In this document: piece by piece, positions 1-64,000 of the stretch
How the letters are laid out: each line of letters starts with the position of its first letter
Numbering within the stretch: the stretch's first letter is position 1
Source of the DNA: Bacteroidia bacterium
GTDB taxonomy: Bacteria > Bacteroidota > Bacteroidia > J057
Length of the DNA stretch: 64,000 nucleotides
NCBI GenBank assembly: GCA_030430205.1
Contig: JAUIGE010000005.1
Span: 1 to 64,000, forward strand
Direction: 5' to 3'
Made by a program: the position numbers and the translations under genes
Notes under the pieces: model-generated
What the model was told of the DNA's origin: nothing
What the model saw: only the letters and a program-made list of their open reading frames with translations
Database searches by the model: none

Positions 1-2
1 AA

Positions 3-113
3 CGGGCAGAAAAACCAAAGCAGAAGAAATTGATTCAAACAAAATTGATTTTCACAAAGATCTGCCCAAATTGTCATACAGAATTGCCGCATAATTTTAA
101 TGATTTATTTTGA
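3..113 (+). CDS. Possible 3' end of an upstream gene (partial)
   Basis: Frame 3 is open from the window edge to a TGA and encodes about 36 residues with a CPNCHTELP motif that resembles a zinc-ribbon or HNH-type tail. Frame 2 is also open, to a TAA at 92-94, so the true frame is uncertain. The first gene that can be supported starts at 383. Confidence 0.25.
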   Translation, partial: RAEKPKQKKLIQTKLIFTKICPNCHTELPHNFNDLF

Positions 114-268
114 CGGCGTTCCTTAAGAACTTTCTCCGATCGAATGATTTCAAGGTGGGAAATTTTAGGGAGAAAAGCAAGTGATTCACATCATTTCAGC
201 CATTCAGCATATCCCCCTTTGTTTAGCAATTTCGTTATTGTCTGTCCATTCAAATGTAGCAAGTTCAA

Positions 269-317
269 CTCTCTGCTCTCTATTCTCGCCAATCGCCTCT
301 CTATTCTCTGCTCTTTA
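269..317. repeat. Imperfect pyrimidine-rich heptamer repeats in the leader region
   Basis: The 114-382 gap contains no convincing gene. Its middle holds units such as TATTCTC and TGCTCTT, resembling the cleaner 7-base arrays at 12609 and 41611. A 79-codon open frame starting at 144 crosses this low-complexity DNA and has no protein-like features. Confidence 0.4.
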
Positions 318-382
318 ACAAAACAAGCTTTGAACTTCATCCCTCCTTTGCTATTTTTGGCGAATCAAAAAATCAGAGACTG

Positions 383-2383
383 ATGATAAGAATAAGCCAA
401 ATAGTTTTTTTTGCCCTGCTGCTGGTCTTTGCAGCCTGTAATTCGACCAAAAAGGTGACCGACAAACCGTCGGCAACCTCAGATAGCCCGATACTGCTCG
501 ATTTTGACAAAGAAGATGTCACAAAAGCTGAGTTTGAAAGGGTTTATCAAAAAAATAATGGCGGCTATTCCCAGGCCAAAAACCATACACCTGCACAATA
601 CAAGGAGTATCTTGATTTGTATGTGAACTTCAAGCGCAAAGTATTTGAAGCGGAAGACATGGGGCTGGATACCACCCGCGCCTTCAAACAGGAGTTTGAA
701 ACCTACCGCCGCCAACTCGCCCAGCCTTATCTTACGGCTAAAGAGGTGGAAGACAAATTGGTACTCGAAGCCTATGATCGTTCTCTTTATACCATCAAAG
801 CCAGCCACCTGCTGATAAATCTGAGTGAAAATGCCTCTCCGGCAGATACCCTCGCCGCTTACCAGCGGATCATGAGCTATCGCGACTCCATCAACAAGGG
901 CTACCACGACTTTGCCTATATGGCAAGCAAATATTCAGAAGACCCTTCTGCCAAAGATAACCAGGGCGACCTGGGCTTTTTTAGTGTTTTCTCGATGGTT
1001 TATCCTTTCGAAACTGCCGCTTACAAGACTCCGGTGGGCAAAGTGTCTATGCCTGCCAGAACGCGCTATGGCTACCACCTGATCTATGTTCAGGATAAAT
1101 TGAAAAGTGGTGGAACCAAGAGAGCCGCTCATATCATCATTCGCATAGGCGAGCGCTACAGCGCCAATGACTCTGCTGCGGCTATCGCTATGGCAGAGGA
1201 ACTCTACCAAAAACTCAAGAACGGCGCTGACTTTGCCGAACTGGCAGCAGAATATTCTGATGACCCCAGCACAGCACGCCGTGGAGGTGATCTGGGCACA
1301 GGCCGTCTGCTTCCTGTCATGGAAGAAGTCAAAATCCGCCTCAATGAGGGCGAGTTTTCCAAACCTTTTTCCACCCGCTTCGGCTGGCATATATTGAAGG
1401 TGACGGAAGCTTCTGGCAATAAGACCTTTGAGGAAAACAAGGCAGAGCTTCGCCGCAAGATAGAAGGCGATAGCCGCGCTCAGATAAGCCGTCAGGCTTT
1501 GATCAACCGCATCAAAACGGAATATGGATATACCTTTCAGGAAGGTCCTTTCAATGAATTCAAAGGAAGCCTGACTCCCAACTTCCCTCGCGGAGCATGG
1601 ACAGCTGAGACGCCTGCGCCCGAAGTGTATGGCAAAACCCTCTTTACGCTTAGCCAGGATGGGAAATACAAAAAAACAATTCAGGACCTGGTCGACTACT
1701 ATACGCGTATGCGCCCTCGTTACCCCAATTTGAATGCTTTGCAGGCAGCGGATGAGGTGCTGAAAAGCTTCGTAGAAAAAGAGCTTGTAGATTATGAGGA
1801 AAGCAAATTGCCGGAGAAAAATCCTGAGTATCGTCACTTGCTGAAAGAGTACAGAGACGGCATTTTGCTTTTTACCCTGATGGAGCAGAAAGTATGGAAA
1901 AAAGCTGTTGAAGATACCCTCGGACTGGAGAATTACTACAATGCTTATAAAGCAGACTTCGCTGCCAACCGCACCGTAGATGTGCGTGAATACCGCAGCA
2001 CAGATGAAGAAACCATCAATAAGGTGAAGCAATTGCTGGCGCTCAATGCCACAGATCAGGAGATAGATTCTCTGGTAAGCAGACAGTCTGCCCTGCAACT
2101 GAGCATCCGGAGCATGACCTATGAAGAAGGAAAAGGTGATGCCGATCCGGAGCTGTTTTCCGAAAAAGCAGGCTATGTAAGTTCGATCATCAGAACAGCA
2201 GATGGGTTCAAAATTCAGCGCATAGCAGCTAGCTATCCTCCTGGGATTCAACCCCTTGACAAAGTAAAGTCCGAAGCAATCACCAAATACCAGGATTATT
2301 TGGAACAAGAATGGCTTAAAGACCTATCATATAAGTATCCTGTCGAAATTAATGATGAGGTTTTTGAAAATTTGTTCAAATAA
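383..2383 (+). CDS. Peptidyl-prolyl cis-trans isomerase lipoprotein with two parvulin domains
   Basis: This 666-residue protein begins with a lipoprotein signal peptide whose lipobox VFAAC puts the lipidated cysteine near residue 19. Two rotamase (PpiC/parvulin) domains follow at about 139-243 and 247-347. Each begins with a histidine-containing strand (SHLLI, AHIII) and contains the conserved S-D/E-D-P-S and GGDLG or QGDLG loops. The remaining 300 residues are helical and of unknown fold. It is probably a periplasmic chaperone that helps outer-membrane proteins fold. It is the first of three adjacent PPIase-like genes and overlaps the next start by 32 bases, which suggests translational coupling. 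The family assignment is firm; client proteins are unknown. Confidence 0.9.
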   Translation: MIRISQIVFFALLLVFAACNSTKKVTDKPSATSDSPILLDFDKEDVTKAEFERVYQKNNGGYSQAKNHTPAQYKEYLDLYVNFKRKVFEAEDMGLDTTRAFKQEFETYRRQLAQPYLTAKEVEDKLVLEAYDRSLYTIKASHLLINLSENASPADTLAAYQRIMSYRDSINKGYHDFAYMASKYSEDPSAKDNQGDLGFFSVFSMVYPFETAAYKTPVGKVSMPARTRYGYHLIYVQDKLKSGGTKRAAHIIIRIGERYSANDSAAAIAMAEELYQKLKNGADFAELAAEYSDDPSTARRGGDLGTGRLLPVMEEVKIRLNEGEFSKPFSTRFGWHILKVTEASGNKTFEENKAELRRKIEGDSRAQISRQALINRIKTEYGYTFQEGPFNEFKGSLTPNFPRGAWTAETPAPEVYGKTLFTLSQDGKYKKTIQDLVDYYTRMRPRYPNLNALQAADEVLKSFVEKELVDYEESKLPEKNPEYRHLLKEYRDGILLFTLMEQKVWKKAVEDTLGLENYYNAYKADFAANRTVDVREYRSTDEETINKVKQLLALNATDQEIDSLVSRQSALQLSIRSMTYEEGKGDADPELFSEKAGYVSSIIRTADGFKIQRIAASYPPGIQPLDKVKSEAITKYQDYLEQEWLKDLSYKYPVEINDEVFENLFK

Positions 2384-3269
2384 CAAGAGACAAAAGCTGT
2401 CTCTGTGGTCTTACCAGGCGATACTGCTGATCTGTCTTGCCAGCATGCTAACGGCTTGTGAGCCGGGTGGCACAGGTATGGATGACAAGGAAGTCATCGC
2501 CAGCTATGGTGAAATTCCCCTTTACAGGGAGGAAATGGACTATTTCCTCCCGCGCTGGGAAAATCCTGCGGACAGCGCCCGTCTTGCCCAAATTTTCATC
2601 GAAGATTGGATGAAGGCCCAGGCAATCGCAGAGCGTGCCAGCAACGAGATCGGAGATCTGGAAGAAGAGGTCAGCTACAAGCGGAATGATTTTGAGCGGA
2701 GGCTGATTGAGTTCAAATTTGCCCAATACCTGATCGCCACCCAATTGGATACGGTGATTTCCGAGCAGGAAATTCGCAACTATTATCTAAAACAACCTGA
2801 TAAATTTATCAGCCAGGCCGTTTATTATTCGCATTTCTTTGTGAAAACAGAAGTCAATAATCCCAGCAGGGAAGTGAGCTGGATGCGTTCCGATACCCGG
2901 GAACAGATAGATGCACTCGCTGAATGGTCCCAAAAGGAAGCCGTTGAGTTTAAGTTGGATAGTTCTTTTGTGACTCAAACTGCAATAAGCAGTGTGCTGG
3001 AAGGGTCTCGTTTGAACATTTCTTACCTCCGATTGAACAATGTCTATACCTTTACCCAAAGGGAAGAGGACCAAAACTATTTTGTGATGTTCAAGTTGTT
3101 GGAGGAGGTAAAAGAGGGGGAATTGATGCCTCTAGGCATGTGCAGAGAAATAATTCGGGACATTTTATTAAATCAAAGAAAAAATCGTTTGGTACAAGCG
3201 ACGGAGACAGATCTCCTGAAAAATGCCAAGGCAAGCGGTAAAGTGAAAATAGTCGGGGCAGCAGAATAA
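2352..3269 (+). CDS. Lipoprotein of the SurA/PPIase cluster, no catalytic parvulin domain seen
   Basis: The predicted 305-residue product has a long n-region and a lipobox LTAC placing the modified cysteine at about residue 36. The body is charged and helical, with an IRNYY segment like the linker found before parvulin domains in SurA-type chaperones, but no GGDLG-type rotamase loop. I read it as a chaperone-like SurA N-domain relative. The start overlaps the upstream gene, and surA follows 69 bases later, so the three are probably co-transcribed. The function as a folding factor for envelope proteins is inferred from context and from the N-domain resemblance only. Confidence 0.75.
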   Translation: MMRFLKICSNNKRQKLSLWSYQAILLICLASMLTACEPGGTGMDDKEVIASYGEIPLYREEMDYFLPRWENPADSARLAQIFIEDWMKAQAIAERASNEIGDLEEEVSYKRNDFERRLIEFKFAQYLIATQLDTVISEQEIRNYYLKQPDKFISQAVYYSHFFVKTEVNNPSREVSWMRSDTREQIDALAEWSQKEAVEFKLDSSFVTQTAISSVLEGSRLNISYLRLNNVYTFTQREEDQNYFVMFKLLEEVKEGELMPLGMCREIIRDILLNQRKNRLVQATETDLLKNAKASGKVKIVGAAE

Positions 3270-3338
3270 TCATCAAAGGCAGCTTTTAGCAAAGCCTTTG
3301 CGTCTAGGCAGGGAGTTTAACCGCAAATACAAAAAACA

Positions 3339-4679
3339 ATGAAGATGAGTTTTCGCATCCTTTTAAGTCTGATACTCTTTCTTCCCATCAGCCAACTTCG
3401 GGCTCAGGAAGAAATCGTAGACCGCATTCTTGCTGTCATTGGAGAAGAAATTATCCTCCAGTCAGATGTCGACAACCAATATGCCTATCTGCAGATCAAC
3501 GGCAAGAAAGACGAAGGCAATATGCGTTGTGAGGTGATGGATCAGTTGATCGTTTCCAAACTGCTATTGGATAAAGCGCGTCAGGACAGTATCGTGGTAT
3601 CTGATGAGCAGGTAGACTCTGAAGTGGAGAGACGTATTCAGTATTTTATAGGGCAAATGGGCAGTGAAGCTCAGTTTGTGAATACCTATGGTAAGAGTGT
3701 CGCCCAATTTAGATTGGATATATGGGAAGACATCCAGAAGGAACTTCTGATCGATCAAATGCAAAATATCCTGATCTCGGGTCAGACCATCACGCCCCGG
3801 GAGGTAAAGCAGTTTTTCAAAGGAATGAACATTGACTCGGTGGGATTTCTTCCCGCAGAGATGCAACTGAATCATATAGTTGTTGTCCCTCCTTTTGACA
3901 AAAACAGCAAAGAGGAGGCAAAAGCAGCTTTGAGAGATATCCGCAAGCAAATAATAGAGGACGGAAAAGACTTTGGCTTTATGGCCATTGACCATTCTGA
4001 CGGGCCTTCAGGCCCGAGGGGAGGAAGCCTCGGTGAGGTCTACCGTGGACGAATGGTGCCTGAATTTGAGGAGGTGATTTATAGCTTGCGCGAAGGCGAA
4101 GTATCTGATGTGTTTGAAACCGAATTCGGTTTTCATATCGCCAAAGTACATAAAATCAAAGGGCAGGTGATCGAATGTAGCCACATCCTGAAAATTCCCA
4201 GGAGGAGCGCCAATGCCGATTCCATCGCCATGGACAGCCTGCGCAAGATTCTTGCACTGATATCCTCTGATTCGCTAACCTTTGAGCAGGCAGCCATCCG
4301 TTACTCACAGGATCGCGCCACCAAGGATTGTGGCGGCTGTATCTCCGATCCCCGGACCGGGGAGTTGCGCATCCCACTCGATCAGTTGGATTCGGATCTC
4401 TACTTCAAGGTAGAAGACATGAAAGTTGGGCAGATCTCTGAGCCCCTGGAATTGAGCTTGCCAGATGGTACCAATGCCTTTCATGTGATCTATGTGAAGC
4501 GCAAGATTCCCCCCCACAGACCAAGCCTGGAAAATGACTACAAGAAAATTCAAAAAGCTGCTTTGCAGTACAAGCAAGCAGAGAAATTTGAAGAGTGGTT
4601 AGAGTCCGCTAAGAAAAATATCTATATTGACATCAAACCAAACGTATGCAGTAATGCACTAAAAAGCTGGATAGAATAA
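3339..4679 (+). CDS. surA: SurA-like periplasmic chaperone/peptidyl-prolyl isomerase
   Basis: The 446-residue product has a cleavable signal peptide (cleavage near LRA-QEE). The mature N-terminus reads VDRILAVIGEEIILQSD, the hallmark of the SurA N-domain. Two parvulin domains follow, at about 175-275 (with GPRGGSLGE) and 278-390. The second has a CGGC pair in the loop where the first has GGS, so it may be disulfide-bonded or catalytically weak. SurA guides unfolded outer-membrane proteins to the BAM complex. The gene is third in the PPIase cluster, and its stop codon shares one base with the moxR start (TAATG). Confidence 0.88.
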   Translation: MKMSFRILLSLILFLPISQLRAQEEIVDRILAVIGEEIILQSDVDNQYAYLQINGKKDEGNMRCEVMDQLIVSKLLLDKARQDSIVVSDEQVDSEVERRIQYFIGQMGSEAQFVNTYGKSVAQFRLDIWEDIQKELLIDQMQNILISGQTITPREVKQFFKGMNIDSVGFLPAEMQLNHIVVVPPFDKNSKEEAKAALRDIRKQIIEDGKDFGFMAIDHSDGPSGPRGGSLGEVYRGRMVPEFEEVIYSLREGEVSDVFETEFGFHIAKVHKIKGQVIECSHILKIPRRSANADSIAMDSLRKILALISSDSLTFEQAAIRYSQDRATKDCGGCISDPRTGELRIPLDQLDSDLYFKVEDMKVGQISEPLELSLPDGTNAFHVIYVKRKIPPHRPSLENDYKKIQKAALQYKQAEKFEEWLESAKKNIYIDIKPNVCSNALKSWIE

Positions 4680-5659
4680 TGCTTAATTTTAATTCTGAAG
4701 TTGAAGCCGCAGAGGCACTTGCCGATAAATATCGCGCACTGAAGCAGGAAATTGCTAAAGTTATTATTGGACAGGAAGACGTAGTTGATAAGCTATTGAT
4801 CGCCCTTTTTTGTCGTGGTCACGCACTGTTGGTGGGAGTTCCGGGTCTGGCTAAGACCTTGCTCATCAGTACGATAGCGGAGATTTTGGACCTGAAATTC
4901 AGCCGAATTCAGTTTACCCCAGACCTCATGCCATCCGATATCCTGGGTACAGAGATTCTGGAGATCGATGATGATACCAATAAAAAGTATTTCAAATTTA
5001 TCAAAGGACCTGTTTTTGCCAATATGCTCCTGGCGGATGAGATCAACCGTACCCCTCCCAAAACGCAGGCAGCTTTGCTGGAGGCGATGCAGGAGCGAAA
5101 GGTGACGATCGCTGGCGAAAACCATGTGCTGGATGCTCCTTTCTTTGTTTTGGCTACCCAAAACCCCATCGAGCAGGAAGGTACCTATCCGCTGCCTGAA
5201 GCTCAGCTTGACCGCTTTATGTTCAACATCATTGTTGATTATCCTTCTATCCAGGAGGAGATTGAGATCGTTCGCAGAACGACCACAGGTACAGCGGAGA
5301 AAGTCAAATCCATCATGTCTCAGGAAGAAATCCTGTTTTTTCAGGAGTTGGTGCGCAAAGTGCCTGTCACCGACAATGTCATTGAGCATGCGGTAAGACT
5401 TGTCAACAAGACCCGTATCAGCACCGAGCATGCTTCAGAGCAGATCAAATCCATGATTACCTGGGGCGCAGGCCCTCGTGCTTCGCAGTACCTGATCCTG
5501 GGTGCCAAAGCACATGCTTTGCTGCGTGGCAAATATTCTCCTGATGAAGAAGATGTAAATGCTGTGGCAGTTTCTGTGCTGCGTCACCGCATCGTGCCTA
5601 GCTTTACCGCTGAGGCTGAGGGGATTACTGCTGATGATATCATCAGGAAGTTGTTCTAG
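4679..5659 (+). CDS. MoxR family AAA+ ATPase
   Basis: The 326-residue protein has a Walker A motif GVPGLAKT (about 53-60), a Walker B motif LLADEIN (about 116-122), the MoxR signature TPPKTQAALLEAMQE and a sensor motif ATQNP. MoxR ATPases are cytosolic chaperones that insert cofactors or remodel partners, usually vWA-domain proteins. Here the usual DUF58 and vWA partners do not follow. The gene instead closes the SurA cluster, a possible link to envelope protein maturation (inference). A hairpin followed by a T-run ends the transcription unit. Confidence 0.93.
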   Translation: MLNFNSEVEAAEALADKYRALKQEIAKVIIGQEDVVDKLLIALFCRGHALLVGVPGLAKTLLISTIAEILDLKFSRIQFTPDLMPSDILGTEILEIDDDTNKKYFKFIKGPVFANMLLADEINRTPPKTQAALLEAMQERKVTIAGENHVLDAPFFVLATQNPIEQEGTYPLPEAQLDRFMFNIIVDYPSIQEEIEIVRRTTTGTAEKVKSIMSQEEILFFQELVRKVPVTDNVIEHAVRLVNKTRISTEHASEQIKSMITWGAGPRASQYLILGAKAHALLRGKYSPDEEDVNAVAVSVLRHRIVPSFTAEAEGITADDIIRKLF

Positions 5660-5684
5660 AAATTACGTTTACAACAAATACGCA

Positions 5685-5767
5685 TCTCTCCGTCACTCCG
5701 ACTCTCCGTTCCATTTTAGCTTGTAATGCTAAACGGAGAGACGCAGAGGCGGAGAGAATTTTTTTTA
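5685..5767 (+). terminator. Rho-independent terminator after moxR
   Basis: Imperfect inverted arms rich in CTCTCCG and CGGAGAG, with an inner TTTAGC/GCTAAA stem, are followed by an eight-T run. The structure lies between moxR and the next gene. Confidence 0.65.
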
Positions 5768-5774
5768 AACCATC

Positions 5775-6449
5775 ATGCAACTAACTGAACATAGATTCGA
5801 AGCGCATCCCGATAAAGGCGAAGTATCCGCCATACTGCTCAAGCCCGAAGGTGCTACGCACTTATTGGTGCTGGGCCACGGCGCAGGCGCCGGGATGACC
5901 CACGCCAATATGGAAAGCATTGCCCAGGCAATGGCAGAGCAAAAAGTAGCTACTTTTCGCTACCAATTTCCCTATATGGAAAGGGGAGGAGGGCGCGACG
6001 CCCTTCCGGTAAGCCTGGCCACCGTCCGCAATGCGGTGGTAGAAGCAGCGAAGCTGGAGCCGGAATTGCCCTTGTTGGCCGGAGGCCACTCCTTTGGGGG
6101 ACGTATGACGTCGCTTGCGGCGGCGGAGGAGGCCCTTCCGGGCGTCAGGGGATTGATCTTTTTTTCCTTCCCCCTCCATGCGCCAGGCAAAGCCAGTGAC
6201 CACCGTGGCGCGCATTTGCCGGATATTAGCGTACCCATGCTCTTTCTCAGCGGCGATCGCGATACTTTCACAGATCATGCGTTTTTCCTGCCTTTGATCA
6301 AAAAATTAGGAGACAAAGCAAAGCTTCATCTCCTTGAAACTGGTAATCATGGATACAAAATCCTCAAGCGGACGAGGACAAATCCAGATGATATTTTTGT
6401 GGAAATAGGGAAGGAAGTTAGGGCCTGGTTGGATACTACTTTTCAATAA
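5775..6449 (+). CDS. Alpha/beta hydrolase, KANL3/Tex30-type
   Basis: The 224-residue protein shows the oxyanion-side motif GHGAGAG (about 35-41) and the nucleophile elbow GGHSFGGRM with Ser near 106. A likely acid sits in LSGDRDTF and the catalytic His in ETGNHGYK. It lacks a signal peptide and is therefore cytosolic. The family resembles small dienelactone-hydrolase-like esterases whose substrates are mostly unknown. Its last 14 bases overlap the end of the convergent BlaR1-like gene. Confidence 0.85.
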   Translation: MQLTEHRFEAHPDKGEVSAILLKPEGATHLLVLGHGAGAGMTHANMESIAQAMAEQKVATFRYQFPYMERGGGRDALPVSLATVRNAVVEAAKLEPELPLLAGGHSFGGRMTSLAAAEEALPGVRGLIFFSFPLHAPGKASDHRGAHLPDISVPMLFLSGDRDTFTDHAFFLPLIKKLGDKAKLHLLETGNHGYKILKRTRTNPDDIFVEIGKEVRAWLDTTFQ

Positions 6450-8817
6450 CAAACTTCTTCGTCACAACCGCACCGTCCATTTTCACCTGAAGGAGATATA
6501 TTCCATTGGCCAGCTTATTATCCTCTTCTTCATAGGTAAAGAGCTGTCTGGTCGCTTCAATATATCCACTAAACACCTTGTCAATGATTTGGCCATTCAG
6601 GTTGAGGATATGAATGTCAACCTCTCCTGCCTGCTTGACTTCAAAGTCAAAGTGAAGTTTGCCCTGAGAAGGATTGGGGAAAATGGTCCAATCACTTATG
6701 AATGAATTATCTGAAAAAGTTTTTCCTTTGGCAAATCTGGCGTTATCCTCTCCCGCCGGAACCTTATCCATCCATGTATTTTTATTCTTCTTTGTATCCG
6801 AAGTAAGCTCTTTTTTCAATTCTATAATAATCACAGTTTTCTTTTTTCCGTAGCGCTTTTCAGCTACTTCGTCAGTAATCAAAGTCCAGGCCTCAATATC
6901 TTCAGGAGGAGTAGTTGCAATGAATAATTGGAAAGCCTCCCAGGAGATAAAGCATTTCCCATCCTTTTTAATGAGGAGGACTTCTAGTTCCTTTTCCGGA
7001 GATTCTCCCACAAGTTCCATGGAAGGCCCCATGATGAAAGTATTATCCTTTTCATTGCCTTTATCATCGAGGCTTATAAATCTGATTTCTTCAAATTCCA
7101 GGATGACTTTCTGCTTATTCTCAAACTGTAAATCCTTGCATTCTTTTCTCGGAATATCCTCGACTTTCTCTCCTACCGGATGAATGTCTTCAACTACGAT
7201 TCCTTCATCTTCCCCTACCGAATGAGGATGTAATTCTTCATCAGCATGATTAAATGCATTTTCCGCTTTAGGAATAAACTCCGTAACCGTTTCTGTATCA
7301 AAAGATAAATCTTTCTCCTTCTTCGGGAAATCTGGAAAGCGCATGGCAACGCCCTTTTGGCCAGGCTTTAACAGATGCTTAGGGATCGGGCCAATGCTAA
7401 ATCCAATAGAGGATTTTCCTTTTTCAGGATTACGAATCATCTCTAAATTTAACAAGCCTGCATTCTGAAATTCTGATTTGGAATGTTTGTCTTTATAGGA
7501 AATTTCCATGAAATACCAGTCAGGCTCAGGGATGCTTTTTTCAAGCTTAAAATCAACTCCTAATTCCTTGAGTTCTTGTTGTAATTGAGCTATATCACTG
7601 TTTTTCGCTGTAATCAGATCAATAACCAGGTTAATTTTTTCTGCTGTGACGCTAAGCTTATAGGGTTCACCTTGTTGGGCAAAAATGTTATAGGCCTCAA
7701 TTGGAGATGGTTCTTCATCATGAGAGGCTGCAATGTCAGTCTGTACTTTTTGGGGAGTATTTTGGGCGTGTAAGTCCTGCTGGAAAGAAGTGAAAACAAA
7801 CAGCATCAAACAAAAAGTAAGAATGCCGATTCCGCTTATTCCAGGGGCTGTTCTTTGTGGTGTAGCCTGACCAAAAAGACGTTGTACTCTATTCGTGAAC
7901 TGTGATTTATTACCTGAAAAATTCATGACGAGATGGTTTTGATGGGTGGTAGATAGTTTTTGAACCGCAATCAAAGCCTGAGCATAGGTGATCTGATCAC
8001 CACTCCGTTTCAGCACCTGGTCGTCGCAACAGTGCTCCCTTTCCTGCTTCAACTGGCGGTAAATCCACCAATAGGCAGGGTGATAGAAGAATAGAATTTC
8101 GACCATCGAAAGCAGAAGATTGACTAAATAATCTGCCCTTCGGACATGGGCGAGTTCATGTAAAAGAATCGCTTCTATTTGTTCGGGAGGTAAATTGCTA
8201 AGCAAACTAGCGGGAATGAGGATGACGGGGCGAATAAAGCCCATGGCCAGGGGTTCCTGAATCTTTGAAGAGATCAGCAAGCGCACCTGTTGTGAGATGG
8301 CGAGTTGTCTTTTCAAAGCGCTGAGTTTGCGTTGCCAGGCAGCTTCGGGCTGCCAGACATGCCGTCGCGGAAGGCGGTATAGGTAGATCATACTACCCAT
8401 GAAGCGCAAGCTCCAAAACATAACACCCAGTAACCAAATTCCTACCAGGTAGGGGAGAAAAGGCTGTAAGTGATTGCTTACATCTGCAAGCGAAAAGGCA
8501 CTGCTCTCAGCAGAAATTCCCTCCGATGAATAAAGAACTTCATTCGAATCAGGAATAACATCGATTGCCAGCAGAGTGATCTCCGCTGAGAGAAGTGGCC
8601 CTTCTTCTGGCAGATGCTGCCAGCATGTGACGGCTGCCCAGAGCAGCATGAGAAATATCGCACCGACGCTAAGTCCATAGCGTAAAACCGCTGCGCGGTT
8701 GGGAATCAGGAATAACAACAATCGCAAAACAAGCGCGATCAGGATGCCTTGCCAGGTGGCATGGAGCAGGGTCCAGCCAATGGTTTGAACGAGGGGAATT
8801 TCGGTAAATGTCATCAT
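6436..8817 (-). CDS. BlaR1/MecR1-type M56 metallopeptidase with a C-terminal T9SS-like sorting domain
   Basis: This is an integral membrane protein of about 793 residues. The N-terminal half has several membrane segments and the M56 zinc site HELAHVRR with the downstream EREHCCDD glutamate. A last membrane segment (LTFCLMLFVFTSF) is followed by about 430 extracytoplasmic residues. The final 80 residues match a type A T9SS sorting domain (FPNPSQGKLHF, NGIYLLQVK). Family members sense a signal outside the cell and cleave a BlaI-type repressor. I place the start at 8817, where ATGATGA overlaps the blaI stop; an upstream in-frame ATG at 8850 lies inside blaI. A sorting tail on an inner-membrane sensor is odd, because T9SS cargo is normally secreted. 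Confidence 0.85.
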   Translation of the reverse strand: MMTFTEIPLVQTIGWTLLHATWQGILIALVLRLLLFLIPNRAAVLRYGLSVGAIFLMLLWAAVTCWQHLPEEGPLLSAEITLLAIDVIPDSNEVLYSSEGISAESSAFSLADVSNHLQPFLPYLVGIWLLGVMFWSLRFMGSMIYLYRLPRRHVWQPEAAWQRKLSALKRQLAISQQVRLLISSKIQEPLAMGFIRPVILIPASLLSNLPPEQIEAILLHELAHVRRADYLVNLLLSMVEILFFYHPAYWWIYRQLKQEREHCCDDQVLKRSGDQITYAQALIAVQKLSTTHQNHLVMNFSGNKSQFTNRVQRLFGQATPQRTAPGISGIGILTFCLMLFVFTSFQQDLHAQNTPQKVQTDIAASHDEEPSPIEAYNIFAQQGEPYKLSVTAEKINLVIDLITAKNSDIAQLQQELKELGVDFKLEKSIPEPDWYFMEISYKDKHSKSEFQNAGLLNLEMIRNPEKGKSSIGFSIGPIPKHLLKPGQKGVAMRFPDFPKKEKDLSFDTETVTEFIPKAENAFNHADEELHPHSVGEDEGIVVEDIHPVGEKVEDIPRKECKDLQFENKQKVILEFEEIRFISLDDKGNEKDNTFIMGPSMELVGESPEKELEVLLIKKDGKCFISWEAFQLFIATTPPEDIEAWTLITDEVAEKRYGKKKTVIIIELKKELTSDTKKNKNTWMDKVPAGEDNARFAKGKTFSDNSFISDWTIFPNPSQGKLHFDFEVKQAGEVDIHILNLNGQIIDKVFSGYIEATRQLFTYEEEDNKLANGIYLLQVKMDGAVVTKKFVIEK

Positions 8818-9215
8818 GATTTCCCTTCTTTCTTTTTGGTATCCAACCATTGCTGAAGCTCGTCCAACTCTGTCTCGCTTACCTGTTCGTGCCCAAGGGC
8901 ATGCATCACCATATCCATAGCAGAGCCTTTGAAGGCGGTATCAAGTAGCCGGTCAAACAGCTGCTGCTGGATGTCGTCTTCCTGAATCGCGGCATAATAG
9001 CGATGAGATCGCCCTGAGCCTCTGCGGCCCAATACTTTCTTATCCTCATACATGCGCTGCATCTGCTTCAATGTGGTGGTATAGCCCAATTCGGTTTCCC
9101 GCTTTTCGTTGAGTGCTTCGTGGACCTCGCGTACCGTTGCCTGGCCTTGTTCCCACAATACCTGCAGGATTTCCAGCTCAGATTCTGTTGGTTGATATTT
9201 CTTTGGTAAACTCAT
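8814..9215 (-). CDS. BlaI/MecI/CopY-type transcriptional repressor
   Basis: The protein of about 133 residues has a winged-helix N-terminus (PTESELEILQVLWEQGQATVR) and a helical dimerization tail, as in BlaI and MecI. I chose the start at 9215 (MSLPKKYQPTE); a further upstream ATG at 9272 would add residues encoded by the operator region. The gene is translationally coupled to the M56 sensor-protease gene, the usual arrangement in which the protease inactivates the repressor. Two palindromes just upstream are probable autoregulatory operators. The regulon beyond this pair is not visible; no beta-lactamase gene is adjacent. Confidence 0.92.
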   Translation of the reverse strand: MSLPKKYQPTESELEILQVLWEQGQATVREVHEALNEKRETELGYTTTLKQMQRMYEDKKVLGRRGSGRSHRYYAAIQEDDIQQQLFDRLLDTAFKGSAMDMVMHALGHEQVSETELDELQQWLDTKKKEGKS

Positions 9216-9249
9216 GACTTGATGTTTTTCCTGATTCTGGTGCAATGTA

Positions 9250-9296
9250 TACGACAGTTGTCGTAATTCCAAATTTAATTACGACATTTGTCGTAA
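9250..9296 (-). promoter_or_regulatory. Twin BlaI-type operators flanking a -7 box
   Basis: Two palindromes, TACGACA-gt-TGTCGTA (9250-9265) and TTACGACA-tt-TGTCGTAA (9279-9296), have centres 30 bases apart. On the minus strand a TAAATTTG box (9270-9277), matching the Bacteroidota -7 consensus TAnnTTTG, lies exactly between them. Bound repressor would cover the promoter of blaI-blaR. The bases from 9297 to 9463 show no gene. Confidence 0.8.
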
Positions 9297-9463
9297 AAAG
9301 ATTTTCCTCCAAGTTGGACAGGGAGGATGCCCTTGTCATAAAGACGTTAGGATCTCAAACTTATCACCTCAATTATCCACTTAATTTCAACTTTCCGTGT
9401 GAGGGAAAAGCCTTTTCCGCCCTTTTTGCTACCAAACCAGCCAATTCTGCTGGAAGATCATTT

Positions 9464-10960
9464 TCAATCAAGTTTCATGATCTGCAGCTTCCATTCCCCG
9501 CCATGGCGGCCGGGGACAGAAAAGGGTTTTATTTCATGCGCATCGACAAATGCCTGCATTTCTGGGGAGAGAGTTGTATTGACAGGATAAAGCATAACCA
9601 ATTGCGAAGCTCCTTCTATCCTCAGTTTTTGGATAATATCAGGCGTAATGGCACTGATGTTCATGGGCCAGCCTTTGCGGCGGGCTCTGTACATCAGGAA
9701 GGGACTGCGGGGGTCCTGATGCCTTCCGGCAAGGATAAGGAATTCATTGGGATCGGTATTTTCCTGAATATGTTTTCCCGCTTCAACATAGAGCATATTT
9801 ACCTCATAAAAGGTGCCTGTATGTGGATACTTTGTCCATTCACTTCTGACGACATTTTCCCCTATTACCAGCGCCAAAAGAGTCAGGCTGATGGCTAGTC
9901 CCCATCTTGTATGGCAATACTGGACGAAAAGCGCAATGGAAAGCGCAATAAAAGGCAGAAAAGGAATCTGGTAATAATCGTGCTGGATATTCAGGTTGAA
10001 AAAGATCAGGTAATAGAGGACGACTCCCAGGAGCCACATCCAAACAAATAATTTGTTCTTTCTATTGACGATCCAACCTCCAGCCATCAGGAGCAGGCCG
10101 GAAATTCCGGCCAACTCCAGGCTGAGCCTGCTCAGCTGCATGCTCCAGATCTGGGCGCTCATCCTTTGCGCCCAGGTGCCATAATACCAGCCTCCCATGT
10201 TTATCATGGGGTGATAGCCTGGGATAAACGACCAGTCAGGGGCGGCGCCATTGATGTGCTCAGCATGCTGTCGCCACAGCACAAAGAGGATCACAGGGAT
10301 CAAAAGCAAAGGAAAGAATGGGATTCTTTTTCGGAAGTGGGGATGCCTGAGCATCAGGACAGCAGCTGCAGGGCCAAAGGCAAATACAGTCGGAGCTTTT
10401 ACCAAAAAAGCCAGGCTGAAAAGGCAACTGGATGCCAGCCAGTACGACCATTTGGGATGGTCCAGCCCTTTCAGCAAATAATAAAGACCTGCCAACCCAA
10501 ACATCAGGGTGCTGAAATCTACATGAATGGCCCGTGAATAATAGAGCGATAGCGGAAGGGCGAGGTAAATAAGGATACTCAGGTAGGCCAGGCGTTGATC
10601 AAAAAGGTAAGCAATGATTTTTCCCAAATAAAAAGCAGAAGCCAGAAAAAAGAGCAGAAAAACCAGTCTCGCCACCTCATGATGTGGGCCAAACAGCCGA
10701 TAAGCCCAGGCTACAATCGCTTCCGGCAGCGGAAACTCCAGCGCAGTGACGCCATAATTGCCCATCCAGCATACCTGCGGATGCAGCAAATCCACTCCAT
10801 TTTCATAAAAGTCATAAATATAATGAGCCGTATCACATTGCCTCCAGGAATGTGGATCATCAATATAAGGCCCCAGGTGGTAAAAACGCAGACCTATAAG
10901 CAATGATGCTAGCAGAATAAATATGTATATTTCCAGTGTGGAAAACTTGTCTTTTGACAT
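9464..10960 (-). CDS. GT39/ArnT-like membrane glycosyltransferase
   Basis: The 498-residue protein has about ten membrane segments and an early acidic loop, DDPHSWRQCDT, in the position of the catalytic Asp of dolichyl-phosphate-mannose mannosyltransferases (PMT/GT39). A C-terminal soluble part of about 100 residues contains VEAGKHI and LILAGRH segments. Such enzymes use polyprenyl-phosphate sugars to modify proteins or lipids on the outer face of the inner membrane. The acceptor is unknown. The gene stands alone, divergent from the barrel gene at 11078. Confidence 0.8.
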   Translation of the reverse strand: MSKDKFSTLEIYIFILLASLLIGLRFYHLGPYIDDPHSWRQCDTAHYIYDFYENGVDLLHPQVCWMGNYGVTALEFPLPEAIVAWAYRLFGPHHEVARLVFLLFFLASAFYLGKIIAYLFDQRLAYLSILIYLALPLSLYYSRAIHVDFSTLMFGLAGLYYLLKGLDHPKWSYWLASSCLFSLAFLVKAPTVFAFGPAAAVLMLRHPHFRKRIPFFPLLLIPVILFVLWRQHAEHINGAAPDWSFIPGYHPMINMGGWYYGTWAQRMSAQIWSMQLSRLSLELAGISGLLLMAGGWIVNRKNKLFVWMWLLGVVLYYLIFFNLNIQHDYYQIPFLPFIALSIALFVQYCHTRWGLAISLTLLALVIGENVVRSEWTKYPHTGTFYEVNMLYVEAGKHIQENTDPNEFLILAGRHQDPRSPFLMYRARRKGWPMNISAITPDIIQKLRIEGASQLVMLYPVNTTLSPEMQAFVDAHEIKPFSVPGRHGGEWKLQIMKLD

Positions 10961-11047
10961 GCTAAAGCTAATTTTGTATTTTCAGCCAATGAGCGACAGA
11001 GGACCAAACACCTTTCAAAGAAAGGAAATAAGTTTTAGTTTTGGCTA

Positions 11048-11055
11048 TACCTTTG
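11048..11055 (+). promoter_or_regulatory. Candidate -7 box for the barrel gene
   Basis: TACCTTTG fits TAnnTTTG and lies 23 bases before the ATG at 11078. No clear TTTG is seen at the expected -33 distance. Confidence 0.3.
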
Positions 11056-11077
11056 ATTAACATCTACTTTGAACCGT

Positions 11078-11863
11078 ATGTATAAGCTTTTTTTCAAGAC
11101 AGCACTGATCCTGGTTTTTCTGTTTGCTGGCTATGCCTTTGGACAAAAAGGCCTCAAACTGGGCGCGATTGCTATGCCAACTGCTTCAGTTTTGTTTAAT
11201 CCCGATGACAGCAAACTGGATGGCGATCTTTTCCAATATGAGCCACTTGTGGGTATGACCGCAGGAGCTGTATTGGGATGGAATCCCGGGGACAATTTTG
11301 GCATTCGCCTGAATGTCCTGTACTCGGATGCCGGTGGCCGCTACTCAGCTCGCGAGAGCTTTGTGGATCGTATCAATTACACCACACGTCTGGAGTACCT
11401 CAAAGTTCCTTTGATGATCGGTCTTCACACCAATTCATATCGCCGCAAACTGATGTTCAGTTTTTATGCGGGCGGACAAATGAATTATATCATCCGTGCT
11501 ACCCAATTTAATGACAATCCGGCTTTTGAGCCGCCTTTGCCACCCAATATCACCGACTATCCTGATGCCTATGCTCAGTATGAGCCGATGAGTTACAGTG
11601 CTTTGGCAGACTTTGGTCTGGACATTTTTTTGGTGGATGATTTCACCCTCAATCTTCACCTGAGGGCTGAATATGGTCTGACGGATTCAGAAAACAAAAG
11701 CGCCACTTACCGCCTGACAGAAGGGGGACAAACGCAGGATGTGCGCTTCTATCCACGTAGCCGATCAGCTACCACTGCTACTTCTTTGGGGATTTCTATC
11801 GGCCTGACCCGTACTTTTGGTGCGAAGCAAAATACCGGCATCCCCGGTTCGCCGATTCCTTGA
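11078..11863 (+). CDS. Outer-membrane beta-barrel protein (PorT-like)
   Basis: The roughly 261-residue product has a signal peptide ending in YAFGQ, followed by alternating hydrophobic strands with aromatic girdles typical of small outer-membrane barrels of the PorT/OmpW-like DUF group in Bacteroidota. A TTG three codons upstream (11069) could also start the frame; I prefer the ATG. The ligand or role is unknown. A strong terminator follows. Confidence 0.75.
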   Translation: MYKLFFKTALILVFLFAGYAFGQKGLKLGAIAMPTASVLFNPDDSKLDGDLFQYEPLVGMTAGAVLGWNPGDNFGIRLNVLYSDAGGRYSARESFVDRINYTTRLEYLKVPLMIGLHTNSYRRKLMFSFYAGGQMNYIIRATQFNDNPAFEPPLPPNITDYPDAYAQYEPMSYSALADFGLDIFLVDDFTLNLHLRAEYGLTDSENKSATYRLTEGGQTQDVRFYPRSRSATTATSLGISIGLTRTFGAKQNTGIPGSPIP

Positions 11864-11887
11864 TCCAGAAATTAAAAATATATTTAT

Positions 11888-11918
11888 GCCCCTCCGGATG
11901 CATCCCGGAGGGGCTTTT
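11888..11918 (+). terminator. Rho-independent terminator after the barrel gene
   Basis: A perfect 10-bp stem (GCCCCTCCGG / CCGGAGGGGC) with a 7-base loop is followed by TTTT. It ends 20 bases before the ruvA start codon, so a ruvA promoter must lie inside, upstream of, or immediately after the hairpin. Confidence 0.85.
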
Positions 11919-11938
11919 GTGTGTCATAATAGCCGTCT

Positions 11939-12541
11939 ATGTTTGCCTATTTAAAAGGAATTATCACCCAGTTAGAACCCACATTTGCGATAGTAGAATG
12001 CAATGGGGTAGGCTATCGCGTGCTGATCAGCCTGAGTACGCATAGCAAATTGCAGGGCAAAAAGGAGATAAAAATATTTACCCACCTGCAGGTCCGCGAG
12101 GACTCTCACAGCCTTTACGGTTTTGCCGAGTTCAGCGAACAAAGCCTTTTTGAGCAGCTGATCACCATCTCAGGCGTAGGCGCCAATACTGCCTTGACCA
12201 TGCTCTCAGGCCTTTCAGCGGACGAATTGGTGCAGGCCATCCGCATGGAAGATGTCATGAGCCTGAAAAGAATTAAAGGCATAGGTGCCAAAACAGCTGC
12301 AAGGATCGTTCTGGAGTTAAAAGATAAAATCAAAATGGATAGTGGCGCTTTTGTTCCCACAGGAGCAGGCGGAAAACCCAATACAACAGCATTAAAAGCA
12401 GAGGCTATCGCTGCGCTGGCTCAGTTGGGATTTTCAAAATCAGATATGAGCAAGCGCATGGACCGCATCCTAAAAGAAATACCAGCGGATGAGCTCAGCG
12501 TCGAAATCCTGGTGAAAATGGCATTGAGAAATCCAAATTGA
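11939..12541 (+). CDS. ruvA: Holliday junction branch migration protein RuvA
   Basis: The 200-residue length is standard for RuvA. The N-terminal OB fold (MFAYLKGIIT, CNGVGYRV) is followed by two helix-hairpin-helix motifs, ISGVGANTAL and IKGIGAKTAARIVLELKDK, and a C-terminal domain that binds RuvB (ALAQLGFSKSD). RuvA tetramers hold four-way DNA junctions for the RuvB motor. ruvB and ruvC are not in the window. Its immediate neighbour is sprA, an association I believe is common in Bacteroidota. Confidence 0.97.
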   Translation: MFAYLKGIITQLEPTFAIVECNGVGYRVLISLSTHSKLQGKKEIKIFTHLQVREDSHSLYGFAEFSEQSLFEQLITISGVGANTALTMLSGLSADELVQAIRMEDVMSLKRIKGIGAKTAARIVLELKDKIKMDSGAFVPTGAGGKPNTTALKAEAIAALAQLGFSKSDMSKRMDRILKEIPADELSVEILVKMALRNPN

Positions 12542-12608
12542 GATTTTTTATTGCATTTTAAGCTTGATTCCCGATTTGTAGTTTTATCTTTGGAATGGCT
12601 TTTGTCCC

Positions 12609-12643
12609 TAATCTCTATTCTCTATTCTCTAATCTCTACTCTT
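12609..12643 (+). repeat. Five-unit TAATCTC-type heptamer array
   Basis: Five 7-base units (TAATCTC, TATTCTC, TATTCTC, TAATCTC, TACTCTT) lie between ruvA and sprA. The 12644-12741 remainder is AT-rich and presumably contains the sprA promoter. Confidence 0.8.
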
Positions 12644-12741
12644 AAAACAACACCATACTTAAATTCCGTTTCCTGCCTATGAGTTAAATGCTATACCTTT
12701 TTTGACATTTTGCATTAGATCATTATTAACAAGACGAAACC

Positions 12742-15700
12742 TTGTCAAAGTCAAGTATAGCATTGATGGTTTCGGCACTGGCTCTCCTATTTATAGGAAA
12801 AAGCGTGGCCGACTCATTCCGAAACGGGACATTCCGTAATTCTTTGTTTGCATTCGATATGCTGGATGATACGCCTCCGCGTGGATTTCAGGTAGATCAG
12901 GATACATCCAAGAAGAAAAACCCCAATGACCGGCAGGGTGATGCCACCCGGCAACCCTATGTCTCTCCCTTATTTCTCCCCAATCCGAGTAATTTTAAAA
13001 CCACTTTTGAGCTTGAAGAAGACCTGAGTGGCTACTCTATCTATGAGCGGGCGGGCAAAGTTGATGTCCGGGGACCTTCCTACATTACCTTTGATGATTA
13101 CCTGAAATACCGCAAGGAAAACGGCATCGCAGATTATTATAAACAGCAATCCTTGGTGGAAAGCGGGGAAAAACGAGATGGACTCGTTCCTACTTTTGAG
13201 CTGGGAGAGATCAGCGATATCTTTGGTGGAGGAACTGTCGAAATCCGTCCCAACGGTTTTGCAACCCTCAATTTCTCGCTTGACCGCAACCGGACCGACA
13301 ACCCTACCATGCCTTTGCGGACTCAAAGGGTCACCACCTTCAATTTCGATCAGCAAATACAGCTGGGCGTTACAGGTAAGATCGGTAACCTGATGAACCT
13401 GAATGTCAATTTTGACACCAAGGCTACTTTTGACTTTGAAAATCAGCTCGCGCTGAAGTGGAAGGGCCAGGAGGATCAGATCCTACAGGCAGTAGAAGCA
13501 GGGAATGTGACATTGCCATTGGGTAATACCCTGATTCAGGGTCGCCAAAACCTTTTTGGCCTCAAGACAGCCCTGAAATTTGGGCCTGTGAACATCACGG
13601 CTGTGGCTTCTACAGAGCGTGGGCAGGCGAGCCAGATTTGCTCGCAGGGTGGCAAAGGCGTGCAAACGCCTTATGAGGTCGAAGTCGCCCGTTATGACGA
13701 GTATCGTCACTATTTCCTGGGCCATTACTTCCGCTCACGCTATGAGCCGGCCATGGCAAACCTGCCACAGGTCAATTCTACCGTTCGAATCAACCGTATC
13801 GAAGTCTGGATCAACAACGCCCGGGGGGCAACCACTGCCAACAACCGCTCTGCGCTGGGATTTGTGGATTTGGGGGAAAATGAAAGAACCTCTCGCGACG
13901 GCGGAAAAGGCCGTCTCTTCAATAATATTCATACCCAAAACACGGGTATCACCTTGTTGGATAATGATGCCAACGACCTCTATGACAAACTACAAGCCAA
14001 CCCGGCAATCCGGGATTACCGCACAGCGCCGGGCGCGCTGACCAATGAGGGTTTGGTCGAAGGTCTTGATTATGAGCGCGTTACGAATATGAAGAAGCTG
14101 GAGCAAAATGAATTCAATTTTGATCCGCAGTTGGGATATATTTCCCTTAATCAGAAAATGGTAGCCAATCAGGTGCTGTTTGTTGCTTTTGAATACACCC
14201 TCAACGGACAGGTCTACCAGGTAGGTGAATTTTCACAGGATGTGCCTTCCAACGGAAGTTGTACAAATGTGCTTTTCCTGAAAATGCTGAAGCCTGCTTC
14301 TGTCAAGCCGATTTACCTTGATCCCGCCGGAGAGGAGAGATTTTATCCTGCATGGGACCTGATGATGAAAAACATTTACAATGTTGGCTATGGCATCAAC
14401 CAGGAGGGTTTTTTCCTGGATATCCTGTACAATTCCGGCTCAAGTGATGGAAAAATCAACTATTTCCCTACCGGCCCGCTTTCCAATCGCCTTTTCCTGC
14501 AAACCAGCGAACTGGACCGTTTGACAAACAATACAGCTCCCAACCCGGATAATATCTTTGACTATATCGCTGGCAGGACGATTATTCCTGACCGGGGTCT
14601 GGTCGTCTTCCCTGTGCTGGAGCCTTTTGGAGATTATCTGCGCAGGCAATTGGGCAATGATCAGGAAGCCATTCGGAAATATGTTTTCGATCCCTTGTAT
14701 GACGGGACGCAGGTAGATGCGATTCAGCTTTTTCCTCAACTGAATAAATATACGCTGGAGGGTTACTATAGCTCCGCGGGGGGAAAAGACATTTTGCTCA
14801 ATACCTTCAACCTGCAGGAAGGAAGTGTGACGGTGACTGCCAACGGTCAGCCCTTGCAGGAAGGACGGGATTATATCACGGATAATTTTGGGGGAAAAAT
14901 CACCATTTTGCGGGAAGACCTGCTTGTGACCAACCAGGAAATATGTGTTTCCTACGAAAGCGCATCGCTTTACAATGTGCAGAGCAAGTCTCTGCTGGGA
15001 GGTCGGGCCGAGTATTCGCCTTTCGAAAGCCTCAACCTGGGGCTTACCCTGCTGAACCTTTCTCAAAGGCCTTTTACCCAGAAAAACAATATAGGCGATG
15101 AGCCTTTTTCCAATACACTTTGGGGGATAGATGCAGCTTATCGCACAGAGTCAGAGTGGCTGACCAAAATGGTGGATAAGCTTCCGCTTATCAGTACCAA
15201 ACAGACTTCTACCTTTCAGGGAAATCTGGAGTTTGCCCAATTTAGGCCTGGATTGCCCCGGCAGATTCAGACAGACCGGGACGATAGCAATATTTACCTG
15301 GATGATTTTGAAGCTTCCAAAACAACTTTTTTGTTGCAGGGATTGAATACCTGGAAATTGGCTGCTTTTCCGGAAAATAACCCCGAAGTTCTGGATCCAT
15401 CACTGACGGATATGAATGAGCCTTTGGCGAAAAACTTCACGCGGGCAAAGCTTGCCTGGTATCAGATTGACCAAAGTTTTTACTTTGGTACAAGCTTTGG
15501 CGGTGCAGGCAGGCCGCAAATCCCGGATGGCGACAACCGCAGCAATTACACCCGGCAGATCCTGCCCAATGAGATTTTTCAGCAAAGAAGTGTTCCTATT
15601 GGCTCGGGCGGACAATTGACTTTTGACCTGTTTTATATCCCTGACGAGCGTGGCCCTTATAACTACAGCACCCATGTAGATCCTCAAAGCGGTAAATTGC

Positions 15701-18700
15701 TGAATCCAAAGGATAACTGGGCGGGAATCACGCGCCCAATCAGTGTCAACAATGATTTTGAGGCGACGAATGTAGAATTCCTTGAATTCTGGATGATGGA
15801 TCCTTTTCTGGATGAGCCTGGGCATACTGGGGGTAAAGTGATGCTCAACCTGGGTAGGGTGAGCGAAGATATTCTCCCGGATAACTCTATTTCACTTGAA
15901 AATGGACTTCCCCGCAGCGCGCAGGACACTGCCATCATCGACTCAACGCCCTGGGGGCGTGTGCCTGTCTGTCTGCCTCCCAACCAGACTTTTTCCAATA
16001 ATCCAGATGAGCGCATATTTCAGGATGTAGGTCTGGATGGATTGAGCAATGCCAATGAGCGGAGCTATTTTCAGTTTAGCTTCCTGATGCAGATGGAAAA
16101 TATACTGGGCGCCAACAATCCTGCCTACCTGGCCCTGGTAGAAGACCCGAGTTCAGATGACTTCATTCACTTCCGTGATGCCGATTATGATGTGACGACA
16201 GAAGGTATTTTGAAACGCTATACCAAGTTTAATGGTCTGGAAGGCAATTCTCCTCCCGGTCAAAATGCACAGAGCAATGGCTTTGTTCAGATCGGATCGC
16301 AGGAGCCTGATACGGAGGACATTAACAAAAACGGTAACCTCAGCACATCGGAAGAATACTTCCAATACGAAATTGACCTGCGGCCCAACCGCATGCTTCC
16401 CGGCCAAAACTACATCGTGGACAGTGTGCAGAGTTTTACAGAAATCAACAATGTCACCATACCTGTTACCTGGTTTCAGTTTCGTATACCGCTGGCAGGC
16501 CCTCAGGCAGAAGCCATCAACAATATCTCCAACCTGAAGGCCGTGGACTTTGTCCGCATGTTTTTGACAGGTTTTGAAGACTCCGTTGTCCTTCGGATGA
16601 CTGAGTTTCAATTGGTTTCTACACAATGGCGGACCTTTAAAGATAAAGTTGCCTTGCAGGACGCCTGTCCTATTATAGGCCCTGCTGGAGCTGATACAAA
16701 ATTTGAGATCGGTAGTGTGAGTTTGGAGGAAAACTCTTCCAAAACGCCTTTCAACTACATCCTGCCGCCGGCGATTGAGCGGCAACAACTCAACGGCGGT
16801 ACCGCCGGTTTTGTGCAAAACGAGCGCTCGCTCGCTATGGTGGTGCAGGACCTGATGCCGGGCGATGCCCGGGGAGTATTCAAAACTGTCAGTTTTGATT
16901 TGCGAAACTTTAAGCGGCTCAAATTATGGATACATGCAGAGGCAATAGGAGACCCTTTCCAGGCCAATGTGGTGGACTCGGGTGATGCGACAGTATTTAT
17001 CCGAATGGGCATTGACAATACCGAAAACTACTACGAATACGAAATGCCGATCACGCCTTCTGACCCTCTGGGCTCTCCAGCCATGGTCACGAATGTGTGG
17101 CCATTGAGCAATGAGCTCAATATGGAGATTGGCTTATTGGCGATAGCCAAAGCCGCGCGGAATCGCGATGGCTTCAACCGCCTGGATCCCTATTACTATA
17201 CCGATGACCTGCCCCCAGGTCACCGAATCACCGTTGTAGGTACGCCCAATATAGGGGATGTCCGCAACATCATGATCGGGGTGCGCAACCCGCGCCCCTG
17301 TGATCCTTTCAATCCTGATGACAATATAGACATCGAGGTATGGCTGAATGAGCTTCGCGTGACCAATTTTGATGCGACACCCGGCTGGGCTGCGAGAAGT
17401 AATGTCAGCCTTTCGCTGGCAGATTTTGCGCAGATTCAGGGCTCTATTTCTAACAAGACACCGGGTTTTGGTGGCCTGGATCAAAAAGTCAGCGAAAGAA
17501 GCCAGGAAAATACTTTGCGCTATGATGTGGCCGGAAACTTTACCCTGAGCAAGTTTTTCCCAACGGATTGGGGCGTAAATCTGCCTTTGTATGTCACCTA
17601 TGGTGAGCAGCGTATCACCCCTCGCTATAACCCTCGCGAGCCGGATATTCTGGCAAAACCCTTGCTGGAAAGTATCTCTGACAGAGAGGTGCGCGATAGC
17701 GTGCGGCAGGAATTTCAGGATTTTACGCAGAATAAGAGCATCTCGCTCAATAATGTTCGCATCGGCGGAGCCGGTGGCGGCGGCGTAGGCGGCGGCGGTG
17801 GCCGGGGAGGAAAGGGCGGCGGATTGCCGGGAGCGGGACAGCAGCCCGGTGGAAAAGGCGGCGAAGGAAAAGGAGGTGGATCAGGTGTCCCTATGCCCTG
17901 GAGCCTCTCCAATTTTGACTTTACCTATGCCTATAGCGATTATTTTCATCGCTCGGCATTCATAGAGCGGCTGAGCCGCACCAACCACCGCTTCACGGTA
18001 AACTATCGCTACAACTTCCAGCCGGTCAATATCGAGCCCTTTAAGCGCTGGAAGCGCAAGAACCCCCTCTCCACCTTTAACTTCAATCCGGTGCCTTCTT
18101 CCTTCTCCATGACATTGGATGGAAATCGTGATTTTGAGGAAAGGAAAATGCGTGCAGGAAGTACGTTTGGAGGAAATATTGATCCTACTTTCTTCAAAAA
18201 CTTCATGCTCAACCGGACCTATAACCTGACATGGAATATGACCAAAAGCCTGAATCTGAACCTCAGTGCGACCAATATGTCGCGGATAGATGAGGTGAGA
18301 GGTTATTGGACAAATGCAGATTCGCTCGAAAGGGATTCGGTGGGCTCTGTTTGGGAGAATCTTCTTCATGTCGGTCGTGATGTAGAAAAGAACCACCAGA
18401 ACCTGATCAATGTAGGGCGAAATATCAATTATAGCCACCGGATTGCGCTGAGTTATCAGCTGCCTTTCAGCAAATATGAGTGGACCAATTTTATCAGTGG
18501 TAACATCAATTACGCCTCTTCCTTTACCTGGGACCAGGCTCCAGAGAACAATCCCACCCTCGGCGCTACCATCGCCAACACCCAAACGATACAGGCTACG
18601 GGTAGATTTGATCTGAAAAATCTGTACAAAAAAGTAGGCCCCATTGATCAAATGATGCAAAGCATCGAGAAACGTGAGCGCGAACGCGAACGCATTCGGA

Positions 18701-20247
18701 GGCAGAAAGAGCGCGATCGGGAGCGAAGCAAACAAGGGGAAGACACCCGTCCGGTTCCTACAAGGCCTACGCCTCCGGTGGAGCAGGATAGCTCGCGACT
18801 CAAGATACTGAAAAACATTGCGCAGGAGATTGGCCGTATTGTCTTCAGTGTGAAAGACGTCAGTATTTCCCTTAACCAGCAATCCAATACCCTGCTGCCA
18901 GGCTATATGCCTCAATCCGACAACCTCGGGTTGGACTTCCGCTATGACCATCCCTATGACACTGCATTTGATGGTTCTCTTTTGATACCGCCAACCATGG
19001 GCTTTGTTTTTGGTAGCCAAAAGGATATCCGCCAGGAAGCCGCCGAGCAGGGATGGATCACCCGTGATACGACCCTATCCAACTTTTTTGCCCAAAACCT
19101 GAACCAGCAAATTTCTGCACGTACTTCGGTAGAGCTATTCAAAGGTTTCCGGGTAGACCTGGACGTGCAGCGGCAAAAGACGGAAAACTTCAGCGAACTC
19201 TTCCGGTGGGACCCGGACTCCCTGATGTATCTGAGTTCGGATGCCCTGATCAATGGCAGCTTCACCATGTCCTATCTTTTTGTGAATACCGCATTTGAGA
19301 AGAATGAAGATATTTCGCAGGCATTTTTAGATTTCTCCGAAAGCAGAAAAGCTATTTCCCGCCGCCTGGGGGACCGAAATCCTTATGTAGACAGCCTGGG
19401 ATTGGATAATGTAGCCTACAAAAACGGTTATTCCAGCCAGCACCAGGATGTGCTCTTGCCATCTCTGCTCGCTGCCTATTCTGTGTTAGATAGTTCCAAA
19501 GTCTCTTTGAATGCCTTTCCGGCTATTCCCCTTCCCAACTGGAATGTCAACTACAATGCGTTGAACAACCTTCCTTTTTTGAAGCGCTACCTCAATAGCC
19601 TGACCCTGCGTCATACCTACAGAGGGACATATTCTGTCAATTCCTACACCAATAACCTCAATGCCGATATAGACCGCTATGGGATAGTCTCCAATACTGA
19701 GGAAAAAAAGGATATCAATGGTAATTCCTTTCAGGACTTTTTCCCAAGCAATAACATTGAGATTGTACGGATACGCGAAGACTTCGCGCCATTTGTGGGC
19801 TTGCAGATGAACTTCAAAAACGGGATGACAGGCAGCGTAGACTATAAAAAAGGCCGTGACCTTGCATTCAGTACAGGCACCATGCAGCTTACCGAAACCC
19901 GTCGGGAGGATATTGCTGTGACGCTGGGCTATCGTGTAGATAAGCTGAATTGGAAATTCCGCTTCCTCGGAAAGGACTTCGACCTGCAAAATAGCGCCAA
20001 CGCTCAGTTCCGATTGACCATAGGTGATTCACAAACCCGTAACCGTACATTGGACTCCAACCAGCCGCAAATCCCCACACAGGGTAGCTTCAACCTGGTG
20101 GTCGAGCCGACCATCGACTATGTGCTCAACCAGCGCGTCAACCTGCAGTTGTTTTTCAAAACCAATGTGACGAAGCCATATACTTCGAATACTTTTAGGA
20201 CAGGCTTTACAAGTGGTGGATTTAAGCTGCGCTTTACGTTGAATTGA
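12742..20247 (+). CDS. sprA: SprA, giant outer-membrane translocon of the type IX secretion system
   Basis: The 2501-residue size and content match SprA (about 2400 residues in Flavobacterium), the 36-strand barrel through which T9SS cargo crosses the outer membrane. Recognisable parts are the N-terminal signal segment, long stretches of amphipathic strands with SLDRNRTDNP-type turns, repeated NFDQQ/NLNVNFDTKATF segments, and a C-terminal strand ending in FKLRFTLN. The start shown is TTG, which supplies a lysine for the signal peptide; an ATG at 12766 is the alternative. Two low-complexity insertions stand out: a Gly-rich run near residues 1674-1715 and an Arg/Glu-rich helix near 1975-2010. 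The partner Plug-like protein is at 59.3 kb, and many cargo proteins with sorting domains lie in the window. Confidence 0.95.
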   Translation: MSKSSIALMVSALALLFIGKSVADSFRNGTFRNSLFAFDMLDDTPPRGFQVDQDTSKKKNPNDRQGDATRQPYVSPLFLPNPSNFKTTFELEEDLSGYSIYERAGKVDVRGPSYITFDDYLKYRKENGIADYYKQQSLVESGEKRDGLVPTFELGEISDIFGGGTVEIRPNGFATLNFSLDRNRTDNPTMPLRTQRVTTFNFDQQIQLGVTGKIGNLMNLNVNFDTKATFDFENQLALKWKGQEDQILQAVEAGNVTLPLGNTLIQGRQNLFGLKTALKFGPVNITAVASTERGQASQICSQGGKGVQTPYEVEVARYDEYRHYFLGHYFRSRYEPAMANLPQVNSTVRINRIEVWINNARGATTANNRSALGFVDLGENERTSRDGGKGRLFNNIHTQNTGITLLDNDANDLYDKLQANPAIRDYRTAPGALTNEGLVEGLDYERVTNMKKLEQNEFNFDPQLGYISLNQKMVANQVLFVAFEYTLNGQVYQVGEFSQDVPSNGSCTNVLFLKMLKPASVKPIYLDPAGEERFYPAWDLMMKNIYNVGYGINQEGFFLDILYNSGSSDGKINYFPTGPLSNRLFLQTSELDRLTNNTAPNPDNIFDYIAGRTIIPDRGLVVFPVLEPFGDYLRRQLGNDQEAIRKYVFDPLYDGTQVDAIQLFPQLNKYTLEGYYSSAGGKDILLNTFNLQEGSVTVTANGQPLQEGRDYITDNFGGKITILREDLLVTNQEICVSYESASLYNVQSKSLLGGRAEYSPFESLNLGLTLLNLSQRPFTQKNNIGDEPFSNTLWGIDAAYRTESEWLTKMVDKLPLISTKQTSTFQGNLEFAQFRPGLPRQIQTDRDDSNIYLDDFEASKTTFLLQGLNTWKLAAFPENNPEVLDPSLTDMNEPLAKNFTRAKLAWYQIDQSFYFGTSFGGAGRPQIPDGDNRSNYTRQILPNEIFQQRSVPIGSGGQLTFDLFYIPDERGPYNYSTHVDPQSGKLLNPKDNWAGITRPISVNNDFEATNVEFLEFWMMDPFLDEPGHTGGKVMLNLGRVSEDILPDNSISLENGLPRSAQDTAIIDSTPWGRVPVCLPPNQTFSNNPDERIFQDVGLDGLSNANERSYFQFSFLMQMENILGANNPAYLALVEDPSSDDFIHFRDADYDVTTEGILKRYTKFNGLEGNSPPGQNAQSNGFVQIGSQEPDTEDINKNGNLSTSEEYFQYEIDLRPNRMLPGQNYIVDSVQSFTEINNVTIPVTWFQFRIPLAGPQAEAINNISNLKAVDFVRMFLTGFEDSVVLRMTEFQLVSTQWRTFKDKVALQDACPIIGPAGADTKFEIGSVSLEENSSKTPFNYILPPAIERQQLNGGTAGFVQNERSLAMVVQDLMPGDARGVFKTVSFDLRNFKRLKLWIHAEAIGDPFQANVVDSGDATVFIRMGIDNTENYYEYEMPITPSDPLGSPAMVTNVWPLSNELNMEIGLLAIAKAARNRDGFNRLDPYYYTDDLPPGHRITVVGTPNIGDVRNIMIGVRNPRPCDPFNPDDNIDIEVWLNELRVTNFDATPGWAARSNVSLSLADFAQIQGSISNKTPGFGGLDQKVSERSQENTLRYDVAGNFTLSKFFPTDWGVNLPLYVTYGEQRITPRYNPREPDILAKPLLESISDREVRDSVRQEFQDFTQNKSISLNNVRIGGAGGGGVGGGGGRGGKGGGLPGAGQQPGGKGGEGKGGGSGVPMPWSLSNFDFTYAYSDYFHRSAFIERLSRTNHRFTVNYRYNFQPVNIEPFKRWKRKNPLSTFNFNPVPSSFSMTLDGNRDFEERKMRAGSTFGGNIDPTFFKNFMLNRTYNLTWNMTKSLNLNLSATNMSRIDEVRGYWTNADSLERDSVGSVWENLLHVGRDVEKNHQNLINVGRNINYSHRIALSYQLPFSKYEWTNFISGNINYASSFTWDQAPENNPTLGATIANTQTIQATGRFDLKNLYKKVGPIDQMMQSIEKRERERERIRRQKERDRERSKQGEDTRPVPTRPTPPVEQDSSRLKILKNIAQEIGRIVFSVKDVSISLNQQSNTLLPGYMPQSDNLGLDFRYDHPYDTAFDGSLLIPPTMGFVFGSQKDIRQEAAEQGWITRDTTLSNFFAQNLNQQISARTSVELFKGFRVDLDVQRQKTENFSELFRWDPDSLMYLSSDALINGSFTMSYLFVNTAFEKNEDISQAFLDFSESRKAISRRLGDRNPYVDSLGLDNVAYKNGYSSQHQDVLLPSLLAAYSVLDSSKVSLNAFPAIPLPNWNVNYNALNNLPFLKRYLNSLTLRHTYRGTYSVNSYTNNLNADIDRYGIVSNTEEKKDINGNSFQDFFPSNNIEIVRIREDFAPFVGLQMNFKNGMTGSVDYKKGRDLAFSTGTMQLTETRREDIAVTLGYRVDKLNWKFRFLGKDFDLQNSANAQFRLTIGDSQTRNRTLDSNQPQIPTQGSFNLVVEPTIDYVLNQRVNLQLFFKTNVTKPYTSNTFRTGFTSGGFKLRFTLN

Positions 20248-20257
20248 TGAAGAATTA

Positions 20258-20306
20258 CAACGATTTTCGTTGGGAGATGTAGGGACGCATTATAATGCGT
20301 CCCTAC
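20258..20306. repeat. Palindromic intergenic repeat, copy A
   Basis: This 49-base unit is identical to copy B at 20337-20385. It ends in a perfect 28-base palindrome with half-site GTAGGGACGCATTA. Its position just after sprA would let it act as a terminator hairpin. Confidence 0.9.
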
Positions 20307-20336
20307 CAGGCAGTTGATCATCAATCAATTACCAAT

Positions 20337-20409
20337 CAACGATTTTCGTTGGGAGATGTAGGGACGCATTATAATGCGTCCCTACAGACTGATTGATTAT
20401 CAATCAATT
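20337..20409. repeat. Palindromic intergenic repeat, copy B with right flank
   Basis: The first 49 bases repeat copy A exactly. The 52 bases from 20358 to 20409 recur with four mismatches at 23654-23705, in the same orientation, on the far side of the accessory island. Confidence 0.9.
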
Positions 20410-20413
20410 TCAA

Positions 20414-20554
20414 ATGAAAAAGGAGGCCTTTTTTCCTTATATCAAGAAAGCCCGAAATGTGCTTCGGTACATTCAGGAACATTCCCCACTTTCACCTGTC
20501 TTAAGGCAGGTGAAGGTCGGGAGTGATTGGAAAATCTTCGATCTACTCAGGTAG
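20414..20554 (+). CDS. Small unrecognised protein (46 residues) in the DGR island
   Basis: An ATG-initiated frame encodes a basic, helical 46-residue peptide beginning MKKEAFFPYIKKARNVL and ending IFDLLR. It starts five bases after repeat copy B. The composition is protein-like, but I recognise no family, and the frame crosses two hairpins, so it may be a gene remnant. It could be the truncated N-terminus of something lost from the island. Confidence 0.35.
   Translation: MKKEAFFPYIKKARNVLRYIQEHSPLSPVLRQVKVGSDWKIFDLLR
20488..20517. repeat. Inverted repeat near the FGE-like tail
   Basis: TTCACCTG and CAGGTGAA arms flank a CTTAAG centre, giving a near-perfect 24-base palindrome that can be extended by three more pairs. 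A second hairpin, ATCTAC-tcag-GTAGAT, lies at 20541-20556. In DGRs a small stem-loop lies just downstream of the variable repeat, and on the minus strand these lie downstream of the FGE-like sequence. Confidence 0.5.
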
Positions 20555-20633
20555 ATGCAGGACGCCGGACGGGACGGAAGCTTGCACTGTGTCCTACTCC
20601 TTGAAGCATAACAGGCGGGCATGTTTCCGTAAG

Positions 20634-20777
20634 GGCGAGTCGAAAGCCGACATGGTTGTTGCGGTTGTCGTGGTTGTTGTTGTTGCGGTAGGCTACGCGA
20701 CAATTGCTGGCGTCGTTGTTCCAGCTGCCGCCGCGTATCACGCGGTGATCGCCCGATGGTCCGTCGCCACTGGTACA
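20634..20777 (-). other. DGR template/variable-repeat-like FGE (C-type lectin fold) tail
   Basis: Read on the minus strand, this stretch encodes the C-terminal core of formylglycine-generating-enzyme-like proteins: RVIRGGSWNN, then NCRVAYRNNNN, then HDNRNNHVGFRLA. Ten of about 35 codons are Asn (nine AAC, one AAT). This is the composition of DGR template repeats, where adenines mark sites that are randomised during copying. The upstream part of an FGE domain is absent: the frame starts at 20828 and nothing FGE-like precedes GPSGDHRV. It is therefore either a template repeat or the severed variable repeat of a lost target gene. The adjacent avd gene supports the DGR reading. Three codons differ from the plain Asn pattern (GAC, TAC, CAT), as expected if some adenines had been mutated. 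Confidence 0.75.
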
Positions 20778-21085
20778 CCCAACTGGACTGGATCCTGGAC
20801 AAATGTGAAAAACTGCCCCGGGCAGCACGATTCACCCTCGCAAGGCGCATGGCAGACGAGAGCATAGACATCATCGAGCTGATCGTGGAGGCCATCTATA
20901 CCCCCCAAAAGCAACGCCGCTACAAACTCAAAGCGATCAACATGAAGCTGGAAAAGCTGCGTATCTTCTTTCGCATCTGCCATGACAGGCAGTATATCTC
21001 TACCCAGCAGTACGCCTATATCTCCGAAAAGGTAAATGAGGCTGGCCGTATGGTAGGAGGCTGGATAAAAAGCCCATTTCTTTGA
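20756..21085 (+). CDS. avd: DGR accessory variability determinant (Avd-like four-helix bundle)
   Basis: The 109-residue product matches the bAvd/four-helix-bundle family in length and in signature segments: LDWILDKCEKLPRAARFTLARRM at the N-terminus (a W..P..E.FPR..RFTLG pattern in the family), IIELIVEAIY in helix 2, LEKLRIFFRICHD in helix 3, and the C-terminal EAGRMVGGWIKS. Avd pentamers bind the DGR reverse transcriptase and the template RNA and are needed for mutagenic retrohoming. The gene looks intact. Unusually, it starts inside the FGE-like repeat of the opposite strand, and no reverse transcriptase follows. It overlaps the 3' end of the NACHT gene tail to tail. Confidence 0.85.
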   Translation: MVRRHWYTQLDWILDKCEKLPRAARFTLARRMADESIDIIELIVEAIYTPQKQRRYKLKAINMKLEKLRIFFRICHDRQYISTQQYAYISEKVNEAGRMVGGWIKSPFL

Positions 21086-22080
21086 TTCTTTTTTGCATTA
21101 ATATCCAATGCCACCTCTCTGGAAAATCGCATGAGTTCCTTTTCGTATTTTTCTCTTCTTGCAAGCCCGACACGATTTGCTTCTCTCTCTATCCATTTAT
21201 TGATTAACTCAGCATAGATTTCGTGAGTATCCTGGAAATCTGCCTCACTTTCCAATAAATCATTCACATAGTTGAGCAGCATGGGCCTAACCATAAGGTT
21301 AGGGGAGCGTTGCACGATTTCATACGCTTTTGCACGTTTTTCCTTTTCTTTTCGTGGATAGCGTTTTTTCAGGTAAGCTTTGATTTCTTCATCGGTTAAA
21401 GGAGAAAGGTATAGGCGATTGAAAGTATGGTATCTCTCCTGTCCGTAATATTTTTGGAGCTTGGTCTCAAAAGGTTCTTCTTTTTGGGAAGTAAAAAATT
21501 GGGTTCTGCTAGTTATGACTACTTCTCTGAACTCCTTAACTGTCTCAATAATCTCGTCTATTCTTTTTTGATAATCCTCCACAGCTTTTTGGTCTTCATC
21601 AAAGGCATCCAAAAGCAATACCGTCCTCTTTTTGTCCTCAATTCCACTGATTTTTACCAATACTTCCGGATCGTTGAGGTGAAAGAAACGCATATCGTAT
21701 GCTGGACCGAATATCCTATCCTGCTTGATAAATTGCATATAGAGATTGATCAGGAAAGTAGTCTTTCCCATACCTGAATCTGCCAGAATCAGATAAAACC
21801 GATGGGCATCTTTTTCTTTGAAAGCTTCTTTCAGGAAAAAAGGAATAAGCGGTTGGCGGGCATGAATAATGCCTTTTTTGCCTGGCTCATCATATTGAGA
21901 AGGGGGAGTACTTTGGTAGTGAGTTTCTATAAAATGCTCGGTGGCTTGCTTGACTTCATATCGGTCAAAATAAGGAAATAGATCCCGTTCCAGTAGCTTT
22001 TTTTGTTGGAACTTATAAACGAGGCCTAAACCTTTCCAGAGATATTGGCCTGCTTTTTCGATGAGTCCTAATTCTACCAT
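21016..22080 (-). CDS. NACHT-type STAND NTPase, probably 3'-truncated
   Basis: From the ATG at 22080 the frame gives about 354 residues; an ATG at 22257 would extend it across the divergent neighbour's start. The NTPase core has a P-loop ADSGMGKTTFL, a Walker B VLLLDAFDED and a sensor segment VVITSRTQFF. A helical region with LSPLTDEEIKAYLKKRYP follows, typical of bacterial NACHT modules. STAND proteins are usually 800 residues or more with C-terminal sensor repeats. Here the product ends just after the NTPase in about 22 residues that are antisense to avd, so the sensor is missing. Some NACHT proteins are DGR targets with FGE-fold tails, and such a tail lies 240 bases further on, on the same strand. 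Loss or replacement of the middle part is a plausible history. Confidence 0.75.
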   Translation of the reverse strand: MVELGLIEKAGQYLWKGLGLVYKFQQKKLLERDLFPYFDRYEVKQATEHFIETHYQSTPPSQYDEPGKKGIIHARQPLIPFFLKEAFKEKDAHRFYLILADSGMGKTTFLINLYMQFIKQDRIFGPAYDMRFFHLNDPEVLVKISGIEDKKRTVLLLDAFDEDQKAVEDYQKRIDEIIETVKEFREVVITSRTQFFTSQKEEPFETKLQKYYGQERYHTFNRLYLSPLTDEEIKAYLKKRYPRKEKEKRAKAYEIVQRSPNLMVRPMLLNYVNDLLESEADFQDTHEIYAELINKWIEREANRVGLARREKYEKELMRFSREVALDINAKKNQRNGLFIQPPTIRPASFTFSEI

Positions 22081-22203
22081 GGGTCTGGTGGGATTTACTT
22101 TGGATTGAAGATAGGAATTCTTGCAGAAGGGAAAAAGGTGTGGGCTTATATCTTTTATATCCAGCCAAAACTCCCTATATTTATATAGATTTGGCTGAAT
22201 ATA

Positions 22204-23646
22204 ATGACAAAAAAGACAAAACTTATAGGAAGAATCAAGGAGCAAATGGTGCTTCATGAAGCGCTAGACTCTCCTGATGCCGAATTGATTTCCGTGGTTG
22301 GCAGGCGCCGGGTAGGAAAGACGTTTTTGATCAAAACGGTATATGAGGACCACATTTGCTTCGACCTGGCGGGGGTACGGGATGCGCCTATGAAGGAGCA
22401 AATACAGAACTTTAGCCTTCGATTCAACCGAATGGCTAAGCCAGAAAAACCTATAAAACCTCCCAAAAACTGGCTCGAAGTTTTTTACAAATTGATAGAC
22501 TACCTGGAGGCGAACAGAAGCGACAAAAAGCAAGTGGTGTTTTTTGATGAACTTCCGTGGTTGGCGACCAAGCGGTCCGGATTTCTCAGGGCTTTTGATG
22601 TTTTTTGGAATAGCTGGGCTGTTTATGAAAATATTGTGGTGGTGATTTGTGGATCAGCAGCTTCCTGGATGATCAAAAAGGTCGTCAATCATAAAGGAGG
22701 ATTACATAATCGCATTACGCGCCGTCTGGAACTCAAACCTTTCACACTGAGCGAAACAGCAGCTTATTTAACTCAAAGAAATGTCTTTCTGGATCACTAT
22801 CAAATGGCTCAGATATATATGGCCATGGGTGGGATTCCACATTATCTCAAAGAGATCAAGCCGGGATGGAGTGCTGCCAGGAGTATTGAAGAGGTTTGTT
22901 TTTCCAATACGGGTTTGTTAAAGGATGAATTTTCCCGTTTGTATCCTGCTTTGTTTGAAGATGCAGAGAATCATATCGCGATTATTCGCGCATTGGCCGG
23001 CAAGCAAAAAGGCTTGTTGAGAAGCGACATCATCCGTGCAACCCAATTGCCAAGTGGGGGAAGCATTTCCCTTGTTCTGGAAGAGTTGGAACAATCCGGA
23101 TTCATCGCGGCCTATTATCCTTTTGGCAAGAAGAAAAAGGGAAAGCTGTATCGTTTGACAGATGAATATTCTCTTTTCTATCTTAGGTTTATCGAAAATA
23201 AGGTACATGAAGGAGAGGAGGTCTGGCATGGATTGGGCCAAAGCCAGGAATACATAAGCTGGAGTGGATATGCTTTTGAGAATATTTGCCTGAAACATAT
23301 TCCCCAAATCAAAAAAGCATTGGGTATATCTGGTGTTTATTCTCAATCTGCTACTTTTTACAAAAAAGGAGATGCCGGGACTGCGGGTGCACAAATTGAT
23401 TTGTTAATTGACAGAAAGGATCATGTGATCAACCTGGTTGAAGTAAAATTTTACAATAAAAAATATGTACTTGATAAAGCCTCTGCCCAGCTATTAAGGG
23501 AAAGAGCTGGCATCTTTCAGGAAACTACACAGACCGCAAAACAGTTGTTTTGGACGCTGATCACGACTTTTGGAATGAATCAGAATGAGCATAGTTTGGG
23601 CCTGGTTCAGCAGATCCTGACTTTGGAGGATTTGTTTGGGGAGTGA
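22204..23646 (+). CDS. AAA+ ATPase with C-terminal DUF234 nuclease-like domain
   Basis: The 480-residue protein carries a P-loop GRRRVGKTFLI, a Walker B VVFFDELPW and the GSAASWM sensor found in the archaeal-type ATP-binding family. It also has a winged-helix segment, and a C-terminal DUF234 region with LIDRKDHVINLVEVKF, which resembles the D...ExK core of PD-(D/E)XK nucleases. Such genes are mobile and scattered, and some behave as defence or toxin modules; the function here is unknown. The gene is divergent from the NACHT gene with about 120 bases between their likely starts, and it is followed directly by the right-hand palindromic repeat. Confidence 0.85.
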   Translation: MTKKTKLIGRIKEQMVLHEALDSPDAELISVVGRRRVGKTFLIKTVYEDHICFDLAGVRDAPMKEQIQNFSLRFNRMAKPEKPIKPPKNWLEVFYKLIDYLEANRSDKKQVVFFDELPWLATKRSGFLRAFDVFWNSWAVYENIVVVICGSAASWMIKKVVNHKGGLHNRITRRLELKPFTLSETAAYLTQRNVFLDHYQMAQIYMAMGGIPHYLKEIKPGWSAARSIEEVCFSNTGLLKDEFSRLYPALFEDAENHIAIIRALAGKQKGLLRSDIIRATQLPSGGSISLVLEELEQSGFIAAYYPFGKKKKGKLYRLTDEYSLFYLRFIENKVHEGEEVWHGLGQSQEYISWSGYAFENICLKHIPQIKKALGISGVYSQSATFYKKGDAGTAGAQIDLLIDRKDHVINLVEVKFYNKKYVLDKASAQLLRERAGIFQETTQTAKQLFWTLITTFGMNQNEHSLGLVQQILTLEDLFGE

Positions 23647-23653
23647 AGAAAGC

Positions 23654-23705
23654 GTAGGGGCGCATGATAATGCATCCCTACAGACTAATTGATTATCAAT
23701 CAATT
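23654..23705. repeat. Palindromic intergenic repeat, copy C (right edge of island)
   Basis: The 52 bases match 20358-20409 at 48 positions. The copy lies 8 bases after the ATPase stop codon and supplies the last codons and stop of the convergent phosphatase gene. Confidence 0.85.
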
Positions 23706-24790
23706 AACATTTCCTGCTCCGCAGGTTCCACCAGTCCCTTCAGCCGCACCCACAGCCGTACCGGCTGGTGATCGGAATAGACAAAGTCTATATTCACCCC
23801 TTCCACCCGCAGCATCTCCACATTGGGAGATAAGAGGTAGAAGTCAATCAGGACACGGCTGGTCGTGTCGGCATCATAAGGCGCTTTGAGCGAGCGGTTG
23901 GTGGGGATGCCGGGGTCGTAGGCCCACTGCCAGCCTTCGGCTGGGTAGATGGCCGGCACTTCGATGGCCGGCGCGGCCTTGCCCATAAAGCCGGGAAAGC
24001 CCGGCGCACGCTGGTTCCAATCGCCGCCGACGATGACGTAATTGCCTTTTTCGTACTCAGCAAGCAAAGCCTGCGTCATTTGCTGCATTTGCGCTTTGCG
24101 GAGACCGCCGTCATCGTAGGCGGAGTTGTGGGTGTTGATGAGCACGAGGTCCTGCCCGTTGGGCAGGGGAAAGCGCGTCAGCAGGAAGCAGCGGTCGAGG
24201 AAGAAGAGGTAATTGGGGAAATTGTAATTTCCCTCGAAGGCGTAGCGGGTCGCCTCGGCGGGCTTGTAGCGACTGTAAGTCGCGAGACCGGAAAGCACCC
24301 CGCCCAGCGGATTGGTAAAGGGAACAGGCACAAAGCCCACATCATAATTTTTGCCGAAGGCGTAGGAATAGCCGTCGAGGATTTCCTCGAAAGCCTTTAA
24401 CTGATCTATATTGTAACTTCTGGCAGAAGATTGATCTACTTCCTGCAGGAAGAAAAAGTCTGTCTCCGGGCGATAACGCGCAAGGATTTGCTTGATGCCG
24501 GTGAGGTTTTTTTCGACAATCATGCGATCCATGTGTACATGCTCGCCTCCGTCGTAGAAGAAATCGGATTCTTCTCCCAAACCGGCAAAGCCGATATTCC
24601 AGTCAAAAAGCGAAAAGCTGTCTTTTTCTATCGTCAGCAGCGGGCTACCCGCATCGGTGATGATGCTGGCTTCCTGAGGTTCAGGAAGATAGTCGGTGGC
24701 CCAGGCATAGGCGATAACGCCGATGACGTAGAGCAGAGCCAGAACCAAAAGCGCAAGCAACCAACGGGCAATTCGTTTAACGACTTTCAT
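23696..24790 (-). CDS. Endonuclease/exonuclease/phosphatase (EEP) family protein, membrane-anchored
   Basis: From the ATG at 24790 the product has an N-terminal membrane anchor (WLLALLVLALLYVIGVI) and an EEP fold outside the cytoplasm. Catalytic landmarks are FDWNIGF, FLQEVD, INTHNSAYDDGG, GGDWNQR and SDHQPV. EEP enzymes cleave phosphodiesters in nucleic acids, inositol lipids or sphingomyelin; the substrate here cannot be told. The gene is GC-rich relative to the island on its left. Its stop codon lies inside repeat copy C, so insertion of the repeat may have reshaped the C-terminus. Confidence 0.88.
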   Translation of the reverse strand: MKVVKRIARWLLALLVLALLYVIGVIAYAWATDYLPEPQEASIITDAGSPLLTIEKDSFSLFDWNIGFAGLGEESDFFYDGGEHVHMDRMIVEKNLTGIKQILARYRPETDFFFLQEVDQSSARSYNIDQLKAFEEILDGYSYAFGKNYDVGFVPVPFTNPLGGVLSGLATYSRYKPAEATRYAFEGNYNFPNYLFFLDRCFLLTRFPLPNGQDLVLINTHNSAYDDGGLRKAQMQQMTQALLAEYEKGNYVIVGGDWNQRAPGFPGFMGKAAPAIEVPAIYPAEGWQWAYDPGIPTNRSLKAPYDADTTSRVLIDFYLLSPNVEMLRVEGVNIDFVYSDHQPVRLWVRLKGLVEPAEQEMLID

Positions 24791-24912
24791 ATTGTGCAGC
24801 AATTTGAACCCAATTTCAAATTATTTCGAACCATTTCAAACCATTTGATGCGGAAGAGTGGACGCAGATAACATCAATTTTTTTGTTGAAGGTGTTATTC
24901 TGTTGGAGCAAT

Positions 24913-25614
24913 TTATCCTTTTTTCCGGTCAAATAAATCCCCCCAATTCCCCACAAGGGTGGTATGATCCATGTATTGATCCAGCTCTTCGAGAAATATT
25001 TCTCTGTCTATCTCTTCTGCTCCCAGGCTCTCCAAATGACTGGTATATACCTGACAATCAATTAGATAAAACTCTTTTTCGTGTAAATCCCGGATCAAGG
25101 TGATAAAACCTGCTTTGGAAGCATTGCTCACATGCGCAAACATAGACTCCCCAAAAAACACCTTTCCCAGAGAAATGCCATAGAGACCTCCCACCAGCTT
25201 TTTATCCTGCCATACTTCCACCGAATGGGCAAAACCTGCACGATGCAATTCGTGATAGGCTTTTTTCATTTCTTCTGTGATCCAGGAGCCTTTTTGACCT
25301 TCCCGGAAGGTTTTCTGGCAGTGGTGGACTACCCCTACGAAATCCTGATCATAGGTGATCTGGAAAGCCTCTTTCCGGAGGATAGGCCGCATACTTTTGG
25401 AAACCTTGAGGTTTTGGGGATACAAAACAAAACGGGGGTCTGGTGACCACCAGATGATGGGCTCCCCTGGCGAATACCAGGGGAAAATGCCGGATTGGTA
25501 GGCGAGCAGGAGTCTATTTATGGAAAGATCACCCCCGATGGCGAGTATCCCTTCAGGATTAGCGAGATAAGGCGGGGGAAAAATAAGTTCTTCAGTAAGG
25601 GCAAAAACGGGCAT
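24913..25614 (-). CDS. aat: Leucyl/phenylalanyl-tRNA--protein transferase
   Basis: The 233-residue protein has the family landmarks FPPPYLANPEGILAIGGDL, YQSGIFPWY, WWSPDPRFVL, GLYGISLGKVFFGESMF and IDCQVYTSHLESLGA. Aat transfers Leu or Phe from tRNA to proteins that start with Arg or Lys, making them N-degrons for ClpAP. It lies 5 bases after the clpS stop on the same strand, so enzyme and adaptor are probably produced from one transcript. Confidence 0.97.
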   Translation of the reverse strand: MPVFALTEELIFPPPYLANPEGILAIGGDLSINRLLLAYQSGIFPWYSPGEPIIWWSPDPRFVLYPQNLKVSKSMRPILRKEAFQITYDQDFVGVVHHCQKTFREGQKGSWITEEMKKAYHELHRAGFAHSVEVWQDKKLVGGLYGISLGKVFFGESMFAHVSNASKAGFITLIRDLHEKEFYLIDCQVYTSHLESLGAEEIDREIFLEELDQYMDHTTLVGNWGDLFDRKKG

Positions 25615-25619
25615 GCCGA

Positions 25620-25922
25620 CTATTGCTCTTCCAGTGTGGCGCCGATTCCGCGATCAGAGAGCGCTTCCCGCATGGGGCTGATTTTGGTAAATTCACCTGC
25701 TTTTACAGCGTATTTTCCTTTGTAATGAATGATCCAGGCACATTGCTCGGCCTGCTCAAAGCTGTGATCACAAATGTCTACCAACGATTTGATGACCCAC
25801 TCAAAAGTATTGACTTCGTCATTCCATACAACCAGGGTCCAAGGTTGTGGATGATCGGTGAGCTCATCTACTTCTTCGTATTCTTTGATGTGAATGTCGG
25901 GACTCATCATGTTTATCTGCAT
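25620..25922 (-). CDS. clpS: ATP-dependent Clp protease adaptor ClpS
   Basis: The 100-residue protein has the ClpS core: PWTLVVWNDEVNTFEWVI, where NDE helps bind the N-terminal amino group of substrates, and a helix ending HYKGKYAVKAG. ClpS brings N-degron substrates to the Clp unfoldase. The start could be the first Met or the Met pair four codons later. A TATATTTG box on the minus strand (25960-25967) fits the -7 consensus. Confidence 0.95.
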   Translation of the reverse strand: MQINMMSPDIHIKEYEEVDELTDHPQPWTLVVWNDEVNTFEWVIKSLVDICDHSFEQAEQCAWIIHYKGKYAVKAGEFTKISPMREALSDRGIGATLEEQ

Positions 25923-26019
25923 AAAAGGAGAAATGAATTTTGAAAAATTAAATGCAGGACAAATATAAGGAAAAGGAGCATTTTATTCCTGAGAAGTTGA
26001 AATTTGTTTAAATTCGGAT

Positions 26020-27507
26020 ATGAAAAAGACCATCCTTTGCCTGCTCATCTTACTTTTTTCTTCCTCAGCTTTTTCATGGGGATTCTGGGCGCATAGGCGC
26101 ATCAATGAGATGGCCGTTTTTACGCTGCCACCGGAGATGCTGGGGCTGTATAAAAAGCATCAGGCTTACCTGACAGAGCATGCCGTCGATCCGGATAAAA
26201 GGCGCTATGCCGTTGAGGGAGAGGAGTTTAGGCATTATATTGATATAGACCACTGGGGCGATAAGCCCTTTGAAAGCGTGCCTCGCTTTTGGGGAGATGT
26301 ATTGGTACAATACAATGAAATATATGCTGTCAATGCGCAGGGTGATAGCCTGCTGTTGGGAGGGGGAGCGGATCTGGTGAACAGAGATGGCCTTTGGTGG
26401 CTGAAGGGAAAAGATGTGCCTGGAGTCTTTGGACAGGATTCTGTCAGATTGGATTATGCCCGTTTTCAGCAAATGGCTCTGGCCCTGTATTCGCCATATA
26501 ATACGGATATGCAGTGGGAATTGCCGCTGGATAGCGCGGCGATCCTCTGGCCGGGAATTGCCCAAAAAGCTGCCATTCAGTCCTTTTTTGTCTTAGACAA
26601 ATTTACCGGCTACGGCATACTGCCCTTTCACCTGCCGCGTGAGATGAACCGGCTGACAGCCGCTTTCCGCAACCTGGACCTGGAGCGAATCATCAAGATC
26701 TCGGCAGATCTGGGGCATTATGTGGGCGATGCCCATGTGCCGCTGCACACCACAGAAAATTACAACGGTCAATTGACCGGGCAACGAGGCATACACGGTT
26801 TTTGGGAGTCACGGATTCCCGAGTTGTATGGCGATCAGTACGATTATTTCATCGGCAGAGCTTATTATCTGGAAAATGTGAAAGCCGAAATATGGCAGGC
26901 AATTTATGAAAGCCACATGGCCCTGGATTCGGTTTTGTCCTTTGAAAAAGAACTGAATAAGACTTTTCCGGAGGACAAAAAATACAGCTACGAAAGCCGT
27001 AACAATGTCGTGGTGCGAACCTACTCCCGCCCTTATTCATTTGAATACAACAAACGTCTGGATGGGCAAATAGAGCGACGCATGCGCACCGCCATCAAGC
27101 GCTTAGGCGCTTTCTGGTACACGGCATGGAAAGATGCCGGTTCGCCAGACCTCAGTGAGCTGATGGACCAAAAGCTCCAGTTTGATAAGGAAGAATACAA
27201 GCAAAAATTGAAAATTAAAGACCGGGAAGCCAGCGGTTTCGGCATGAATATGCTGAAAATGAATAAGCATTATTGCTGTATGCCGGGGGGGGATCGGGAG
27301 GTTTCTGGTTTCGGGTTTCGAGTTTCGGGTTCTTCATCTCTGGCTCAGGGCGATGAGCTGCAAAAACCAGAGATCGCAAAGCGAAATAAGGTTTTTCTTC
27401 TGCTGATACCTTGTTTGATTTTTGTGACGCAAATTTTCGCAGCCTACCGCACCACCAACCCAATAATCCTCTCCGACTCCGTAAAGCGATTTTCGGACAG
27501 ATCCTGA
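26020..27507 (+). CDS. Zinc-dependent phospholipase C / S1-P1 nuclease-like protein with an aberrant C-terminus
   Basis: A signal peptide ends at SSSAFS, so the mature protein starts WGFWAHRRINEMA. An N-terminal Trp is itself a zinc ligand in PLC and P1 nuclease. Other metal-site segments are HYIDIDHWGD and DLGHYVGDAHVPLHTTENYNG. Residues after about 400 are not family-like. They read through a G8 tract (27285-27292) and a GGTTTCG-type repeat and end in a chance hydrophobic stretch that overlaps the convergent gene by 64 bases. The original stop was probably lost by frameshift or repeat insertion. Activity on lipids or nucleic acids is not decidable from sequence. Confidence 0.82.
   Translation: MKKTILCLLILLFSSSAFSWGFWAHRRINEMAVFTLPPEMLGLYKKHQAYLTEHAVDPDKRRYAVEGEEFRHYIDIDHWGDKPFESVPRFWGDVLVQYNEIYAVNAQGDSLLLGGGADLVNRDGLWWLKGKDVPGVFGQDSVRLDYARFQQMALALYSPYNTDMQWELPLDSAAILWPGIAQKAAIQSFFVLDKFTGYGILPFHLPREMNRLTAAFRNLDLERIIKISADLGHYVGDAHVPLHTTENYNGQLTGQRGIHGFWESRIPELYGDQYDYFIGRAYYLENVKAEIWQAIYESHMALDSVLSFEKELNKTFPEDKKYSYESRNNVVVRTYSRPYSFEYNKRLDGQIERRMRTAIKRLGAFWYTAWKDAGSPDLSELMDQKLQFDKEEYKQKLKIKDREASGFGMNMLKMNKHYCCMPGGDREVSGFGFRVSGSSSLAQGDELQKPEIAKRNKVFLLLIPCLIFVTQIFAAYRTTNPIILSDSVKRFSDRS
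27285..27335 (+). repeat. G8 tract and GGTTTCG heptamer repeats at a gene end
   Basis: Eight consecutive G bases are followed within about ten bases by GGTTTCT, GGTTTCG, GGTTTCG, AGTTTCG and GGTTCTT. The same heptamer type recurs at 43481. Confidence 0.75.
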
Positions 27508-29054
27508 CCCGCAAAGTTTTTGCGGAAAATTTCATTGATGCGGAGGTAGATGGTGGTGCCGGGGAAGGCCTGCTCCACCTCTGGGCCGAGGTCTATGGGA
27601 ATGCCTTTGATCGCTTCGCGGGTAAGGCCGCTCACGGTCTTGACCACATCAGGGGTGCCCATATCTCGTTGGATCATCACATCGACGGTTGTGAAGCCGT
27701 AGCGTGAATCCATGGGATAGGCTTTCAGGAATTCGGGATCGGGAATGATCTTGAGCAGCAGCCTGCTGGTGCGGGGGATCAGTGAAAAGCCATTATGCAG
27801 TTGCCCATTTACCCACAGCTCTATGCTGGGCTTGGGCGGATTGATTACCTGAAATTTGATCTCTTCAATTTTGATACTGGAATCACCCAAAACTGTGTTG
27901 ATCGTAAGCATGCAGCTATCTCCTTGGGGAACGAGGGAAAATTGCTTTTCGGCACCCTCCTTCAGGCTTACCTTGGCTTCAGTGGCCAGGATGGCGGGAT
28001 TGAAACTGCCTTCCAGGGCAGGGACGTCAATGTGGAGGGTATTTTCGCAGTTGCGATACAGATGCTGGGCTCCCGCAGATTGGATGCGCACGACAGGGCG
28101 CACGACCGTAAAGGTCTCATCCAGATGAAGGCTTACAAAGCCTCCGTCGGCTCTGGGCACATGGATGGCGGCAGCGTATTTTTGCTGGCCGGTATATTTA
28201 TCTTTGGGGATAAGGCTGCCATCGGCAGCAATCTCAATGGTCGCAGAAACACTATCTGCATTGGGCGTGAGACCACTACCCTCAAAGCGGGATTTTACCC
28301 GATTTGTGGTAAGACCTACCCGGAGCTGACTCCTGAAAGGCATACCTGCCGTAACCAGTTGCGCCTGGGGCTGGTTGAGGATAAGCAGGTTATCCGACCG
28401 AAAATAAGGAGTGCCAAACTGGCTGAAAAGCATTTGCAAAGCATGGCGTTCATGCGAAAAAATGGAAGCTTTCATGCCTTCCAAAAGTGCCAGATAGGCG
28501 ATCACGGGCCTTGAATTGGAAAACTGCAGCCAGAGACCATTGTCATAGATTTCATCTATTCGCAAATTCATATCTGCTGAAAAGCGACTCAGTGCAGCCT
28601 CATAAGAGATAAGAGCCTGGCGAATTTCTACCGCATTGTTTTTGTTTTTCCAATAGCGATGACTCGCATCGTTCTCCTCTTTGGCCTCAAAACGGCCTGT
28701 TTCAGGATTTTTGATGGCCATGCTCTCCATCACCTTGAGGTGCTCGTCTATGCGATCAATTACCTGAAAAGTGCTTTTCTGAATAGAATCCAGGCGATCT
28801 TTGAACAAGCGCAACTCGATACTTTCTTCTACGGCCTGGAGGCTATCAGCCAATTTTGTATCAAGGCTGTCTTGTAGGTTTCGCACAAAATCAGCAGTGA
28901 TGGTTTCAGCATCCTGATTGACCCGGCGGAGCTGTCGGTAATTTTGCTCCAGCGATTCCAGGGTCCCTTCATCATTGCCAAAATCACAACTCGAAAAAAG
29001 GCCCAGAAAAAGGAACAGAAGCGGGAATGCGAATACAGATGTCCGAAATCTCAT
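27444..29054 (-). CDS. GldM-like lipoprotein (paralogue of the T9SS/gliding motor component)
   Basis: The 536-residue protein starts with a lipoprotein signal (LFSSC, Cys about 23) and a coiled-coil stretch at about 30-115. The rest follows the GldM/PorM plan: FSNSRPVIAYLALLEGMKAS resembles the segment before the first periplasmic domain. YAAAIHVPRADGG and the tandem beta domains with CENTLHIDVPALEG then match the GldM domain series. GldM itself is anchored by one N-terminal membrane helix and couples to GldL to power secretion. A lipid-anchored version without the GldL-binding helix would be a different component. No gldK, gldL or gldN is adjacent. The similarity is to fold pattern, seen by eye. 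Confidence 0.65.
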   Translation of the reverse strand: MRFRTSVFAFPLLFLFLGLFSSCDFGNDEGTLESLEQNYRQLRRVNQDAETITADFVRNLQDSLDTKLADSLQAVEESIELRLFKDRLDSIQKSTFQVIDRIDEHLKVMESMAIKNPETGRFEAKEENDASHRYWKNKNNAVEIRQALISYEAALSRFSADMNLRIDEIYDNGLWLQFSNSRPVIAYLALLEGMKASIFSHERHALQMLFSQFGTPYFRSDNLLILNQPQAQLVTAGMPFRSQLRVGLTTNRVKSRFEGSGLTPNADSVSATIEIAADGSLIPKDKYTGQQKYAAAIHVPRADGGFVSLHLDETFTVVRPVVRIQSAGAQHLYRNCENTLHIDVPALEGSFNPAILATEAKVSLKEGAEKQFSLVPQGDSCMLTINTVLGDSSIKIEEIKFQVINPPKPSIELWVNGQLHNGFSLIPRTSRLLLKIIPDPEFLKAYPMDSRYGFTTVDVMIQRDMGTPDVVKTVSGLTREAIKGIPIDLGPEVEQAFPGTTIYLRINEIFRKNFAGQDLSENRFTESERIIGLVVR

Positions 29055-29163
29055 TAAAACCTGAAATAATGATCCACATTAAGTGATGGGATCGTAATAA
29101 ACGGTCGGCTACAATATATAAAAAATTAAAAAATGGATGTCTTTTGTGTGAATAAATTATGCT

Positions 29164-29201
29164 AAAAAAAAGAACCCCGAAGCTTAAGTGCTCCAGGGTT
29201 C
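29164..29201 (-). terminator. Rho-independent terminator of the propeller/SprB-repeat gene
   Basis: On the minus strand a 12-bp stem (GAACCCTGGAGC with GCTTCGGGGTTC, two G-T pairs) and a 6-base loop are followed by eight T residues. It lies 30 bases past the stop at 29231. Confidence 0.9.
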
Positions 29202-29230
29202 CGTGTTGTTCTTAGGTTTTGATAAATGAT

Positions 29231-32200
29231 CTATTGCTTGATAAAGCGTTCAGTATAAGTTAGTTGAACGCCATTCAGGCGAAGGATATAATAGCCTTGT
29301 GCGAGGGAATTGACATCCAATTCCAGTTTTTGAGCACCTGATTCCAGCTGGATATTTTTATTCCAAACCCTGCGGCCTTTCATGTCAAAGATTTCAATGA
29401 CTGCATTTTCCTGCGGTGCATTTTCCATCATGAGATAGAGTTTGCCATTGGTGGGGTTGGGAAAAAGCTTCAGTTGAGCCGGACTGTCATCCATGCTGAA
29501 AGCAGGATTTTCTGTATCCGATGGAGTCCCTCCATTTGGGGAAATGTTTCCAAAGACAGGCATATTGCCTGAACTGATTTGCGGGCCATTGTTACAACCT
29601 GTGATGACAATGTCATCGATGTATACCCTGTCGTTATTACCACTTGCATCGCAACGGAATCGAATACGAGTATTGGTGGTAAATGGGCCAGCAATGCTTA
29701 CCGAAGGATTATGTCTTTCATTGTTATTGAAATCCGTTCCCCGTACCCAGCTTTTTACGGTTGTATAACTTGAGCCCCCATTGGTGGATACTTGCAACCA
29801 GAAATCTTCTGTTCCATTAAAATTAATTACGATGTAGGAGAAATCTACCGTTACTTCATTATAGGTAGATAAATCCAGATTGTTGGTAGTTAAAACAGAG
29901 GTGGAAGTATTGTCCCTCAAACGGATACAGTAGGAGCCGCTATTGGCATAAGCAGCATCATTGACATTTTTTCGGCAGTCAGAACCGCCATTTATCCAAA
30001 TGCCCCAACCACTCTCAAAGTCTTCCGTGTCCTCTGTGACACAAGGTGTGCCCTGGTTAACTACTGCAGATGTGCCATCTGAGCAACCAGCCTGATCAAG
30101 GACAGTGACCGAATAGCTGCCAGCAGCCAGACCAGAAATGTCTTCAGTAGAGGCACCATTGGACCAGCTGAAAGCATAGGGTGCACTACCACCGCTTACC
30201 GTTAGATTAACGGCTCCATCATTGGCTCCGGCAAAAGATTCGTCAGTAACAGAAGTAGAAAGGGCTAATGCCGCAGGCTGACTGACATTGGCTGATGTAT
30301 TCGCTATACAGCCATTTCCGTCAGTGACAGTCACAGAATAAGACCCTGCACCAAGCCCGCTGATATCTTCGGTAGTTGCCCCATTGGACCAGCTAAAGCT
30401 GTAGGGAGCGGTTCCCCCACTTACCGTTAAGTTCACCGAGCCGTCGCTATTGCCATTGCAACTGGCATCGGTAGCGGAGGCGGAAGCCGCAAGTGCCGCG
30501 GGCTCACCTATGGTAGCATTTGCGCCTGTAGTACAGCCATTATTGTCTGTAATAGTGACAGCATAGCTTCCAGCGGCTACCCCGCTGATATTCTGGCTTG
30601 TAGCACCATTTGACCAGTTGTAGTTGTATGGGGCCGTTCCACCGCTAAGGCTCAGGTTCACAGAACCCGTTCCGCCATTACATGGTGCATCCAATGCACT
30701 GGCAGAGGCCGACAGAGCCGCGGGCTCTGTGATCGTGATTTGAGCTGATGCAGAGGCGAGGGCTGCATCTGTCACGGTCACGGTATAGCTTCCGGCCCCG
30801 AGGCCGGAGGCAGTGGCGGTGCTTGCACCGCTCGTCCAGCTGTAGGAATAAGGAGGCGTGCCTCCTGAAGCAGTTGCGGTAGCATCTCCATCGGAGCCGC
30901 CATTGCAACTGACAGGCGTACTGGCAGTAATATTTACTGCCAGGGGACCTGCAAGGGTATTGATTACGACAGATTCCATATCTGTACATCCATTGGCGTC
31001 TGTGACGGTGACGGTATAGGTTCCACCATTTAAACCGGAAATATCCTGGCTTGTGGCGCCATTGGACCAGCTGTAGCTGTAAGGAGAAGTACCTCCACTG
31101 ACTGTCAGGTCAGCGGCACCGTCGCCTGCCGCAGGAGCGGATTCGTCTGTGCCTGAGATGCTCAGGCTGAGCGCTGTGGGTTGACTTACGGTAGCACCAT
31201 CGCCCTTTGTACAGCCGTTGGCATCGGTTATAGTGACAGTGTAGCTTCCGGCGGCTACTGATGCGAGATCTTCGCTGCTGGCGCCATTTGACCAATTGAA
31301 GGAATAAGGCGCTGTGCCTCCACTTACGGTAAGATTTACAGAACCATTTCCTCCGTTACATAAAGCATCGATTGCAGAAGCAGAAGAAGCGATAGCCGTT
31401 GGTTGGGTGATGGTAACCTGTGCAGTGGCGGAGCCGGATGCAGCATCGGTAACGGTTACGATATAGGAACCTGCTGTCAGGCCAGAGGCTGTGGCAGAAG
31501 ATGCGCCGCTTGACCAGCTGTAGGCATAAGGAGGCGTACCACCTGTGGCGCTGGCCGTGGCGGAGCCATTGTTGCCGCCATTGCAGCTTACATTGCTGCT
31601 GTTTTGAATGCTGGCAACAAGGGGAGCAGCACCGGCAGTCGTTACATGGATATCATCTACACAAATATCGCCTTGCCAGGTAGTCCCTGAGGTACCATGA
31701 AATCTTAATTTGATGATGCTGCCAGCATAGGCAGAGAGGTCCACATTGGCTGTGGCCCAGCTGCTGCCCTGATTTCCACTGATCGTCCAGACATTCGCAG
31801 ACCAACTGGCGCCATTGTCAGTACTTACCTGAAGTCTCAGGGTACCGGGCGCGCCCAGCATGTGGTATTGGAAGCTGATATCAGCATCACTGGCGCTCGT
31901 CAGGTCAAAACAAGGACCTTCAAAGTAAGCATTCAGGTTGGGATAATTAGGAGAAGAAACCTCCATATACATATAGTATGTGCCATCAGCCGCGCCATTA
32001 GGGCCTGTTCCTGAGGAAGGTGTGCCTCCTGAGGTACGTGTCCAGGAGAAGTTTCCTGAGGCTAATACCCAATCACCCAGGCCCGTCTCAAAGCTTTCTC
32101 CATAAGGGAAGCTGCTGACAGTGGCATTACAGGTGACAGGAGGAGGAGGTTGGTTGAAATGGTCTGTTGAAAACAGGCCACGACCATGCGTAGCTGCGAT

Positions 32201-34408
32201 GATCTGGTGATCTGAATTACGGGATACCAGGGCATCCACGCGTACATTCGCAAAGCCATCATTGGAAGGGCCCCAAACAGTGGATGTGCCATTGAGGTTA
32301 TCGGTGGTCCAGGTACCTAATTCGGTAGCGAGCATAACAGAGTCAGAGCTTCCGGGGATAAAAATCGCCCAGCGGATCGGCATATCCGGCAGGTTGCCTT
32401 CCACGCTTGTCCAGCTGCTGCCACCATTGGTGGTTTCAAAAATACTGGTGACACCATAGCTGGAATAGGTAACCAGGATATGGTTTTCATCACCTTCTTC
32501 TACTTCTACAGAAGAAACATAGCCTGTACCGGTATAGATGACTGTACCGGAAGCACTGCTATTGTGAGCACTTTCCACCCGCACGACATTTCCATTTTCA
32601 AGACCAAAATAAACGCGGTTGGGAACATTGGGGGATACTTTTACATGGGTCGCTTCCGAACCCCCAAAAACGGTCATGCTCTGAGATCCCATAGAATTGC
32701 TGCTACCTACGCCTGTCATCCGGAAGTAGGAATTGGCATCATTTGCTCCATAGAGCACATTTTGATCACTATCATAATCTGTAGGATTGATAAAGCGACC
32801 TGTGCTGGAGCTGTAGTTTCGGGTAGTATAAGAACTCCAGGAGTTGTTGGTCACCCTGTACTGATTGTACACATAAGCTGAAATCTGTATCGCAGGATTG
32901 TCCTGGTCAATATGTGAGAAAGCACCATCACCGCCTGTAACTTCTGTGGTACTGTTGATGCCGGGAGAAGTGTAGCGTTGGGTTCCATTGTCCTGTGCAC
33001 CAGCCAGGTATTCGTTTACCCCATATCCGGGATGGATGTCTGCGTGGTAGTATTGGGTGACATTATAACCTGTACCAATAAAGCTAATGGTGGGCGTGCC
33101 TGCTGCGGAGTTGGTACTGCGAAAGATACCACCATCATTTCCAAAATACATCACATTGGAGTTATTGGACTGGAATACCATCGCATGCTGGTCGGCATGT
33201 ACATATTGGTTGCCGCTGCCATACCACTGTGAGATCTGGCTCCAGGAAGAGCCTGCATTGGTAGAAACAAGGATGTCGATCCCGCCAATGAAAACCCGGC
33301 TGGAATTTGTTGGATGAACCGCTGCAATCAGGTCATACCATGCCTGTCCGCGGGCATAGTTGGTCATGCCGAGGGCGGAAGGAACGCTCTGGGAAGACCA
33401 GGAAGAACCGCCATTATCTGTCCGATAAATCCCGCTAACGTCATAATTGGTCCCACAAAAAACCGCGTACACGCGATTTGCATCAGAAGGGGCGCAAGCC
33501 AGCTCAATCCGGTAATAGCCGGAAGTCGGTAAGCCACCCGTCTGTTTGGTCCATGAGGTGCCGTTGGTAGATTTATAAATACCATCAGTAGTGAAAATAC
33601 CCGTTGAGGCGTACATATCGCCATTGGCGGCGATCTCGATATCGGCTGCCCGATTGGTGGAGGCACCTGTGCTGGTGCCCAGTGTCTGGCTCCAGGAGCT
33701 TCCTCCATTGGTAGAGCGCTGGATACCGCCATCGCGCGTACAGGCATAGACATTACCTGAAGCATCTACCACTATTTTTTGTACATAGTAAAAAGTGGAA
33801 TTATTGGTGGAAGCCAGCTGGCTCCAATTCGCACCACCATCTGTACTTTTCCAAATCCCCAATCCCCGGATCGCGTCAGCATTAAACCAACCTTCACCGG
33901 TTCCAAAATATATGTTATCGCTATTGGATGGATCCTGGTAAATACAGGAAATAGCCAGGTTGCCAAACTGATCCCCAATATTGGTCCAGCTGGGGGTACC
34001 AGCCAACGCATTGGTGGTAACCCATAAACCCCCTCCCACACTACCGGCAAAAACGGTATTGCCTGTCGCATCACCCGCATCTACCAGGATAGCCCGCGTA
34101 CGGCCTGATACATTGCTGGGGCCACGCTCATCCCAGGTGATACCTGAAATAGCGGATCTTTGAGACAGGGGAGCATTGCGAAGCCGGTCTGCATAAGCTT
34201 TCGCGGCTACCAGGCGCTGACGCGGCACCTCATTGAGGGCGGGGTCCTTGGTAGCGGCAAATTCCTGATCAATGGCTTCATCAATGCGTTGCATTTTCGG
34301 AAGCTTCTCAAAGGCTTGAGATTGATCCTTTTTTTGCAAAAAGAGAAATGTTGAAATCAGTATTCCTGTAAAAACAAGAAGTGAAAGGGTAAATTTTGAG
34401 ATTCGCAT
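29231..34408 (-). CDS. Large T9SS-secreted protein: VPS10/BNR propeller, jelly-roll domains, seven SprB repeats
   Basis: The 1725-residue protein has a signal peptide. A sortilin-like beta-propeller (about 65-750) follows, with repeated STDGGANW and TNGGSSW Asp-box motifs. A MAM-like jelly roll comes next (about 756-925), then seven SprB repeats of about 74 residues (about 930-1460) with GGTxPYxYxWSNGAS and AGSYxVTVTDxxGC cores. A second jelly roll (about 1465-1615) and a C-terminal type A sorting domain (LFPNPTNGKLYL) complete it. It should be exported by T9SS and attached to or released from the cell surface, probably as an adhesin or glycan-binding protein. Repeats 1-3 and 4-7 look like a duplicated block. 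It is one of the likely clients of SprA in this window. Confidence 0.9.
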   Translation of the reverse strand: MRISKFTLSLLVFTGILISTFLFLQKKDQSQAFEKLPKMQRIDEAIDQEFAATKDPALNEVPRQRLVAAKAYADRLRNAPLSQRSAISGITWDERGPSNVSGRTRAILVDAGDATGNTVFAGSVGGGLWVTTNALAGTPSWTNIGDQFGNLAISCIYQDPSNSDNIYFGTGEGWFNADAIRGLGIWKSTDGGANWSQLASTNNSTFYYVQKIVVDASGNVYACTRDGGIQRSTNGGSSWSQTLGTSTGASTNRAADIEIAANGDMYASTGIFTTDGIYKSTNGTSWTKQTGGLPTSGYYRIELACAPSDANRVYAVFCGTNYDVSGIYRTDNGGSSWSSQSVPSALGMTNYARGQAWYDLIAAVHPTNSSRVFIGGIDILVSTNAGSSWSQISQWYGSGNQYVHADQHAMVFQSNNSNVMYFGNDGGIFRSTNSAAGTPTISFIGTGYNVTQYYHADIHPGYGVNEYLAGAQDNGTQRYTSPGINSTTEVTGGDGAFSHIDQDNPAIQISAYVYNQYRVTNNSWSSYTTRNYSSSTGRFINPTDYDSDQNVLYGANDANSYFRMTGVGSSNSMGSQSMTVFGGSEATHVKVSPNVPNRVYFGLENGNVVRVESAHNSSASGTVIYTGTGYVSSVEVEEGDENHILVTYSSYGVTSIFETTNGGSSWTSVEGNLPDMPIRWAIFIPGSSDSVMLATELGTWTTDNLNGTSTVWGPSNDGFANVRVDALVSRNSDHQIIAATHGRGLFSTDHFNQPPPPVTCNATVSSFPYGESFETGLGDWVLASGNFSWTRTSGGTPSSGTGPNGAADGTYYMYMEVSSPNYPNLNAYFEGPCFDLTSASDADISFQYHMLGAPGTLRLQVSTDNGASWSANVWTISGNQGSSWATANVDLSAYAGSIIKLRFHGTSGTTWQGDICVDDIHVTTAGAAPLVASIQNSSNVSCNGGNNGSATASATGGTPPYAYSWSSGASSATASGLTAGSYIVTVTDAASGSATAQVTITQPTAIASSASAIDALCNGGNGSVNLTVSGGTAPYSFNWSNGASSEDLASVAAGSYTVTITDANGCTKGDGATVSQPTALSLSISGTDESAPAAGDGAADLTVSGGTSPYSYSWSNGATSQDISGLNGGTYTVTVTDANGCTDMESVVINTLAGPLAVNITASTPVSCNGGSDGDATATASGGTPPYSYSWTSGASTATASGLGAGSYTVTVTDAALASASAQITITEPAALSASASALDAPCNGGTGSVNLSLSGGTAPYNYNWSNGATSQNISGVAAGSYAVTITDNNGCTTGANATIGEPAALAASASATDASCNGNSDGSVNLTVSGGTAPYSFSWSNGATTEDISGLGAGSYSVTVTDGNGCIANTSANVSQPAALALSTSVTDESFAGANDGAVNLTVSGGSAPYAFSWSNGASTEDISGLAAGSYSVTVLDQAGCSDGTSAVVNQGTPCVTEDTEDFESGWGIWINGGSDCRKNVNDAAYANSGSYCIRLRDNTSTSVLTTNNLDLSTYNEVTVDFSYIVINFNGTEDFWLQVSTNGGSSYTTVKSWVRGTDFNNNERHNPSVSIAGPFTTNTRIRFRCDASGNNDRVYIDDIVITGCNNGPQISSGNMPVFGNISPNGGTPSDTENPAFSMDDSPAQLKLFPNPTNGKLYLMMENAPQENAVIEIFDMKGRRVWNKNIQLESGAQKLELDVNSLAQGYYILRLNGVQLTYTERFIKQ

Positions 34409-34895
34409 AAAAAATTGGATTTATATTGCCCAATGGGTTTAAAAAATGGGAATAATGGTGCTCTAAGGAAAGTAAAGGAGGTAGGAGATGATTGATTCTC
34501 ATGCTTAAATTACAATCAACTCCCACCTAATCACAAAAGGGCTGCCAGATGTCAAATCCATCCGATGTAAGAATTTTGTCAAATTGTAGGAGAGAGGTTT
34601 TTTATTTCAAAATAATCGAATAAATCAAAACGGAAATTTGCCGAAAGGAAAAATAGGAAAAACCCTAAAAGTGGGGTTATTGCCTAAAAAGCACTTTTTG
34701 TGGCCAATTGATCCCTATATTCTATCCAAACTTGAGGCAAATCTTTCACTCAGTGTTTTCACGTAAGATTTTCTCCTTTTTTTATTAAATTGATGGTCTC
34801 ATCCCAGTTGGATGGCTGCCTGCATTTCTCTGATTTTCATATCAGGAAAGCTTTTACCATTTTTAGAAATAATCTCTCACTTTATTACGCTCCTT
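34409..34895. other. Divergent intergenic region without a visible gene
   Basis: The 487 bases between the T9SS protein and the permease are AT-rich and hold no frame with protein character. Promoters for both neighbours must lie here, but no clear -33/-7 pair was found. Confidence 0.5.
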
Positions 34896-37283
34896 ATGTT
34901 TTTTCACAACCTGACAATCGCCTGGAGAAGCCTCCGCAAAAAGCCCGTTTATTCCCTCATCAACCTTCTGGGGCTGACAGTAGGACTGGCCTGTGGCATG
35001 CTGATTTTGAGTTATGTGCTTTTTGAGTGGAGTTATGACAGCCATCTCAAAAACAAAGACCGCATCTTTCAGCTGGTGACAGAATATGATTTTCCTGAGC
35101 AGAAAGGAACCATAGCCATGACGCCCAGCATCGCTTCTCCGCTCTACCAGCGGGAGTTTCCAGAGATCGAAGCAGGTGTGCGCATCCTGTATTCGGGAGG
35201 CTTTAGCCCTTCTCTTGTTGCTTATGGAGAAAAACGGTTTCAGGAAAAAAGCTTTTTCTACGCCGATTCTTCCTTCTTTGACATCTTCTCTTTTCCTGTG
35301 GTAAAAGGAGATCCCAAAAATGCCTTAACAAAACCCCATAGCATTGTCTTGAGCGCCACCACGGCTAAGCGCTATTTTGGCGATGCCAATCCCATAGGCG
35401 AAGCCCTAAAAATGGGCAGCCATGAAGAAAATTTTCAGGTGACGGCTGTCATGGAAGACATGCCCGAAAACACCCATTTCCACTGCGATTTCATCGCCTC
35501 TTTCTCTACCCTCCGCGCAGCAAAGCGCGAGATTTGGGGCTCCGCCAATTACCAGACCTATTTTCTCCTGCAGGAAAACAGTGACCCCAGTGAGCTGGAA
35601 CACAAAATGAATGTTTTGCTCGATGAGAAAATGGGCGCCAACCTACAGGAAGGGCAGGATGTAAATGCCTTTCTGATTCCCATAGAAGACATGCATTTTC
35701 GGCAGGATATCGTCGCTCAGGTAGAAGAGGCCGTGGATCCGGCTTATGTATGGATTTTTCTGGGAATAGCTATTTTGATCCTGCTCATTGCCTGTATCAA
35801 CTACATGAACCTGGCCACTGCCCGCTCCCTGGAGCGCGCCAAAGAGGTCAGCCTGAAGAAAGTATTCGGTGCTTACAAAGCACAGATCGCCCAACAATTT
35901 CTCGCCGAAGCGATCCTCATGACTGTGCTGGCCATGGGATTGGCGGTGGTACTGGCAAGCCTGGCTTTGCCTCTGTTTAATGGCCTGATAGATCGTCAGT
36001 TGACGATTTCTCATTGGTTACAGCCCCATATTTTAATGACTTTGGTAGGGGTTGTGCTGCTTGTCAGCATGCTGGCGGGCGTGTATCCGGCCTTTATGTT
36101 CTCAGGCTTTCAGCCTGCGACGGTGTTGAAAGGCGCTTTTAAGCGCTCCCGGCGCGGCAATATGCTGCGGCAGGGATTGGTCATTTTTCAATTTTCCATC
36201 TCCACCATTCTGATCATTTGCACCCTGGTGGTGCAAAAGCAGCTGAACTTCATGCAGGACATGAAATTGGGCTATGACAAAGAGCAAATTCTGGTCTTGC
36301 CGATGGATGACAAGGTGATCCAGGGAAAGCAAAGCATCAAAAATGAATTGAGCCAACTTCCGGCCTTCAAGGCCATGACTTTTGGGTCCGAAGTACCCGT
36401 CGCGGTAGGAGGCACCTATAGCATCTGGCGCGAAGCCGAGGGAGATGCAAATAGCAAATTGACTAAAGCGATCGCTGTAGATCCCAATTATCCCCGTACA
36501 CTGGGCCTGCAGATTTTGGCAGGCTCTGACTACAAGGAAAGCATGCTGGAAGATACGATCTACGCTTTTCTCCTAAATGAAAATGCAGTCTACGCCCTGG
36601 GCTACAAAAGCCTCGATGAGGCCATAGGCGACCAACTCAACCTGAACGGTCGCCAGGGTTATTTGCTGGGTGTTTTCAACAACTTCTACACCCAATCCCT
36701 TCGGGAAAACATGGAATCTCTCGTCTTTTTCCTCGAACCCGATCAATACAATCACATGCTTGTCAAGCTTAAAACAGACGATATGCAGGCCAGCCTCGCC
36801 TTTATTGAAAAAAAATGGAACCAGGTTTTTCCCCACAGACCCTTTGAGTATCAGTTTCTGGATGAAGAATACAACAGACTGTATAAAACTGAGATTCGCA
36901 TCAGTCAGGTTTTTGGCGTTTTTGCCTTTTTGGCGATTTTTATAGCTGCTTTAGGCTTATTGGGGCTTTCCTCTTACACCATCCTTCAGCGGAGCAAAGA
37001 AATCAGCGTACGGAAAGTGCTGGGCGCCTCTGTGGGACAAATAGCAGGGATGCTTTCTTCCAGCTTCCTCAAACTGATAGGCATCGCCTTTCTGATCTCC
37101 CTGCCGATCTCCTGGTATCTGATGACAGATTGGTTGTCAGGCTTTGCCTTTAAAGTGACTATGGGTGCAGGTACCCTCGCCCTGGCGGCGCTCTTTGCCG
37201 TAGGCATCGGTTTGCTTACGGTGGGCTATCAGAGCCTGAGAGCAGGATTTACCAATCCTGTGGATTGGTTGAAGGATGAATAA
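34896..37283 (+). CDS. ABC transporter permease of the FtsX/MacB type
   Basis: From the ATG at 34896 the protein is about 795 residues. It has the N-terminal segment FFHNLTIAWRSLRKKPVYSLINLLGLTVGLACG, a MacB-like periplasmic domain and an FtsX domain. A second periplasmic domain and a second FtsX domain with SSYTILQRSKEISVRKVLGAS follow. An in-frame ATG at 34812 would add residues that do not fit the family. Such eight-helix permeases work in lipoprotein, antimicrobial or siderophore-type export with an ATPase. No ATPase gene is adjacent, so the partner must be encoded elsewhere. Confidence 0.9.
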   Translation: MFFHNLTIAWRSLRKKPVYSLINLLGLTVGLACGMLILSYVLFEWSYDSHLKNKDRIFQLVTEYDFPEQKGTIAMTPSIASPLYQREFPEIEAGVRILYSGGFSPSLVAYGEKRFQEKSFFYADSSFFDIFSFPVVKGDPKNALTKPHSIVLSATTAKRYFGDANPIGEALKMGSHEENFQVTAVMEDMPENTHFHCDFIASFSTLRAAKREIWGSANYQTYFLLQENSDPSELEHKMNVLLDEKMGANLQEGQDVNAFLIPIEDMHFRQDIVAQVEEAVDPAYVWIFLGIAILILLIACINYMNLATARSLERAKEVSLKKVFGAYKAQIAQQFLAEAILMTVLAMGLAVVLASLALPLFNGLIDRQLTISHWLQPHILMTLVGVVLLVSMLAGVYPAFMFSGFQPATVLKGAFKRSRRGNMLRQGLVIFQFSISTILIICTLVVQKQLNFMQDMKLGYDKEQILVLPMDDKVIQGKQSIKNELSQLPAFKAMTFGSEVPVAVGGTYSIWREAEGDANSKLTKAIAVDPNYPRTLGLQILAGSDYKESMLEDTIYAFLLNENAVYALGYKSLDEAIGDQLNLNGRQGYLLGVFNNFYTQSLRENMESLVFFLEPDQYNHMLVKLKTDDMQASLAFIEKKWNQVFPHRPFEYQFLDEEYNRLYKTEIRISQVFGVFAFLAIFIAALGLLGLSSYTILQRSKEISVRKVLGASVGQIAGMLSSSFLKLIGIAFLISLPISWYLMTDWLSGFAFKVTMGAGTLALAALFAVGIGLLTVGYQSLRAGFTNPVDWLKDE

Positions 37284-37289
37284 GAGATG

Positions 37290-37372
37290 AGAGGATTAGT
37301 AGATGTAAAGCCATTTCAATCCTCCCATCCTCAAATCCTCCCATCCTCAAATCCTCTCATCCTCTAATCAGC
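37290..37372. repeat. Eight-base tandem repeats between convergent genes
   Basis: Units such as CTCAAATC, CTCCCATC, CTCTCATC and CTCTAATC follow each other at an 8-base period, preceded by GATGAGAG/GATTAGTA-type units in the opposite sense. The array runs into the last codons of the DUF368 gene. Confidence 0.8.
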
Positions 37373-38272
37373 TAATTTACTAACCCTCTCCATCCCCCAG
37401 ATCACGGCACCGCCGAGAATGATCAGGCCGATGGCGTAGAGGGTATTTGTATCGCCGAAGTCAGGCATGTTCCAGCCTTCGTATCCCACGACTTTTACTT
37501 TCTCTCCGAAAGTCTCTGTGATGGGCGTTTTCCACGGCCAGATGGTGACGAGTGAACCGGCTATGAAGCCGGTCATCAGGGCGATCGTCAGATCGCGGTA
37601 GCGATCAAAGACCCAGGATAAAATCCTGGAGAAGGCGATCAGCCCAAGCAAGGCGCCGATGGCGACGGGGATCAGGATTTTGATATCCAAATCTGAGACC
37701 GCATCTACCATGACCAACTTATAGTTGCCCATGATGATCAGGACAAATGATCCTGAAAGGCCCGGCAGTATCATGCTGCACATGGCTACTACGCCACAGA
37801 TAAGGAGATACCAGATGGCCGCATTTTCGGATGCGGGATTGATCAGGGCAATGACCACCGCGATGGCCAGGCCGATGAGCAGGGCTACGATATTCTTGAT
37901 TGACCAGTTTTTGACTGTAGCTCCAACAGTGAAAATGGAAACCAGAATCAGCCCAAAAAAGAAGGCCATCAGGAGCGTAGTGCCTGTTTCTGATTCCATG
38001 ATGCTTTTGAAAAGGCGTGCGACACTCAGGATGCTGATAGCAATGCCTGCAAATACCGCCACCAAAAAAGTACCATCCACTTTTTGCCAGAGAGCCTTGA
38101 TTTGACCTTTGAAAAGCATGCGAATCGCTTCCAGATCAAATGCCTTGATGGCATGGATGAGCCGCTCGAAGATGCCCGTAATCAGGGCAATGGTGCCACC
38201 GGATACACCGGGGATCACATTGGCGGCGCCCATAGCAAGTCCTTTGAGAAAAACGAAGAGGTAATTTTTCAT
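37364..38272 (-). CDS. DUF368 membrane protein
   Basis: The 302-residue protein has eight to nine membrane segments and the family signature GAANVIPGVSGGTIALITGI, repeated in inverted form as MILPGLSGSFVLIIMG. DUF368 proteins resemble undecaprenyl-phosphate flippases such as PopT, which recycle the lipid carrier for cell-wall synthesis; that role is inferred here from family knowledge. A TATATTTG box on the minus strand (38278-38285) ends five bases before the start codon, which would give an almost leaderless transcript. Confidence 0.9.
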   Translation of the reverse strand: MKNYLFVFLKGLAMGAANVIPGVSGGTIALITGIFERLIHAIKAFDLEAIRMLFKGQIKALWQKVDGTFLVAVFAGIAISILSVARLFKSIMESETGTTLLMAFFFGLILVSIFTVGATVKNWSIKNIVALLIGLAIAVVIALINPASENAAIWYLLICGVVAMCSMILPGLSGSFVLIIMGNYKLVMVDAVSDLDIKILIPVAIGALLGLIAFSRILSWVFDRYRDLTIALMTGFIAGSLVTIWPWKTPITETFGEKVKVVGYEGWNMPDFGDTNTLYAIGLIILGGAVIWGMERVSKLAD

Positions 38273-38583
38273 GGGCGCAAATATAAGACCTGAGAATGAA
38301 AATCATAACAGATGCTTTTGATAAGAAAGTCTGTGGGGATTTCTATGGCTCATTGTTATGGGAATATTATACAGATGTTAGCTGGGATAGGTGTTTTCTA
38401 CAGGTGAAATAAATGTTATAAAGATGTTATCGGAATTTGACTCTTGCCCCAGCATTTCAGGAAGAAAAGTCAGGTTGTTTACTTGGTTTAAAGCGTTGAT
38501 AGCCAGTTGTATGTGTTGTTTTTGCAAAAGGCTAAAAGGCAGATTTGCGCCTCAAAAAAGCCTGCCAGGCTTATAATGAATTT

Positions 38584-38610
38584 TTAACTCCCTTTTAATC
38601 CTTAGCTAAC
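38584..38610 (+). promoter_or_regulatory. Three TTAAC-like direct repeats at 11-base spacing (Pho-box-like)
   Basis: TTAAC (38584), TTAAT (38595) and CTAAC (38606) repeat at exactly 11 bases, 55-81 bases before the TonB receptor start. Direct repeats at this spacing are typical of PhoB/PhoP-type response regulator sites. The rest of 38273-38664 shows no gene. Confidence 0.4.
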
Positions 38611-38664
38611 CTCACCGAGCCACCTTGCGCCCAAATTAGAAAGACGATATTTATTCAGATTGAA

Positions 38665-41613
38665 ATGAAAAAACCAATACTCTTTTTACTGACAGTCCTC
38701 TTTTTGCCTGCGGCCTTGTGGGGGCAGACAGGGACAATTAAAGGAAAAGTCAGGAGTGATGATTACGAAGAAGGCCTTGCAGGAGCCATCGTCAAGATGG
38801 AACAAAATGGACAACTCAGCGGGGGAGCTTATGCAGATGCTTATGGAGATTATGTAATAAAAGCTCAGCCTGGAACCTACAGTCTGATTGCCGTTTACAC
38901 AACTTATATGAATGATACGGTGGAGGTAGTAGTGGAAGAAGGAAAAGTGATTTACCAAAATTTCAATATGGCTACCGAGCCGCAGGTGAATGAAGTGGTG
39001 ATCACTGCCAAAGCCAATCAGGCTTCTTCTCTGGCGCTCGACACCCAAAAGAAAAATTCAGTCAACTCCGTTGACGGAGTCTCCACGGACCTGCTCGCCC
39101 GCACGGGCGACAACCATGTGGGCGCTGCCGTGCAGCGCATATCTGGTGTGACCGTCGAAGACGGTAAATATGTATATGTCCGCGGTCTTGGAGACCGCTA
39201 TTCCAAAGCCACCATCAATGGTGCGCTGATCCCCAGCCTGGATCCGAACAGAAACGCTGTCCAGCTGGATATCATCCCAGCCAACCTGATCGATAACATC
39301 CTGGTCTACAAGACCTTTACGCCCGATCTGCCCGCTGATTTCAGCGGTGGTCTGGTGGATGTCACCACCAAAGACTATCCCAATAAGCTGAGCATCAGCC
39401 TTTCTGCTGGCCTGGGCTATAACCCACAGGCAAACCTGATCAAGGATTTTCTCTCCTATGAAACAGGAAGCAAAGATGGGTTGGGATTTGATGATGGCAC
39501 CCGTTCCATTCCTGACTATATCACATCCCTTCCCGCTGGCATTCCATCCCGTACCTTCGACGCGGAGGGCGAAATGCCACAGGCTGAGGCGATCGGGCAG
39601 GCGAGCCAGGCTTTTCAAACGGGTATGAATACCCGGCAGGTCAACAGTTTTTTGAACCAAAGCTATCAGTTCTCCATCGGTAACCAGTACCATGTAGGTA
39701 AGAAAAACAGGCCTATCGGCTTTATCGCAGGTATGTCTTACCGCAATTCCTTTAAAGCATATAATGGCTTTACCCAATCCTATGATGATGCTTTTGACCA
39801 GTACAAAATAGCCAGATGGAAAAATGTCGGTACAAGTGGAGGTGCTTCAGGCCTGAACCTGGAACAGGAAAGTGTTACGCAATACGGTAGCCAAAATGTT
39901 ATCTGGGGTGCTCTGGCCAAACTTTCTTTTAAGCCTGCCGATAAGCATGACTTCAGCATCAACTATATGCACAACCAAAGTGGTGAAAGCGCTGCCATGA
40001 TGTTGCAGGGACCGCTGCCAAGAGAGGAGGAAGGGCTGATATTTCAGCAGAGAAATCTGACTTATCAGCAGCGTTCGCTGGATGCGGTGCAGCTGGAGGG
40101 AAATCATATTTTTGGAAAAATGGACGATGATAAAGCAGCCAAAATAGGCCCGCTGAAGGCAGACTGGATCGTATCATACATCCGCTCTACGCAGGATGAG
40201 CCTGATTTGCGCTTTTTTGCCAATGACTATACACAAGTCGGCGAAAACAAAATATACGACATTCAGGCCAATGCCTATGTACTGCCTACCCGCTATTTCC
40301 GCTCATTGCTGGAATACAACCGGGATGCCCGCCTGAATTTTGAACTTCCTTTTAAGCAGTGGAGTGGACAAATCGCCAAACTGAAATTTGGCGGTGCATA
40401 TACCACCAAAGACCGTGACTTTGGGGAGCAGCAGTTTCGCTATGAGCGGGGGAGTGCTGCCCCTACTTTCAATGGAAATCCAGACAGCTATCTGGCGGAA
40501 GAAAACATGGGTTTTCTGGTGGACCAATTTGTGATTCGTGGGGATACTTTCTCCCAGATCAAATACAAAAATTACCTACAGGATGTCTCTGAAGCCAGAA
40601 ACCAGTATACTGCTACGCAGTCGATAGCTGCCTATTATGGCATGCTTACTTTGCCGATTGCGGCTAAGCTGGAGACCACTTTTGGGGTTCGCATGGAGCA
40701 GACAAATGCTATCACCACTTCAGGTGACAGCACTGCTGCCGAAGGGATTTTGAACAATAAAGACTTCCTGCCTGCTTTCAGCCTGAAATACCGTTTGAAT
40801 GAAAAAACCAATCTGAGAGGAAGTTATACCCGCACCCTGGCGAGGCCGACTTTCCGTGAGTTTTCTTCCTTTGCTTCCTTTGACTTTGGCTTAAATGCAA
40901 TTGTCATTGGAAATGATAAACTCCAGCGAGCACAGATCGATAACCTCGATTTACGCTTTGAGGTGTATCCTCAATTTGGCGACCTGATTTCGGTTTCTGC
41001 TTTTTACAAAAAATTCACCAACCCCATCGAGCAAGTCATTGTAGCTCAGGCTGCTAACCTGGAGTTTACCTGGGTGAATATCCCGGAAGCGCTTGTCTAT
41101 GGCGTTGAGTTTGAGCTTCGCAAACGCCTCTCTTTTATTTCCGAGAAGCTGAGCAATTTCCAGTTGGGGGGTAATGCCTCTTTCATCCATTCTCAGGTAG
41201 AGATTGATCCCCAACAATACCAGCAAATCCTGGCAGTTGATCCGGCTCGTCCGGCTACGCGGCCGCTATTCGGACAGTCTCCTTATGCAGCCAATGCTGA
41301 GTTTGCTTACCTCAATCCAGCAAAAGGCTGGCAGAGTAGCCTGAGCTACGCGGTCTTTGGCCCTCGCCTGTCTGCTGTAGGAGGAATCAATCCTGACATC
41401 TATGAGCAGGCTCGCGGATTGGTCAATTTTTCCCTTTCCAAAGATTTTAGCCTGAGTACTGAAAATAGCCAAAAAATCTCTCTTCGCTTCCGTGCCAACA
41501 ACCTATTGAACCCCTATTTCCGATACACCCAAACCTATCTCGACACAGATTATATTTTTCAAAACTATCAACTCGGACGCACCTACTCATTTACCATAAC
41601 CTACAGCCTCTAA
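38665..41613 (+). CDS. TonB-dependent outer-membrane receptor
   Basis: The 982-residue protein has a signal peptide and a carboxypeptidase-like regulatory domain (GTIKGKVRSDDYEEGLAGA, about 23-110). A plug domain follows with VRGLGDRYSKATINGALIP and DFSGGLVDVTTKDYP, then a 22-strand-type barrel ending in YSFTITYSL. It imports a ligand through the outer membrane using TonB energy. The gene is followed, 85 bases later, by a secreted beta-helix protein that may bind or process the ligand. No SusD is present. The upstream Pho-box-like repeats hint at phosphate control (inference). The stop codon is the first triplet of a heptamer array. Confidence 0.93.
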   Translation: MKKPILFLLTVLFLPAALWGQTGTIKGKVRSDDYEEGLAGAIVKMEQNGQLSGGAYADAYGDYVIKAQPGTYSLIAVYTTYMNDTVEVVVEEGKVIYQNFNMATEPQVNEVVITAKANQASSLALDTQKKNSVNSVDGVSTDLLARTGDNHVGAAVQRISGVTVEDGKYVYVRGLGDRYSKATINGALIPSLDPNRNAVQLDIIPANLIDNILVYKTFTPDLPADFSGGLVDVTTKDYPNKLSISLSAGLGYNPQANLIKDFLSYETGSKDGLGFDDGTRSIPDYITSLPAGIPSRTFDAEGEMPQAEAIGQASQAFQTGMNTRQVNSFLNQSYQFSIGNQYHVGKKNRPIGFIAGMSYRNSFKAYNGFTQSYDDAFDQYKIARWKNVGTSGGASGLNLEQESVTQYGSQNVIWGALAKLSFKPADKHDFSINYMHNQSGESAAMMLQGPLPREEEGLIFQQRNLTYQQRSLDAVQLEGNHIFGKMDDDKAAKIGPLKADWIVSYIRSTQDEPDLRFFANDYTQVGENKIYDIQANAYVLPTRYFRSLLEYNRDARLNFELPFKQWSGQIAKLKFGGAYTTKDRDFGEQQFRYERGSAAPTFNGNPDSYLAEENMGFLVDQFVIRGDTFSQIKYKNYLQDVSEARNQYTATQSIAAYYGMLTLPIAAKLETTFGVRMEQTNAITTSGDSTAAEGILNNKDFLPAFSLKYRLNEKTNLRGSYTRTLARPTFREFSSFASFDFGLNAIVIGNDKLQRAQIDNLDLRFEVYPQFGDLISVSAFYKKFTNPIEQVIVAQAANLEFTWVNIPEALVYGVEFELRKRLSFISEKLSNFQLGGNASFIHSQVEIDPQQYQQILAVDPARPATRPLFGQSPYAANAEFAYLNPAKGWQSSLSYAVFGPRLSAVGGINPDIYEQARGLVNFSLSKDFSLSTENSQKISLRFRANNLLNPYFRYTQTYLDTDYIFQNYQLGRTYSFTITYSL

Positions 41614-41694
41614 TCTCTAATCTCTAATCTCTTATCTCTAATCTCTAATCTCTAATCTCTATTCTCTTATCTCTAATCTCTTATCTCTACTCTT
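41611..41694 (+). repeat. Twelve-unit TAATCTC heptamer array
   Basis: Twelve consecutive 7-base units (TAATCTC, TTATCTC, TATTCTC, last unit TACTCTT) fill the whole gap between the TonB receptor stop, which is inside the first unit, and the next ATG at 41699. Confidence 0.95.
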
Positions 41695-41698
41695 CATC

Positions 41699-43474
41699 AT
41701 GAAAAAACTCTACACCCTTATTTCTCTGCTGGCACTCGCTGCCATGGCCTATGGCCAAAACATCCAGGTAACCGACGCCAATGTAAGTGGTACGACCACC
41801 TGGACCACGGGCAACACCTATATACTGAATGGTTTTGTCTTTGTCGAAGATGGCGACACCCTCATTATTGAGCCAGGAGTGGTCGTCAAGGGTAAAGCAG
41901 GCCAGGGCGCCAATGCTTCTGCCCTGATTGTAGCTCGCGGCGGATATATCCATGCCGAAGGCACGGCGCAGATGCCGATCATCATGACCGGCGAAGCTGA
42001 CAATGTCAACAATCCTGTGGATGTTGCCGCACACGAAACCGGCCTTTGGGGCGGATTGATTATTTTGGGTCAGGCTTGCCTGAACTCTTCTCCGGGCGAA
42101 TCAGCCATCGAAGGTATCCCCACCAGCGAGCCTCGCGGCCAGTATGGCGCTGTAGGTGACTCGGTGGATACCAACAATGACATGATCAAGGATTCATGGA
42201 TGTTGACAGAGCCATGTAATGACACTGACAACTCTGGGGTTGTCAAGTATGTCTCTATCCGCCATGGCGGTACCAATATCGGCGGAGGCAACGAGATCAA
42301 CGGTCTGACTTTGGGTGGTGTCGGTAGCGGCACAACCATAGACTATGTTGAGGTTGTCTTCAACCAGGATGATGGCATCGAGTGGTTTGGAGGGACGGTG
42401 AATGTAAAACATGCGGTAGTTGCGCATTGTGGCGATGACGCTTTCGACTATGATGAGGGATGGAGGGGAAATGTCCAGTTTGGATTTATCCTGGAGTCTG
42501 ACTCAGCGGGCTCTGACCGTGGCGGTGAGCATGATGGAGGTACCAAACCCGAGACGGCTGCGCCTTTTGCCACACCGAGCTTCTACAACATCACCTCCTG
42601 GGGTCGTGGTCTGGCCGCGGGCAACCGCGCCCTGACCTTCCGCGACAACGCGGGCGGCTACTACCACAACTCCATCTTTGCCCAACATGGCAAAGGCGTT
42701 GACATTGAGATCCTGGGAAATGGCGACGATAGCTACAAGCAATTTGTCGATGGCAACCTGGCTCTCAAAAACAATGTTTTTTGGAACGTAGCGGGCGGAG
42801 GTACTTCTGCAACGGCTGCAGATATATTCAAAATCACTGCTGCGAAATATGGCTGTACAACAGCTTCCAATCCCATGCAGTGCCTGGCAGATTCTACTGC
42901 TGAAGTGAATGCTGCCATTGCAGCATGGCAAGCCGCTTTTGCGGCCAATGGCAACAGCGTGGCTGATCCCGGCTTCCAGGCTGTGCCTGGGGATTGGAAT
43001 GACTACACAGCGAAGCTGGACCCCACCCCTGCCGCAGGTGGCCCCGCCAACCAAAACCTGGACAGCTATCCTGCGGATCCTTTCTGGACTCCCGTAGCCT
43101 ATAAAGGCGCTTTCCCCACCGCTACCCCTGCCAATGACGGGAAATTCTGGGCCGCAGGATGGACCCTGCTTTGGGATACCGAAATCTTCGGTAATGTAGC
43201 CATCGAGCGCGATGTGCTGAACAGCTCTATCTCATTGTATCCTAATCCTAACAATGGTACATTCTACCTGAAAATGACTGGCCTGAGCGCTGATCCTGTT
43301 CAGTTTCAGGTGATTGATATGATGGGAAAAGTAGTAGCAAATGCTAGGGTTCAGCCTGTAAGCGGCGCGATCGCCAAGCGATTTGACCTGGAAACTGAAG
43401 CTGCCGGCATATATGTCGTCAAAGCTGTTCAGCATGGCCAGGTAATTGGCGTTGAGCGTTTGATGAAGAAGTAG
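41699..43474 (+). CDS. T9SS-secreted right-handed beta-helix protein
   Basis: The 591-residue protein has a signal peptide (MAYGQ cleavage region). Parallel beta-helix-like repeats follow (LIIEPGVVVKGKAG, GGLIILGQA, VVKYVSIRHGG, IDYVEVVFNQDDGIEWFGG). The C-terminal type A sorting domain includes LYPNPNNGTFYLKM and GIYVVKAVQ. Asp-rich loops suggest calcium binding. It follows the TonB receptor in the same direction and is likely its co-expressed surface partner. The ligand is unknown. Confidence 0.85.
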   Translation: MKKLYTLISLLALAAMAYGQNIQVTDANVSGTTTWTTGNTYILNGFVFVEDGDTLIIEPGVVVKGKAGQGANASALIVARGGYIHAEGTAQMPIIMTGEADNVNNPVDVAAHETGLWGGLIILGQACLNSSPGESAIEGIPTSEPRGQYGAVGDSVDTNNDMIKDSWMLTEPCNDTDNSGVVKYVSIRHGGTNIGGGNEINGLTLGGVGSGTTIDYVEVVFNQDDGIEWFGGTVNVKHAVVAHCGDDAFDYDEGWRGNVQFGFILESDSAGSDRGGEHDGGTKPETAAPFATPSFYNITSWGRGLAAGNRALTFRDNAGGYYHNSIFAQHGKGVDIEILGNGDDSYKQFVDGNLALKNNVFWNVAGGGTSATAADIFKITAAKYGCTTASNPMQCLADSTAEVNAAIAAWQAAFAANGNSVADPGFQAVPGDWNDYTAKLDPTPAAGGPANQNLDSYPADPFWTPVAYKGAFPTATPANDGKFWAAGWTLLWDTEIFGNVAIERDVLNSSISLYPNPNNGTFYLKMTGLSADPVQFQVIDMMGKVVANARVQPVSGAIAKRFDLETEAAGIYVVKAVQHGQVIGVERLMKK

Positions 43475-43480
43475 GAACTC

Positions 43481-43545
43481 GTTTTGGGTTTTGGGTTTTG
43501 GGTTTCGGGTTTTGGGTTTCGTGTTTCGGGTTTTGGGCTTCGGTC
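43481..43545 (+). repeat. GGTTTTG/GGTTTCG heptamer array
   Basis: About eight 7-base units (GGTTTTG, GGTTTCG, TGTTTCG) follow the beta-helix gene and precede the sugar transporter. Translated in frame they would give a spurious GFG-rich N-terminal extension of the transporter. Confidence 0.9.
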
Positions 43546-43612
43546 TCAAAACCCGAAACTCTTTTTTGCTACCCTCTTTGTTTTTAGTAGTTTTCCCAAA
43601 AACTACAAACTT

Positions 43613-45097
43613 ATGAGCGAGAACTCCTCCACCAACCGTATGGCGCTTTTCGCGCTTTTTGCCCTCTTCTTCATGTGGGGCTTTATGACGGTGATGAATG
43701 ATATCCTGATTCCTTATTTGAAAAGTACCTTTGTCCTCAATTATCTGGAATCTTCCTTTGTCCAGTTTGCGTTTTTTGGAGCCTATTTTATCGGCTCGGT
43801 ATTGTATTTCACCATTTCGGTGGTGTCGGGAGATCCGATCCAGCGGATCGGGTATAAGAATGGCATCCTGCTCGGATTGGGTGTGAGCGCCCTGGGCGCG
43901 GCTTTGTTTTACCCTGCCGCCTTAGGCAATGCCTATTGGCCCTATCTGCTGGCACTTTTTGTGCTGGGGCTGGGCTTCACCATGCTGCAAATCGCAGCCA
44001 ATCCCTATGTGGCGATCATCGGCAAGGCCGAGACGGCCTCCAGCCGCCTCAATCTCGCTCAGGGATTCAACTCCCTTGGAACGACCCTGGGGCCGCTTAT
44101 CGGCGGCTTTCTGATATTCAAATTCTTCGCTGGGGCGGAGGCTGTCAAATGGCCTTACCTCTTCATGGCAATGATCCTGTTGCTGCTGGCGCTATTATTT
44201 ATTTTCACCCGCTTACCCAAAGGCATCGAATCCGAAAAGATTGAAAAAGGCTTTGGCTCCCTTCGATTCTCGCAGCTTCGCTTTGGCATCATCGCCATCT
44301 TTGTCTATGTAGGCGGCGAAGTCGCTATCGGCAGCTACCTGATCAATTTTATCGGACTGGACGAAATCATGGGCATGGCCCAGGAAGACGCCAAAAACTT
44401 TCTCTCCTGGTATTGGGGAGGCTTGATGATAGGCCGCTTTATGGGCGCTATTTCTCTGGGTGAGATACAAAATGCTGCCAAAAAATACGGAATGATGATC
44501 CTGACAGCGATAGGCTGTGCAGCGCTGATCTTTTTCGCCGACGCGATCAATCGCGGCCTCTTTTCTGAGGTGACGGAAGCTTCCGTTATCCTGGAAATCC
44601 TGAGCTGGGAGATGCTGCCCTGGCTGGCCTTTGTCGGCCTGAATTTTTTGGTCTTTGTCCTCGGAAAAGGCATGCCCGCCAGAACGCTGGCTATCTTTGC
44701 CTCGGCTGTGATTGTTCTTTTGATCATCGGTATTTTGACGAAGGGTCGCCTTGCCTTCTACGCCATCCTCGCCATCGGCCTGTTCAACTCCATCATGTGG
44801 TCCAATATTTTCACCCTGTCTATCAACGGATTAGGGAAATATACCAGTCAGGGCAGTTCGCTGCTGGTGATGGCGATAGTAGGGGGCGCTTTGGTGCCGA
44901 TGCTGCAAGGCGCGCTGGCAGATGTGCTGGCAGGAGTGGTCGGCAAAGGACCCGATTCGGGTTTGCAGCTTTCCTTTGTGGTGCCGATGCTGTGTTATGT
45001 CTACATTCTGTTTTATGGTCTGATCGGCTATAAACCGAAGAGAGATGAGCAGATGAGCGGAGTAAAGGATGAGAGAATTAGCGGATTAGAAGATTAG
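43613..45097 (+). CDS. FucP-type sugar:proton symporter (MFS)
   Basis: From the ATG at 43613 the protein is about 494 residues with twelve membrane segments. It carries the FucP-family motif FFMWGFMTVMNDILIPYLK and the LQIAANPYVAIIG segment of helix 4-5. An upstream in-frame ATG at 43484 lies in the heptamer array and is rejected. Substrate is probably L-fucose, glucose or another hexose; it cannot be fixed by eye. The last 20 residues (KRDEQMSGVKDERISGLED) are encoded by 8-base repeats, so the native C-terminus was likely shorter. The GT2 gene starts 4 bases after the stop. Confidence 0.9.
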   Translation: MSENSSTNRMALFALFALFFMWGFMTVMNDILIPYLKSTFVLNYLESSFVQFAFFGAYFIGSVLYFTISVVSGDPIQRIGYKNGILLGLGVSALGAALFYPAALGNAYWPYLLALFVLGLGFTMLQIAANPYVAIIGKAETASSRLNLAQGFNSLGTTLGPLIGGFLIFKFFAGAEAVKWPYLFMAMILLLLALLFIFTRLPKGIESEKIEKGFGSLRFSQLRFGIIAIFVYVGGEVAIGSYLINFIGLDEIMGMAQEDAKNFLSWYWGGLMIGRFMGAISLGEIQNAAKKYGMMILTAIGCAALIFFADAINRGLFSEVTEASVILEILSWEMLPWLAFVGLNFLVFVLGKGMPARTLAIFASAVIVLLIIGILTKGRLAFYAILAIGLFNSIMWSNIFTLSINGLGKYTSQGSSLLVMAIVGGALVPMLQGALADVLAGVVGKGPDSGLQLSFVVPMLCYVYILFYGLIGYKPKRDEQMSGVKDERISGLED

Positions 45098-45100
45098 CAG

Positions 45101-46213
45101 ATGGCTATTCTTGCTTTGCCATTTGGTTTTTGTTTGTTGTACTATGTGCTGATGGTGCTTCGTGCGGCCAGCTATTTTCGCTTTTTTGTGAAAAAGGAAA
45201 AGGGAAAAGCGGCCCTGTCGGTTTCGGTTATTATTGCTGCCCGCAATGAAGTTGATGGCATAGCCGCTTGTCTGGAAAGTGTCTTATCACAGCAATTTGA
45301 GGGCAAGTGGGAAGTGATTTTGGTGAATGATCATTCAACAGATGAAACAGCCGAAATCGTGAAAGCTTTCAGCAAAAACTACCCGCAACTTCAACTCATT
45401 GAACTCAGCGAAACCACCGGCAAAAAAGCCGCCCTCACCGCCGGCATCGCCGCCGCCCAATACGACATCATCCTGCAAACAGATGCAGACTGCATCCTGT
45501 CACCTAACTGGCTGCAAGCCATGGCCGACGCTTTTCAGCCCGAGACCGAAATGGTCTCCGGCCCCGTCCTGCTCACGCATGACGGCTCCCTTTTCCAGCG
45601 GCTGCAAAGCCTCGAATACCTCGGCCTCGTCAGCCTGGGAGCAGGCTCCCTGCTCTCCGGCCATCCCAATATGGCCAATGGTGCCAACATCGCTTACCGC
45701 AAAAGTGCCTTTCAGGCCGTAGGCGGCTTTGAGGGCATTGAGCATGTCGCCTCCGGCGACGATGAGCTGCTGCTGCAGAAGATACTGGCGCGGGGCGCGG
45801 AGAGGCTTGCTTTTTGTAAAAAGCGTGAAGCCATCGTGCGTACCGCCGCACAGGCGGATTGGCGCTCCTTCAAAGCGCAGCGCCTGCGCTGGGTCTCCAA
45901 AGCCCGCGCTTACCGCAACCGCTGGGTCAATGTGACCCAGATGATCTCCTGGTTGGCTTTTGTGGGGCTGGCATTTGCCAGCCTGGCGGCTTGTGTAGAG
46001 GCAGATTTTCTGCCCTGGGCGCTGGGCATGTGGGCCCTCAAAATGGCAGCCGATGGCTGGCTGATGTGGCTGGCGGCAGATTTTTTTCAGCAAAAAAAGG
46101 TGTTGCGTCTTTTTTTCCTTTTGCAGCTACTTTACGTTCCCTATGTGATATGGATAGGCGTGGCTGGGAATCTGGTTTCGCGCTATGCGTGGAAAGGGCG
46201 GGAAGTACGATGA
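45101..46213 (+). CDS. Family 2 membrane glycosyltransferase
   Basis: The 370-residue protein has one N-terminal membrane segment and a GT-A domain with SVIIAARNEVDGI, VNDHSTDET, the nucleotide-sugar site LQTDADC, a GDDE acid motif and QRLRW. Three C-terminal membrane segments follow. The QxxRW motif marks processive or polymer-forming enzymes such as poly-GlcNAc or hyaluronan synthases. Product unknown; a surface polysaccharide is likely. A long inverted repeat follows the gene. Confidence 0.9.
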   Translation: MAILALPFGFCLLYYVLMVLRAASYFRFFVKKEKGKAALSVSVIIAARNEVDGIAACLESVLSQQFEGKWEVILVNDHSTDETAEIVKAFSKNYPQLQLIELSETTGKKAALTAGIAAAQYDIILQTDADCILSPNWLQAMADAFQPETEMVSGPVLLTHDGSLFQRLQSLEYLGLVSLGAGSLLSGHPNMANGANIAYRKSAFQAVGGFEGIEHVASGDDELLLQKILARGAERLAFCKKREAIVRTAAQADWRSFKAQRLRWVSKARAYRNRWVNVTQMISWLAFVGLAFASLAACVEADFLPWALGMWALKMAADGWLMWLAADFFQQKKVLRLFFLLQLLYVPYVIWIGVAGNLVSRYAWKGREVR

Positions 46214-46266
46214 AAGATTCGGAATAAACGCTTCAGCTTGTATCAAATAATAGAGATTTCCTAAAA

Positions 46267-46343
46267 AACCATATAGGGCATAGAAGTTCATATAAGACAG
46301 TCATTTCAGCAAGCTTATATGAACTTAATGCCCTTATATGGTT
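46267..46343. repeat. Long inverted repeat after the GT2 gene
   Basis: Two 30-base arms (ends AACCATATA and GTTCATATAAG) pair almost completely with small bulges around a 17-base loop. It may be a terminator-like hairpin or a small mobile palindrome. It fills most of the 46214-46414 gap. Confidence 0.85.
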
Positions 46344-46414
46344 CGAAAATGCAGCTCTTATTGAAAAATTGATTTTTATTGGAAAACCCTATAACAAATA
46401 ATGCCTCTAAGAAA

Positions 46415-47287
46415 ATGAAAAGAATGCCCCTGTTTATCCTGTTGCTTTTCGCAGCAATCACTGGATTTTCCCAGACGATCAGCTTTGCTGATGTGGAGTT
46501 GAAAAACTATTTGATCCATGAAAATTGCATTGATACAAACCGCACAGATAATAACGGTTGGTGGAATGGTGACATAGATGCCGATGTTAATGATGATGGC
46601 GAAATAGACCAGCAGGAGGCGGAAAGGGTGTTAAATTTGGGTATTCAGGATTTTTCTGATGCATATCGGATTAAATCCGTGCAGGATTTGAGTCAATTTC
46701 GCAACCTAAACTGGTTGCAAATAATCGGAATAGATAGCCTATATGAAATTTCCAATTTGGAACTGGATAGCCTGAGATCCTTGTGGATTGGGACGAATTA
46801 TAGCCTGAGAAGAGTGGACATCTCAGATTTGTGGAATTTGACAGAAGACTTCCGGGTTGAGGATATCGATACCCTTGATTATTTGAATATTCAAAACGGA
46901 AACCGAGCCCGCTATTTTAGCTTGTTTTACACCCAATACATCCGTGAAGCCTGTGTGGATAGCATTGCCATAGAATACAATGAAGTCGCCTGGAGGTTGC
47001 TTTCAGGCGTTCCCAAAATGGAAGATTGCTATGAGGCTGCAAGCATACATCCTGTTATTCCCAATCATCAAGTCGGTTTATTTCCAAATCCGACAACGGG
47101 ATCATTTAGGATAAATACATCTTCCAAGATTTTGAAAATCAAAATTTTGAACCCACAAGGCATTGTGATAAAAGAATGGCAACCCCTTGCAGATGAAATG
47201 GATATTTCGTCGGTTGCTTCGGGTTTGTATCACCTGATTTTTACCATGGAAGAGGGGGTGGCTTTTGGGAAAATATGGAAGATGTAG
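46415..47287 (+). CDS. Small T9SS-sorted protein with an EF-hand-like loop and leucine-rich stretch
   Basis: From the ATG at 46415 the protein is about 290 residues with a signal peptide (LFAAITGFSQ). A calcium-binding-like loop DADVNDDGEID is followed by irregular leucine-rich segments (QFRNLNWLQIIGIDSL, LDSLRSLWIG). The type A sorting domain contains LFPNPTTGSFRI and SGLYHLIF. A TTG at 46379 could also open the frame. It is likely secreted to the surface by T9SS. Function unknown. Confidence 0.75.
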   Translation: MKRMPLFILLLFAAITGFSQTISFADVELKNYLIHENCIDTNRTDNNGWWNGDIDADVNDDGEIDQQEAERVLNLGIQDFSDAYRIKSVQDLSQFRNLNWLQIIGIDSLYEISNLELDSLRSLWIGTNYSLRRVDISDLWNLTEDFRVEDIDTLDYLNIQNGNRARYFSLFYTQYIREACVDSIAIEYNEVAWRLLSGVPKMEDCYEAASIHPVIPNHQVGLFPNPTTGSFRINTSSKILKIKILNPQGIVIKEWQPLADEMDISSVASGLYHLIFTMEEGVAFGKIWKM

Positions 47288-47387
47288 GGAGGGCATGAGA
47301 TTTCCCTCAAGGCGTCGAAATGGTAAACTATTTCATTAAGAAATGATAAAAAACTAAGCTTTCGAGTTAAGCATAGAAATACAGCAA

Positions 47388-47576
47388 ACGAGCCCCGAAG
47401 GGGCAATATATATCAACATAGGGCAAAGCCCTATGATAGTCAGCCCGCTACAAACCGTGAGAGCCCTGCAAGGGCGAAGTATCAGGTATATCGCCCTTGC
47501 AGGGCTACTATGCAGAAGCCGTTTGTCACAGGGCTTTGCCCTGTGTTGATGTATGTCGCCTCTTCGAGGCTTTGGG
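47388..47576. repeat. Nested palindromic (MITE-like) element
   Basis: Outer arms (GAGCCCCGAAGGGGC...CAACATAGGG and its inverse CCCTGTGTTG...GCCTCTTCGAGGC) enclose a perfect 16-bp stem, AGCCCTGCAAGGGCGA / TCGCCCTTGCAGGGCT (47462-47477 and 47491-47506). The remainder of the 47288-47695 gap shows no gene. Elements of this style are common in Bacteroidota intergenic DNA. Confidence 0.85.
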
Positions 47577-47695
47577 ATTTGCTCAAAGAAGTGGTTTTTA
47601 GGCTTACCAGTGATGGTTGTCGAAAACCGAAACCTTATTTTTTAAGCGTGTCTAACTTTTTAGATTCTTTTGACCAAGTTCTCCTATTTTTTGGG

Positions 47696-48328
47696 CTATG
47701 GCTGCCTCTTTTCAAAAGCAGCAATTTGGCGAACTAACAAAAGGCTAAGAATAATAGCTGGTAGGAGAAAAGTATGCGAGTAAATCAGACCATAATTACC
47801 AATAATTTGGTTTTCGATACTTGGAACCATCCTAAAGGAAAGTGAAAACCAGCTTAAGAATCCTCCAACCAGAATAGAAAACCACCACAGGTTTGGTAGA
47901 ATAGGCTTTTTTATGGATACATCTGGATACTCTGTTTCTGAAAAGGGAAGAAGCTGCGTCTTCCGCCAGATTTCTTTAATATTTGATAATGGCCTTGAAA
48001 AATTTACAAGGGGAATAAACCAATGTAGTATTACAAAGATAGACTTATGCGAAGATGTTATTTCTGATCTTTCGAGGTTTTTATAGGCTCTGTATTCCCA
48101 GGTAAGGCAACTAATGAATGCCAGAAAAAGGGCCGTTAACTTTGCTTTCCAAAGAAAATCATCGATCTTTTCATAGACGGCGTAACCTTCAAAAGTAGCG
48201 TTTCCAGATTGAATTTTTTGGTAGAAATTTATCTCAAAGAACAGAAAGACAATGCTGCTGAGAAAAGTGCAGGTTAAAATACCTATCATCATGATAGCCA
48301 GTCTGGACCGTTGTTCATTGTCTTTCAT
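47696..48328 (-). CDS. DUF4328 membrane protein
   Basis: From the ATG at 48328 (MKDNEQRSRL) the product is about 210 residues with four to five membrane segments. The family segment is visible: WEYRAYKNLERSE, then HWFIPLVNFSRPLSNIKEIWRK. Role unknown. A start at 48376 would add an unlikely N-terminus reaching into the deaminase gene. Confidence 0.8.
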   Translation of the reverse strand: MKDNEQRSRLAIMMIGILTCTFLSSIVFLFFEINFYQKIQSGNATFEGYAVYEKIDDFLWKAKLTALFLAFISCLTWEYRAYKNLERSEITSSHKSIFVILHWFIPLVNFSRPLSNIKEIWRKTQLLPFSETEYPDVSIKKPILPNLWWFSILVGGFLSWFSLSFRMVPSIENQIIGNYGLIYSHTFLLPAIILSLLLVRQIAAFEKRQP

Positions 48329-48362
48329 AGATGATAAATTGGGCAAAAGAGATCGAGGTTCT

Positions 48363-48797
48363 CTACAACTCCCCAATATCCTCCCACCACAAATCCGGCC
48401 GCGCCTTGATAAAATCCTCCATCATCTCAATGCACTCCGGCAATTGAAGGTTCACCACTTCCACTCCATGACTTTCCATAAATTCGACAGAGCCTGCGAA
48501 GGTCTTGTTTTCGCCTACGACGACCTTGGGAATATTGAACTGGACGATCGTGCCGCCGCACATATAGCAGGGCATGAGGGTGGAGTAAATGACGCAGTCT
48601 TTGTAGGAGCCGATGCGGCCCGCATTGTTGAGGCAGTCCATCTCGCCATGAAGAATGGGATTCTTCTCCTGAACCCGCTTGTTATGGCCTACGGCCACGA
48701 TTTCGCCATTTCTGACGAGCACGGAGCCGATCGGTATCCCGCCTTCGGCGAGGCTTTTTTTCGCCTGGCGAATGGCTTCCTGCATAAATTTATCCAT
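48363..48797 (-). CDS. Cytosine deaminase-like nucleoside/base deaminase (FCY1 type)
   Basis: The 144-residue protein has the zinc-dependent deaminase motifs HGEMD and PCYMCGG and the segment EGGIPIGSVLV. It also ends in RPDLWWEDIGEL, very like the RPQDWFEDIGE end of yeast cytosine deaminase FCY1, and shares the IPKVVVGEN segment. It should convert cytosine to uracil and feed the reductive pathway encoded by the rest of the operon. It overlaps the preA stop region by one base. Guanine deaminase-like activity cannot be excluded. Confidence 0.85.
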   Translation of the reverse strand: MDKFMQEAIRQAKKSLAEGGIPIGSVLVRNGEIVAVGHNKRVQEKNPILHGEMDCLNNAGRIGSYKDCVIYSTLMPCYMCGGTIVQFNIPKVVVGENKTFAGSVEFMESHGVEVVNLQLPECIEMMEDFIKARPDLWWEDIGEL

Positions 48798-50131
48798 TAT
48801 TTTCTGTGTTTTAAGGCGTCTTCGACGGTAGGTACAAAATGGTGGTTTCCACCAGCGCGTTCGTCATTGAATGAGGTGGGAATGCTGCCTGCCTGGGTGC
48901 GCTCATGCCATGAGATTTGCTCCCTGCCATCGTCACGTCTTTCCATGGTGATGCACTGCTCCACAGGGCAGACGAGGGCGCAAAGGTTGCAGCCGACGCA
49001 GTTTTCTTCTATGATTTCGGGAATGCGGTTCCCGTTGGTTCTGTCAAGTTTGATCGCTTGATGCGCGCCATCATCACAGGCTGTATAGCAGAGATCACAG
49101 CCAATGCATTTGTCCGAATTGATCTCAGCAACGACTTTGTGCTTGAGGTTGAGGTGTTTCCACTCCGTGACATTGGGCAAGGCTTTTCCCACAAAATCAT
49201 AAATGGTGTTGTAGCCTTTGTCCAGCATAAACTGCTGCAAACCCGCTTCCATTTCCCTGACTATGCCAAAGCCATAGTGCATGGCGGCGGTACATACCTG
49301 CACCGAAGAAGCGCCCAGCAACATAAATTCCACCACATCCCGCCAGGTCTCCACGCCTCCTATGCCCGAAATGGGCGTATCCTTGATCTCCGGATGCTTT
49401 GCAAGCTCTTTGATCATCTCCATGGCGATGGGTTTGACCGCGGGCCCGCAATAGCCACCATTGGTGCCTTTGCCATCTACGATGGGGTAGGGGGCGTAGG
49501 TGTCGAGGTCGATGCCAACGATGCTTTTGATGGTATTGATCAAAGAAAGCGCATCTGTGCCGCCATGAACGGCCGCCAGACCCGGATCGACGATATGCGA
49601 GATATTGGGGGTCAGCTTGGTGATTACCGGTATCTGAGCCACCTCCATCACCCATCCGACGATGGTCTTTAGCACGCCGGGCTCCTGGCCTACGGCCGAT
49701 CCCATGCCCCGTTCGCACATGCCGTGCGGACAGCCAAAATTCAGCTCGATGCCGTCAGCGCCGGCGTTTTCGACGTCTTTGACGATCTGATGCCATTCGG
49801 CTTTCGTCTCCACCATCAGGGAGGCGATCACGGCGTGATTCGGGTAGTATTTCTTGACTTCCTCAATTTCCCTGAGGTTGTCTTTCAGTTGGCGATCTGT
49901 GATCAGCTCGATATTGTTGAAGCCCGCCATGCGGGTGTTGCGGTAGTTGATCGAGCCGTAACGGCTGGAGACGTTGATGACGGGCACGCCGAGCGTCTTC
50001 CAGACAGCTCCGCCCCAGCCTGCGTCGAAGGCTTTCATGACCTGGTAGCCGGAATTGGTGGGCGGGCCGGAGGCCAGCCAGAAGGGGTTGGGAGCTTTGA
50101 TTCCTGCGAAGTTTATGGATAAATCTGGCAT
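48797..50131 (-). CDS. preA: NAD-dependent dihydropyrimidine dehydrogenase subunit PreA
   Basis: The 444-residue protein has a dihydroorotate-dehydrogenase-like FMN barrel (LSINFAGIKAPNPFWLASGPPT, GADGIELNFGCPHGM, PVITKLTPNI). A C-terminal 2[4Fe-4S] ferredoxin domain carries CIGCDLCYTAC and CVGCNLCALVCP. With PreT it reduces uracil or thymine to the 5,6-dihydro base. It lies downstream of preT in the operon. Confidence 0.96.
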   Translation of the reverse strand: MPDLSINFAGIKAPNPFWLASGPPTNSGYQVMKAFDAGWGGAVWKTLGVPVINVSSRYGSINYRNTRMAGFNNIELITDRQLKDNLREIEEVKKYYPNHAVIASLMVETKAEWHQIVKDVENAGADGIELNFGCPHGMCERGMGSAVGQEPGVLKTIVGWVMEVAQIPVITKLTPNISHIVDPGLAAVHGGTDALSLINTIKSIVGIDLDTYAPYPIVDGKGTNGGYCGPAVKPIAMEMIKELAKHPEIKDTPISGIGGVETWRDVVEFMLLGASSVQVCTAAMHYGFGIVREMEAGLQQFMLDKGYNTIYDFVGKALPNVTEWKHLNLKHKVVAEINSDKCIGCDLCYTACDDGAHQAIKLDRTNGNRIPEIIEENCVGCNLCALVCPVEQCITMERRDDGREQISWHERTQAGSIPTSFNDERAGGNHHFVPTVEDALKHRK

Positions 50132-50149
50132 TTTTATTTTTTATTTTTT

Positions 50150-50228
50150 GACAGGAGAAGAGGATTTTCAGGATTTACAGGAAATAAGGTGCTCATCTTG
50201 TTTATCCTGAAAATCCTGCAATCCTGTC
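50150..50228. repeat. Intercistronic inverted repeat between preT and preA
   Basis: Perfect 14-base arms AGGATTTTCAGGAT (50161-50174) and ATCCTGAAAATCCT (50204-50217), with an outer GACAGGA/TCCTGTC pair, form a hairpin just after preT. It may tune the ratio of the two subunits. Confidence 0.85.
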
Positions 50229-51559
50229 TAGTTGAGATCTCTATTGAGCCATTTTTCTATGCCTTTGGCAGCCATCTTCCCCTCATAAGCAGCATTCACC
50301 ACTTCAGCACCGCCATTCACCGCATCGCCTCCGGCGAAGTATTTCGGATTTGTGGTCTGAAAGCTGTCGCTTACCTGGATGCGGTTTTTGGCGTCTAATT
50401 CAAGGCCGCCGATCATGCTGAGGAAATGCGGATGTTTCGCTTGTCCGGTGGCTTTGATGACCAAATCGCAAGCGATCTCGAATTCACTTCCCGGAATGCT
50501 TTCCAGCTTTCCGTTGACGGTTTTTGTTTTGATGAAACGGACACCCGTTGCGGTACCATTGCCCAGGATTTCGAGGGGTTGGGCGTTGAAAATGCCTTTG
50601 ACACCGGCGCTGACGGCGAGCTTGTACTCGAAGTCGTAAGCACCCATGCTTGCCTTATCCCGCCGGTAGGCGAGGGTGACCTCTTCCGCGCCCATGCGGG
50701 CGGACTCGCTCGCCGCATCCATGGCGGTATTACCGCCGCCGATGACGACCACCCGATCAGCGATGCTGATCTTGTGCTGTTGCATGCGCAAAGCCTCTAT
50801 AAATTCTACCGCGCCGATAACCTGCGCTTTGTCTTCTCCCGGCAGTCTCAATGAGGCCGTTGGCCCCAATCCTACGCCCAGAAAGAGTGCATCATATTCC
50901 CCCTCCAGCAGCTGTAGCTGTCCGGGAGTGCTGATTTTTTGCTCATAATTGATGTGAAAACCCAGTTGATTTTGCAAAAAATCCATTTCAGCCAATACCT
51001 CTTCATTGGTGATTTTGTAAGGCGCTACGCCATGGACTGTGAGGCCCGATGGTTTTTCTTTTGCTTCGAAAATATCCACCTGATAGCCCATCACGCGCAG
51101 CTCACAGGCGCAGGCAATGCTTGCAGGCCCCGCGCCAATGATGGCGACCTTACGGCCGTTATCCGGCCCAGGCTCAAAGAGCTTTTTGCCCTCGCTGATC
51201 ACCTGATCGGTCGCATAATTTTGCAGGCGGCCGATCTGAATGGCAGGCACATCCTGGTGGTTGTAGACGCAGTCGCCTTCGCAGAGCACGCCCGTAGGGC
51301 AGACCTTGCCGCAGGCATTGCCGAGCCAGTTGGCATCGAAGATGGTTTTGGCCGCGCCAGTGGTATTGCCGGTATGTATCTGCTTGATAAAGAGCGGAAT
51401 ATCTATTCCGGTGGGGCAGGCATGCATGCAGGGCGCATCGTAGCAGTAGAGACAGCGGGAACTTTCATAATAAGCCTCCGTGCTGTTCATCAGCGGTTTT
51501 TTCTGCGCAAAATTCTCCTCAAACTCCTGCTCGTTGGTCGGTCGTTTGTATTCAGCCAT
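50228..51559 (-). CDS. preT: NAD-dependent dihydropyrimidine dehydrogenase subunit PreT
   Basis: The 443-residue protein has the N-terminal Fe-S cysteine cluster region (CLYCYDAPC, CPTGIDIP, GNACGKVCP). An FAD site (VAIIGAGPASIACACEL) and an NAD(P)H site (VVVIGGGNTAMDAAS) follow, as in the glutamate-synthase small subunit family. It passes electrons from NAD(P)H to PreA. Two bases separate it from the beta-ureidopropionase gene. Confidence 0.95.
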   Translation of the reverse strand: MAEYKRPTNEQEFEENFAQKKPLMNSTEAYYESSRCLYCYDAPCMHACPTGIDIPLFIKQIHTGNTTGAAKTIFDANWLGNACGKVCPTGVLCEGDCVYNHQDVPAIQIGRLQNYATDQVISEGKKLFEPGPDNGRKVAIIGAGPASIACACELRVMGYQVDIFEAKEKPSGLTVHGVAPYKITNEEVLAEMDFLQNQLGFHINYEQKISTPGQLQLLEGEYDALFLGVGLGPTASLRLPGEDKAQVIGAVEFIEALRMQQHKISIADRVVVIGGGNTAMDAASESARMGAEEVTLAYRRDKASMGAYDFEYKLAVSAGVKGIFNAQPLEILGNGTATGVRFIKTKTVNGKLESIPGSEFEIACDLVIKATGQAKHPHFLSMIGGLELDAKNRIQVSDSFQTTNPKYFAGGDAVNGGAEVVNAAYEGKMAAKGIEKWLNRDLN

Positions 51560-51560
51560 C

Positions 51561-52427
51561 TTATAGCTCGGTTAGTTTTCCATAAGTTTCCGGACGACGG
51601 TCGCGGAAAAATTGCCAGGTGGAGCGCACCTCCTCGATCATATCGAGGTCAAAATCTGCGATCAGCAGTTCGTCTTCTGTTTCGGAGGCTTCGGCAAAGA
51701 TTTGCCCCCGCGGATCTACAAAGTAGGAAGTGCCGTAAAAGCGGCCCAGATTCCAGGGTTTTTCTTCCCCCACGCGGTTGATACAACCCATAAAATAGCC
51801 ATTGGCTGCGGCGTGAGCGGGTTGCTCGAGTTTCCACAGATACTGTGAAAGGCCCGCCACGGTGGCGGAAGGATTGTACACAATCTCGGCTCCATTGAGC
51901 CCCAATATCCTCGCCCCATCCGGGAAATGGCGGTCGTAGCAGATGTAGACGCCAATTTTGGCGTATTTTGTCTGAAAAACGGGATAGCCCAGGTTGCCGG
52001 GTTTGAAGAAAAACTTTTCCCAAAAACCGGTTGTATGGGGGATGTGATTTTTGCGGTATTTGCCCAAATACTTTCCGTCTGCATCTATGACCGCAGCGGT
52101 ATTGTACAAAACCCCTGCCTGCTCCCTTTCAAAGATCGGCACGATGATGACCATATTGTACTTTTTCGCATACTGCTGCATGCGCTCCACTGTGGGGCCG
52201 GGAACCGATTCCGCCGAAGCATACCACTTGCGGTCCTGTCCCGGACAGAAATAGGGCGTATTGAAAATCTCCTGCAAACAAAGGATCTGAACGCCTTTTT
52301 TACCCGCATCTTCGATATAGGGAATGTGCTTTTCGACCATGGCATCCATGATTTCCTGTATGCTTCCTTCTCCTTCTGTCATGGGGAGGCTCATCTGGAT
52401 GAGGCCTGATTTTACGATTCGTGGCAT
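51561..52427 (-). CDS. Beta-ureidopropionase (carbon-nitrogen hydrolase)
   Basis: The 288-residue protein has the nitrilase-superfamily triad in typical contexts: Glu in LCLQEIFNTPYFC, Lys in YRKNHIPH and Cys in VYICYDRHFPDGAR. The segments match N-carbamoyl-beta-alanine amidohydrolases. It releases beta-alanine, CO2 and ammonia from N-carbamoyl-beta-alanine. Its operon position between dihydropyrimidinase and PreT supports this. Confidence 0.93.
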   Translation of the reverse strand: MPRIVKSGLIQMSLPMTEGEGSIQEIMDAMVEKHIPYIEDAGKKGVQILCLQEIFNTPYFCPGQDRKWYASAESVPGPTVERMQQYAKKYNMVIIVPIFEREQAGVLYNTAAVIDADGKYLGKYRKNHIPHTTGFWEKFFFKPGNLGYPVFQTKYAKIGVYICYDRHFPDGARILGLNGAEIVYNPSATVAGLSQYLWKLEQPAHAAANGYFMGCINRVGEEKPWNLGRFYGTSYFVDPRGQIFAEASETEDELLIADFDLDMIEEVRSTWQFFRDRRPETYGKLTEL

Positions 52428-52456
52428 AGGTTAATTGTTTTGTGTTATACTTCTAT

Positions 52457-52547
52457 GTTACTTTTTTTTAGAAAAAAAGTAACCAAAAAAAGCGCGGATT
52501 TCAAAAGACAGCCCTGCAATCCGCCCCCGCTTCCCGATGAAATCCGC
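52457..52547. repeat. Two hairpins in the hydA/ureidopropionase gap
   Basis: A perfect 12-bp stem GTTACTTTTTTT / AAAAAAAGTAAC with a 3-base loop (52457-52483) is followed by GCGGATTTCA / TGAAATCCGC (52494-52547). The gap 52428-52589 otherwise lacks a gene. Confidence 0.8.
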
Positions 52548-52589
52548 AGGGCCAACGCGCCGTAACCGAACAGGGCGTAAAGCCAGGGT

Positions 52590-53972
52590 TTAAACCACCA
52601 AAGAGGTTTTACCTCTTTTGATAAACTGCCCGTAACCGGGCTGGATATGGCATGCGCCATCTTCAATGGCGACTTGTCCGCGCAGGATCACGATCTCGCT
52701 TTTGCCTTTCACTTCCCAGCCTTCATAGGCGGAGTAGTCCACGTTCATGTGGTGAGATTGGGCGGAGATGCTATGTCTTTTTTGTGGGTCAAAAATCAGT
52801 ATATCGGCGTCTGAGCCGATGGCGAGTGTGCCTTTTCGGGGAAACATGCCAAAGATTTTGGCGGCATTCGTGGAGGTGATCTCCACGTATTTTTGCAGGG
52901 AGATCCTTCCTGTGGCGACGCCTTCGGAGAAGAGCAGCTCCATGCGATGCTCGATGCCGGGATGGCCGTTGGGGATTTTGGAAAAGTCGTTTTCGCCCAT
53001 CTTTTTCTGCTCCCACATAAAGGGACAATGGTCTGTTCCCAGCACCTGAATCAATCCCTGATTGATGCCTGCCCAAAGAGCCGTCTGGTCCTTTTTCTTG
53101 CGCAAAGGCGGGCTCATAACCCATTTTGCCCCTTCAAAATTCCTTTCATAGAGGGAGGCGTCCAGCAGAAGATATTGGGTGCAGGTCTCAACAAAGACCT
53201 TTTGATTGCGCTGAGTGGCGAGCCGCACGGCATTGAGCGCGCCTTCGCAGGTCATGTGAACGATATAGCCGGGACAGCCGGTATAGTGCAGCATATCTGT
53301 AAAACGCGCTGAAGCTTCTGCTTCCGTGACTTCCGGCTGAGAGAGATAATGATAGAGCGGGGCAAGTTTGCCCTCTGAGCGATGCTGCGAAATAAGCGAA
53401 TCGATCATGTCACCATTGGTGGCGTGCACGGTGACGAGGCCACCCTTGTCGCGGACCACCTGCATCAATTGCACCATCTGCCCATCGTCGATCATCAAAG
53501 CGCCTTTGTAGGCCATGAAGGTTTTGAAAGAAGTAATGCCTTCTTCTTCAATGAATTGCACGACTTCCTTCGCGACTTCGTCGTTGAAATCTGTCACAGC
53601 CATGTGAAAGGAATAATCGCCGACGGCGGTTCCGCTGGCGCGGCCTTGCCATGCGGCAAGGGCATTGTGCAGGCTGTCGCCTTGCGTTTGCAGGATGAAG
53701 TCGATCACCATGGTGGTGCCACCATGAAGGGCAGCACGGGTTCCCGTTGTATAATCATCACTCGAAAAAGTGCCCATAAAGGGCATGTCGAGGTGAACAT
53801 GCGGATCAATGCCGCCAGGCATGACGAGTTTGCCGGAGGCATCTATGACGCGATCCGCGCTATAGGAAAGCTCTTTTCCAATGGCCATAATTTTTTCCCC
53901 TTCCACATAGATATCTGCGATGAAATCTGCTTCTGTGGTGACGACGCGGCCGTTTTTGATCAATATTGACAT
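52590..53972 (-). CDS. hydA: Dihydropyrimidinase (hydantoinase)
   Basis: The 460-residue amidohydrolase has the HVHLDMPF metal motif and the SFKTFMAYKG segment that holds the carbamylated lysine. Later metal-binding segments are VHATN and GTDHCPF. It opens dihydrouracil to N-carbamoyl-beta-alanine. It lies between the permease and the ureidopropionase, as expected for the pathway. Confidence 0.94.
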   Translation of the reverse strand: MSILIKNGRVVTTEADFIADIYVEGEKIMAIGKELSYSADRVIDASGKLVMPGGIDPHVHLDMPFMGTFSSDDYTTGTRAALHGGTTMVIDFILQTQGDSLHNALAAWQGRASGTAVGDYSFHMAVTDFNDEVAKEVVQFIEEEGITSFKTFMAYKGALMIDDGQMVQLMQVVRDKGGLVTVHATNGDMIDSLISQHRSEGKLAPLYHYLSQPEVTEAEASARFTDMLHYTGCPGYIVHMTCEGALNAVRLATQRNQKVFVETCTQYLLLDASLYERNFEGAKWVMSPPLRKKKDQTALWAGINQGLIQVLGTDHCPFMWEQKKMGENDFSKIPNGHPGIEHRMELLFSEGVATGRISLQKYVEITSTNAAKIFGMFPRKGTLAIGSDADILIFDPQKRHSISAQSHHMNVDYSAYEGWEVKGKSEIVILRGQVAIEDGACHIQPGYGQFIKRGKTSLVV

Positions 53973-53983
53973 GGTCTATTCGT

Positions 53984-55678
53984 TCAAGGATTTTTTTTCA
54001 TCAAAATATAATACAAAAAGAAAGAGACAGCAAAGCCCGTAAACCACGAAAGCTTATACAGAGGTTCCAGCATAGGCACAAAATACCCAATCAGGGCAAT
54101 GCCTACACCTGCGACCAGCGATATCATCGCCGCAGAATTCACACCATTTCCATAGCTATAAGCGCCATTTTCCTTATACAATTCGGCCACCTTCATTTCC
54201 TTTTTTCGCAGCCAGTAATAGTCTGCCAGCATGATGCCCAGCACAGGCCCCAGCAAACCACTGACGAAAATCAAAATATTGCTGATCTCATCCATCAGAA
54301 ACCAGGGACAGATGAGGATGCCGATGATTCCTGTGATGATGCCCCCCATCCGGAAGCTGATTTTTTTGGGAAAAAGGTTCGAAAAGGCATTGGCCGGAGC
54401 GATGACGTTGGCAGCGATATTGGTGCTGAGTGTGGCTATGATCATGAATATTTGGGCAATGATGACCACCAGCGGATTGTCGAATTTTGCCAAAAGCGAT
54501 ACGGGATCCCAGGGCGCGTCATTGCCGATCAGCACATCGTCAAAATTGACGACGGCGGCACAAGTCACGAATATCGCGACAAAGGAGTAGAGCATCATCG
54601 TGCCGGGAAGGCCGATAAACTGACCAGCGACCTGGTCGCGCTGCGTAGCCGCGTAGCGGGTGATATCAGCGATGCTCAGCGACATCGTCGCCCAAAAACC
54701 GAGCATGATCGTCAGCCAGAGAATGTAGCTCCAGATTTTGTCGCTGAAGCTTTGGGATTCAGTTGTTCGGAGGGTAGGGGACACTTTGCTGGAAACAACA
54801 GGACCGTTTTCGGTTTGCCTGCGAAAATCCAGCTGAATATCGGCTTCCTCCGCAAAATTTACCTGCAAGGCCTGAGCGGGAATGGCCTGCCAGCCGGTGC
54901 TTTGCCCATCTACTTCCAGCCTGAATTCTTCAGCTTTAACCTCCCCGTCCCATGATTTTATCAAATTAAAATGCAGCCTTTGTTGGCCATTTTCACTGAC
55001 AAGCTCCACCGCTGGCACTTCGAGCTGCTTACTTTGTTCCAATACAATTCCAAATCCACCCGCCTGATTGGCGCCCCAGCCGATCATCAAAAATCCTATC
55101 AGGATAAGGATAGGAGCAGAATATTGCTCCAAAAATTTGATGCTTTCCATCCCTTTCCAGATGAAATAGATATTGATAAACCAGAAGATGGCGAAGGAAA
55201 TAAATTTACCGACGGAGAGGCCAGCGGCCCCTTCTGCGCCTGTCAGCGCATTGAAAATGGCGTAGATCGCCAGGCCACCTATCCAGGTCTGGATCCCAAA
55301 CCAGCCGCAGGCTACGATGGCCCGCACCAGGGCGGGCAAGTGGATCCCTTGGGTACCGAAAGAAGCGCGTCCGATCACCGGAAAGGGAATGCCGTATTTC
55401 ACGCCGGCATGGCCGTTTAACACCATGGGAATGGTAATGATAAGATTTGCTAAGCCAATGATAATCAGGGCTTCCAGCCAGTTCATGCCACTGCCGATCA
55501 TATAGGAAGCCAGCAGATAGGTAGGAATACAAACCGCCATGCCGACCCACAAGGCGGACAAATGCCATTTGCTCCAGCTCCGCTTTTCAGGCGGCACGGG
55601 AGCGAGGTCTTCGCTGTATAGATCAGAAGCCGAAAGGTCTTCGGTCAGGGTGACGATTTCGTTTTCGTTTGTATTCAT
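53984..55678 (-). CDS. NCS1 nucleobase:cation symporter with an extra soluble insertion
   Basis: The 564-residue protein has twelve membrane segments and NCS1 family segments (WVGMAVCIPTYLLAS, HAGVKYGIPFPVIGRASFG, LGFWATMSLSIADITRYA). It probably imports uracil, cytosine or allantoin-like compounds. Between segments that normally adjoin (about residues 213-312) lies a soluble insertion of about 100 residues rich in Glu, Gln and Val, with beta-strand character. It is absent from typical members of about 480 residues. The gene overlaps the upstream aminotransferase stop by 4 bases. Confidence 0.9.
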   Translation of the reverse strand: MNTNENEIVTLTEDLSASDLYSEDLAPVPPEKRSWSKWHLSALWVGMAVCIPTYLLASYMIGSGMNWLEALIIIGLANLIITIPMVLNGHAGVKYGIPFPVIGRASFGTQGIHLPALVRAIVACGWFGIQTWIGGLAIYAIFNALTGAEGAAGLSVGKFISFAIFWFINIYFIWKGMESIKFLEQYSAPILILIGFLMIGWGANQAGGFGIVLEQSKQLEVPAVELVSENGQQRLHFNLIKSWDGEVKAEEFRLEVDGQSTGWQAIPAQALQVNFAEEADIQLDFRRQTENGPVVSSKVSPTLRTTESQSFSDKIWSYILWLTIMLGFWATMSLSIADITRYAATQRDQVAGQFIGLPGTMMLYSFVAIFVTCAAVVNFDDVLIGNDAPWDPVSLLAKFDNPLVVIIAQIFMIIATLSTNIAANVIAPANAFSNLFPKKISFRMGGIITGIIGILICPWFLMDEISNILIFVSGLLGPVLGIMLADYYWLRKKEMKVAELYKENGAYSYGNGVNSAAMISLVAGVGIALIGYFVPMLEPLYKLSWFTGFAVSFFLYYILMKKNP

Positions 55679-57027
55679 GCGCCTGTATAATAGCTGTCCG
55701 AAATGGAAAGGGCCTGGGAGATAATGGCTAAGCCTTCGTCAATTTCTGCTTCGGTCGTATTGAGCGGAGGAGCAATGAAGATAAAATTCCATTTTACAAA
55801 AGTGAACATGCCCAGATCCCTGATTTTTGCAGCGACTTTGAAGGTGATTTCGGATTCAGAAGCTTTCGCATTGAAAGGAGCGATCGGCTCTTTGGTAGCG
55901 CGGTCTTTGACCAATTCCATCGCACCCAATAAGCCCGTATTTCTGAAATCTCCCAAAGAAGGATGTTGGGAGAATAAATCAGCCACTTTGCTCTCAAGGT
56001 AATGGCCCATGCGGGCGGCATTTTCCACCATATTCTCCTCCTGCATGATTTTGATATTTTCCACTCCAGCGGCACAGGAAACCGGATGGGCAGAATAGGT
56101 CAGGCCGATAATCAGGGGATTGTCGTCAAAATGCTTCGCAATGGTATCTGTAACCACTGTGCCGCCCAGCGGCAGATAGCCCGAAGTCAGGCCCTTGGCT
56201 ATCGCCATGATATCCGGCGTGACGCCGTGATGATCCACCCCAAACCATTTGCCCGTACGGCCAAAGCCACTCATGACTTCGTCGGCGATCAGCAGGATGC
56301 CGTATTTGTCGGCGATGCGCCGCAAGCCCTGCCAGTACCTGGCGGGATACTTGATGCAGCCCGAAGTGCCGGACTCGCCTTCATAGAGAAGGGCAGCGAT
56401 GCTGTCGGGATTTTCATACTGGATGACCCTTTCCAGCTGTTGAAGGGCCATTTCTCCACAATCCTCCATGCTCTCCGTGCCCCAGGGACAGCGGTAGAAA
56501 TAGGGATTTTCCACCTGGACAAAATGAGGGGCCGCAGAGCGACCAATGGGAAATTTGCGGGGATCCCCGCTGGCGGACATCGCACCGTAGGTGGCGCCGT
56601 GATAGGAGCGGTATTGGGAAATGATTTTTTCCCGGCCGGTGTAGATGCGTGCGATTTTGATCGCATTTTCGATCGCCTCGGCACCGCCGAGGGTGAAGAA
56701 AGTCTTCGTCAGGTTCCCTGGCGTCACTTCGGCGATCAATCGCCCGAGCTCGCCACGCGCCTGCGTGGTAGCGCCCGGGTAGACATAACTCAGCTCCTGC
56801 ATCTGGCGGGCGACCGCCTCGGTGATGCGCTGGTTGCCGTGGCCGATGTTGACATTCATCAGCTGGGAGGAAAAGTCAAGGTACTTTTTGCCATCTCTGT
56901 CCCAGAGGTAGGAGCCTTTGCCACGCTCGATATTGAGCGGGTTGAGGCCTGCCTGCTTGGACCAGCTGAAAAGGGTGTAATCCTTGCAGTCTTGTATGAT
57001 TTGTTGTTTATCTTTTATGAGTTCCAT
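55675..57027 (-). CDS. Class III omega-aminotransferase (beta-alanine type)
   Basis: The 450-residue PLP enzyme has the cofactor segment LIADEVMSGFGRTGKWFG and the Schiff-base lysine in IAKGLTSGYLPLGG. Similarity to beta-alanine:pyruvate and other omega-amino-acid aminotransferases and the operon context point to beta-alanine to malonate semialdehyde. For thymine-derived substrate it would give methylmalonate semialdehyde. It sits second in the operon. Confidence 0.9.
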   Translation of the reverse strand: MELIKDKQQIIQDCKDYTLFSWSKQAGLNPLNIERGKGSYLWDRDGKKYLDFSSQLMNVNIGHGNQRITEAVARQMQELSYVYPGATTQARGELGRLIAEVTPGNLTKTFFTLGGAEAIENAIKIARIYTGREKIISQYRSYHGATYGAMSASGDPRKFPIGRSAAPHFVQVENPYFYRCPWGTESMEDCGEMALQQLERVIQYENPDSIAALLYEGESGTSGCIKYPARYWQGLRRIADKYGILLIADEVMSGFGRTGKWFGVDHHGVTPDIMAIAKGLTSGYLPLGGTVVTDTIAKHFDDNPLIIGLTYSAHPVSCAAGVENIKIMQEENMVENAARMGHYLESKVADLFSQHPSLGDFRNTGLLGAMELVKDRATKEPIAPFNAKASESEITFKVAAKIRDLGMFTFVKWNFIFIAPPLNTTEAEIDEGLAIISQALSISDSYYTGA

Positions 57028-57063
57028 GATTTTTTCAATTTTCTTTTTGAGCCTGTGGCGTGA

Positions 57064-58527
57064 TTAACTCATCCAGTTTGTCTTGTCTTCCGGATTCCAC
57101 TTGGTAGTAGTTTTTTTGTTTTGGGTCCAAAACTCGATGGAGCTTTTGCCGGTGATGTCGCCTACGCCAAATTTGGATTCGTTCCATCCGCCGAAAGAGA
57201 AAGGCTCTCTGGGCACTGGAACGCCGATATTGACGCCGATCATACCAGCGCTGGCGCCTTCCATGACGCGTTTGGCGAGTCCGCCATTTTCGGTGAATAC
57301 CGCCGCTGCATTTCCGTAATTGGAACCATTTTCAATCTGAATGGCTTCTTCCACATCCTTTGCACGGATGATCGAAATGACGGGTCCAAAGATCTCTTCT
57401 TTGGCTACGCTCATGTCAGGTCTGACATGATCTATGATGGTCGGTCCGACATAAAAGCCGCCTTCGCGGCCCGGAACGGTCGCGCCTCTGCCATCCACCA
57501 GGATGGTGGCTCCCTGCTGCTCAGCCTCCGTGATATAGCGCTCTATGCGCTCTTTGGCTTCTTTGCTGATGACAGAACCGAGGTTCTCGCCGGGCACGAT
57601 GGCCTTCGCCTCCTCGACCATGCGGTCGATGATATGCTGGACGCGGTCCACGCCGACCATGACGGAGGCAGCCATGCAGCGCTGTCCGGCGCAGCCGGAC
57701 ATGGAGGCGACCACATTGCTAGCGGTCATCGCCAGGTTGGCGTCCGGCAGGACGATGAGGTGGTTTTTGGCGCCGCCCAGCGCTACGCAGCGCTGGAGGT
57801 TGGAGGTCGCTCGTCTGTAGACGATCTTGGCCACGCGGGTAGAACCGACAAAAGATGTCGCTTTGATGTCAGGATGATCGCAGATCGCTTCCACGATCTC
57901 TTTTCCGCCATTTACCACATTGAAAACGCCGTCGGGAAGCCCTGCTTCTTTCAGCAGCTCAGCCATGCGCATGGCGCTGAGCGGGACCATCTCTGAAGGT
58001 TTCAGAATCACACAATTGCCCAGGGCAATGGCGTTGGGCACGGTCCAGTGCGGGACCATATTGGGAAAGTTGAAGGGGCTGATGCAGGCCACCACGCCCA
58101 GGGGTTTTCTTTCTATTCTACACTCCACGCCCCGGCTTACTTCCTGAATTTCGTTGGTGACGATTTGGGGCAGAGAGACAGTAAATTCGCAAAGCTCCAT
58201 GCTTTTCATCACTTCGGCGCGGGACTCGCCCAGGGTTTTGCCATTTTCCAATTGAACCAGCTGGGACAAGTCCTCCATATTTTCTTCCAGCAATTGGCGG
58301 TATCTGAAAAATACCTGGATGCGCTCTTTGAGGGTCAGGCCTGACCAGGCGGGATAGGCTGCTTTTGCAGCTGCTACAGCCTGATTCAGCTCCTGGGCTG
58401 TGCTCATCGGCAGAGAAGAAATCACGGAGCCATCCAACGGGCTGATGACATCCATGGATGCCTGTCCATTTCGTTCAAATTTTCCGTTGATGAAGTTTTT
58501 GACTTGAGGTTGTTTTGATGCATGCAT
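57064..58527 (-). CDS. mmsA: CoA-acylating (methyl)malonate-semialdehyde dehydrogenase
   Basis: The 487-residue aldehyde dehydrogenase has MmsA features: NFINGKFERNG, PFNFPNMVPHWTVPNAIALGN, the catalytic Cys in GCAGQRCMA and PREPFSFGGWNESKFG. MmsA converts malonate semialdehyde to acetyl-CoA, or the methyl form to propionyl-CoA, with CoA and NAD. It is the first gene of the pyrimidine-degradation operon and links it to central metabolism. Confidence 0.94.
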   Translation of the reverse strand: MHASKQPQVKNFINGKFERNGQASMDVISPLDGSVISSLPMSTAQELNQAVAAAKAAYPAWSGLTLKERIQVFFRYRQLLEENMEDLSQLVQLENGKTLGESRAEVMKSMELCEFTVSLPQIVTNEIQEVSRGVECRIERKPLGVVACISPFNFPNMVPHWTVPNAIALGNCVILKPSEMVPLSAMRMAELLKEAGLPDGVFNVVNGGKEIVEAICDHPDIKATSFVGSTRVAKIVYRRATSNLQRCVALGGAKNHLIVLPDANLAMTASNVVASMSGCAGQRCMAASVMVGVDRVQHIIDRMVEEAKAIVPGENLGSVISKEAKERIERYITEAEQQGATILVDGRGATVPGREGGFYVGPTIIDHVRPDMSVAKEEIFGPVISIIRAKDVEEAIQIENGSNYGNAAAVFTENGGLAKRVMEGASAGMIGVNIGVPVPREPFSFGGWNESKFGVGDITGKSSIEFWTQNKKTTTKWNPEDKTNWMS

Positions 58528-58593
58528 AACAAAGAAGATCTTTTGGGATAAAGCAGGAGCTGAGCGCTCATGGTATCTAAATGTAAAGAATTC

Positions 58594-58626
58594 TTTGAAA
58601 AAAGTTAGCTAAACTCACTAAATTTG
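58594..58626 (+). promoter_or_regulatory. Bacteroidota-type promoter of the 58661 lipoprotein
   Basis: A -33 TTTG (58594-58597) and a -7 TAAATTTG (58619-58626) are separated by 21 bases, the expected arrangement. The ATG lies 34 bases after the -7 box. Confidence 0.6.
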
Positions 58627-58660
58627 CCCCATTGGCGTCATTTCCCTTTACCCCATTTAC

Positions 58661-59317
58661 ATGAAAACTCTCCTGCTGATTTTTGTTTGCCTATTTATAT
58701 GGAGCTGTCAACCTGACACAGGACAGGATCAGCAAGCTGAGGATACGGCTACAAACACAGAAGATTCTCTTCCGCCTTCCCAGATAGATTCCCCTAAAAA
58801 AGAAGATGTCCCTACGCCTGCCGCAGCAAGCGAGTTGGAAACAGCGGCCCTCAGTTTTCATAGCTGGTATTTAACCCACATCAACAATTTTGAGAGCGAG
58901 GTGCCCACAGATGCTTTTGTCGTAGAAGGGGAAAATGGCAAATGTAAACTTGAAATGGAGCCTTATTTTAAGGAATTGCGCAAGCTGGGAACGATTTCAG
59001 AGGCTTTTATACAAGCAGAAAAAAACCGCCTTGCACCTTGTGCTGAAGAGATGGCCCAAACAGATTGGGAGGACTATATGCTGGGGAATGTATGTGATAT
59101 GCTCCAGTATTTTTACTGGATTGATAGCCAGGAGACCATGGAATTTGTTGAGCTGGACAAAATGGCCCTGGCCGGAGACAGCGCTGTCGCACAACTTCGG
59201 TTTTACGATGTTTTTAAGGGAGAAAAAAAATATTGGGAAGACTTGCAGGCAGAAGTCCTACTGGCCTCAGAGGACAGTATTTGGCGGATTATCTCCATTA
59301 CTCATCATAGTAATTGA
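58661..59317 (+). CDS. Hypothetical lipoprotein (DUF3828-like)
   Basis: The 218-residue product has a lipobox FIWSC (Cys about 16) followed by an acidic, disordered linker (about 20-60). A compact domain follows, with SFHSWYLTHINNF, CAEEMAQTDWEDYML, and a terminal strand DSIWRIISI. This pattern resembles DUF3828 proteins of unknown function. It overlaps the convergent Plug-like gene by 20 bases. Confidence 0.65.
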   Translation: MKTLLLIFVCLFIWSCQPDTGQDQQAEDTATNTEDSLPPSQIDSPKKEDVPTPAAASELETAALSFHSWYLTHINNFESEVPTDAFVVEGENGKCKLEMEPYFKELRKLGTISEAFIQAEKNRLAPCAEEMAQTDWEDYMLGNVCDMLQYFYWIDSQETMEFVELDKMALAGDSAVAQLRFYDVFKGEKKYWEDLQAEVLLASEDSIWRIISITHHSN

Positions 59318-60605
59318 TCGGCTGGTAGCCAACCAGCTTATAGTAGCGATCGGTAGGAGCCCGGTGGTACACCAGCACGGTATAATAATTTTCTGTATCA
59401 TAGGCTTTTCCTTCAAAAACCGTCTCATTGATAAGCCCCGTGGCATTATCTACCGCCACATATTTGTAATCGAAATAGCCCTGCTTCATCAAAATATTAG
59501 CCTCATAGCGGCGCGCCGCTTCATTATATGTCATCTGGCAGGCAGGCTGCGGCTTCCAGAGAGAAAATTCTCCAAAGACATAGACCTTGTGGTTGGGAAG
59601 AGGCTCACTCATCTGTAGCCGAAAGTTGTTATTTACATAATCAGCCTCGTAATCCGGATAATTGTATTCCTTCACATCTATGACAAAACTGCCATTCAAA
59701 TCGGCTCTTTGGCCATAGGTGTTTTTGAATCGGGCTTCATCTGTAAACATGGTCACCTCGTACATTTCCTCCGTGTCGGTGATGTCTTTGACAGATTCGG
59801 AGAAAAACTGGGTGCTGCGGTTGTCATGGAAGCGAAATTCATTTCCAGCAGGAAAGCTGGCATTGAGCTCATCTATGATGTACTCAAATTGACCGTTGCC
59901 CTGAAACCGCGGGCGCATGCCTTCGAGGGCATTGTCCCACCGCCAGTTTTGCATGACCTTGACGATCAGGTCATTGGCGGGGTTGAAGACGCGCAGGCGC
60001 TGAGAGGGTGTGATGGAAAAAGCCAGCTCGTCCAGGCGCTGCCGCTCAATGCGCGCATTGAGGATGCGCGTAGGTTGTATCGCCGTGAGGCGATCAGCCA
60101 CCACAAAGCGGCGCGTCAGCACCACCTCCTGATCGCCATAGGCGCGGTATATCTTGAGCAGGTAGTTGCCGCTCATCTTGAAGCGGCTGTTTTCATCCGG
60201 AAAGGAGTAGCGATAATGCGCATAATTCACTTTCGTATTTTCCGAAAAACGATAGTCGTTGATGCGTTGCTGCGCAAAGCCTTCAAAAAACTCAATCGGT
60301 ATACTGAAAGTCGGTTCCCAATTGTGATCACAGGAGACAAAGTCAACCATAAACTCAGACTGAGGCTCTGTCACGGGCAGGATTTCATCAAATTCCACGG
60401 TGAGTGGGACCTGATTTTCCATGAAAATGACAGGATATGAGTTGGTAAAAGTACCTCTGTAAAAGAGGACTGTATGTATGTCGGGATCGTAGATATGATC
60501 GTCGTAGATCAATTCCTGCTCCGCAGGAGCGGAGCGAAAGGAAACAAATAAGAAACTGCTGAAAAGCAAAACGGGGAAAAGTAGAAGGAAAAAATAGTTT
60601 TTCAT
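59298..60605 (-). CDS. Type IX secretion system Plug-like protein (DUF5103)
   Basis: The 435-residue protein has a signal peptide and the DUF5103 pattern: YDPDIHTVLFYRGTF, the CDHNWEPT segment and NYAHYRYSFP. RRFVVAD and NWRWDNA follow, and a C-terminal immunoglobulin-like region carries VYVFGEFSLW. In Flavobacterium, Plug closes the periplasmic end of the SprA channel. A copy here together with sprA fits an active T9SS. Confidence 0.85.
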   Translation of the reverse strand: MKNYFFLLLFPVLLFSSFLFVSFRSAPAEQELIYDDHIYDPDIHTVLFYRGTFTNSYPVIFMENQVPLTVEFDEILPVTEPQSEFMVDFVSCDHNWEPTFSIPIEFFEGFAQQRINDYRFSENTKVNYAHYRYSFPDENSRFKMSGNYLLKIYRAYGDQEVVLTRRFVVADRLTAIQPTRILNARIERQRLDELAFSITPSQRLRVFNPANDLIVKVMQNWRWDNALEGMRPRFQGNGQFEYIIDELNASFPAGNEFRFHDNRSTQFFSESVKDITDTEEMYEVTMFTDEARFKNTYGQRADLNGSFVIDVKEYNYPDYEADYVNNNFRLQMSEPLPNHKVYVFGEFSLWKPQPACQMTYNEAARRYEANILMKQGYFDYKYVAVDNATGLINETVFEGKAYDTENYYTVLVYHRAPTDRYYKLVGYQPINYYDE

Positions 60606-60725
60606 CGGAAAGTCATAAAGAGGTCAAAATAACGAAAGAAGCAGCATAATAATATGAATCCCTCAAAAAGGGCCTCCCAAAATTATGCAATGCTTTCTTT
60701 CCTGATTTTGTAAAGCTCTTTTTGG

Positions 60726-62291
60726 TTACCTCAAAACCATCACCTTCAAGCCTGAAACATATTCTCCAGCCTTCATCTGAAGGAAATAACTTCCTTCTGC
60801 CAAATCTCCCAGATCTGCCTGCAATTGATGTTTTCCCATGGAGAAAAAAGCATTCTCCTCCAGCTTTTTCACTACTTGTCCATTCAGATCATACAAAGTC
60901 AGTGAAACCTCCTCATGACTTCCCAGCCCGAAGGCGATATTCACCTGGTCTTTTACAGGGTTGGGATACACACTGTAAAGTTTGTTTTGGGGGAAAGTGA
61001 AAAGGGCTCCCAGCTCTTCATCGGACAAAAGGATGTTTTCATCCCCTGGCTGATAGGGCACATAGCCGATCGGCAGGTAATACATTTCGTCAGTCGTTTT
61101 TTCGCCCCAGCGCATCTGCTGAGGCGGGCTATGAGGGTTGAGCGGATTGCCTGCGGTATTGTCATAGCTTGCGAAAGCATGGATCTCGCTACCGGCAAGC
61201 ACCTTGATCAGATGATCAAAGCTATAACTGCCCTGCCAGTTGAAATCCCAGTTGGGGATGCTGATCAGGGGCGTGGTATCGCCTGTGGGAGAGACGGCAT
61301 ACACTTCCCAATCCTTGCCCAGCAAGTGCATGTGCGGCGTGATATTGACCAGACTGATGTCTGTGGAGACTTGCCACAGGCCATGAAAACGGATAACTGT
61401 ATCCGGCGGAATGATAAAAGGCCCATTCACAAGAGTACCCAGAAAAGGATGCATCAGGTGGCTTTGCAGGTAGCGTTGCACGGGTTCTTTTTTGAAAAAA
61501 ATATTTACCGTGCTGGAATCCCAGCTGTCAGCCTGCCAGGGGGCATAATGCATTTGCACCATGAGGTCCGAGCCTGCATACATTTTTTGCCCGATGCCGT
61601 CGGGAAAGAAACGCGGAATCTGCCCTGGCACATAGCCAGGATACTGGTTGTTGCGCAGGCCCGTCACGCCAAAGCCGCCAAAGGCTTCATAGCCATAGCC
61701 TGGATCATTGGCATCCAGAAGCTGTGCCTGGCCCGTGGTGTCAAAGGCAAAAAGGGCATGGTGCACGATTTGCGTATTGCCTGGCCTCAACTCCATGGCT
61801 GCCACATCCTTGTCTTCTGTTAAGCCGGTTGGCAAAACAAAAATGCGGTATTCATCCACATTATTTCCTTCATGAAAATAAGCCTCTTCGAAACTCAGCA
61901 CCAGATCTGGCTCACCCAGCAATGATCCCGTCGGAAAAGACGGAAAAGCAGGCTCCAGCATGGGGTCGCCTTGTGGCGCACCAGCGATCACCCAATCTCT
62001 GATTAGCTGGATTTCCTGCTCGCTGAGGTGGTTTTCTCCGAGAAAAGAAGCATAGGCCGGATCGGGCTGCCAGGGCGGCATATAGCGAATTTCGGTCACA
62101 TACTGCACCATGCCTGCCCAGGCAGCGACTTCATTGTAATTGGTGAAGGGCATAGGCCCTATCTCGCCCTGCCGGTGACAAAAACTGCATTTGTTGTAGA
62201 TGATGGGCGCGATGTCCTGGGAGAAGTTGGGGCTTTGGGCGAAGCCTTCGCTCAATAGAAGGAAGGGGAGGAGGAAAAGGATTTTTTTCAT
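60726..62291 (-). CDS. Cytochrome c / copper type II monooxygenase-like protein with T9SS sorting domain
   Basis: The 521-residue secreted protein has a heme c site CSFCH near the start. Copper-binding segments of the peptidylglycine monooxygenase (PHM) type follow: IVHHALFAF, VQMHYAP and PHMHLLGKDWEV. A type A sorting domain includes VYPNPVKDQVNIAF. It should be exported by T9SS. Whether it hydroxylates a substrate or only transfers electrons is unknown. The redoxin gene ends 12 bases upstream. Confidence 0.85.
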   Translation of the reverse strand: MKKILFLLPFLLLSEGFAQSPNFSQDIAPIIYNKCSFCHRQGEIGPMPFTNYNEVAAWAGMVQYVTEIRYMPPWQPDPAYASFLGENHLSEQEIQLIRDWVIAGAPQGDPMLEPAFPSFPTGSLLGEPDLVLSFEEAYFHEGNNVDEYRIFVLPTGLTEDKDVAAMELRPGNTQIVHHALFAFDTTGQAQLLDANDPGYGYEAFGGFGVTGLRNNQYPGYVPGQIPRFFPDGIGQKMYAGSDLMVQMHYAPWQADSWDSSTVNIFFKKEPVQRYLQSHLMHPFLGTLVNGPFIIPPDTVIRFHGLWQVSTDISLVNITPHMHLLGKDWEVYAVSPTGDTTPLISIPNWDFNWQGSYSFDHLIKVLAGSEIHAFASYDNTAGNPLNPHSPPQQMRWGEKTTDEMYYLPIGYVPYQPGDENILLSDEELGALFTFPQNKLYSVYPNPVKDQVNIAFGLGSHEEVSLTLYDLNGQVVKKLEENAFFSMGKHQLQADLGDLAEGSYFLQMKAGEYVSGLKVMVLR

Positions 62292-62303
62292 GCTTGAAGA
62301 GGT

Positions 62304-62807
62304 TTAGTATTGTTTTGTGATGAAACAACCCACCGCCTGCGTTTCACGCAGGGGAACAGGCTGGCCAGCCAGCACGGCTGTCAGGGCATCGCGCAGCTCA
62401 TGCTGCGTGACATGCCGCCTTTGGCGGCCGGGGCGATCGAAGCGATCGTCTATCCTGCCGCGATACAGCACGCTGTCGCCCAGCGTCAGGATGGCTTCTG
62501 GGGTCACTTGCGCATCATATTTATGCGTGAGAAATTGATTGACATCCTTTACCAGCGGAAAGGGGATGTCATGGCTTTGCTGAAAGCTTTCGATGGACCG
62601 CTGGCTGGAGGTTTTTACAGGAAAAACGCCACGGAAAGAGACGCCTTCCCGCTGGAAGTCGGCATACAATTGCTGCATCTCGCCGGCGTAATAGCGGCAG
62701 ATGGGGCAGTCTTCTGCCAGAAAGAAGTAAAGGCGCAGGGAATCCTGGGCCTGGATCCAAAAAGCGGAAAGAATGATCAGATGGACAAAAAGGAGGTATT
62801 TTTTCAT
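62304..62807 (-). CDS. Periplasmic redoxin (thioredoxin fold)
   Basis: The 167-residue product has a signal peptide and a CPIC active site in FFLAEDCPICRYYAGEM, with the later cis-Pro region QVTPEAILTLGD. It belongs to the AhpC/TSA-redoxin group. Its position just before the heme/copper protein gene suggests a role in reducing or metallating that partner (inference). Confidence 0.85.
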   Translation of the reverse strand: MKKYLLFVHLIILSAFWIQAQDSLRLYFFLAEDCPICRYYAGEMQQLYADFQREGVSFRGVFPVKTSSQRSIESFQQSHDIPFPLVKDVNQFLTHKYDAQVTPEAILTLGDSVLYRGRIDDRFDRPGRQRRHVTQHELRDALTAVLAGQPVPLRETQAVGCFITKQY

Positions 62808-62899
62808 GCTGCAGGCGTTTTTGATTCACCTGCAAACAGCGCTTTTGCCTTAGCTCAGAAAAGTTTTTTCAACCAACAGCAAAATACATTCAACGAATG

Positions 62900-63730
62900 T
62901 TAATAAACCTCCTTATTTACCCCATAGGCCCACTCCAGAAAATCAGGCATGACTGCGCCCCAACTGCTCTCATGGTGCCTGCCATCCTCTATTTCCACAT
63001 ATTTCATGTGTTCATCGGTATAGCCTAGCTGGCGCAATTCGTCCATCAAATCGAGTATGTCATCGATGACATCTATGATGCCATTTTGGTTGCGGTCTTC
63101 CTTTTCCTCTGCTGTACCTGCACTGAACCAGAGCCTGAGGTTGGGGTGAAATTTTCCGGCAGTGACAAGGCGGTGAATGATGCGGTCATTGTCCGTATAG
63201 GCCTGTTCCAGGGCTTTGGCTCTCCACCAGAAAGAGCCCGAAAAGACGCCTACTTTGCTGAAAAGATGGGGGTGATGCCACACGATATCAAAGGCGGAAA
63301 GACCGCCCAGAGAGAAGCCGGCAAAGCCACGATAGGCCGGGTCAGAAGGCACGCGGTATTGCGTTTCGATATAGGGAATGAGTTCCTGGGTGATGAAAAA
63401 AGTGTAGGCAGCGGCTTTGTTGCCGCGATTTTTGTAATCAGCCATAGCGGCGGTGCCGTATTCAAACATGCGGTCGCGACCGCAGTGGAGCGCCACCAGG
63501 ATCACCGGAGCGATGCTATCCTTGTATTCAATCAGCGTACGGGCTATACCCAGCGCTTTCCAGTTTTGGCCATCATTGAGAAACAAGACCTGGCAAGGCC
63601 TGTCACTCTTAAAATAATTGTGAGGGAGGAAAATGTCAATCACCACATCTCGGCCCAGATAAACAGAGCGAAAGGCAGGAATGTGGTGGATCATCTGTGG
63701 AATAGGTGCCGGCGTATCAAGAATTTTCAT
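62900..63730 (-). CDS. Esterase-D/Fes-type alpha/beta hydrolase
   Basis: The 276-residue protein has a nucleophile elbow FAGFSLGGLSAFD and the conserved start DIFLPHNYFKSDRPCQVLFLNDGQN. It also has a DGRHHESSW segment with the catalytic His. This fits enterochelin-esterase-like or IroE-like putative esterases. No signal peptide is seen. A TATGTTTG box on the minus strand (63735-63742) ends four bases before the start, suggesting a leaderless transcript. Confidence 0.87.
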   Translation of the reverse strand: MKILDTPAPIPQMIHHIPAFRSVYLGRDVVIDIFLPHNYFKSDRPCQVLFLNDGQNWKALGIARTLIEYKDSIAPVILVALHCGRDRMFEYGTAAMADYKNRGNKAAAYTFFITQELIPYIETQYRVPSDPAYRGFAGFSLGGLSAFDIVWHHPHLFSKVGVFSGSFWWRAKALEQAYTDNDRIIHRLVTAGKFHPNLRLWFSAGTAEEKEDRNQNGIIDVIDDILDLMDELRQLGYTDEHMKYVEIEDGRHHESSWGAVMPDFLEWAYGVNKEVY

Positions 63731-63811
63731 CCCGCAAACATAAGAATTGAGGAGAAGGTTTGCTAAATAAATAGCTTTCCTAAACTTCTAAAATTCTGTA
63801 GAGCTATGTAT

Positions 63812-64000
63812 TTAGCGGTCCAACCAGGCTTTAAAAAGCCCCACCCGCTCCCTGCTGACGAGAATCTGCTCTTCCACAGTGGGTTGGAGCATGATTTTTA
63901 GGCGGCTATTGAAAAAGCTATGAATCTGCTCTATCGCTTCCAGGCGGGCGATAAATTGCCGGTTGAGGCGAAAGAAATGTTGCGGATTGAGTTGTTTCTC
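63812..64000 (-). CDS. LytTR response regulator, C-terminal part
   Basis: The minus-strand frame from the window edge to TAA at 63812 encodes 62 residues. It has the LytTR DNA-binding core: PQHFFRLNRQFIARLEAI, NSRLKIML, and the terminal VSRERVGLFKAWLDR. The receiver domain lies outside the window. Confidence 0.9.
   Translation of the reverse strand, partial: EKQLNPQHFFRLNRQFIARLEAIEQIHSFFNSRLKIMLQPTVEEQILVSRERVGLFKAWLDR

What the first reader, a model, noticed from the sequence alone, without database searches (positions are those of the whole stretch)
20414..21085. Orphan or decayed diversity-generating retroelement without its reverse transcriptase
An intact Avd-like gene (20756-21085) and an Asn-codon-rich FGE/C-type-lectin tail (minus strand, 20634-20777) are two of the three parts of a DGR. 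The tail has nine AAC codons plus one AAT, the adenine-rich pattern that mutagenic reverse transcription randomises. Two features are unlike classical DGRs. The repeat and avd are on opposite strands and overlap, and no reverse transcriptase is encoded between sprA and the EEP gene. Either the cassette works in trans with a reverse transcriptase elsewhere, or it is a remnant. The sequence shows the motifs; the DGR identity rests on family knowledge; the trans-acting idea is inference.
Basis: partly seen in the sequence, partly recalled or inferred. Interest (0 to 1): 0.88.

Follow-up and report, generated by a model that had tools for sequence, protein, structure and literature searches.

The report
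Broken remnant of a hypermutation cassette
Two genuine parts of a bacterial protein-diversifying machine (its RNA template and its helper protein) sit here without the enzyme or the target gene, most likely as leftovers of a cassette broken by deletions, while a different and complete machine is found elsewhere in the same genome.

Summary
20756-21085 is a true Avd (NCBIfam DivGenRetAVD 100 bits, cut-off 80; Pfam bAvd 68, cut-off 40). The minus-strand FGE tail has 9 AAC and 1 AAT in 28 codons. But the tail is a template repeat (TR), not a target: it has no FGE body and has the form of the two other TRs of this genome. The genome does hold a DGR reverse transcriptase, 167 kb away on the same contig, in a complete HRDC-type cassette (two VRs, mismatches only at TR adenines). 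In 25 of 25 members of that RT clade (100/100 support) no avd was found in the stretch held, and the window TR lacks the clade's TR flank motif. It instead shows a CAAGG-loop hairpin common beside avd-linked TRs. No VR for it was found in the assembly. The STAND NTPase beside avd is cut off inside the avd 3' end, pairwise Avd homology begins only at residue 5-6, palindromic 52-bp repeats bracket the island, and the one relative with sprA and EEP as neighbours lacks it. Best reading: a decayed avd-type DGR that lost RT and target. Trans use of the remote RT is not supported. Incomplete DGR loci are already described, so interest is modest.

The parts
20640..20744 (-). Template-repeat core (RVIRGGSW...NNNN...VGFR); the TR as a whole is about 20634-20755 (ends not exactly known)
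   Evidence: PF03781 match
20585..20617 (-). TR 3' flank hairpin with CAAGG at the loop, as beside other avd-linked FGE tails
   Evidence: CAAGG in 12 of 17 avd-linked tails, window included; shuffle expectation 1.4; the 81-nt flank as a whole is not unusually stable, z -0.29
20480..20525 (.). Palindrome/hairpin about 110 nt past the TR, possible terminator
   Evidence: z -3.74
20756..21085 (+). avd; pairwise homology to other Avds runs from residue 5-6 (about 20771) to about 21070
21016..22257 (-). nSTAND3 NTPase ORF, truncated: homology stops at residue 396-405 (about 21043-21072), inside the avd 3' end
22204..23646 (+). ATPase_2 (PF01637) protein inside the same island
20358..20409 (+). 52-bp palindrome-bearing repeat, left bracket of the island (another left copy at 20279-20330)
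23654..23705 (+). 52-bp repeat, right bracket, 92% identical to the left one

Best explanation
The locus is the remnant of an avd-type diversity-generating retroelement. An ancestral cassette probably read, on the minus strand, STAND NTPase with a C-terminal FGE sensor (VR), then avd on the opposite strand, then RT, then TR. One deletion removed the sensor with its VR up to the avd 3' end; a second removed the RT and the first codons of avd, so that TR now abuts avd. What is left is a TR with its 3' hairpin and an almost full-length Avd, with nothing to copy the template and nothing to copy it into. Shown: Avd, TR, no VR found in the assembly, no avd-type RT found, truncated NTPase, repeat brackets, no island in the one relative where sprA and EEP are neighbours. 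Inferred: that the lost sensor was FGE with the VR, that RT lay between avd and TR, and the two deletions. Elsewhere in the genome a separate HRDC-type DGR has VRs that bear the marks of mutagenesis.
For: Avd and TR identity. The A-to-N pattern of the TR finds only itself in the genome at up to 3 mismatches; of the 28 FGE hit loci, scanned with the 35-codon TR core, none but the TR itself is a match (best other, L018: 16 of 74 non-A mismatches, against 0 of 77 for both VRs of the complete DGR). Three RVT_1 hits in the genome: the C60 one is HRDC-type; no avd or TR was seen beside the other two in the stretches listed. RT tree: avd-less clade of 25 rows, 100/100. TR flank: TGA[AC]CAG in 17 of 19 HRDC-type tails, 0 of 17 avd-linked tails; CAAGG in 12 of 17 avd-linked tails, 2 of 19 HRDC-type (the window is one of the 17). 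RT in cis is the rule: of 18 avd loci with at least 1.2 kb held past avd, 17 have an RT there. NTPase homologues continue 299-423 aa further in 4 of 4 relatives. In L047 and L048 avd stands opposite to target and RT. sprA and EEP are neighbours in G001, about 335 bp between aligned ends; 52-bp repeats bracket the island.
Against: The avd frame is intact, the protein agrees in the 15 columns that are invariant in a 7-Avd alignment, and the TR keeps its codon pattern, so loss is recent or some part is still selected. NF033474 aligns from residue 2 (profile position 3 of 104), so any N-terminal loss is small. The two closest NTPase relatives (46-47%) carry what I read by eye as LRR, not FGE, C-termini; only the G004 relative (32%) ends in an FGE-like domain. 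In L047 the TR that has a matching VR lies between target and avd; the tail after its RT has no VR found, so the inferred 'RT then TR' order with avd inverted has no clean living example. The CAAGG motif was noticed and counted on the same set; 8 of the 17 tails (7 of the 12 hits) come from one genus, and L048's tail is the end of a full FGE gene. The empty site rests on G001 alone: stretches past sprA in five other relatives (G002, G003, G005, G007, G008) had neither EEP nor island genes. RT-less avd loci exist elsewhere (L131/L126, L051), so an RT-less layout need not mean death.
Confidence: 0.8

Rival explanations
1. A living satellite: window TR and Avd work in trans with the RT at C60:187750-188754.
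For: The genome has one DGR-type RT and one Avd. A second RT-less locus, C51, has its own TR and VR with 18 of 28 A and 1 of 77 non-A mismatches and no RVT_1 hit on that contig, so this RT may serve remote TRs. G308 has an RT-less NTPase-FGE(VR)-avd-TR cassette (13 of 27 A, 4 of 78 non-A mismatches) and one RVT_1 hit, on another contig.
Against: No avd in the stretches held for 25 of 25 rows of the RT's clade; same-genus G001 and family member G009 have this RT and no Avd match. TR51 shares the flank of the RT's own TR, the window TR does not. No VR found.
Confidence: 0.08
2. Structural variant or assembly gap: other cells, or missing sequence, hold the intact cassette.
For: Thiohalocapsa PB-PSB1 has intact and disrupted DGR variants side by side (PMC10907252, section 7 read). 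The assembly has 80 contigs.
Against: Completeness is given as 100%; the locus lies inside a 230-kb contig and the window TR is unique in the assembly, so collapse is unlikely.
Confidence: 0.1
3. Avd has been kept for another nucleic-acid-binding role, unlinked to DGR action.
For: Intact frame with conserved residues.
Against: No recurrent neighbour was seen that supports this; of 59 relatives searched besides the own genome 3 had an Avd match, and the only one in the same family, G004, has avd directly before an RT.
Confidence: 0.02

Closest known systems
Avd-type DGRs (BPP-1 type; avd, TR, RT, VR)
   Same: Avd family, adenine-rich body-less TR, a hairpin in the TR 3' flank
   Different: no RT in cis and no VR found; TR opposite to and abutting avd
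HRDC-type DGRs (described in Treponema denticola, PMC4891356; here C60:186-190 kb)
   Same: adenine-rich FGE-type repeat with Asn codons; same genome
   Different: HRDC protein instead of avd in the loci held here; another TR flank
Incomplete or RT-less DGR loci of Thiohalocapsa PB-PSB1 (PMC10907252)
   Same: RT missing, MITE-like palindromic repeats next to the locus
   Different: there some targets match a TR elsewhere and are diversified, best explained by trans action; here no VR was found
DGR remnants in Treponema denticola isolates (PMC4891356)
   Same: partial DGR left after loss of core parts
   Different: there the target gene remains, here TR and avd remain

Membership tests
Avd / bAvd family | profile score over curated cut-off | tested here: met
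   NF033474 100.1 (80); PF22296 68 (40)
Functional avd-type DGR | DGR reverse transcriptase in the cassette | tested here: not met
   no tblastn hit of four DGR RTs in the window; genome-wide RVT_1 hits lie on C13, C31 and at C60:187999
Functional avd-type DGR | template repeat rich in AAY codons, without target body | tested here: met
   9 AAC + 1 AAT of 28 codons; tail ORF of 93 aa has only the FGE C-terminus
Functional avd-type DGR | VR with mismatches confined to TR adenines | tested here: not met
   in an assembly of 80 contigs
Functional avd-type DGR | TR 3' flank like that of other avd-linked TRs | tested here: met
   CAAGG hairpin; motif of my own, found post hoc, absent in 5 of 17 avd-linked tails
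HRDC-type DGR (remote RT) | TR flank with TGA[AC]CAG about 44-47 nt after GFR | tested here: not met
   17 of 19 clade tails have it, the window TR does not; motif of my own, found post hoc
Active DGR | adenine mutagenesis observed | not testable with these tools
   needs reads or expression

The most novel reading that the evidence does not exclude
A dispersed DGR: one HRDC-type RT serves several template cassettes across the chromosome (own cassette, RT-less C51 cassette, and the window TR), with a lone remote Avd as an optional helper that lets it use a foreign type of TR. This would be modular, trans-assembled hypermutation with template and accessory supplied from separate loci.
Probability: 0.05. 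Interest if true: 0.7.

Novelty: new member of a known kind. Interest (0 to 1): 0.3.

Why it matters
It shows how a DGR may fall apart: target sensor and RT go, TR and avd stay. It also gives a handle on accessory dependence: in the loci held here, FGE DGRs with and without avd separate by RT clade and by TR flank motif. The RT-less C51 cassette of the same genome is the better place to test trans action.

Tried and rejected
Window TR as a VR: rejected, no FGE body and 10 Asn codons in 28, while VRs and other FGE tails matched by my pattern had 0-2. L018 (C14:267214-267894) as its VR: A bias p=0.0013, but pairs that do not home, such as window TR against VR51, give p=2e-5, so A bias alone says nothing; 16 of 74 non-A mismatches reject it. 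C13 and C31 reverse transcriptases as the missing partner: C13 is a 498-aa RT whose counterpart in G004 seems, by eye, to have the same neighbour gene; C31 is a 162-aa piece beside cas1; I saw no TR or FGE partner in the ORF lists of those two loci. The G004 RVT_1 hit on C1434 is of the C13 kind by eye; G004's DGR RT is cut by a contig end. Folding of the whole 81-nt TR flank: z -0.29, not informative. The TR/VR finder gave no pair on L044, L045, L048, L051, L053 and L102. Rfam at gathering cut-offs gave nothing at the locus. Whether RT-less avd loci are common: of the 21 avd loci besides the window, 17 have an RT in the stretch held, 3 are cut short by a contig end, and one (L126, the same place as L131) has none. 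Literature searches for orphan or incomplete DGRs, HRDC accessories and conserved template-RNA structure gave the papers cited; I did not see the CAAGG or TGAACAG flank motifs in the passages read, but I read no DGR paper whole, so their novelty is open.

Full report
Observation. The ORF at 20756-21085(+) is an Avd protein: NCBIfam DivGenRetAVD 100.1 bits (cut-off 80) and Pfam bAvd 68 bits (cut-off 40). It is the only bAvd hit in the 7.24-Mb genome. On the minus strand, 20640-20744 encodes RVIRGGSWNNDASNCRVAYRNNNNHDNRNNHVGFR, an FGE C-terminal tail (PF03781) with 9 AAC and 1 AAT in the 28 codons between GG-x-W and GFR. No RT was recognised between sprA and the EEP gene, and tblastn with four DGR RTs finds none in the window.

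What the tail is. The genome has two more such tails: C60:189734-189842 and C51:21496-21614, in the same 28-codon register with 11 and 10 Asn codons. Both are template repeats. TR60 has two VRs in flanking FGE genes with 17 and 18 of 28 A mismatches and 0 of 77 non-A mismatches; TR51 has one VR with 18 of 28 and 1 of 77. The window tail has the TR form and no FGE body, so it is read as a TR. No VR was found for it: the A-to-N pattern hits only itself at up to 3 mismatches, and among the 28 PF03781 hit loci (the TRs themselves included) the best other locus has 16 of 74 non-A mismatches.

Where the RT is. The genome has three RVT_1 hits. One, C60:187750-188754 (RT60; positions), lies in a complete cassette FGE(VR)-HRDC-RT-FGE(VR)-TR, 167 kb from the window locus on the same contig. 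Its relatives in G001 (61%) and G009 (53%) sit in HRDC-RT-TR cassettes, and those two genomes gave no Avd match at E 1e-4. In a phylum-wide draw of 395 genomes, the own one included, 35 had an RT match at E 1e-40. In the loci held, no avd was found near any RT with more than 49% identity to RT60; HRDC was found in all of these but two short ones, L183 and L184. These loci reach about 1.5 kb on each side, less at contig ends, and several of the same genomes carry an avd elsewhere. In an RT tree of 50 rows the 25 avd-less rows form one clade with 100/100 support. The labels were set by me from the tblastn results; L187, a short locus without an avd hit, was labelled avd because its genome has one on another contig, and it falls outside the clade. 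L190 (38% identity, neither avd nor HRDC in its stretch) was not put into the tree.

Which type the window TR is. After the GFR codons, 17 of 19 distinct RT60-type tails have TGA[AC]CAG in the 30-58 nt window; 0 of 17 tails from avd-bearing loci have it, the window included. CAAGG is found within 110 nt in 12 of the 17 avd-linked tails, the window included (expectation from mononucleotide shuffles 1.4), and in 10 of the 12 it lies at the loop of a predicted hairpin; 2 of 19 RT60-type tails have CAAGG. Eight of the 17 come from one genus (7 of the 12 hits); outside it 5 of 9 have CAAGG. Both motifs were seen first and counted afterwards on the same set, and the L048 entry is the tail of a full FGE gene. 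Tails with fewer than 8 Asn were dropped by the filter, among them the G001 TR, which shows TGAACAG.

Scars. The minus-strand nSTAND3 NTPase (21016-22257) aligns with relatives up to residue 396-405 and then stops, while 4 of 4 relatives go on for 299-423 residues. Its homology ends inside the avd 3' end. The two closest relatives end in sequence that reads by eye as LRR, the G004 relative in an FGE-like domain. Pairwise Avd homology starts at residue 5-6, and the start codon 20756 lies at the edge of the TR; the family profile, however, aligns from residue 2. In L047 (Methylacidiphilum MAG) and L048 (Saprospirales MAG) avd stands opposite to target and RT. In L047 one TR, with a matching VR, lies between target and avd, and a second TR-like tail follows the RT. 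In same-strand avd cassettes TR can follow RT (L130, L049, L055). Deleting sensor and RT from a layout target / inverted avd / RT / TR gives the window arrangement without an inversion; this step is inference, and no intact cassette of exactly that order was found.

The island. 52-bp repeats that carry a palindrome stand at 20279, 20358 and 23654. In G001, the same genus, sprA and EEP are neighbours with about 335 bp between aligned ends. In five other relatives the stretch past sprA held neither EEP nor island genes, so the empty site rests on G001. MITE-like repeats that replace RT or TR are described at DGR loci of Thiohalocapsa PB-PSB1 (PMC10907252, section 7 read; other passages).

How usual the missing RT is. 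Of 18 avd loci with at least 1.2 kb held past avd, 17 have an RT there. The exception is G308's second cassette (L126/L131), which has target, avd and TR. L051 has target and avd, with no RT hit in 6 kb downstream.

Known context. In reconstituted BPP-1, inactivating Avd cuts the repair frequency to about 1e-9, and the spacer 3' of TR recruits bRT-Avd (PMC12875486, passages). HRDC accessory genes are described in T. denticola DGRs, with remnants in some isolates (PMC4891356, passages). Inverted layouts are described (PMC3521204, passages). The global survey PMC8144416 notes that it would miss remote targets (passage). So the parts and the decay are of a known kind.

Verdict. Observation confirmed; interpretation partly supported. 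Best reading: remnant of an avd-type DGR (0.8). Trans use by RT60 is possible but disfavoured (0.08). The more interesting trans case in this genome is C51, which has TR and VR with adenine-restricted mismatches and no RVT_1 hit on its contig.

Noticed in passing
L008 (G000:C51:14000-30000), 7414-8544(-): RT-less DGR cassette: FGE gene with VR plus own TR (18/28 A, 1/77 non-A mismatches) beside an LRR-GTPase protein with a weak TIR-like match near its C-terminus; no RVT_1 hit on this contig.
   Followed up: partly
L131 (G308:C34:1-12000), 3240-6123(-): NTPase-FGE(VR)-avd-TR cassette without an RT hit, in a genome whose only RVT_1 hit is on another contig; 13/27 A and 4/78 non-A mismatches.
   Followed up: partly
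L051, 3110-5874(+): Kinase-FGE gene followed by avd, no RT hit in 6 kb downstream and no TR/VR pair found (Phycisphaerales MAG).
   Followed up: partly
L009 (G000:C60:182000-198000), 4349-7910(+): Complete HRDC-type DGR with two VRs, followed by an LRR-GTPase protein; in G001 and G009 a similar protein follows the RT.
   Followed up: yes
L010, 1174-3598(-): 498-aa reverse transcriptase next to a gene that by eye resembles the neighbour of a similar RT in G004 (L153); possibly a conserved pair.
   Followed up: no
L012, 388-1938(+): cas1 followed by a 162-aa RT fragment.
   Followed up: no
window 47391-47435(-): Rfam Acido-Lenti-1 sRNA match, 40.1 bits over gathering 37.
   Followed up: no
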